IMG/VR virus record: IMGVR_UViG_3300025543_000126
Span: 1 to 31,510 of that record
Reading direction: 5' to 3' (one strand)
DNA length: 31,510 nt
From: a virus
Shown one piece after another: positions 1-31,510 of the stretch (positions are counted from its first letter, which is position 1; every line of letters starts with the position of its first letter). The translations under genes were made by a program, and so were the position numbers. The notes under the pieces were generated by a model. The model had not been told where the DNA came from and searched no databases. It worked only from the letters and a program-made list of their open reading frames with translations.

Positions 1-1
1 C

Positions 2-148
2 TATTTTGCCTATGACGAAAAAGCAGCAGCTAATCTTGATTGGTTCTATCATCTTACCGGGGGGGTCACTCATACTGATTTTTTCGCACTTAGGCCAACG
101 GATTATTCGAAAGCTGGTGAGGGAGAGGATTTTGAGGACATCTGGTAA
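2..148 (+). CDS. nrdB: Ribonucleotide reductase small subunit (NrdB), C-terminal fragment
   Basis: This is the last 48 codons of a gene that starts before the window; the frame is open from base 2 to the TAA at 146-148. The class I small subunit houses the radical-generating cofactor and passes the radical to NrdA. The visible tail contains THTDFFALRPTDYSKAG, which matches the TxFFExRxxEYxKxG segment near the end of class I NrdB proteins. It finishes with an acidic, aromatic tail (EDFEDIW), the kind of C-terminus that docks into the large subunit. The nrdA gene lies 460 bases downstream on the same strand, which supports the call. The iron ligands and radical tyrosine lie outside the window and cannot be checked. 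The frame beginning at base 6 with a Met is a shadow of this gene. Confidence 0.8.
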   Translation, partial: YFAYDEKAAANLDWFYHLTGGVTHTDFFALRPTDYSKAGEGEDFEDIW

Positions 149-195
149 TTATTTAAAAATAGATTTAACACAAAAACAAATAGAGAAACAATTAT

Positions 196-435
196 ATGAA
201 CGGACAGAAACAAAGTAGAGTAGATAATTTAGAAAAACGTATGGCTGCAACAACTAATGTTATTCAGCAAATGATAAATGAATTATCTTATTTAAAAGAC
301 CTATCAATAGGTACATTAGAAACAATTAAAAATATGGAAAGCTATGAGCAAGCTATCGAAAAACTTAAAGAAAAAGTGGTTGCAGAATCTAGTGAGACAG
401 AAAAAGCTGACGCCAATACAAAGGCTTTCGAGTAG
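196..435 (+). CDS. Small coiled-coil protein in the nrd operon
   Basis: A 79-aa hydrophilic protein with no recognised family. Residues about 8-62 have heptad-like spacing of Leu/Ile/Met (VDNLEKRMAATTNV, then LETIKNMESYEQAIEKLKEK) and should form an alpha-helical coiled coil, followed by a polar acidic tail. It begins 47 bases after nrdB stops and ends 10 bases before the next small ORF, so it is probably co-transcribed with nrdB and nrdA. The ATG at 196 follows an A-rich leader without a Shine-Dalgarno motif, like other genes here. The stop is TAG, showing that TAG is read as stop. The location suggests early or middle expression but gives no function. Confidence 0.7.
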   Translation: MNGQKQSRVDNLEKRMAATTNVIQQMINELSYLKDLSIGTLETIKNMESYEQAIEKLKEKVVAESSETEKADANTKAFE

Positions 436-445
436 GATAGGTTAT

Positions 446-607
446 ATGGGTAGTGGTTTTTTAATCGCTGCTCAATGGACCATCACTCCTGAGCTATATA
501 TAGCAGGTTTTATACTAGTAGTAGTACAAACAGCTTCTAGAAAACAATGGAATTTAGTAGTATTAAATATTAACGGGCTTATTGCCTGGATAAATCACTT
601 ATTATAA
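446..607 (+). CDS. Small membrane protein between nrdB and nrdA
   Basis: A 53-aa protein starting at the ATG at 446 (MGSGFLIAAQWT). The frame is open further upstream to an ATG at 344, but that start would overlap the preceding gene by about 90 bases and add a Lys-rich stretch unlike the rest, so 446 is preferred. Residues about 14-28 (PELYIAGFILVVVQT) form a membrane segment, followed by a basic patch (SRKQW) and a second moderately hydrophobic stretch near the C-terminus. The stop codon is immediately followed by the nrdA start (605-607 then 608), implying translational coupling. It could be a membrane anchor or a small holin-like protein; no function can be assigned. Confidence 0.7.
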   Translation: MGSGFLIAAQWTITPELYIAGFILVVVQTASRKQWNLVVLNINGLIAWINHLL

Positions 608-2326
608 ATGTGGAACAATGAATGGATTAAAGGAGAAGATTACCCTACGTGGGGTGATACAGACGTATACAAGAAGACAATATCCGGGGGATATTTATAT
701 AACGGAGAAACGCCTAAAGAAGCATACTATAGGGTCGCTAATGCAGTTGCTAGGCGATTGGATAAACCGGAAATGGCCGAAACTTTTTTTAATTATATTT
801 GGAACGGTTGGCTTTGTCTTGCTAGCCCGGTTCTTAGTAACACAGGGACTGATCGCGGCTTACCTATTAGCTGTTTCGGTATTGATGTCGCTGATAGCAT
901 ACAGGATATCGGACAAAAGAATTTAGAAATGATGCTACTCGCTAAGCACGGCGGTGGAGTTGGCATTGGTATTAATCAAATTAGACCTGCCGGCGCTAAA
1001 ATTACAGGTAATGGAACATCAGACGGAGTGGTACCCTTTTGCAAAATTTATGATAGCACAATCCTTGCTACCAATCAGGGATCAGTTAGACGTGGCGCTG
1101 CCTCAGTTAATATCAATATTGAACACGAAGATTTTGAAGAGTGGCTGGAGATCAGAGAACCTAAAGGAGATGTTAACAGACAGTCGCTTAATCTACATCA
1201 GTGCGCAGTTATTGGTGATAAGTTCATGCGTAAACTTGAACAAGGAGATAAGGACTCTAGAAATAGATGGAGTAAACTTCTTAGAAAACGAAAAGCAACT
1301 GGAGAGCCGTATATTATGTTTAAAGGAAATGTTAACAAAGCAAATCCACAAGCATATAAAGAAAATGGATTAAAGGTACATATGACTAACATATGCAGTG
1401 AAATAGCATTACACACTGATGAAACACACAGTTTTGTATGTTGTTTATCATCATTAAATTTAGCAAAGTATGAAGAATGGAAAGACACTAACCTTATATA
1501 TGACTCTATTTACTTTCTTGATGGAGTTATGGAAGAATTTATTCAGAGAGCAAAAGGTTTACGGGGATTTGAGAATAGTATTAGGTCCGCGCAAAAAGGA
1601 CGGGCTTTGGGTCTGGGAGTCCTCGGATGGCATACGTACCTCCAAGACAGAGGTATTCCTTTCGAAGGTTTACTTTCTCAGTTCGCGACTAGGAAAATAT
1701 TTTCGCAAATTAAAATCGAGAGCGAAAGGGCTTCTATGGCTCTTGCTGAAAGTTATGGCGAGCCTCTGTGGTGCGCTGGTACTGGTATGCGTAATACTCA
1801 TTTGCGTGCTGTTGCTCCCACTGTATCTAATAGTAAGCTTAGCGGGAACGTCTCACCAGGAATAGAACCTTGGGCTGCTAATGTATTTACAGAGCAAGGA
1901 GCTAATGGTACTTTTATTAGGAAAAACCCTACGCTTGAAAAAGTTTTAGAAGAATTAAACTTAAATAATTCTAATGTTTGGAACAAAATATTAAGCGACG
2001 GAGGATCAGTGCAAGACGTTAAGGAGCTAGATGGTTTATTAAATGGTATGGACGTGCTAATTAAAGATGTTTTTAAGACGTTTAAGGAGATCAATCAATT
2101 AGAGCTAGTTAATCAGGCTGGAATACGTCAACAATACATAGATCAAGCTGTAAGCTTAAACCTAGCTTTCCCATCTGAAGCTACTCCAAAGTGGTTAAAC
2201 AAAGTTCATTTCGATGCTTGGAAGAAAGGTGTTAAGACTTTATATTACACTAGAACTGAAAGTGTTTTACGTGGAGATATTGCAGCTAACGCAATGAATG
2301 AAGATTGTTTAGCTTGTGATGGCTAA
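608..2326 (+). CDS. nrdA: Ribonucleoside-diphosphate reductase large subunit, short form (NrdA)
   Basis: Class I ribonucleotide reductase alpha chain, which reduces ribonucleoside diphosphates to deoxy forms for phage DNA synthesis. Catalytic landmarks are visible. C89 (PISCFG) and C278 (VCCLSSLNL) are the redox pair equivalent to E. coli C225/C462. N261, C263 and E265 (MTNICSEIAL) form the thiyl-radical site. Y546-Y547 (TLYYTRT) form the radical-transfer pair. C567 and C570 near the C-terminus are the CxxC reactivated by thioredoxin or glutaredoxin. Effector-loop-like segments GGGVGIGINQIRPAGAKI and RRGAAS are present. At 572 aa it is far shorter than the roughly 760 aa of E. coli NrdA: it starts in the catalytic domain with no ATP-cone and is also compact between residues 200 and 260. 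It should therefore lack dATP feedback at the activity site. Start is at 608, directly abutting the previous stop. Confidence 0.96.
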   Translation: MWNNEWIKGEDYPTWGDTDVYKKTISGGYLYNGETPKEAYYRVANAVARRLDKPEMAETFFNYIWNGWLCLASPVLSNTGTDRGLPISCFGIDVADSIQDIGQKNLEMMLLAKHGGGVGIGINQIRPAGAKITGNGTSDGVVPFCKIYDSTILATNQGSVRRGAASVNINIEHEDFEEWLEIREPKGDVNRQSLNLHQCAVIGDKFMRKLEQGDKDSRNRWSKLLRKRKATGEPYIMFKGNVNKANPQAYKENGLKVHMTNICSEIALHTDETHSFVCCLSSLNLAKYEEWKDTNLIYDSIYFLDGVMEEFIQRAKGLRGFENSIRSAQKGRALGLGVLGWHTYLQDRGIPFEGLLSQFATRKIFSQIKIESERASMALAESYGEPLWCAGTGMRNTHLRAVAPTVSNSKLSGNVSPGIEPWAANVFTEQGANGTFIRKNPTLEKVLEELNLNNSNVWNKILSDGGSVQDVKELDGLLNGMDVLIKDVFKTFKEINQLELVNQAGIRQQYIDQAVSLNLAFPSEATPKWLNKVHFDAWKKGVKTLYYTRTESVLRGDIAANAMNEDCLACDG

Positions 2327-2345
2327 TATGCTATACATACCAATT

Positions 2346-2379
2346 AAAAACGCCGGTAAAATTAATTATCGGCGTTTTT
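2346..2379. terminator. Bidirectional rho-independent terminator
   Basis: A perfect 10-bp inverted repeat (AAAAACGCCG at 2346-2355 and CGGCGTTTTT at 2370-2379) with a 14-base AT loop. The GC core CGCCG/CGGCG is flanked by A tracts on one side and T tracts on the other, so a hairpin followed by a U run forms from either strand. It lies between the stop of nrdA on the + strand (2326) and the last gene of the - strand operon (stop at 2385), where two convergent operons need termination. Confidence 0.9.
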
Positions 2380-2384
2380 TATTT

Positions 2385-2609
2385 TTAATATTTAGTAACT
2401 CTACCCTTAGTATTTTTTTCTTTTTGAGCTTTAGCTTTAGAAGCTGGTGTAACTTCACTCCAGGTTTTTGGAGTTTTGCTGCTTACTTTTCTTGTAGGCC
2501 TAAAGGTATTTTCTCCCCCATCATAATCTTTCTTACCACTAGGTGTTTCCCATTTTTCTTTAAACCAGCGATTTAAATTTTTAAATGGAGTATTATTTTG
2601 ATAAGCCAT
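2385..2609 (-). CDS. Small basic conserved phage protein (RPTRKVSSKTPKTW motif)
   Basis: A 74-aa basic protein. The ATG at 2609 is chosen because it lies one base after the stop of the upstream gene (2611) and follows an A/T leader; a start at 2642 would overlap that gene. It has an aromatic/basic N-terminus (LNRWFKEKWETPSGKK) and a central motif RPTRKVSSKTPKTW, then a Lys/Ala tail. This WFKEKW plus RPxxxVSxKTPKT layout recalls a small family of unknown function in phages and large algal viruses; I think of DUF5872-like proteins but am not certain of the name. It is the last gene of the long - strand operon, after the lysis genes. Its charge suggests nucleic-acid binding, which is inference. 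Confidence 0.75.
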   Translation of the reverse strand: MAYQNNTPFKNLNRWFKEKWETPSGKKDYDGGENTFRPTRKVSSKTPKTWSEVTPASKAKAQKEKNTKGRVTKY

Positions 2610-2610
2610 A

Positions 2611-2937
2611 TTACTTAGATTTATTTCCCCAGTTAGCAGCACCTACTTTTCTACATTTAACCAAAGCTCCACTAGCGTATGCTGAAGGCCATTTTTTATA
2701 TCTGCTTTTTACTTTTGAATAGCAAGCGTCTTTTTTCTTAACAGGCGACTTATGATCATAACCTTTATCTTTTAAGGACAAATGTTCCTTATTAGTTTCA
2801 GCAGTCTCAACTTTATCTTCTTTATACATTTTATGTGGCTCAAACTTTTTCTGCAACGGAGCGTCTTCTGATCCTATTTTATATCCATTGTTGCCTTTAA
2901 CTCCTAAACCTTGAGGTCCTGTTCCTTTTGTTCTCAT
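2611..2937 (-). CDS. Small basic protein with SAYASGALVKCRK motif
   Basis: A 108-aa basic, largely disordered-looking protein. The start at 2937 (MRTKGTGPQG) sits behind an AAAAATA leader and 11 bases after the endolysin stop; an in-frame ATG at 2961 would overlap the endolysin. The N-terminal half is Gly/Lys/Asp-rich. The C-terminal 40 residues carry KSPVKKKDACYSKVKSRYKK followed by WPSAYASGALVKCRKVGAANW. The Y(K)xxPSAYASGxxVKCRKxGAxxWG signature recurs in phage and large-virus proteins of unknown function. Two Cys residues (in DACYS and VKCRK) are about 25 residues apart. It is paired with the equally basic downstream gene, one base away. It may be a virion-packaged DNA-binding protein, but nothing proves it. 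Confidence 0.75.
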   Translation of the reverse strand: MRTKGTGPQGLGVKGNNGYKIGSEDAPLQKKFEPHKMYKEDKVETAETNKEHLSLKDKGYDHKSPVKKKDACYSKVKSRYKKWPSAYASGALVKCRKVGAANWGNKSK

Positions 2938-2948
2938 ATTTTTATTTT

Positions 2949-3272
2949 TTAGTATGTCCAAATTACGTTTTGTGATTTATCTAAGTCGGAGTCAACATGG
3001 ATAAAGCTATCTGCTATTCCTATACGGCTGAATCCAACCGCTAATAAAGCGTCTACTATTAAAAAACGTGTTCTACTATCCTTTGCGCCTATATCTACCG
3101 CTAACCCTTTTATATGACTTGATGAAGGGTTTTTAATTGATAAAGGGTGTTCTGGACCTCTGTAAGCAGAATTAATTATAAAAGGTATATTAGCGTATTC
3201 TCTTGCCTCATCTAATTTAGCAAGAAAATCTACATTCATATTCTCTTCTTTGTCTTTAAAATATTTACTCAT
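2949..3272 (-). CDS. Peptidase M15-type endolysin (D,D/L,D-carboxypeptidase family)
   Basis: A 107-aa peptidoglycan peptidase of the M15 zinc family, cutting the peptide part of the cell wall for lysis. The zinc-site motifs are visible: SAYRGPEH (R38, substrate region), SSHIKGLAVDIG giving H53 and D60, and SFIHVDSD giving H92. The domain is compact and single, with no wall-binding module, as is usual for phage M15 lysins of this length. It overlaps the upstream holin-like gene by 8 bases, a typical lysis cassette. The start at 3272 is used; an internal ATG at 3239 (MNVDFLAKL) with an AAGAAGAG-like leader is an alternative that would keep the whole catalytic domain. Confidence 0.92.
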   Translation of the reverse strand: MSKYFKDKEENMNVDFLAKLDEAREYANIPFIINSAYRGPEHPLSIKNPSSSHIKGLAVDIGAKDSRTRFLIVDALLAVGFSRIGIADSFIHVDSDLDKSQNVIWTY

Positions 3273-3426
3273 TTTCTTCGTCTTTTATTTTTGACCACTT
3301 AGCTACAGTATACCCTATAGTAACTATTAATAATATTATTTTTAGCCAATCTTCTATTTGAGAAAAATTAACTACACCGACCGCGCTACCGTTTATAATG
3401 TAAAGTCTTAATCCACTTGTGTTCAT
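3265..3426 (-). CDS. Holin-like small membrane protein
   Basis: A 53-aa protein with one hydrophobic helix at about residues 27-44 (DWLKIILLIVTIGYTVAKW), a short polar N-terminus and a charged C-terminal tail (SKIKDEENE). The start at 3426 lies one base after the stop of the giant protein; an in-frame ATG at 3489 would overlap that gene by 60 bases. Its end overlaps the M15 endolysin start by 8 bases, so position, size and topology fit a holin or spanin-like lysis protein. The holin role is inferred from context; no sequence motif is decisive for holins. Confidence 0.72.
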   Translation of the reverse strand: MNTSGLRLYIINGSAVGVVNFSQIEDWLKIILLIVTIGYTVAKWSKIKDEENE

Positions 3427-3427
3427 A

Positions 3428-6400
3428 CTATTCTCCTCTTTTGAATTTTCTTTTTTTAGCCGGTCGTTTCCAGCTACTTGGTACTCCAAATTTACTTTTT
3501 TTACCTTTAGTCTTAGATGTTTCTACCAGCCCTAAATCCCACTTACTATAACCTAAAGCAAGCGCTACAGATTGCCAAAACTTAGTGTCATTATCAACTG
3601 CTGTTCTTAAGTTATCGGCTTTTTTAATAACCCTATCTAAAGGTATGTTTGTCAATGCAGAAACAACTTGACCTCCTGCATATATAGCTGGATTGTCTAA
3701 GTTAAACCCTACCATTTTTTCTCTTGTAGTTTTAAAGCTAAAAGCCCTACCTGCGCTCATAAGTTTTCTAATCTTTGCAGATATAGGTGGTGATAGATCT
3801 AAAGATCTAATAGCTGCTTGAGTAAAATCTGGTTTAGGTTTTTTAGACTGCCTATCTATTTCTAAGTATATGTTTTTACCTGTAGATGCAATTGCGCCAT
3901 AGACTCCAACTCCTCTAAGAATACTGTCAAGCATTGAGTTAGCTATTCTTATTTCTTTATTATCAAGCTCTTCTTCATCGTCGTCAAACAAGGCTGAAAA
4001 TAAAGCTGTTTGTAGAGCGGAGAATATTATGTTTTGTACAAACATATAATAAGCTATCTTTGATATATTAGTTCTTTTATCTCCACGTCCGTTTTTAAGA
4101 TCCAAGAAAGCTTTTTTAGTTAATCTCATATATTGCATAGGGGTATTCGCAAATGCTAATATAATACGACCTAATGGACTAGCTTGTTGTTGAGATATTC
4201 TATCTGGTCTTGAAGACTGTTGTGTCTCTTCTGCTATCTCTTGAAAATCTAAGAACGCTTTATCCGTAGCTTCTGCTTCGGTCATGCCTTCTTTCTTAAG
4301 AGCGTTGATCCTGTTTCTTATAAATGAAGCACCACCCATTGCAATAGCGAAACTATCTGCCATTTGCGTAGGTAAGAATCCCATTTTTAATAACGAAGCT
4401 AAAACTGCTTTTGCTTTATTAGTAGAGGTTTCAGCAGCACTTGCAATATCATCAGCGTTGACGTCTGTTTTTAATCCGGATCTTCTTTGCTTTAAGAAAT
4501 CTGAATTAAATAGCATTGTAAAATCAGCCCAAAATTGTTTTTGATTTGCAAAAGCCATTGCTGCTTTAGCTGGATTGTTATCTCCCCAATTAATAAAGTT
4601 AGCTATAGACAATGTTTGAAGTAAAGCGGATCTTGTATTAAAAAACATGATAGTTCCTACGGAATCATTTACCCAATTCATAAACTTATTAGTAAGCTTG
4701 TTAGCTCCGGAAGGTCTGTTTCTACCAGTCTTCATTCGGTATAACATATCTTGTAAGGCTTCAACATAATTGTCTCCATAAGCAGCTCTAAGTTTATTTA
4801 GATTTTGCTCTGAAAATATTAAATCAGCATTAGCTTGCCATTCTTTAAGGAACTCTGCTCTTTTAGCGGTGTTAACCATGTTTATAGCATCTGTAGTTAT
4901 AGTGCCCGCGAGCCATTCTTTACTAGGCTCTGGGTAACCTTGTAAAGCAATATCAACTTCCTCTGCAAATCTTTTTAAAGCAGGGTTGTCATTAACTATT
5001 TTTATTAACTCCTTTTGATCAGTAGCGGTTAATCCGTCTATGTCGTGACCGTTCTTAACCCACAGGTACACTCTAACAGCTTGTTCATTTGTAAACCCTG
5101 TTTCATTAATTTTAGATAAACCTGAAGGTATATTTTTTATATCTTTTTTTAGCTTGGCTACAATTTTAGTTGCTCTTTGTTTATAAGCTTCAAAGTCTCT
5201 AATGCCTTTAGCAAAAGGATCAAAAAGTTTTTCTTTGAACCAAGCTGAGTCAAGATTTCCTTGTTCTTTTTTACCTAATAATCTATATAGTAACCCAGCA
5301 AAATCATCAGCTGAAGGTGGAATAAAGAATTTGAATCTACCTTTATTTCTACCTCTTACCTTACCTTTAGCTTTAGAAAATCTTTTATAAGTTTCAATTC
5401 CAGTAGCGCCTTCAATCATGTCATTGAACACTTCGTTCATTCCTTTAGAAAACTGAATATCAGATTCTTGAATTACAGACTTATCAAATACTACTATATT
5501 ACTAGTATACTCACCTGTTTGTAAATCAGTGTCAGTGAATTTAGAAGCCTTTATACCTTTCTTTTTAAGAGCTTTAGTTAATTTAGCTAAATCTTTTTTA
5601 GAAAAGGATTCTTGCTCAAATCTCGGGTCAATTAATTCGTATAAATGAAGTTCATCTACTTTATAACCTTTTGTTTTTGGTTGAATACCTAACTTTTCTA
5701 TTACTTCAAATACTTTTTCTTCTGAAACAACGTTTTCTGCTTTTATCACAAAGTTTTTAACTTCTCCGTAATTACCTTTAGCATATTCTGCAGCTTGAGC
5801 TTTATCTTCTGAAAAATAAACTATACCGTTTATGTCACCTGTTTTTTGTATATTTCCACCGTGGTAAATATCAACGCTAGACCCTTCGCTTTTAGAGAAT
5901 AATATTAAATCCAAAGGAGGTAAACCTGCTTCTTCAATAGCTTTTACAGCTCTAGGATCTTGGTATCTAGCTACGTATTCAGGAGTGCTTAGTATCATAT
6001 AACCTTTAGAGTCTACCGGTCCTTTTGAAATAAAGCTAGGTACGCTACCTATTGCGGTATCGTATGCTTTAGGAATAATAAAAACATTAAAACCTTCCAT
6101 TATTTGATCAAAAGTATGAGGGTAATTTTTGTCAGTTATTAATTTAGCTAATTGAGTTACTGTAAATGACGCCGCTTGAGAGTGCTCAAACCTAAAACTA
6201 TCATCTATCATTAAAGTATTTTTTAACAATTGCTTTGAATAGCCTGTTAACATTGCAGCCGTTCTGATTAACCCGTTAGTAGAAGAAGCAAGCGTACCTA
6301 GTATCATAGCTACTTGGTTATCGGTTAAATACTTATCGTTATAAGCCTTAGTCAATTCTTCTATTATGTTTTTTAGATTTAATCTTTGTTTTCGACTATA

Positions 6401-9400
6401 AGCTTTTCTATCTAAGATTGAGTATCTAGACGCGACTTCACCTCCAGAAAACATAGAACCATTTACAAAACCTTTAGGGCTTTGAGAAGGTACTTTATTT
6501 AGTTCAATTTCTTTCCCGTCTTGTTCAAATTTAGTTCTACCTTTTTTGTAGTCAACATTATTATATACTTTTTTTAGTAAATTAAAAAAATCAGTAGTTC
6601 CTGTTAATAGAAATCTATTAGTTCTCCATTTTTTTGTTTCTAAATCGTAAACTTTTAATAAGTTTCCGTTTTTTATTGTAACATATTTTTTACCTAAAAG
6701 ACCGTAGCTTCCTCTAGCGGTTCCTATAAACATATTAGCAACCATTTCAGCAGAAAAACCTTCTTTTTTAAAACTCCTAAATAATTTAACAAGCCCAGCT
6801 CTACCGGACTTTATTTGGTCTTTGCTAGTAAAATCTACTTGATCTTTATCTAATCCAAAAGCTTCTTTAAGCCCTTTGCTAAACTGAATTACATCAAAGC
6901 TAGCTTGTTCGTCTTTATACTTATCTAAAATAGATTCTAAGTTATTTAGCTGAGCTTCTAAAGCTATAGTATTAGCTATATCTATAGATGTTTCAGGAGC
7001 AAGCTCTTGTATAGATTTAAGTTCAGAAATATTTTCTACAGTAGCGTAATCAGCAACAACTTCTTTCGCTACAGGTCTGAGTATCTCCCTAAACAACTGT
7101 TTTTGTCTAGCTAAAAGCGTCCCGTAGTTACCATCTAAAAAGTATTGTAAAAAAGCTTTTGGTGTTGTAGGCTCTACCCTGAATATAGGATTACCTTCTG
7201 CTGTCTTTTCTCTACCTATTTTAGTTACTTTGAATAATTTGCTATAGTTACTTTTAAGCACTTTAATAGGTAAAGCTTTAGTAATTATATCAAAAGTATT
7301 TTTATCGTTTAAAAAGTCTATGTATGGGCCTGGTATACGAGTTTTCTGCTCTCCAGTAACCTTATCTTTTGTTTGACCCACAGCACCTAACTTTTTGCTT
7401 AATTTTTTAAACAATGTTTTTTCCACGTAGTCTTCAATCCAAGGCACTAAGGTTTCGTATGATTTACCTTTTACTTTTTGAGTGACCTTACGAGATTCTG
7501 ATAAGGTACCTTTTTGTGTTCTTACTCTTATTTCTTTTTCCAACTCTTTGGATATATCTTCGAGTAAAGCATCGTCAACTACTTCTAATTGATCAAAAGT
7601 AGCTTGACCTCTTTCTACAGCACCGCTTCTATCTACACTTACCTCATCTTCCGTAGCAACAACTCCTTTAGCCGCGTCTCCTTCTATATCTGATGTAAAC
7701 TCTTGATTAGCATCTTTAAACATTAAAGACTGTCTAGTCTGAACTATTTTCTTTACATAACCAGCTAAATCTTTGTTTTTAGCAGGATTAAATGTACGTA
7801 TAGCATTACTTACCTCAGCTCTTAGTATAGACAAAGCGTCTTGAAATTCTAGAGCTTCAGGGCTTGCTTGTTTAAACTTTTGTTGTACAATAGTATTAAT
7901 ATAACCTTCAAATAAAGGTATTAATTTTCTTTCTAAAGAAGCTGGTAGTGGTTTATTAGCTTTATATTCAGGTCTATCAACACCTTCCATGTCTTCATTG
8001 TAAGTAGACATTATTTTTTTAGATATAGGATCTCTAGGTCCTAAGTCTGTGGTTCTTGTAGGTTTTTCAGGTCTTGCAATTTTTTCTTTAGGTTTAACTT
8101 CTTTTTTAATCTCAGGTACAACTGCTGGTGGAGCTTTTGCTGCCGCTTCAGCCTCATCTAATTCTCTTTCAGCTTTATCGATGTTATCCAAATAACTGGG
8201 ATTATCAGGGTCTGCATCCATAGCTGCGTCTAAAGCTGCCTCTGCTTCAGTTATAGTTTTAGAGAACTGCTCTTCATTACTTACCGCTTCTGCTTCGGAA
8301 ACTTTTACCCCTGTTTCTTTTTCTCTTTTAGCTATGGCTTCTGTTGTTTTTTCAGAAAGATTACCTGATTTTACACTTTCAGAATAAGATTTCATAAAAT
8401 TATAAACACCTCTTCCGCTTACAAAGTCTATGTTGTCAAAACCTTTGTTAATAAATGTTTTGGTTACCCAATCTTTTATTTTACCAAAAGAATTTCTTTC
8501 AAAATTTATACGATTTTTAACTAAGCCTTCAGAAAAAACAGTAATATACTCGTTATAATATTCCTGAGTTCCTTCTACTTTACCTTGTTTTTTAAGCTCT
8601 TGCTTTACCCAAACAGCTTGCTCCTTGCTTAACTCTTTTTCGAAACCTTGCACTACGCTTTTTTGAGCTTTTGCATTACCTACTAAAGCGCTTAATATAG
8701 AGTGGAGTACTTCGTGACTACCAACACCTATAGCCCCTAATTTTTTTGATTGCTTGGAATTTATTAATATGCCCCCTTTACCTATAAAAACTCCGTTGGA
8801 TCCTTTCAAACTTCTTTCTACGTCACCTCTTGTTACGGTAGGCGTCTGCTTCACTCTTTTTGCATATACAGCATCAATATACTCTTCAAAAGTTTTAAAA
8901 CCAAGGCTATTAGCAATAGCTTGTTCATAAGAGGAATCGCTATTAAGTATCTGAAGACCTTCACTGATGTTTAATTTAGCAGCTGCGGCTTTAGTGAATG
9001 CCATATTATCTCCAAAGTTTTCTTTTAAAACCTTATCAAAAATAGTTTGATTTTCATTTATTAAATTGTTTATATCGTTTTTTACGTCTTGAGCATTTTT
9101 ACCTTCTTTTAAAATATTTATTTTGTCAACGTTTTTTGCGTAATCCATTAAATCCTTGCCTTGAAGGTTATCCAAGACCATTTGGTTTTTAATAGAGATG
9201 GTTTGGAGTTTTTTCTTTAAATCATTATTTAAACCTTGTAAAACGTCCGCTTTCTTTTGATTACCTCCTTCTTTAGCTAATTTTATTTGATTGTTTTTTT
9301 CTACAATTTTTTTGAATAATTCTTTTTGAGTCTTTCTTTCGCTAGCAGGCATTAACAAAAACTCAGCTCTAGCTTTTAAAGTAGCATTACCTCGAGTAGC

Positions 9401-10732
9401 TGAAGCAATACCAGCAATTCCACCCCCAGAAAAACCGCCTATTATACCCTCATCTATGATTTCAAAAGCATCTTCCATTATTTTGCTTTTTGAATTTTCA
9501 TAAACTTCTGATATATTATTAGAGTCTCCTAACCAAAGTTCATCGTTTATTTTTGTAGCTATACTTTGTCCCATTTCAGTAAGACTTTCTTTACCCCCAA
9601 GGCCTACCACATCCATTATTTTTCTACCGATACCTTTGTTCATTTCGTTTAATGCTTTTTCTGCATTTCCTTTAAAGTTTTTACCCTTTAAAAGGCCTTT
9701 TGCTCTAAACATTCTTCGGCTAATCAGAGAGTCTATCATTTCAATTCCCCCAGTAGTAGCAGCGTTACCTGTTATTTTCCATAATTCTTTGTCTGGGTTT
9801 TTTTCATATTCCTCTACAAACTTATCGTTTGATATGGCAAAACCTAAAGCAGCAGCTGTGTAAGGATTTAAAGCAGCTAAAGTATAAGGCGAGCTAGTTA
9901 AAGCCCCCGCGAATATTCTACCTCCAACTTCTCCCCAATCTGCTTTACTTCCCTTTAATATTTCTTCTGAAATAGTATTATCGTGAACAGTTATGTGCTC
10001 GTTTAGTTTTTCAGTAATTTTACTTACTCCTTTTCTTGTAAGCTGAGGAGCTGTAATAGCAATTATGTTGTCTAGGTATGTATTAGTAGCTTTAGCTGAT
10101 GCTGCTATAATTTCTTTCTCTTCTGGGGTAGCTGATCTACCTTTATCTAAGTAGTTATATCCTTCCATTCCAAGAGTAAGCAATGTTTCTCTACCGTCAA
10201 CAATTAAATCGTCTACTAATATTTTTGCAACAGTATTTACTGCTCCAGGTATCCCCTCAATTGCATTTCCAAAAAACCCCTTAGGGTTTTCTTTTACACC
10301 TCTTACTATAGAGTACGTCTTGCTTGGATTGTCAGGTGCTGCTTCATTAGATTCTGAATCTTTTATAGCTTTTGTTGAGTCTACAACACCATCAATTCCA
10401 GCTTCTATCATATCATAAACCGGCGACATTTTTTTAAGCACACTTACAGCTTTACTTAGAAAACCCGATGAACCATTTTCCGATGCTGAATCCATACTGT
10501 TTTGATTTGACTCCACAGCTGGATCCGCACTTGCAGAGTCGTTTGTCTTTGCTACATCGCTGCTAAAGAATTGGCCGCTAAAGTCTTCGAAAGATTTAGT
10601 GTAGTCACCTGTGCTTTCTAATGCTCCGTATAGTTTTTCCTGTCCTTCCTTAGATCCAAACTGTGTTTGAAAGTCTTCAAAAGATTTAGTGTATTTACCC
10701 TGTTCAGAAAGTGATTTGAATAATTTTTCCAT
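3428..10732 (-). CDS. Giant 2434-aa polyvalent virion/cargo protein (HExxH, ART-like domain, FSK repeats)
   Basis: The largest gene of the window. Residues 3-25 and 33-55 are a tandem repeat ending in YTKSFEDFxxQF. Residues 60-95 are a Ser/Asp/Ala linker. Residues 668-682 contain HEVLH, an HExxH zinc-metallopeptidase signature, with acidic candidates for a third ligand around residues 724-736. Residues 830-895 are an Ala/Glu/Pro/Lys linker. Residues 1622-1757 resemble the ADP-ribosyltransferase-like domain of phage polyvalent proteins (IYHGG, VYFSEDKAQAAEYA, IVVFDKSVI). FSK occurs at residues 823, 1284, 1612, 1710, 1761 and 1785. Hydrophobic segments lie near 430-446, 2026-2049 and 2226-2249. 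The C-terminus has NIPLDRVIKKADNL and ALALGYSKWDLG, which I associate with giant virion proteins of marine phages. Its place just after the other cargo candidates and before the lysis genes suggests a protein packed in the virion and ejected with the DNA. It ends with TAG. Function of most of the length is unknown. Confidence 0.85.
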   Translation of the reverse strand: MEKLFKSLSEQGKYTKSFEDFQTQFGSKEGQEKLYGALESTGDYTKSFEDFSGQFFSSDVAKTNDSASADPAVESNQNSMDSASENGSSGFLSKAVSVLKKMSPVYDMIEAGIDGVVDSTKAIKDSESNEAAPDNPSKTYSIVRGVKENPKGFFGNAIEGIPGAVNTVAKILVDDLIVDGRETLLTLGMEGYNYLDKGRSATPEEKEIIAASAKATNTYLDNIIAITAPQLTRKGVSKITEKLNEHITVHDNTISEEILKGSKADWGEVGGRIFAGALTSSPYTLAALNPYTAAALGFAISNDKFVEEYEKNPDKELWKITGNAATTGGIEMIDSLISRRMFRAKGLLKGKNFKGNAEKALNEMNKGIGRKIMDVVGLGGKESLTEMGQSIATKINDELWLGDSNNISEVYENSKSKIMEDAFEIIDEGIIGGFSGGGIAGIASATRGNATLKARAEFLLMPASERKTQKELFKKIVEKNNQIKLAKEGGNQKKADVLQGLNNDLKKKLQTISIKNQMVLDNLQGKDLMDYAKNVDKINILKEGKNAQDVKNDINNLINENQTIFDKVLKENFGDNMAFTKAAAAKLNISEGLQILNSDSSYEQAIANSLGFKTFEEYIDAVYAKRVKQTPTVTRGDVERSLKGSNGVFIGKGGILINSKQSKKLGAIGVGSHEVLHSILSALVGNAKAQKSVVQGFEKELSKEQAVWVKQELKKQGKVEGTQEYYNEYITVFSEGLVKNRINFERNSFGKIKDWVTKTFINKGFDNIDFVSGRGVYNFMKSYSESVKSGNLSEKTTEAIAKREKETGVKVSEAEAVSNEEQFSKTITEAEAALDAAMDADPDNPSYLDNIDKAERELDEAEAAAKAPPAVVPEIKKEVKPKEKIARPEKPTRTTDLGPRDPISKKIMSTYNEDMEGVDRPEYKANKPLPASLERKLIPLFEGYINTIVQQKFKQASPEALEFQDALSILRAEVSNAIRTFNPAKNKDLAGYVKKIVQTRQSLMFKDANQEFTSDIEGDAAKGVVATEDEVSVDRSGAVERGQATFDQLEVVDDALLEDISKELEKEIRVRTQKGTLSESRKVTQKVKGKSYETLVPWIEDYVEKTLFKKLSKKLGAVGQTKDKVTGEQKTRIPGPYIDFLNDKNTFDIITKALPIKVLKSNYSKLFKVTKIGREKTAEGNPIFRVEPTTPKAFLQYFLDGNYGTLLARQKQLFREILRPVAKEVVADYATVENISELKSIQELAPETSIDIANTIALEAQLNNLESILDKYKDEQASFDVIQFSKGLKEAFGLDKDQVDFTSKDQIKSGRAGLVKLFRSFKKEGFSAEMVANMFIGTARGSYGLLGKKYVTIKNGNLLKVYDLETKKWRTNRFLLTGTTDFFNLLKKVYNNVDYKKGRTKFEQDGKEIELNKVPSQSPKGFVNGSMFSGGEVASRYSILDRKAYSRKQRLNLKNIIEELTKAYNDKYLTDNQVAMILGTLASSTNGLIRTAAMLTGYSKQLLKNTLMIDDSFRFEHSQAASFTVTQLAKLITDKNYPHTFDQIMEGFNVFIIPKAYDTAIGSVPSFISKGPVDSKGYMILSTPEYVARYQDPRAVKAIEEAGLPPLDLILFSKSEGSSVDIYHGGNIQKTGDINGIVYFSEDKAQAAEYAKGNYGEVKNFVIKAENVVSEEKVFEVIEKLGIQPKTKGYKVDELHLYELIDPRFEQESFSKKDLAKLTKALKKKGIKASKFTDTDLQTGEYTSNIVVFDKSVIQESDIQFSKGMNEVFNDMIEGATGIETYKRFSKAKGKVRGRNKGRFKFFIPPSADDFAGLLYRLLGKKEQGNLDSAWFKEKLFDPFAKGIRDFEAYKQRATKIVAKLKKDIKNIPSGLSKINETGFTNEQAVRVYLWVKNGHDIDGLTATDQKELIKIVNDNPALKRFAEEVDIALQGYPEPSKEWLAGTITTDAINMVNTAKRAEFLKEWQANADLIFSEQNLNKLRAAYGDNYVEALQDMLYRMKTGRNRPSGANKLTNKFMNWVNDSVGTIMFFNTRSALLQTLSIANFINWGDNNPAKAAMAFANQKQFWADFTMLFNSDFLKQRRSGLKTDVNADDIASAAETSTNKAKAVLASLLKMGFLPTQMADSFAIAMGGASFIRNRINALKKEGMTEAEATDKAFLDFQEIAEETQQSSRPDRISQQQASPLGRIILAFANTPMQYMRLTKKAFLDLKNGRGDKRTNISKIAYYMFVQNIIFSALQTALFSALFDDDEEELDNKEIRIANSMLDSILRGVGVYGAIASTGKNIYLEIDRQSKKPKPDFTQAAIRSLDLSPPISAKIRKLMSAGRAFSFKTTREKMVGFNLDNPAIYAGGQVVSALTNIPLDRVIKKADNLRTAVDNDTKFWQSVALALGYSKWDLGLVETSKTKGKKSKFGVPSSWKRPAKKRKFKRGE
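10568..10726 (-). repeat. Tandem 30-residue repeat at the N-terminus of the giant protein
   Basis: Two copies of a roughly 23-residue unit start exactly 30 residues (90 bases) apart: residues 3-25 and 33-55 of the giant protein. Shared residues are KL(F/Y)xxLxxxGxYTKSFEDFxxQF. The DNA is also conserved: a 23-base stretch beginning AAGTCTTC at 10581-10603 recurs at 10671-10693 with one mismatch. This points to a recent or selected duplication of a short helical unit. Confidence 0.9.
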
Positions 10733-10736
10733 TTAA

Positions 10737-12164
10737 TTAAAGATTGTCTAATGAACCTCCTTTAGCAGAAGAGTTTTTGTTATTATTAGATTTGTTTGAT
10801 TTTGTAGACTTAGTGTAGTTGTCGAATTGACCTCTGAAGTAATTTGCTGCCTTGCCTGACAAGTCTGAGCTTTGTATATAAAGATCGTATAATTCTCTAG
10901 GATCATTTACATTGACAGATAACGGCCTAGATTCACCCGTATATGTTGGATTAAACTTAAATATTTGAGTGTTACCGTATTTTTTCTTAAATTGAGAAAC
11001 AGCTTCTTCTCTACTATCATAATCATCTGCTTCTACAAAATAATCAAACATTTGACCTCTGGATATATAAGGTCTTTCATTAGAAGTAGGGTCTATATTA
11101 TTTATAGCCTGAATTATAGCTTGTGTTTTTTGTTCTGTTTGTTCGCTAGTTGCTTTAATATTTGCTATAGAAGCAAAATTAACAGCGTCCCTAGCAACAA
11201 CAGGTTCAGCTAATCTTATTTCGTCGTTTAAAGCACCTGTAAAACCACTAGACCCTCCTTTTGTAGCTGGTCTTTTATCCGCAGCTCCTTGAGCGGCTGT
11301 ATCAGACAAAGCGTCCATATAGCTATCTAATACTTTTGCTGAAAGTAAATCTTCATTGCCTGGTTCAAAAATAGATGGATCTTGTAAGTTTAATCCGCCT
11401 TCAATAAGAAAATCATCAGAAGCTAAGGAAAGTAAAGTGTCTCTACCTCCGGAGTTTATCATGTTTTTTAACTTATTGCGCAACATACCTCTTCGAGCAC
11501 CACTTAAAGATTGCCCTGCTGTATATACAGATTCGTTTAATTTTAATAAATTATCAGCTGCTTTAAAATCTTTTAGAAAAGGTTTTTGTATAGAGCTGTA
11601 GTTTTCATATTCATTTTTGTTACCGTTCCAAAAAACAACTTGCCCCCCTGGGCCAACTCCCATTTCTCCTTCATCAGTATACAGATTAGCAGCTTCATTT
11701 AAAGATCCTATGTCATTACCGTCTGATATTCGTTTATTATCAAAATCTTTTAAGTATGATATTTTATCCTCCTTAAAACCTTTAATTTGTGATGCTAAAT
11801 TACCAAAAGACCTTTGGACACCGTTCATTTTACTTACAAGATCAAGGTATCTAGAGTCTGACGGATCTTCTATTTTAGCTATTTCTGAAGCATAGCCTGC
11901 GTATTTATTTCTATTCTCAACTAAGTAATTTGAAACTGCATTTTGCTGAGATGATGTTAACTCAGTTAAATCAATATCAGAATTTAACCTATTAATATAA
12001 GTTCCTACCTTGTTGTTAATAGCTTTTTTTTCCGCTATATTCCTTGCTTTAGTAATAGCTCCAGCTTGCAAACCTGAACTTAAACCTTCTTGAAAGCTTT
12101 GCGCCCAGTTCTGTTGATTGCTTTGACCAAGCTTAGCCTCTCCTGCTATTAATCCTTTATTCAT
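10737..12164 (-). CDS. Putative internal virion/cargo protein, 475 aa
   Basis: Not recognised as a named family. The protein is hydrophilic and mainly helical. The N-terminus (residues 1-55) is rich in Gln, Ala and Asn (GQSNQQNWAQSFQEGLSSGL), an amphipathic style seen in ejected virion proteins. Residues 70-145 and 195-300 look helical with many charged residues. The last 30 residues are a low-complexity Ser/Asn/Lys tail (STKSNKSNNNKNSS). It ends 4 bases before the giant protein gene and starts 18 bases after the 218-aa gene, inside the run of virion genes. Its place between ejection-type proteins suggests it travels in the particle. No enzymatic motif was seen. Confidence 0.72.
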   Translation of the reverse strand: MNKGLIAGEAKLGQSNQQNWAQSFQEGLSSGLQAGAITKARNIAEKKAINNKVGTYINRLNSDIDLTELTSSQQNAVSNYLVENRNKYAGYASEIAKIEDPSDSRYLDLVSKMNGVQRSFGNLASQIKGFKEDKISYLKDFDNKRISDGNDIGSLNEAANLYTDEGEMGVGPGGQVVFWNGNKNEYENYSSIQKPFLKDFKAADNLLKLNESVYTAGQSLSGARRGMLRNKLKNMINSGGRDTLLSLASDDFLIEGGLNLQDPSIFEPGNEDLLSAKVLDSYMDALSDTAAQGAADKRPATKGGSSGFTGALNDEIRLAEPVVARDAVNFASIANIKATSEQTEQKTQAIIQAINNIDPTSNERPYISRGQMFDYFVEADDYDSREEAVSQFKKKYGNTQIFKFNPTYTGESRPLSVNVNDPRELYDLYIQSSDLSGKAANYFRGQFDNYTKSTKSNKSNNNKNSSAKGGSLDNL

Positions 12165-12182
12165 ATTATTAATATATTTTTA

Positions 12183-12839
12183 TTAAACCACAGCGTTTTT
12201 TCCAAAAGCCACAGCGTTTTCTCCAATCTTGTCTGTAAACTTTTTAAACCCTTCTCCAAGAACTCCTCCTCCAATTGCACCCCCTACAAGTCCACCAACA
12301 CCGCCTACTATAGAGCTCGTAGCTGCTTGCCTAGCTGCGTTAGCTGCACCTAATCTTTGCTGAGACATCCCAAGCATTGTACTTGCTTTTTCATTTTCAG
12401 CATCCCTAGATATTAATTCACCTTTTGCTTCATATAGCTGTAGCTTTCCGGCTTGTTGCCTTTCAGCCATTTGATTTGCTTGTTCTTGTCTACCTATATC
12501 TAAAGAAGCTTGTCTTGTTTGTTGCTGTTGTTGACCTGCTAACGCTTGAGCCATTGCCGCAATACCAGATCCACCAGCTGCTCCTTGCATTCCACCCATA
12601 ACATTAGCTATTCCTTGGCTAGCTTGTTCTGCTTGAAATCTAGCTTGATCTTGGTTAACAGTCAAGTCTTCCATTGTGTTCTCCATATTAGCATATACAT
12701 TGGAGGTATCTAATCCTTCAAACTTAGATTTATTTCTATCGTATTCCGCTTGAGCTTCTCTTTGTTCTCTTTTTCTTTTCCCGCTACCGATAATACCACT
12801 AGCTATACCGGTTAACCCGCCTAGTACTTTCCCTACCAT
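12183..12839 (-). CDS. Gly/Ala/Gln-rich DNA-ejection-type internal virion protein
   Basis: A 218-aa protein with a composition typical of podovirus ejection proteins. Residues 1-20 are a Gly-rich hydrophobic stretch (KVLGGLTGIASGIIGSG), then a basic KRKREQREAQ segment. A Gln/Ala-rich helical middle (residues 60-170, with a QQQQQ run at 103-107) leads to a glycine-zipper segment at residues 176-195 (SIVGGVGGLVGGAIGGGVLG). Two glycine-zipper ends around a long polar helix suit a protein that inserts in or crosses the cell envelope. Similar proteins sit after the tail-tube genes in marine podoviruses and are compared with P22 gp7 or T7 internal proteins. The exact role in this phage is inferred. 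Confidence 0.72.
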   Translation of the reverse strand: MVGKVLGGLTGIASGIIGSGKRKREQREAQAEYDRNKSKFEGLDTSNVYANMENTMEDLTVNQDQARFQAEQASQGIANVMGGMQGAAGGSGIAAMAQALAGQQQQQTRQASLDIGRQEQANQMAERQQAGKLQLYEAKGELISRDAENEKASTMLGMSQQRLGAANAARQAATSSIVGGVGGLVGGAIGGGVLGEGFKKFTDKIGENAVAFGKNAVV

Positions 12840-12871
12840 TTTATTAAGTTTTTATAGTTTATTATTACGTG

Positions 12872-13198
12872 TTATTTACTGCTTTCAAACACCTCAGTAC
12901 CAACAGAAAACAATTCGACTTTACCCGTAGAATCATTTTCCATTTTAGTTTCTAAGAAATAGCCTTTTAAAGATCCAGTATTTGCTGCGTTTGTTTTACT
13001 AAACAAAATAAAAGAACTATTTGTAGGTCTTACTACTTCATTTGGTATTTCTGCTGTTATAGATGTTCCAGTCAATGCTGTTATAGCTCCTATTTGCACT
13101 ATACTCTCTCCATTGAGGTCGTTAGTGTAGTAAGCGGTATCTCCTATTTGAACAGAAGTTTGAATTTTATTTGCAAAATTTATTGTTATTGATCCCAT
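12872..13198 (-). CDS. Conserved small virion-associated protein, 108 aa
   Basis: A beta-rich 108-aa protein without a recognised domain. The N-terminus GSITINFANKIQTSVQIGDTAYY and the C-terminal LFSVGTEVFESSK are the kind of segments that recur in a small family I associate with marine phages, always among virion genes. No transmembrane segment or catalytic motif is visible. It is preceded by a very clear leader (AAAAAAATAAATAT before ATG at 13198) and sits between the adhesin and the ejection-type protein. A minor tail or head-completion component is the simplest guess. Confidence 0.7.
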   Translation of the reverse strand: MGSITINFANKIQTSVQIGDTAYYTNDLNGESIVQIGAITALTGTSITAEIPNEVVRPTNSSFILFSKTNAANTGSLKGYFLETKMENDSTGKVELFSVGTEVFESSK

Positions 13199-13218
13199 AT
13201 ATTTATTTTTTTAAGAAG

Positions 13219-14685
13219 CTATGTTGGTGTACACGATGTTCCAACTTGCAAAATCTTACCGCTAGAATCTATACGGATAGGTGTGCCTCCGTCTTTATTT
13301 AATTTATACCAACTTGAATCCCCTGTAAAAGTAGTGCTAAGGCTTGAATTTTGGTATACAATACTATTTAGTACAAATGTATTATTATTAGCAAATACAC
13401 TTAAAGGGTAAGTAGATATGTTACAAGCATATATAGCTGAAGATGTAGAATTTGACATTCTATATAAAGTAGGGGTTGTTGGAGCAGATATTTGCACACT
13501 AGCTGTAGCTATAGAACTATCTGTTGTTCCATTGTTTACTTTAAATCCAAAGCTAGTATTACTTGCTGTAGTAGCGTCAAACAACAAGCTTCCCCCTGCT
13601 ACAGTATCGTTAACAACAATAGCAGTTCCGCCTGTAGTTTTTAATACAGAGCCTCCAGCCGGAAGGGAGGTTATTATATATGTTAAAGGCAAATTAAATG
13701 GATCTGATCCGGTTAATTGTATTGTTGTACTTTGACTTTGTGGTACTTGGTAAGTTTTACTTATTGCTGTTGGAGTAGTGTTTACGGAACCTTGAGCTAT
13801 TACCCATGTGAGTGGCTGTGGAAAAGGGGTAATTAAATCCTCTCTCAAGGTAAAAGTATATGATAATCCTGATCCGGAAGGTATAACTACATCAAAAAAG
13901 CTTGACCCTGATGAAGTTATAACACTATCGTGGTCAATTATATTTGAAGTACCGTCGTTAACAATTAAGTTCCAATCCGCTCCAAAGCCACCGTAAGCTG
14001 TAAACCTTCTAGTTTCTCCATTGGAGCTAAATATACTGTTTAAGAAATCGTAACTTCTCACATTCGCACTAACAGTATCTGGTAATGCTATAGCAGCAGC
14101 GTTTACAGTTATTAAATCGTTTGATACATTAACATTAGGAAATGTATATTGTGTGGTAAAAGAAATATTTGTTAGTAAATTATTAGCATTATATGTTTTA
14201 TTGGTAGCTATATTATAATTACTAATTATACCAGTAGTTATATTGCATGTTGGCTCGTTTAAAAAATAGTTATTAGAATCCGCAGCAACATTACTTGTAA
14301 AAACTGTAGTAGTAGAATTGTAGTTTCCAGTTTTAGTTATTAAGCCAGGTGATACAGAGGACGTTGCATTCGAAAGAGTCTCAGCGTAGTTTACTGATAA
14401 GCTAACAATTACTTCCGTGGATTGTCCAGATATACATATAGGGACAGAAAGATCGCTGGTAATAGTATATCCAGAAATAAACACTATAGTCATTAAAACG
14501 TTTTCTCCGTCCTGTGAAAAAACAACAGATTGTAACGGCGATGCTATTGTTGCGGAAAAATCTGCAGCAGTTATAACATACCCCTCTAAAGGAGTTAATG
14601 TTAAAACAGTAGAAGGAATACTTCCCCCAGAAGAAACAGCGTGGTTTACTTCAGTTACTGTAAAATTATCAATTACTGTACTCAT
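13219..14685 (-). CDS. Ig-like adhesin / tail appendage protein, 488 aa
   Basis: A Thr/Ser/Asn/Val-rich, Lys-poor, all-beta protein of the surface-exposed type. The start at 14685 (MSTVIDNFTVTEV) is chosen because it lies 16 bases after the upstream stop; an in-frame ATG at 14733 would overlap that gene and add MLILLVLQIL. Residues 303-400 resemble a cadherin/Big-type Ig domain (TPTAISKTYQ, IQLTGSDPFNLPLTY, then SFGFKVNNGTTDSS). Residues 407-488 form a separate C-terminal module with C421 and C485 and a WYKLNKDGGTPIRIDSSGKI core, a pattern like terminal domains of Bacteroidetes surface proteins. Its place after the tail-tube gene suggests a fibre or decorating adhesin for host recognition. 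Confidence 0.72.
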   Translation of the reverse strand: MSTVIDNFTVTEVNHAVSSGGSIPSTVLTLTPLEGYVITAADFSATIASPLQSVVFSQDGENVLMTIVFISGYTITSDLSVPICISGQSTEVIVSLSVNYAETLSNATSSVSPGLITKTGNYNSTTTVFTSNVAADSNNYFLNEPTCNITTGIISNYNIATNKTYNANNLLTNISFTTQYTFPNVNVSNDLITVNAAAIALPDTVSANVRSYDFLNSIFSSNGETRRFTAYGGFGADWNLIVNDGTSNIIDHDSVITSSGSSFFDVVIPSGSGLSYTFTLREDLITPFPQPLTWVIAQGSVNTTPTAISKTYQVPQSQSTTIQLTGSDPFNLPLTYIITSLPAGGSVLKTTGGTAIVVNDTVAGGSLLFDATTASNTSFGFKVNNGTTDSSIATASVQISAPTTPTLYRMSNSTSSAIYACNISTYPLSVFANNNTFVLNSIVYQNSSLSTTFTGDSSWYKLNKDGGTPIRIDSSGKILQVGTSCTPT

Positions 14686-14701
14686 ATTGCTATTGTTGTT
14701 A

Positions 14702-17700
14702 TTAAGGATTTGTAAAACAAGAAGGATCAACAAATACTCTAACGTTAAATACGCTAGGTGTTATATCTCCTGTTATGGAAGTTGGTTTACCAATACCTTG
14801 AACAGAAAACTCGCTTGTATTAATGTTTGATATAGTAGTAGCTTCTCCTTTTATATTATTAAAATATTTACCCTCTTTGTCTATAAATTCAGGTACGTTA
14901 CCTATTTGTAAATTAGTTTTAGTACTTTCAACAAACCATCCTTTTGTAGAAACCACACTGGTAGGAGCTGGTCCTCCGTTAGATTTTATAGCTTGAATTT
15001 CGTTAAAAGAATAATTAACACCAGTGTAAGGACTACTCGCAATGCTATACACATTCTTTCGAGGAGCGGTACCTGTGTAGTTAATCGTTTTAAAGCCTTT
15101 TACGGAATTAAAATCTGAATTAGAAAGTAATGTTATAGAGCTGTTATATTGAACTCCGTAGAAGTTGTTATACAAAGTATTTTTACCATGCTCATAAATT
15201 AACCCATTATTAAAAGTATAAAGCTTAGTGTTAAGTGATATACCGTTTTCTGGCGTATACGATTTTCTACTAGACCAACCGTTTAAATCTTCATTAAAAG
15301 ATATTGTAGTTTTGCTACCTACTTTAGCAGACCATTCAGAATCTAAAGAACTTAAAGATACATTGTAGGTCCCTGTGTCGGTGTCGTAAAAACCAAAAAC
15401 GTTGCTATTTAAAGGTAGATTATCTTGGAAAAAATCATCCATTCCATAATTACTAATAATAGTAACACCGTCTGTTGAAAGCCTAAGTACTTTTCCTTTA
15501 GCTTTATCTGTAAAGTATACCCTATAAGCGTATTGAGCAAAAGACTCTGGGTTTTTGCCAATTCCGAACATGCCAAAACTAGAAGGTATCATAGCTTGAC
15601 CTAAAACTCTATTCGATGCTGTTAATTGCGTGTTGCCATTAGCGTTAAATATAGCGTCTTTATCAGCTAAAACTTTTACAACTTTATCTTCACAAAAAAC
15701 TAATAAATCAGTTTCTCTTGCAAACAGCTTTTGTATAGGTCCACTTTGAGGATCTAAGGTTTTAGTAATTGCTTCACCTTGTATAAATTGATTTAGTTCG
15801 TTTAAGCCTGAAGTTGAATTAAATATACCAGAGAATATAAGGTTGTTTTTTAACTGCTCTTCTTCGTAGGCTTTGTCTAACACAGCATTAGCTTTAGTAC
15901 CTGTTTTTATATAAGGAGCATTAAAATCATCTCTAATTCTGTTGGATTCTACACCGTTTCCGAAAGAATAACAATTAAACCAAGGACTTAAGTGCTGGTT
16001 GTTGTACTGTGAAATAGGTATTGAGTCCGAAATTTCATAATATATATCTAATTCAGCTTGTTCTGCTGGCTCTGTTTCAAAAATAGCTGGACTTGATGAT
16101 GATATTTCACCGTTATCAACTTGTTTTAATATGTCAATAGTAACACCCACCCGAGCCCCTCCTCCTGGAAAAATTTGTTTTCCATTTACAAACACAGGGT
16201 TGGCTCCACCGCTTCCTGCAGCATAAGCTATTTGATAAGGAGATATAGAAGCTTCTAAAGGCTTATCTAATCTAGTGTAATATCTTGTAAAATTAGTTTT
16301 TTGCTCTTGGAGATATTCATGGATATACATTATTTCGTATATTGTATCGTGAGTAGAAAACCTAATTTTAGCACCTACCCTATATCCATTGCCAAAATCA
16401 GCAGCCCCTCGGCTTGTTTCTTTTTTTTCAAAAACAAAATCCCAAGGTTCTCCTGAGTCAAGCCCTTCAGGAATAGTGCTAAAATCATTTCTACGAAGAC
16501 CCCCTTCTTCGTTTGTTCTGTGGCTAAACCCACTGCCTAACCCACCTAAAAATTTGATAGTATTATAGTTTAATCTAGTAGCGCTACCTATTTGAGTTCC
16601 TGCAGCATTTTGCAACGCACCACCCCCACCTGAATATATCGTGTAACGATCATTATCATAACCAACACCAACTATAGTTGTGATAGCGGGTATAAATTCT
16701 TGATTAGGTGAAAAATTAGCCATTAAATTATTTGACTTTTCTAATCTTATAAAAAATCTACCTTCGTATTGTCCTTTACCTAAAGTAGCTATATCTTTAG
16801 CTATTTCTATTCTATTCTCATCAAATGTAAACAAAGGAGAGGTTGGGCTTTCTGGATCAGTATATAAAAAATTTATATCAGTAGTAAAAGGTCTGTCTAT
16901 AATAACTCTTAATTCTAAAGATCCATCAGGGTCTGTATCAATACTTTTTATTTCATAATATTGACTTTCATGCGCAGCGTCTAAAAACCTAACATAATTG
17001 CCAGCTTTCCAGTATTCAAAAGTTTCATCTGAAACACCACCGGTTCCATCGCCTCCCTCACTGTCTATTAAAAATACGTTATAACCAGGCACAGGTGTAG
17101 ATCCAGCTAGTTTAGTCGTTTGAACATCCCCTGATCCAAAAGATTGATCAAAAGAATAAAGTTTAGTAGAAACTACTTGCCTATTTTTAATTAATTCGCT
17201 AGGGGCTTCTGATTTTTTTGTTAAAACTTTAAATTTATTTTCAGGATAATTATTTACAGCTGCATCAGAATCGTTTTGCTTTTTTAGTATTAAAAAATCG
17301 CCTTCTTTAATTTTGTTAGTTTCAGCAGAGGGTATAGAAATCCACACACTCTCACCGTCTTCGGATTCATATAAACGATCAGCAACCACGTTGTAGTATT
17401 CAGCAGAAGGATCTTTTATGAAAAACTTAAAAGTATCAAACATTTCAGAACCGTCAAGATTCTTAGGGCTCAGTGAAGATATTTTAGCCTTTATAGCATT
17501 GCTAGAATGTGAAAAGTCATTTGTAATATCTATTACACCAGAAGGGTCTGTAAAAACAGGGGTTTCACGACCGTATTTATCTCTGTATACAATACCTAAT
17601 TGGTATGTTCTAATGGCTTTTATAGACTTAGATGGCCCACCGATAGTAATTATAGGTGTTTGACTAACTAATGTATTTGCTGGATCAAATTGTATATAAG

Positions 17701-19294
17701 AAGATACGTTATAATTTTGTAAGTAATTACCATATATTATCCTATTAGATATAGCTTCTTGAGATTGAGCTTTTCTAGGTACATTATCCCATGGTCTAAT
17801 TATTTGATTAGCTGGTACTAGAGAGTATATTAGTTCACTTATAACCTCAAAAACTGTACCTAAAGAAGTATTTTCTATTACAACATTTGTAGCAGAAGAC
17901 GGACTTAAAGTTCCATCTTCTGCTATAACATTTATAGTTTGCAATGATAGAACAGTTACAGACTGTTGAGTTCCTTTTGTATTGTTGAAAGTAAAATTAA
18001 CAGAGCTAGAGTCGTTGTTTGTTATTTTATGATCTACATAGTTTACACTTAAATCTTCAGGTAATAGACTTTCTACTTTATACACAGCAGGATTACTATC
18101 TTCCTTGTATAATATATCTAGTTCTATTACATCCGCAGGCAAAGGGGAATCAAATCCACCTAATATAATTCTTTTTACACCGTTTGTCATACCTTTATTC
18201 CAACCACTTTTAGCATTGTACTCAAAGTTATTAGGTAAAAAAGCTATCTCTGAAAAAGGAGAAAAAGGCGAGTATTGATTGTCTTTATATTTATATCTAT
18301 AGCCAAATCTAGGGAGTTTTAGCTCAAAAATAGTTCTTGTACCAGCGAGCTCTATATTATATGTAAACGTTCCTTTTATTAATTCAGTTGTACCGCTTTG
18401 AATAGTACCGTTAAGTACAGTGCCACCTAATGTTAAAGAGTTTACACTTATGCTAAAAATATATACATCAGCTTCTCCGTCAGAATCAACAGGAAGGAAA
18501 CCTTCAGAGCTAGGGGAACCGCACGTGAAATTAAGAGTATCTCCTGCATCTACACTTATAGATGAACCTAAATTTATTGAAACAACAGAACCGACTTCAG
18601 GTGATGAGTTGAGAGCTCCAGCGGTGCCACCAGTGGTAAAATCATGTGCAGTTGTGGTGCTAGTGTTACCTGTACCTAAGTTTTTACTTAATGTTAATAA
18701 AGGTTGCTTTAAAGGCGCTGGTTTTATAACTACTATATCTCTTTCAATAAAGTTTCTACCGTATATTTGCGAGTGAGTTGCGAAATTTGTTGTAGAATTT
18801 CCCCATTCTTTTAAGTTTATTTTTTTCGGCTCTTCCTTGTTGTCTGTCCAGAAAAGTAAATCTTCTATTATATTTATACCTGTAATCAAATAATCTTTAG
18901 AAAACTTTAATATGTTTTGGCTATCTACTAATATAGGTGTAATTATATCTGTATTTTTATCATACGATGCAATAGCACTAATGCTGTCGGAAGCTATAAA
19001 CCAGTATATTTTTTCATTAACACTATCTGTTATAGATCCAATACAAACAGGATTTGTTAAAGCGTTGTTTATATAGCCTGAGCTCCACTCTGTGTATACA
19101 TTAGTGGAAGCATTTAAAGCTTTATTTTTTAGCTCTAAATTACCTTTTATGTTTTCTACAGCACCTGAATCACTACCTTCAGAAACAGATACGTTTATGT
19201 TCAAAGCATCTCTATATAAGCCGTTGGGAACTAACCTTTCATCAAGGTCTTTGTTCATTTTACCTCCGGTAAACGTGTGTACAATCTCTGGCAT
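14702..19294 (-). CDS. Large tail-tube/muzzle protein (podovirus tail tubular B / P22 gp10-like)
   Basis: A 1530-aa virion protein. The N-terminus reads MPEIVHTFTGGKMNKDLDER then LVPNGLYRDALNINV and GAVENIKGN, a signature of the large tail-tube ('stabilisation', 'muzzle') proteins of crAss-like and marine podoviruses. Later parts are beta-rich with segments expected of a propeller-bearing tube-tip protein (GIVYRDKYGRETPVFTDPSG; RVYFTDKAKGKVLRLSTDG; SRKSYTPENG). These proteins form the distal tail tube below the ring proteins and may hold the tail tip. It follows the second ring protein with a 3-base gap and precedes the adhesin. The length is large for T7 gp12 (about 800 aa) but normal for crAss-like muzzle-type proteins. 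Confidence 0.82.
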   Translation of the reverse strand: MPEIVHTFTGGKMNKDLDERLVPNGLYRDALNINVSVSEGSDSGAVENIKGNLELKNKALNASTNVYTEWSSGYINNALTNPVCIGSITDSVNEKIYWFIASDSISAIASYDKNTDIITPILVDSQNILKFSKDYLITGINIIEDLLFWTDNKEEPKKINLKEWGNSTTNFATHSQIYGRNFIERDIVVIKPAPLKQPLLTLSKNLGTGNTSTTTAHDFTTGGTAGALNSSPEVGSVVSINLGSSISVDAGDTLNFTCGSPSSEGFLPVDSDGEADVYIFSISVNSLTLGGTVLNGTIQSGTTELIKGTFTYNIELAGTRTIFELKLPRFGYRYKYKDNQYSPFSPFSEIAFLPNNFEYNAKSGWNKGMTNGVKRIILGGFDSPLPADVIELDILYKEDSNPAVYKVESLLPEDLSVNYVDHKITNNDSSSVNFTFNNTKGTQQSVTVLSLQTINVIAEDGTLSPSSATNVVIENTSLGTVFEVISELIYSLVPANQIIRPWDNVPRKAQSQEAISNRIIYGNYLQNYNVSSYIQFDPANTLVSQTPIITIGGPSKSIKAIRTYQLGIVYRDKYGRETPVFTDPSGVIDITNDFSHSSNAIKAKISSLSPKNLDGSEMFDTFKFFIKDPSAEYYNVVADRLYESEDGESVWISIPSAETNKIKEGDFLILKKQNDSDAAVNNYPENKFKVLTKKSEAPSELIKNRQVVSTKLYSFDQSFGSGDVQTTKLAGSTPVPGYNVFLIDSEGGDGTGGVSDETFEYWKAGNYVRFLDAAHESQYYEIKSIDTDPDGSLELRVIIDRPFTTDINFLYTDPESPTSPLFTFDENRIEIAKDIATLGKGQYEGRFFIRLEKSNNLMANFSPNQEFIPAITTIVGVGYDNDRYTIYSGGGGALQNAAGTQIGSATRLNYNTIKFLGGLGSGFSHRTNEEGGLRRNDFSTIPEGLDSGEPWDFVFEKKETSRGAADFGNGYRVGAKIRFSTHDTIYEIMYIHEYLQEQKTNFTRYYTRLDKPLEASISPYQIAYAAGSGGANPVFVNGKQIFPGGGARVGVTIDILKQVDNGEISSSSPAIFETEPAEQAELDIYYEISDSIPISQYNNQHLSPWFNCYSFGNGVESNRIRDDFNAPYIKTGTKANAVLDKAYEEEQLKNNLIFSGIFNSTSGLNELNQFIQGEAITKTLDPQSGPIQKLFARETDLLVFCEDKVVKVLADKDAIFNANGNTQLTASNRVLGQAMIPSSFGMFGIGKNPESFAQYAYRVYFTDKAKGKVLRLSTDGVTIISNYGMDDFFQDNLPLNSNVFGFYDTDTGTYNVSLSSLDSEWSAKVGSKTTISFNEDLNGWSSRKSYTPENGISLNTKLYTFNNGLIYEHGKNTLYNNFYGVQYNSSITLLSNSDFNSVKGFKTINYTGTAPRKNVYSIASSPYTGVNYSFNEIQAIKSNGGPAPTSVVSTKGWFVESTKTNLQIGNVPEFIDKEGKYFNNIKGEATTISNINTSEFSVQGIGKPTSITGDITPSVFNVRVFVDPSCFTNP

Positions 19295-19297
19295 ATG

Positions 19298-20209
19298 CTA
19301 GTGTTTTATAATCTTAGATTTATTTCGCATTACTTGAGCGATTTCCTCTATCTTAATATTAGCTAATCTTATTTTTGAATTTCTTTTCGCTGCTGCTCTT
19401 TCTTTTTTAAGTCTTGATACTACGTACTCAGGTGTATTTGACCTAGTAGATAAAATAGCGTAAGCAATGTATTTGTACAATGCTTCTTCTGCGAATTTGT
19501 GAACAGTCATTTCTTCGTCTGTCCCAAGGCCATCTGAAATATATTTAAGTGTAACAATTTTACCTACAAAAGAAGAGTCGAAAAAAGCAATACCTTTTAA
19601 GTGATCTATAAAAAACACACCATTAGACTGTGCGTTTTCAGGTGTTATACCATACCTTCTGCCAAAATTGTTTAAAGATAACGCATCTGAATTACTTATA
19701 GAGTTTAAGTCTTGTTGCTTAGTGGTAGAGTTTGATTGAAACTTTTTTAGCGTTTCTGACTCTTCAGCCAACAGTACCTCGCCGTTTTGCTGATCGAAAA
19801 GATATTCAGCTACTCCGTCTTGAACTATACTAGGTGGATTGCTAGTTTTGTATGCTGGGTATATAATTCTTTCAACACCTTTTTCATCCATCCAAGTGAA
19901 TTTTACGTAATTCACGTAGTCTTTAGGCAATACAAAATTTAAACTAGCACCTATTTCTATTTCTTGAGCTTTAATAGATGGTAAAATATCAAAACTAAAT
20001 TCTTGAATCCCTCGCTGAGCATGAAAAGCTACATCAGATCTTTTAACTTTGCTTATAATTTTTTCTTCACCTGTATAAGATATTATAAAGTTATTTATTA
20101 TATCTTTTATGCTAGTAAATTGATAATTACCATAGTTTTCATCTCCACTATCCCAAACACCATCCGGTCCTAAATAGTATTGTTCATCTGTTTTATTTAT
20201 TAAACCCAT
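19298..20209 (-). CDS. Ring / tail tubular A-type connector protein (second copy position)
   Basis: A 303-aa protein. Its N-terminal part contains GDENYGNYQFTSIKDIINNF then AFHAQRGIQEFSFD, which recalls tail tubular A/gp4-type adaptors: a helical region followed by a beta-rich core (LPKDYVNYVKFTWMDEKG) and a C-terminal helical bundle with basic residues (RLKKERAAAKRNSKIRLANI). The KDYVxYVKxxWxDxxG segment is typical of connector proteins in marine phages. It would attach below the portal, between the first ring protein and the tube. It is separated by 3 bases from each neighbouring gene, so the three are translated together. The precise ring order is inferred. Confidence 0.72.
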   Translation of the reverse strand: MGLINKTDEQYYLGPDGVWDSGDENYGNYQFTSIKDIINNFIISYTGEEKIISKVKRSDVAFHAQRGIQEFSFDILPSIKAQEIEIGASLNFVLPKDYVNYVKFTWMDEKGVERIIYPAYKTSNPPSIVQDGVAEYLFDQQNGEVLLAEESETLKKFQSNSTTKQQDLNSISNSDALSLNNFGRRYGITPENAQSNGVFFIDHLKGIAFFDSSFVGKIVTLKYISDGLGTDEEMTVHKFAEEALYKYIAYAILSTRSNTPEYVVSRLKKERAAAKRNSKIRLANIKIEEIAQVMRNKSKIIKH

Positions 20210-20212
20210 ATA

Positions 20213-20944
20213 TTATGCTTTTTCTTGTTGAATAGTTTCCTGCTCTTCTTGGTTCATTACCTGATATAGGTTAAGATCTTTTATTAATATACCTGATAAT
20301 TCCAGTATTTTAATAACGAGCTCCACTTCCTCTGATGGGTGTAATTCAAAATCCACAGAAGATGATGAGTTATACAGCGCTTCACCAAATACCATTTGAT
20401 AATTCCATTCAACTTTAACAGGTTTTTTTATGTATTGTATTTCTATTTTAGCTACAGCAGTAACTTCTCCATCTCCGTATACTCTAATTCCACTTGAATT
20501 AGATACAAATACAGGTCTAACGTTTTTTGGTTTAGTCAAAGGCGATGCGTTTATATACAAAAATTCATTTGCATTTATACGCTCAGCTTCGACGCTCTCT
20601 GTTGAAGAAGTACCGAAAGAATCGGTTGTTGTATTTTTGTAAACCACCGAACCTAATTTATATAGATCACTAGGTGGTATAAAGTATAATCCAAGTCTAG
20701 TTGGCGCTAATGTGTTTTCAAAAATATTTATTTTTTCATTAAGCAGAGTTAGCATATCTGAATACTCTGTACTATTTCCAGGTACTCTACCGAATTGATT
20801 TATGTCATAAAAGTATTGCTCAAAAAGATCACTTTGTGCCTGATTAGCAAATAGGTTAAACTCTTGAGGAGTTACATAGCCTCTTTGTTCTTTGTTTAGT
20901 ATTGCTAATACTTTCTGATAAACAGCATCTACGCTTACAGCCAT
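20213..20944 (-). CDS. Ring / head-to-tail connector protein
   Basis: A 243-aa protein. Its N-terminal helices (VDAVYQKVLAILNKEQRGYV then TPQEFNLFANQAQSDLFEQY) carry the motif GYVTPQEFNxFANQAQxDLFEQYF, seen in ring proteins of crAss-like and marine podoviruses. The middle is beta-rich (YFIPPSDLYKLGSVVY; RPVFVSNSSGIRVYG; KIEIQYIKKPVKVEW), matching the tail tubular A style. The C-terminus is acidic and Gln-rich (QEEQETIQQEKA). It is the first of three tightly spaced tail-connector genes after the capsid block, and it follows a 72-base gap holding several inverted repeats, so it may have its own promoter or processing site. Confidence 0.75.
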   Translation of the reverse strand: MAVSVDAVYQKVLAILNKEQRGYVTPQEFNLFANQAQSDLFEQYFYDINQFGRVPGNSTEYSDMLTLLNEKINIFENTLAPTRLGLYFIPPSDLYKLGSVVYKNTTTDSFGTSSTESVEAERINANEFLYINASPLTKPKNVRPVFVSNSSGIRVYGDGEVTAVAKIEIQYIKKPVKVEWNYQMVFGEALYNSSSSVDFELHPSEEVELVIKILELSGILIKDLNLYQVMNQEEQETIQQEKA

Positions 20945-20972
20945 AATTTATTTTTTTGTTTATTTATAATAA

Positions 20973-21024
20973 TTAGGCCACTATTAAAGCAGCCTAACTA
21001 CTATATAGTGACTTTGTTAAAGTC
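20973..21024 (-). other. Cluster of three small inverted repeats before the tail genes
   Basis: Three symmetric elements lie side by side: GACTTT/AAAGTC with a 3-base loop (21010-21024, which contains the stop codon of the 271-aa gene), the perfect 10-bp palindrome ACTATATAGT (21000-21009), and TTAGGC/GCCTAA with a 13-base spacer (20973-20997). No strong U run follows, so a simple terminator is not certain; an RNA processing site, weak terminator or operator are possible. The cluster separates the head block from the tail block. Confidence 0.5.
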
Positions 21025-21832
21025 TTTTTAAAATTGTTTTGTAAACTTCCATTCCATCATCAGTCTTGAAAAAAGATGCTAATGCAGAATAAGGATGTTC
21101 ATCAAAAGGAACTGTCATTAATTTTCTACCTCCAGTACCGTAAGTAAATGTACGTTGGTCTGATGATAAGTTTAAAATTCCAGCTTCAACAGCTTTCGCT
21201 CCTGTATTTCTTAGTTGAATATGATCATCATTAGCTAAGTCTAAAAATAAAACTGGATTTCTTTTTGCAAATATCATTAAATCTCTTCTTAGTTCATTAG
21301 AAGATAGTCTTGTAACTTCTTCTCCAAACTCAGATCTCAGTATAGCTTCAGCATGTTCTACATCAATGCTTTTAGCTGCTGTAAGAGCTTCTAATTCTAA
21401 TTCAATCCAATCTAATTCATTAACAGATTCAGCTTCTTTATCAAGCTCTTTATATATCTTATCTTTTAATGGGTGATATAAAGATAATAATTTTTGAAGA
21501 TTAACATCCTCTTTTTTTACTGTTAATGTACCATTTCTAAAAACAATTCTACCTAAAGTACTTTCTCCTTTTTGTTCGTCTGTAAATGGAGATTTTTGAT
21601 TAGTAGCATACCTTAATTCTCTTTGGTAGCCAGATTCTTTGTCAAAATACAATAAAGGTTTTCTTGAAGAATGTCTTGAATTAAGCGCGTAAACTAAAGG
21701 AGATTTACCTGTAGCTATATAATACGTTCTATTTTTAAATTCAAATACTGATTTATTAGGTGCTTTTACAGTAGGTTTAACTGATTGCTGAGGAGCAACC
21801 TCAACTTTCTTAGCTGTAGCTTGTTTAGCCAT
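21017..21832 (-). CDS. Capsid-associated protein downstream of the major capsid gene, 271 aa
   Basis: A 271-aa soluble protein. It has an Ala/Lys/Val-rich flexible N-terminus (residues 1-28) and then a mixed alpha/beta body with KPLLYFDKESGYQRELRYA, NQKSPFTDEQKGES, LSLYHPLKDKIYKELDKEAE, ALTAAKSIDVEHAEAILRSE and a C-terminal GGRKLMTVPFDEHPYS. I associate this layout with a family encoded directly after the major capsid gene in many marine phages, of unproven role (head-binding or completion). It is separated from the capsid gene by an 83-base gap with a stable hairpin, which could lower its expression relative to capsid. Confidence 0.72.
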   Translation of the reverse strand: MAKQATAKKVEVAPQQSVKPTVKAPNKSVFEFKNRTYYIATGKSPLVYALNSRHSSRKPLLYFDKESGYQRELRYATNQKSPFTDEQKGESTLGRIVFRNGTLTVKKEDVNLQKLLSLYHPLKDKIYKELDKEAESVNELDWIELELEALTAAKSIDVEHAEAILRSEFGEEVTRLSSNELRRDLMIFAKRNPVLFLDLANDDHIQLRNTGAKAVEAGILNLSSDQRTFTYGTGGRKLMTVPFDEHPYSALASFFKTDDGMEVYKTILKRL

Positions 21833-21869
21833 GATATAATATAATTTAATAGTTTAATAAGAGTAATAA

Positions 21870-21896
21870 TTACCCCCGTAGATTTAACGAGGGTAA
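21870..21896 (-). terminator. Terminator-like hairpin after the major capsid gene
   Basis: Read on the - strand, TTACCCTCGT and ACGGGGGTAA (arms 21887-21896 and 21870-21879) pair over 10 bp with one G-U wobble and a 7-base loop. It lies 20 bases beyond the capsid stop codon in the direction of transcription. The following bases (TTATTACTC) are only moderately U-rich, so partial termination or protection of the capsid mRNA 3' end is more likely than a full stop. Confidence 0.65.
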
Positions 21897-21915
21897 AAAT
21901 TACATTAATTTAGCT

Positions 21916-23337
21916 CTACGCTTTTTTCAATAATACAAAGTTGTTAGCACCTTGTACACATAAACATCTTTCAGATAAGAAGTGTACATTCATTGCATCT
22001 TCGTCGCTTGTATAGTTTCCACCAACAGATCCAGTAATCCAAGATTTCATTTTTCTGTCATCAGCTTCAGAAGCTCTATAACGTACGTGTAAGAATGGTC
22101 TTGAAATGTTTTTACCTAATTGCTGATCGTAAACTGTAGAAGTTCCAGCTGGTACAACAACACCTTCAATATCTCCAACTAATCCACGAGTAGTAGAGTC
22201 GTTTAAGTATTTCCAGTCAGTTTTGTAGAAGTCATAAGAACCTCTTCGGAATCCTGAGAAACCTAAGTTTAAAGCCATATCTTCAGAGTTGTCAAATACA
22301 CCGTAAGATGTTCCATTAGCTCCGTAAGAATTTTGAGCAGCTAGCATGTTGTCGATTTCCAAAGAAGAAGCTCTATCTAAAAACATCATGTTTTCTTCAA
22401 TAGCTCCTTGCTTGTCAAGTTCTTGTAAGATAGCATCGAAGTCCGTTAATCCGTCTGGCCCAGCGAAAGATGCTGAAGCGTAAACAAGGCCTCTATTTTC
22501 AAGAGCCGCGAATAAACCGTCAGAACCTTTTATAGTGCTTCCTCCTCCGAAGTTGTTGTTAGTATTGTCTACAGTAATTCCTGCTGATGATTTTTCAGCT
22601 TCAATCATAGACATTTCTAATTGGTCTTCAAAACGAATTCTAGCTTCGTGCTCAGATTTTAAGTACCATAAGTATCCAGAAGTTCCAGCTTCAGTAGTAA
22701 CTTCAACCCATCCAATTTGAGCAGTATCAGAACCACTAACGTTATACTTATCTCTAAGTATAATTGGTTGATTGCTAAATTGCTCAAAAGCAGCATCTAC
22801 TGAAGTTCCAGCGTTACTAGTTCCTTTTGCGTACTCAGATCCGTATACAAATACTTTTACGTTACCAGTTCCAGTAACAGTAATAGCTCCTGCGTAACCA
22901 GCGATAGTAAGAGTAGCAACTCCACTTCCCGCTGTAGCTACGGCTTTTACATATGCTTTTTCAACAGTTGTTCCTGCTGCGTTAGCTATTACGATAGTAG
23001 CACCTGCTCCGATAAGATTTTTTGAAGCGCCTGATGCTGCTGGGATAGTAATAGAAGTTGCGCTTGCAACGGTTACGTCATCATAAGCAATATGTAATCT
23101 ACCTTGCTCAGACCAAACTACTTGATCGGATGCCATAGGCATTTCAGCACCTACCATACGTAAGAATCCAGAGATAGTACGGTTTCCGTATCTTTCTACT
23201 TCTTTTTCATATACTTCTGGTAAGAACTGTTGTGTAAAGTTCATCTCTGCTAAAGAGAGATAGTTGTCGTTAAATAATGTTTGTGTTGGTCTTGGAGTCA
23301 AATGTGCTAATGCTCCTGCACTTCCTGTGAATGCCAT
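21916..23337 (-). CDS. Major capsid protein
   Basis: A 473-aa protein placed right after the scaffold, with MCP features. The N-terminus is LFNDNYLSLAEMNFTQQFLP and YGNRTISGFLRMVGAEMPMA, resembling the N-arm region of HK97-fold capsid proteins in marine phages. Residues about 88-165 are an Ala/Thr/Val/Gly-rich beta insert (VTVASATSITIPAASGASK to KVFVYGSEYAKGT) that could be a surface or insertion domain. Residues 225-250 (EHEARIRFEDQLEMSM) fit the spine helix, and residues 295-335 fit the P-domain. The C-terminus (LSERCLCVQGANNFVLLKK) is compact. By eye the gene is richer in GC and in regular GCT/GTT-type codons than its neighbours, as expected of the most expressed gene. The call relies on context and overall pattern. 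Confidence 0.87.
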   Translation of the reverse strand: MAFTGSAGALAHLTPRPTQTLFNDNYLSLAEMNFTQQFLPEVYEKEVERYGNRTISGFLRMVGAEMPMASDQVVWSEQGRLHIAYDDVTVASATSITIPAASGASKNLIGAGATIVIANAAGTTVEKAYVKAVATAGSGVATLTIAGYAGAITVTGTGNVKVFVYGSEYAKGTSNAGTSVDAAFEQFSNQPIILRDKYNVSGSDTAQIGWVEVTTEAGTSGYLWYLKSEHEARIRFEDQLEMSMIEAEKSSAGITVDNTNNNFGGGSTIKGSDGLFAALENRGLVYASASFAGPDGLTDFDAILQELDKQGAIEENMMFLDRASSLEIDNMLAAQNSYGANGTSYGVFDNSEDMALNLGFSGFRRGSYDFYKTDWKYLNDSTTRGLVGDIEGVVVPAGTSTVYDQQLGKNISRPFLHVRYRASEADDRKMKSWITGSVGGNYTSDEDAMNVHFLSERCLCVQGANNFVLLKKA

Positions 23338-23356
23338 AATTTTAAATTTTTAAGTT

Positions 23357-24517
23357 TTATTTTCTAGTTTTTATTCCAAATTTAGAAGAACTACCAGACT
23401 TAATTGACTTCACTGTCCAGCCATTAGGCGGCTTAACATTTTCATGGGCTCCTCGAGGATTCATGTCAATATTCTTTGCCTTTTGCATACTGGACTTCAT
23501 AGCATCGGATTTTCCTTGCTCATAAAAGTGATTAGCAATTTTATCTGCATTCATAGCTGTAAATAAAGACTTGTGATAACCTGCTGCGTCGCTCATTTCA
23601 TTTTTATCGTTCAAGAACTTCTTGACCAAATTATTGATGTCGCTTTGGGTGTCTTTTACCTGATCTGCATTGTTTACTTTAAAACGGAATTTCTTTTCTC
23701 CAACGTTGAAATCAAAACCTTTGAAATCATTAGAAAACAGACTCTCTGTTTTGTTCTTAAATGTAGATACCTGACTTTCAGCTATTTTAGTTGCTTCTTC
23801 ATTTTCTTGTGTATAACGGTTGAAGAATTCTACCGCTTTTGCTTGTTCTGGATTTAATTTAGATCCAGCTTTTATTTCGTCGTAATACCTAGTCTTTAAT
23901 CCATCTAGGTGATTTTTAGCTTTTGAAAGCTCTTCTCTTTTACTTATTTTCTTTCTACGTATATCTCTTTCTTCATCTATGTCCTCATCAAATGAAAAGT
24001 TATCTTCCATTAAGAAATCAATATCCTCTTTATCTAAATGAGGTCTTGTACTTTCGTAATACTCTCTAAGCAATTGGTTCTCGTTTAAAGAAGAGTAATC
24101 TGTATTTAATTTTACGTAATCTTCTAAACTTCCGCCTGTGTCATTCATGAACTCGACAACTTTTTGAATATTGTCAGGTAGTTCAACTCCCGATTCTTTT
24201 GCTTCCGCTACAGCTTCCACTACATCTTCTGCTAGCTGCTCCGTAACCTCTTGAACCTCTTCATCTGTTATTTCTTCAATATAAGATTCTGGTTCTTGGG
24301 GTAATTCTTGAGTCGGCGCTTCTGGTGTTTCAGTTACTTCTTCAGTTTCAGTTGATTCATTTACTACTGTTTCTGGTTCTGGAACACTTTCTTCTTGAGG
24401 TTTATTAAGGTCGCTTAAATTAACTTTAATAACACCATCTTCGAATGACATAGGATTAGCATCCTCTGTTTTAGCTACTTCCACTTCAGGACTAGCTTGT
24501 TCTAATTGTTCTTCCAT
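23357..24517 (-). CDS. Scaffolding protein
   Basis: A 386-aa, highly charged protein between the portal and capsid genes, the usual place for a scaffold. Residues 1-110 are very acidic with Glu/Thr/Pro/Val repeats (ESTETEEVTETPEAPTQELP), and look disordered. Residues 115-300 are predicted mainly helical (DNIQKVVEFMNDTGGSLEDY; RRKKISKREELSKAKNHLDG), with an acidic DEDIDEERDIRRKK patch. The C-terminus is basic (SIKSGSSSKFGIKTRK), matching scaffolds that use a basic tail to hold the capsid protein. No protease motif was seen. Similar proteins in marine phages are annotated as scaffold or head-associated. Confidence 0.72.
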   Translation of the reverse strand: MEEQLEQASPEVEVAKTEDANPMSFEDGVIKVNLSDLNKPQEESVPEPETVVNESTETEEVTETPEAPTQELPQEPESYIEEITDEEVQEVTEQLAEDVVEAVAEAKESGVELPDNIQKVVEFMNDTGGSLEDYVKLNTDYSSLNENQLLREYYESTRPHLDKEDIDFLMEDNFSFDEDIDEERDIRRKKISKREELSKAKNHLDGLKTRYYDEIKAGSKLNPEQAKAVEFFNRYTQENEEATKIAESQVSTFKNKTESLFSNDFKGFDFNVGEKKFRFKVNNADQVKDTQSDINNLVKKFLNDKNEMSDAAGYHKSLFTAMNADKIANHFYEQGKSDAMKSSMQKAKNIDMNPRGAHENVKPPNGWTVKSIKSGSSSKFGIKTRK

Positions 24518-24549
24518 GATAAAATATTATATAATTGTTACTATTATTA

Positions 24550-26976
24550 TTACTTAGGGTCGAAGGAACCTAAGCCGAAATCACCGCTAAGTATATCGTT
24601 TCCTGAGGATTCAAAGTTTTTAGGCGGTAAACTGTTTTGTCTTTGATCTATTAATTCGCTTTGTTGTGTTGCTTGTAATTTAGTTCTTTCGTCTTTTCTG
24701 TCTTCTTTATCTGTTACTTCTGTCTTACGATTGTTGACTTCTATGCCTTTTAATTGCATATTCATTTCAAATTCTAATTGCATAAGCTCTTTCTTTAATG
24801 TAGCTTCTTTCATTAGTTTTTGATCAGCAATACCAGCTTTAACATTTTCTAATTCTATTTTTTGTTGTGTAATAGCTTGATTTTTTTGAACCTCAGCTTG
24901 AGCTGCTACTTGTTGAGCTTGAGCGTTAGCGTCGGATTGAGCTTTTATATTTTCTTGTTGAATTTCTTGATCACGCTTTTGTTTTTCTACTCTTCTTATT
25001 TTCAGTAATTGATTAGCTAGTTTTAAGTTTTTAATCTCTCTAAGATCAATTGCGTCAGATAAATCAATAAGCCCACTTTGAACAGCTGCTTGTATGTTGT
25101 TTTCTAAAACAGCTTTTTGCTCTTCATCTGGCTGTAGTTCTATAAAAATACCAAAGTCATACAAGTGAAGATTCTTCATCTCTTCTAATACAGCAACGTT
25201 TTGATTACCTATTTTGTGAATAAAAGCTTCTTTAGTTGGAGAGTATTCTATTATATCTGAAATTCTTAAAGATAAACCTTCGCATAAATCGGCTGTTAAA
25301 AACAAACTACCATCTAATATATGCCTTGTAGCTACATTAGAATTTGCTGCAGCTATTTTTTGAACACCAACTAATGCTCTAGAATCCGGAGTGCTTCCAT
25401 CTCTGGCTTCATTAAGCCCGGTTACATCACGGATCATTTGCATGTAGTAATTATAGTTACCTATAAGACTTTGCATTTTCCCACCACCTGAGCCAGTTGA
25501 TATTTCTTGAATAGGTACTTTTCCTGGATTCATATCTCCATCTTGTGTAAACGATCTACCAATTACAGAACCTGTTTGAAAAAACATATTTAATGCTTCT
25601 TGTGGATTGTAATTTGTACCATTACCTAAATCAACTTCAGCTAAACCATCTGCGTCAAGATATACTCCATCAGGAACCATTCTAGACATTACCTGCTGTA
25701 ATTTTAAATGTGTTAACTGAATCATATCAGCAAAACCTGTTATACGCGAAACAATGCTCTCTATTCTGCCTTTATACATTCTAGGTGCAACAATACTATA
25801 ATTCATTTTGGTTTTAGTATAATCGCTTTTAGGGCGTATCATATTTTTAGCCATCTCCCATTTAAGCATTTTGCCACCTACAATCTTTACCCCTTCATAT
25901 AATACTTCTAACGACTGAGATAATTTTGATATACCATATTCCTCGTACATTTCTTCAGGAGGATTAAACTCATCTGTTTTAGGTATTATCTTAGAAGCTC
26001 CAGTAGCTGTTTCTTTTACTTTGTATACTTCGTTTGTGAAAGTTTTGTAATTAAAGTATAATACTTGAATAGTATTAGAATCGTCTTCGTCATTGTTGTT
26101 TATAGTTCTATTATAAAAACCGCTATTACTTACAGACTGGCTTGCGATTTCTTTTAAATCATCATTTGTTAACCAAGGGAATTCTTTTTTAAGTTCATTT
26201 AAGTGAACAGACTTAACTTCTCCTACGTAATATATATCGTCAAAATAAGGTGAATCAGTATATGACCAAACTAGATTAACTGGATCTACATATTCTACCT
26301 TAGCTCCTTCTGCTTTTGTAAAAGTATTTTTTACTGCACCTATACCTATTGTGGTTATATCGTAATTACTCCTTCTCTTTATAAGATCATACTTATTACC
26401 ATCTAACAATACATTTAAAGCTTGTTCTTCAGCTAACTCAACTTGTTGCTTGTAGCTAAGCTGCATATGCACATCTAATTCTTCTTTGTTTTTTGGTAAT
26501 GTTTCTGGATCGTTTTCAAATAGATTAACTCCAAACTCAGCTTCTGCGAATTCATTTAACTCTTTAGTCTGCATATCTCTAATAAGAGACTCCATATACT
26601 TAGTCCTTTTGTTTACTCCATAAGGATCCTGCGAGTATGCTTTTATATCAAATTGTCTATCTGAAATACCATTAACAACTATATCTACGAATTTAGGTAT
26701 AATAGGTACTGGTTTCCAGTCTAAGTTTAAATAAGATAAATCACCATTTATAGATAACTCATCTTTGTATTTTTGAATGCTTTGTTCTCCTCTAGCATAC
26801 AGTCTTAGATTATGAAAAGATACTTGGTTGCTTTTAAAACGGCTATTGCCATTATCATTATTAAACCATTCTCTTTCGATAGCTCTACCGACTGTTGTTC
26901 CGTATTCTAGTGATTGCTTTTCTTGATCACTAGCTATTTGACTTGGAAAATAACTTGTTATAACTGACTCAGCCAT
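24550..26976 (-). CDS. Portal protein
   Basis: An 808-aa protein directly after the large terminase. It has portal-like order: an N-terminal alpha/beta region (ESLIRDMQ, QQVELAEEQALNVLLDGNKY), a beta core (TTIGIGAVKNTFTKAEGAKVEYVDP), a stem/crown-like region and the segment MQMIRDVTGLNEARDGSTPDSRALVGVQKIA (residues 512-541; quoted in two parts by family memory as xxIRDVTGxNE and RALVGVQK), which recurs in portals of crAss-like and marine phages. Residues about 650-775 form a long Gln/Ala/Glu/Lys coiled coil (KAQSDANAQAQQVAAQAEVQ), probably the barrel extending into the head. It starts 4 bases after TerL stops and has a textbook A-rich leader (AAAAATAAAAAT). Confidence 0.88.
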   Translation of the reverse strand: MAESVITSYFPSQIASDQEKQSLEYGTTVGRAIEREWFNNDNGNSRFKSNQVSFHNLRLYARGEQSIQKYKDELSINGDLSYLNLDWKPVPIIPKFVDIVVNGISDRQFDIKAYSQDPYGVNKRTKYMESLIRDMQTKELNEFAEAEFGVNLFENDPETLPKNKEELDVHMQLSYKQQVELAEEQALNVLLDGNKYDLIKRRSNYDITTIGIGAVKNTFTKAEGAKVEYVDPVNLVWSYTDSPYFDDIYYVGEVKSVHLNELKKEFPWLTNDDLKEIASQSVSNSGFYNRTINNNDEDDSNTIQVLYFNYKTFTNEVYKVKETATGASKIIPKTDEFNPPEEMYEEYGISKLSQSLEVLYEGVKIVGGKMLKWEMAKNMIRPKSDYTKTKMNYSIVAPRMYKGRIESIVSRITGFADMIQLTHLKLQQVMSRMVPDGVYLDADGLAEVDLGNGTNYNPQEALNMFFQTGSVIGRSFTQDGDMNPGKVPIQEISTGSGGGKMQSLIGNYNYYMQMIRDVTGLNEARDGSTPDSRALVGVQKIAAANSNVATRHILDGSLFLTADLCEGLSLRISDIIEYSPTKEAFIHKIGNQNVAVLEEMKNLHLYDFGIFIELQPDEEQKAVLENNIQAAVQSGLIDLSDAIDLREIKNLKLANQLLKIRRVEKQKRDQEIQQENIKAQSDANAQAQQVAAQAEVQKNQAITQQKIELENVKAGIADQKLMKEATLKKELMQLEFEMNMQLKGIEVNNRKTEVTDKEDRKDERTKLQATQQSELIDQRQNSLPPKNFESSGNDILSGDFGLGSFDPK

Positions 26977-26980
26977 ATTT

Positions 26981-29194
26981 TTATTTTTCTATTAATTTTG
27001 AAAATCCACCAGAATTAGTGTATTTAGCTATTTTTAAACTTATTTTATTTTTTTCTACATTAGGTCTTGGGTGATATAAATGTCTATTACAAGCCATTAT
27101 AGCTAACCCTGAACTTATAGCAGCATCAAACTTTGTTCTTTTGTTTATATCAAAACCAGCCCAATCATTCAAGGTGGTGTTAAAATACATTGCACCATAC
27201 TGACCATCCTCTTGCAAACCAACATGCTTATCTATATATGTTTCTATAGCTGCAGCGTGAGCTTGTTTTATGTCTTCACTTGAGTTAGGCATTCCTCCTA
27301 TTTCTTTTTCTGTAACCGATAATTTATTCCATATCTTATCAGGTCTATTCATTGAATACCCTCTATAACCTCTTCTTTTAAAATAATATAATAATCTAGG
27401 CTTGTTGTTTTCTGCCAATATAGGCATACCGTAAAATATACATGCCATTAGTACATCTTCAAAAAATATTTCAGCAGTTTGGGGTCTAGCAATATATTCT
27501 AAAAAAAATGTATTAGCAGGAGCATCCTCCATACTAAATTTAGTTAAACCGTGCAAAGCTCCTTTTGAACCGTGACCATCTGTTGTACCTGATATATCGT
27601 AGCTATCACAACCGAAAGCTCCCATATGCTCATTACCTGGGCTCTTTAAACCTTTATTAACAATTTGTCTATTTTGCAAAGCTGTACTAGGTACCCAAGA
27701 AACTTTAAATCTACCGTTAGGATTAGGAGTATATATAACTGTTGAATCTTTTATTCCGTTAGCCCATTGAAAACTACCAGTTGTTAATACATTCGTATTA
27801 CCTAAATCTTCGTTGTAATCTATTTGTTCATATATTTTTGCTAAATTAAATATACTGTTTTTAGCTTCATCCCTAAATGCGTGTTCTTCTGTGCGTGGGA
27901 ATTGCCTGTAGAATTCATTTAAAGCGTCCTGGTCACCTTTTAATCCTTCCGCTTCATTATCCCAGTGCTGTATAACTCCAACGTCTATAATGTCGCCTAA
28001 TGGCCCCGTTGTTATTTCTTTAGGAGTATTAAAAACAGGGTATCCATATTCATCAATAAACCCTTCGTAATTCCATTCCATTGGGATAAATAAAGAATAT
28101 AAACCTGATGCAGTTTGACCGTTTTTATTTCTTTTTGAAACGTTTGAGTTGTTATATAGTTTTTTAAAATTAGAACCTCCTTTGTCCAAAGCATTTGATG
28201 TTGAACCCATCATACACTTACCTATAATTCTAGAACCTAGTCTTAAACATGTTTTGGTAACTCTCCAGTTATTTAATATGTTATCAGGCCTTTCCCATTT
28301 ACCACTCTCATCATGTACTAATAGTCTAAGCTTTTCACCATCATAAGAATTATCTCCCGTATTTTTCCAGTCAATAGTTGTATCTAGCCCTTCTAATACC
28401 TCTGTGCTTTTTTTAGCTTGTATCGATTTTCTCGTAAGCCTAGATGCCGGTATCCTATATGCAAGTTCGGTTTTTGGTCTATCCATACCGTCTTGTATAG
28501 GTTTGAAGAAAAATGGGTAGTTAACTGAGATTGGTACAACTTTATCGGTAAACATTTTCTTTGCATCCGATCCAGACTTTGATAGTATTCCAAATCTAGC
28601 GTCACTTGAGATGGTTGCCATATTAACTGTTTCTCCTGATGCCATGAATGAAAATCCAGAACGTCTGTTTTTAAGGTAAGACATTCCGTAACATCTACTG
28701 TCTGCTTTACAAGCTTCCCAGAATATATAGAATAATCTGTTCGCTTCCCTAAAGTCTGCGTTCCCAACGTCAATCTTAGACCATTGCAGGTACATAAAAT
28801 GAGTACCAGTGATGTAAGTAGCCACGTTCTTGTTATTGAACCAATGACCTTCTTCTCTTCTTTTAAATTGTTCATCTATATACCCCTCCCATTTATTTTG
28901 AAAATCTTCAGGATATTCTCTCCAATCAAATATACTAGTTATTGATTTTAGTTCTTTAGGATATTCTTCAACTTTCCACTTGTTATTAGTTTTGTCTATT
29001 TTAGCAGGCGCTTTAGGTAAAGCAATCTTTAGGTTTTGTATGTTATATATTTCACCTATTTGACCTGTTTTGCTAATGACAACAATATCGTGTTCTTTAT
29101 CATAACCGTACTTCCACTTTCTAGATTTATTCATTCTAGATATAGTGTTTTTCCTTATAGGAGTTACAATACTATATAAAGTTTGAACGTACAT
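26981..29194 (-). CDS. terL: Terminase large subunit (TerL)
   Basis: The DNA-packaging motor ATPase and nuclease, 737 aa. The ATPase part has a Walker A-like loop at residues 175-182 (KNRRSGFS), a Walker B at 291-297 (LLVHDES, with D295 and E296) and a coupling-type motif STSN at 331-334. The region GLYSLFIPMEWNYEGFIDEY (364-383) matches the usual TerL segment after the ATPase core. The nuclease domain has the three acidic positions of the RNase H fold: D530/D533 (GCDSYDISG), E595 (PILAEN) and D690 (KRTKFDAAISSGLA). The Walker A loop lacks the standard Gly-Lys-Ser/Thr ending. The start overlaps the stop of the previous gene (TAATG), implying translational coupling. The overall pattern is like TerL of crAss-like and marine flavophages. 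Confidence 0.94.
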   Translation of the reverse strand: MYVQTLYSIVTPIRKNTISRMNKSRKWKYGYDKEHDIVVISKTGQIGEIYNIQNLKIALPKAPAKIDKTNNKWKVEEYPKELKSITSIFDWREYPEDFQNKWEGYIDEQFKRREEGHWFNNKNVATYITGTHFMYLQWSKIDVGNADFREANRLFYIFWEACKADSRCYGMSYLKNRRSGFSFMASGETVNMATISSDARFGILSKSGSDAKKMFTDKVVPISVNYPFFFKPIQDGMDRPKTELAYRIPASRLTRKSIQAKKSTEVLEGLDTTIDWKNTGDNSYDGEKLRLLVHDESGKWERPDNILNNWRVTKTCLRLGSRIIGKCMMGSTSNALDKGGSNFKKLYNNSNVSKRNKNGQTASGLYSLFIPMEWNYEGFIDEYGYPVFNTPKEITTGPLGDIIDVGVIQHWDNEAEGLKGDQDALNEFYRQFPRTEEHAFRDEAKNSIFNLAKIYEQIDYNEDLGNTNVLTTGSFQWANGIKDSTVIYTPNPNGRFKVSWVPSTALQNRQIVNKGLKSPGNEHMGAFGCDSYDISGTTDGHGSKGALHGLTKFSMEDAPANTFFLEYIARPQTAEIFFEDVLMACIFYGMPILAENNKPRLLYYFKRRGYRGYSMNRPDKIWNKLSVTEKEIGGMPNSSEDIKQAHAAAIETYIDKHVGLQEDGQYGAMYFNTTLNDWAGFDINKRTKFDAAISSGLAIMACNRHLYHPRPNVEKNKISLKIAKYTNSGGFSKLIEK

Positions 29195-29469
29195 TACTTA
29201 GATCTTTTTTCTGCAAACCCTTTAAAAGCTTTTTTCACATCCTCTTCTTTGGGTTTGTTGTCAAGCATATCCTCTTCTTCTTTTATTCTATTTAAGATTT
29301 CAAAAGCATCAAATATAGCTAGTTTTTTAGTAGCCGCAGCGTTTTTAAGTTTATCAGCAGTTAAATCATCTTCAGAGTCAACAATAGCCTCTTTAGCTAC
29401 TTTAATTAACTCCTCGACTGCTTTATGTCCAGCTTGGATTATACTCCTCTTCGTTTCCTTTATATTCAT
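29194..29469 (-). CDS. Putative small terminase subunit (TerS)
   Basis: A 91-aa helical protein. The start at 29469 (MNIKETKRSIIQAGHKAVEE) is preferred to an in-frame ATG at 29532 because it reduces the overlap with the upstream gene from 110 to 47 bases. It has long helices (AVEELIKVAKEAIVDSEDDL; LKNAAATKKLAIFDAFEILN) and a charged tail, matching small terminase subunits in size and helical content. It is fused by TAATG overlap to TerL, the expected partner. The segment DxLxADxLKNAAATKKLAIFDAFEIL is one I recall as conserved in marine phages next to TerL. No clear helix-turn-helix was identified, so the role is inferred from context. Confidence 0.62.
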   Translation of the reverse strand: MNIKETKRSIIQAGHKAVEELIKVAKEAIVDSEDDLTADKLKNAAATKKLAIFDAFEILNRIKEEEDMLDNKPKEEDVKKAFKGFAEKRSK

Positions 29470-30013
29470 ATTTAATTGTGATTGAATTAGTGGGTACTCT
29501 ATAAAGTCTGTTTTTTCCAATAACAAACTCATATTCTGCCCCGGGTCTAAACCCTACTAAATTACCTTTGTCTAAATCTTTAAGACTTGGGTCTTTAAAA
29601 TATAATATACCGATAGCTGGTTTTTCTGAGTCCATTGAAAAAACTTTAGTTTCTTTTATAGGCTTAACAAAATTAAACCCTTTACAGCTATGCCAGTCTT
29701 CGTTTCTTTTATAAGCAAATACTTGATCTTCATTTACAAAATAAACGCCATCCTCGTAGTATGACTTACTATTTTTTTCAACACCTCTTATATCTTTAAA
29801 TCTACGAAATACATTGTGATGAACTATAATTTCATCTCCCACTTTTATGTCTGTTTTTATCGCAGAAGGAACTGCTATTACTTTAGCAATTCTATTTGAG
29901 TAGTTATGGTTTTGTAGTTCAGTGTTTAATAAAAGAGTATTGCCGTCAATTTTTTTTACATTATTATATCTTTCACCAACAGGTTTTACGATAAAATTAT
30001 ATAAAGCTTTCAT
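29423..30013 (-). CDS. Two-domain GroES (Cpn10)-like protein
   Basis: A 196-aa protein that reads as two copies of the GroES fold. Domain 1 (residues 1-102) has MKALYNFIVKPVGE, a flexible Asn-rich stretch (23-41) where GroES has its mobile loop, RIAKVIAVPS, and DIKVGDEIIVHHN, matching the GroES core KVGDxVIxxx. It ends in NEDQVFAY, comparable to the xxxDILA segment. Domain 2 (about 113-186) repeats this: FNFVKPIKE, PAIGILYFKD, KGNLVGFRPGAEYEFVI, LYRVPTNSITIKY. The ending is NPSWT. Such a protein could act as a phage co-chaperonin with host GroEL for capsid folding, as T4 gp31 does. The similarity is by eye; an unrelated beta-barrel is the alternative. It overlaps the TerS candidate by 47 bases and follows the previous gene with a TAATG overlap. 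Confidence 0.65.
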   Translation of the reverse strand: MKALYNFIVKPVGERYNNVKKIDGNTLLLNTELQNHNYSNRIAKVIAVPSAIKTDIKVGDEIIVHHNVFRRFKDIRGVEKNSKSYYEDGVYFVNEDQVFAYKRNEDWHSCKGFNFVKPIKETKVFSMDSEKPAIGILYFKDPSLKDLDKGNLVGFRPGAEYEFVIGKNRLYRVPTNSITIKYEYKGNEEEYNPSWT

Positions 30014-30225
30014 TAATATTCTAAATTGTATTCAACAGCTACAGCCATGTTTTTATTGAAGTCTTTCCAAGGCATCAACTCATTACCTTTTTCAATGTAT
30101 ATAGAAAACTTATCATCTTCTTCTATTATATTTCTTATAATGTGACCTCCGTAAACCTCTTGTCCAACAGAGTAGTGCATGGCGTCGGTTTTATAGTCGC
30201 GTCCAATACTTATTTTTCTAATCAT
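30013..30225 (-). CDS. Small conserved phage protein, 70 aa
   Basis: A 70-aa mixed-charge protein with MIRKISIGRDYKTDAMHYSV, then GQEVYGGHIIRNII, and MPWKDFNKNMAVAVEYNLE. I recognise the layout (MIRxISIGxDYKxxAMHYxVGQEV, W-K-x-F-N near the end) as a recurrent short protein in marine phage genomes, without known function. It overlaps the upstream coiled-coil gene by 8 bases and the GroES-like gene by one base, so the four genes before TerL form one tightly coupled unit. Confidence 0.72.
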   Translation of the reverse strand: MIRKISIGRDYKTDAMHYSVGQEVYGGHIIRNIIEEDDKFSIYIEKGNELMPWKDFNKNMAVAVEYNLEY

Positions 30226-30454
30226 TAGACTCTCCTTCTGTTATTTCACCAGTAGTAATATCCACTTTAACTTTTCCATAAGCTTCCTCTAATTCTTTTT
30301 GGATTTCAGCTAATGAGTTATTGGCATCCACTGTTAGATGCAGTAGCTCGTGTTTTTGAATTTCGATATTACCTATCTCGTTTTTAATTTGATTTACTTT
30401 AGTAACTGCTTCTTGTAATTTAGCTAGTTCTTCTTTTTTTAAAGTTTTACTCAT
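30218..30454 (-). CDS. Small coiled-coil protein, 78 aa
   Basis: A 78-aa helical protein. Two helices (KEELAKLQEAVTKVNQIKNE and IEIQKHELLHLTVDANNSLA) separated by a short loop resemble a prefoldin-like hairpin. The tail KVKVDITTGEITEGES is a short beta end. The arrangement 'x-L-Q-K-H-E-L-L-H' followed by 'GKVxVxIxxGxIT' recurs in marine phages in my memory. It opens the four-gene unit leading to TerL, preceded by a 60-base AT-rich gap. Function unknown; a structural or chaperone-like role is possible but unproven. Confidence 0.7.
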   Translation of the reverse strand: MSKTLKKEELAKLQEAVTKVNQIKNEIGNIEIQKHELLHLTVDANNSLAEIQKELEEAYGKVKVDITTGEITEGESND

Positions 30455-30514
30455 TTTATTTGATTTAATTGTTATTACTTGTATTATTAATTACGTATTA
30501 TCGTTAATTACTTA
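30455..30514. other. AT-rich gap before the packaging genes, possible promoter region
   Basis: A 60-base, strongly AT-rich gap between the 118-aa gene and the coiled-coil gene. It contains repeated TAATTA/ATTAAT words and imperfect dyads. No clear Bacteroidetes promoter (TTTG at -33 with TAnnTTTG at -7) can be read on the - strand. It is the largest gap upstream of the packaging genes, so a promoter or weak terminator could be here, but nothing firm is visible. Confidence 0.3.
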
Positions 30515-30871
30515 TTAGAATTTTAAATCTTGATATTTAAGACCTAAAAATCCGTGTATTCCTTCACTGTTTATATCAACTTCAAAAGTTTTCCAACCAT
30601 ATGGATGATCCACTGAACCGTCTTCATCTTCTTCTAAATCTCTCCAAAGTACATCTACTAAAAAACCTTCTCCGAATACTGTTTCAGATATTACTTCTTC
30701 TCCATCATAAACTGCTTCTTCTAAAACCTCATAACCAAGTTTTGTTATAGTATGTTTATGTGTTGGATAGTTGTTACCGTTTTCATCTTGTGCTATTCCT
30801 AAACCTTCTATTTTAGATTCAGCTTGCTCTCTTCCGTAACCAAATCTATATTTTCCTATATGTAGTCCCAT
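30515..30871 (-). CDS. Conserved phage protein next to the lectin-like gene, 118 aa
   Basis: A 118-aa acidic protein starting at the ATG at 30871, two bases after the stop of the lectin-like gene; a further upstream in-frame ATG at 30934 would overlap that gene and encode a non-conserved RSSIQRSINRCRIN extension. Segments MGLHIGKYRFGYG, NGNNYPTHKHTITKLGYEVL, FLVDVLWRDLEEDEDGSVDH and HPYGWKTFEVDINSEGIHGF are reminiscent of a small marine phage family found next to tail-fibre or lectin genes. It could be a chaperone or trimerisation partner of the lectin-like protein. No enzymatic motif was seen. Confidence 0.7.
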   Translation of the reverse strand: MGLHIGKYRFGYGREQAESKIEGLGIAQDENGNNYPTHKHTITKLGYEVLEEAVYDGEEVISETVFGEGFLVDVLWRDLEEDEDGSVDHPYGWKTFEVDINSEGIHGFLGLKYQDLKF

Positions 30872-30873
30872 AA

Positions 30874-31510
30874 TTATGATGTTAAAGCGGTTAATTCTGC
30901 ATCTGTTAATGCTTCTTTGAATACTGCTACGCATTTGACTTTTCCATTAAAAGTATTATATAGCCCACCGTTACTAAAATTAAGTTTGTTTAAAGTTGGA
31001 ACTGCTCCAGAGGTAATAGTATGTTCTTCAACACCGTTAATCCAAATAGCGTAATCATCTTGCTTGTATTTTATAGCTATTTTATTAAAAGCAGTAATAT
31101 CGCTTAATGTATAACTTCTAAAAAACACACCACCACCTCCTGTATCTGCTTGAATTGATATAATGTTTTCATTATTATTTAACAGAAACCTAATCCTTTC
31201 AGTTGTACCTCCATTGGATAAAGAAATAGATCCAAACTCATTTATTGAATTTAAAGCTGCAGCTTCAAAATATAATACCCCTTCTGTTGAACTTATTAAA
31301 TCACTACTTCCTGCATCTAATGCTGAATCTGCTGCTCTTGTTACTGTTGAACCACTTGTAGGAATGTATGAAGTTGCGTATTGTCTTGTAGCGTGTGATT
31401 CTGCTTGTAAACCATATATAAAATGATGGTCTGTTAAATCTCCACTATAAGGTCCACCCCCGTTTACGTCAGTTATTACGAAACTGACAGTTGCGCTAGT
31501 ATCAACTGAT
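30874..31510 (-). CDS. LamG/concanavalin A-like lectin protein, C-terminal part (cut by window edge)
   Basis: The - strand frame is open from base 31509 down to the TAA at 30874 (211 residues visible), so the gene begins outside the window. A GTG at 31128 is internal, not the start. The visible part has YATSYIPTSGSTVTRAAD (residues about 44-61), ISSTEGVLYFEAA, DITAFNKIAIKYKQDDYAIW and INGVEEHTITSG, and ends in VFKEALTDAELTALTS. This is the jelly-roll ConA/LamG-type domain common in marine phage tail fibres and other carbohydrate-binding virion proteins. It probably recognises host surface sugars. The N-terminal attachment domain is missing from the window. Confidence 0.85.
   Translation of the reverse strand, partial: SVDTSATVSFVITDVNGGGPYSGDLTDHHFIYGLQAESHATRQYATSYIPTSGSTVTRAADSALDAGSSDLISSTEGVLYFEAAALNSINEFGSISLSNGGTTERIRFLLNNNENIISIQADTGGGGVFFRSYTLSDITAFNKIAIKYKQDDYAIWINGVEEHTITSGAVPTLNKLNFSNGGLYNTFNGKVKCVAVFKEALTDAELTALTS

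Follow-up and report, generated by a model that had tools for sequence, protein, structure and literature searches.

We asked what the giant protein is that a phage in the IMG/VR collection encodes next to its virion genes, and what its parts tell us about its use. The window, that is, the whole stretch of DNA that was analysed, comprises 31,510 nucleotides (record IMGVR_UViG_3300025543_000126, positions 1 to 31,510). An earlier note, made from the sequence alone, had described a 2434-aa polyvalent cargo protein that carries several enzyme-like parts, and had suggested that it enters the cell with the phage DNA. We come to a similar view: with a probability of roughly 0.7, this is a delivered polyvalent cargo protein, in effect a string of effectors. 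Furthermore, we describe a short peptide that recurs at the junctions between its modules and that may be where the cargo chain is cut apart or docked.

Genomic setting

The cargo gene (P0001, 3428..10732) is a real, single open reading frame of 2434 aa, as had been proposed; what had been left unstated is its direction, which is the minus strand (10732→3428), and all features of the protein given below lie on that strand. The same-strand gene order is large terminase, portal, scaffold-like gene, capsid, two tail-type structural proteins, a 1530-aa structural protein, small genes, a 218-aa gene, a 475-aa gene and the giant gene, which is followed by a small gene with one hydrophobic segment and then by a gene of an endolysin family (2949..3272, minus strand). 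The 218-aa neighbour (12183..12839, minus strand) is rich in Gly, Ala and Gln and is, after iteration, homologous to the virion protein gp099 of Cellulophaga phage phi40:1; its family has members in phi40:1, phi13:2, Panino and elemoF. The 475-aa neighbour (10737..12164, minus strand) stands at the position of phi40:1 gp100, to which we found no sequence link. The earlier placement of the gene beside ejection-type genes and before the lysis genes thus holds, with a virion-type family on one side and an endolysin family on the other.

In PHROGs, a 108-aa product encoded at 12872-13198 of the window hits the same families as the structural protein of 1530 aa (14702-19294); with an iterated profile it also matches large structural proteins of relatives, and it is perhaps a detached domain.

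The terminase is 62% identical to that of the uncultured phage MW202828 and 44% to those of Flavobacterium Elemovirus phages, and the portal also matches Maribacter phage Panino, Cellulophaga Callevirus (Pervagoviridae) and Pachyviridae phages. The window phage is of a marine flavobacterial type, kin to the Elemovirus, Callevirus and Pachyviridae flavophages. In five out of five annotated relatives examined, a giant gene (1691 to 3859 aa) is found at the same place. Membership in the Crassvirales was considered and found to be without support; the tail, portal and capsid proteins gave no phmmer match in PDB.

Probable packaging in the virion

The giant syntenic gene of phi40:1, gp101, carries the GenBank note 'experimental MS/MS proteomics analysis', and so do gp099 and gp100. 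A helical domain of the window protein (residues 276-449, 9386..9907) is shared with gp101. Its profile, built from IMG/VR relatives only, finds Panino gp69 and elemoF gp18 directly (E about 1e-13); phi40:1 gp101 and phi13:2 gp127 join the family only after profile iteration, and their E-values are inflated by inclusion. Because of the MS/MS annotation, the common domain and the synteny, it is likely, on grounds of homology and gene order, that the window protein is packaged as well. That it is instead made late in the cell and stays unpackaged is very improbable, given a gene within the structural block and a syntenic counterpart annotated as a virion protein by MS/MS. We infer that the packaged protein would be delivered into the cell with the DNA.

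The relatives were collected from IMG/VR. A first search matched 190 stretches, of which 80 were kept (80 loci), and a profile search found 463 relatives of the cargo protein. Two further C-terminal-module relatives, L089 and L090, are in contigs of an Aliivibrio MAG and are probably stray phage contigs.

Domains of the cargo protein

Taken as a whole, the protein has no match in Pfam or PHROGs and no meaningful phmmer match in PDB. The mean pLDDT of both structural models is about 58, and the ART region is modelled poorly. Profiles and alignments within the family resolve the chain into the following parts.

The N-terminus holds two copies of a tag (unit 1, residues 2-27, 10652..10729; unit 2, residues 32-57, 10562..10639). 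Sixteen of 26 positions are identical and the BLOSUM62 score is 78, above all of 2000 shuffles (maximum 45), so that the duplication reported earlier is real. Across the 80 relatives, the N-termini comprise several unrelated short tag types, many of them followed by sequence rich in Ser, Asp and Glu; these varied tags may be alternative packaging signals.

Residues 619-796 (8345..8878) form a zincin-like metallopeptidase domain. The HExxH motif that had been pointed out before (H673-E674-x-x-H677, 8702..8716) and the third ligand E728 (8549-8551) are invariant across 24 aligned sequences, and HExxH is kept in all 68 homologous peptidase domains. Eight of the ten proteins that lack the standard domain hold another HExxH. 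The motif with its downstream Glu marks the domain as zincin-like, and its secondary structure fits the zincin fold (a sheet plus two helices) at moderate model confidence and without a PDB match.

The middle of the protein had been taken for a long linker-rich region. We see that it consists mostly of domains: a sigma-region-2-like domain, a family-specific domain and a swappable module. The first of these (residues 938-1008, 7709..7921) resembles region 2 of sigma-70 and was missed in the earlier note. Foldseek matches it to the N-terminal domain of SigE (probability 0.97, TMt 0.70), though the length of the query chain makes the E-value poor (2.4); the top match in a profile search of PDB sequences is a sigma factor (E 1.4e-4). 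An hhalign comparison with a sigma alignment gives 73.8%, compared with at most 1.2% for shuffles and at most 0.4% for windows of the C-terminal module. The helices of sigma-70 regions 2.1-2.2 are present. Since the alignment covers only about 38 columns and the Pfam score for Sigma70_r2 (12.1 bits) is below the curated cut-off of 24, we call the domain sigma-region-2-like and not a sigma factor. The second, family-specific domain (residues 1099-1285, 6878..7438) is of unknown function and occurs in 25 of 78 relatives.

The ADP-ribosyltransferase (ART) domain claimed for the protein is found at residues 1619-1752 (5477..5878). It matches Pfam ART-PolyVal (PF18760) at E 8e-6, and because its 27.1 bits fall just short of the curated cut-off of 31.2, the name ART-PolyVal-like is used. 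For the His of a His-Tyr-Asp active site the candidate is H1624, which lies within an HGG context common to the relatives L001, L002 and L006.

Near the end of the chain lies a conserved helical C-terminal module (residues 1761-2402, 3527..5452), present in 80 of 80 loci in a search that itself favoured this module. Hydrophobic C-terminal helices had been described here; the predicted structure is indeed all-helical, and hydrophobicity typical of a membrane helix is confined to one segment (residues 2230-2249, 3986-4045). The predicted fold has 47 BFVD matches at E<=1e-3, several of them named ART-PolyVal or LPD, so in its modelled fold the C-terminal half is akin to polyvalent proteins of the ART-PolyVal and LPD types, whose structures are likewise predictions; a Foldseek comparison of this half with PDB gave no match. 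An identification of the module as LPD38 (PF18857) by sequence was rejected (hhalign probability 0.1%).

Exchange of modules between relatives

The order of the recognised frame domains is the same in every protein, with no violations in a new set of 15 further proteins, while the modules vary. The clearest example is a module at residues 1287-1610 (5903..6874). Between the window and its nearest relative, L001, the DNA is 94% identical over residues 1613-2434, the proteins are 74% identical before residue 1286, and residues 1287-1610 are unrelated; the exchange is bounded by VIQFSK on one side and by [F/A]SK-SE on the other. By this alignment, a 324-aa module has been swapped exactly between two junction peptides. 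An IMG/VR search found no relative of the module as a whole and the loci hold no close one; its second half is like a recurrent EHxxPA-type family that is found in 26 relatives (hhalign 89%).

Other relatives carry different parts in the slot before the C-terminus, such as a HAD-phosphatase-like domain, which was recognised by the motifs DFDDT and DD in its sequence and matched no Pfam HAD family, in some cases with a nested zeta/polynucleotide-kinase domain. For example, an ART is nested in the HAD-phosphatase-like domain of L006 (residues 1698-1999), and a zeta/polynucleotide-type kinase in that of L033 (residues 2441-2801); these inserts suggest kinase-phosphatase modules of a repair type. 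A further swappable module, with the FSK peptide before it, is present in L015, L016, L017, L033 and L068, and L033 and L068 show its signature NPWC[IL]CARD. In summary, the proposal of a polyvalent cargo protein with separate domains agrees with what we see: each domain is separate from the others, and relatives have swapped them independently.

Could the protein be mainly an ejection or channel protein like T7 gp16, in which the enzyme-like domains are remnants without effector roles? The gene adjoins the virion-type 218-aa gene, the helical domain is common across flavophages and there is a hydrophobic C-terminal helix, all of which would suit such a role. However, HExxH is retained wherever the homologous domain occurs, and the catalytic-type modules have been swapped and not decayed, which makes this explanation unlikely.

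A peptide at the junctions

The peptide [IVLMA][QKR]FS[K/R] occurs in 102 strict copies in 78 proteins. In the window protein we find IQFSK at residues 1282-1286 (6875..6889) and again at 1759-1763 (5444..5458), along with the variants EQFSK at 821-825 (8258..8272) and ILFSK at 1610-1614 (5891..5905). FS[KR] alone occurs 251 times, compared with 85 expected from composition, and [IVLM][QK]FS[KR] is seen in 17 non-redundant contexts, compared with 0 to 4 for permuted or substituted patterns. The density of the peptide is 4.99 per 10,000 residues, about 13 times that in other ORFs of the same loci (0.38).

Only one of the 102 strict sites is inside a recognised domain, although domain interiors make up 45% of the residues; two profile edges were cut near the peptide, so that edge positions are partly by construction, which leaves the interior count unaffected. 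The joints that carry it are those between peptidase and next domain, between the 1099-1285 domain and the module, between module and HAD, between HAD, ART or module and the C-terminal module, and before the kinase. Fifteen further proteins, new to the analysis and of the same family, which makes them a check short of full independence, contain 15 sites, none of them interior, compared with 0-5 for controls.

Potentially, the peptide could be a DNA recombination hotspot that shuffles modules and has no function in the protein. Forty of 128 three-prime breakpoints do lie near FS[KR], whereas 5.8 +/- 2.4 are expected at random. However, its serine is encoded by both codon families (AGY in 47 and TCN in 33 of 80 sites), so it is the peptide and not the DNA that is conserved; this speaks strongly against the reading as a recombination site. 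A protein-level pattern is also seen in L024, in which seven of seven junction sites are FS[E/Q], and in its sister L023, in which four of four are FSE; a concerted change from K to E at seven junctions of one protein is not what a hotspot would give, and we regard this explanation as highly unlikely. When L023 and L024 are left out, the concordance test gives no significant result for K/R/E/Q (P 1.0) and a marginal one for a wider class (P 0.03), and we therefore count the switch as one evolutionary event, though one that touched several unrelated junctions.

The association of the peptide with the family has limits. The strict form is missing from 29% of the proteins with a standard zincin, and L031, L038, L048 and L065 combine the peptide with a different HExxH stretch. 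The FSK peptide is absent from the five cultured or named giant proteins examined, and D[VI]RFSLR turned up in a single one of six proteobacterial LPD38 proteins, in two copies; for these reasons we make no general claim. The carrier is the L105 protein (residues 2114 and 2669, one copy just after an ART-PolyVal match), which hints at a similar peptide beyond the clade of the window. In L080, the cargo gene is directly preceded by a separate ORF of 938 aa (5867-8683) that has the same LQFSK peptide and is possibly part of a split polyvalent gene.

What the peptide may do

We prefer a role in processing, because the peptidase motif is almost never lost and because Q/FSK would suit this enzyme class: a hydrophobic residue after the cut suits a zincin in general. 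Processing at the junctions, perhaps by the peptidase of the cargo protein itself, is plausible. That the peptide is a cleavage site is a tentative reading, to which we would give a little less than an even chance, and that the built-in zincin does the cutting there is doubtful. We are similarly sceptical of the full scheme, in which [IVLMA][QKR]FS[K/E] would be a processing signal read by the zincin and the virion would hold a self-cleaving polyprotein of swappable effectors. Under self-cleavage the cutter and its site would co-evolve, as the all-FSE lineage suggests.

On the other hand, the peptide may serve as a docking motif or as a linker of stereotyped form. It might attach to a virion protein, for instance, or lie against the last strand of each module, and the cargo protein would then work as an intact chain. 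The peptide is common and not universal, it occurs together with different HExxH stretches, and a shared binding partner would also explain the concerted switch from K to E. There is a precedent in the virion RNA polymerase of phage N4, a polyvalent protein with a peptidase domain that is packaged uncut (PMC5512222). However, a peptidase motif that is kept almost always is hard to explain without a substrate, and fixed positions between unrelated modules fit release equally well. Docking in an intact chain is a serious rival, with the odds somewhat against it.

Under the preferred reading, that of a delivered effector string, the cargo polypeptide would be packaged in the head, near the portal, and would leave it together with the DNA or before it. 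The frame is fixed: a variable N-terminal tag, then the helical domain and the zincin peptidase, in many cases the sigma-region-2-like domain, and at the end a helical C-terminal module of 650 aa. It carries exchangeable enzyme cassettes: the ART in the window and, in the relatives, HAD-phosphatase-like domains, kinases of the polynucleotide/zeta type or a HAD-like domain with an ART inside it. The cassettes are joined by [IVLMA][QKR]FS[K/R or E], which would be read by a common partner, most likely a peptidase; the candidate is the built-in zincin, which might free the cassettes in maturation or once inside the cell. Set free, these parts could act as infection begins, with host RNA polymerase as the target of the sigma-like one and host proteins as the targets of the ART.

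Comparison with known systems

One close parallel is the class of polyvalent proteins described by Iyer et al. in 2017 (PMC5512222), which are believed to equip a phage for the opening minutes of infection. Like the window protein, they unite many unrelated domains in one chain and have a zincin peptidase, an ART-PolyVal-like domain, a large helical C-terminal domain and genes beside virion genes. Several marks of the class are found here: one polypeptide combines disparate activities, two or more being asked for (peptidase, ART-like, sigma-like), its gene lies among the virion and late genes of a mobile element, and its C-terminal fold is common with known polyvalent proteins (predicted structures, BFVD). 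A further mark, transfer into the host with the DNA, is presumed here, the virion evidence coming from a distant relative, phi40:1. Unlike those proteins, the window family has the recurring junction peptide and, in relatives, a HAD-like domain with a nested kinase or ART. In a search of that paper's text, neither a sigma-like domain nor FSK/FSR nor linkers came up.

A second parallel is phi40:1 gp101 (Callevirus, Pervagoviridae), together with the giant genes that occupy the same place in the same gene order in phi13:2, elemoF, Panino and MW202828. The 276-449 domain is common to phi40:1, phi13:2, elemoF and Panino, and the zincin profile matches only elemoF and MW202828 among these syntenic genes; unlike the window protein, these cultured or named giants have no detectable homologue of the C-terminal module and no FSK peptide. 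The cargo proteins gp45/46/47/49/50 of PhicrAss001 (PMC10172136) are likewise large and helical; they reside in the head and the tail and are presumed to leave the particle in a partly unfolded state. We found no sequence link between them and the window protein. The N4 virion RNA polymerase (PMC5512222) is also a giant protein that is injected, has a peptidase domain and takes part in the start of transcription. Unlike in N4, no RNA polymerase module was found in the window protein, only the sigma-region-2-like segment, which suggests another way, besides the polymerase that N4 brings along, to start phage transcription from the virion.

Why polyvalent proteins carry a peptidase has been an open question since 2017, and a peptide at the joints of unrelated modules is a testable candidate for the point where they are cut or held, as well as a marker of module borders. 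The exchangeable slot ties ADP-ribosylation and kinase/HAD modules of the polynucleotide-repair type into one delivery frame. We did not find the junction peptide, the sigma-like domain or the nested exchange slot in the open-licence papers searched. The polyvalent class is already established; these three features seem to be new to it.
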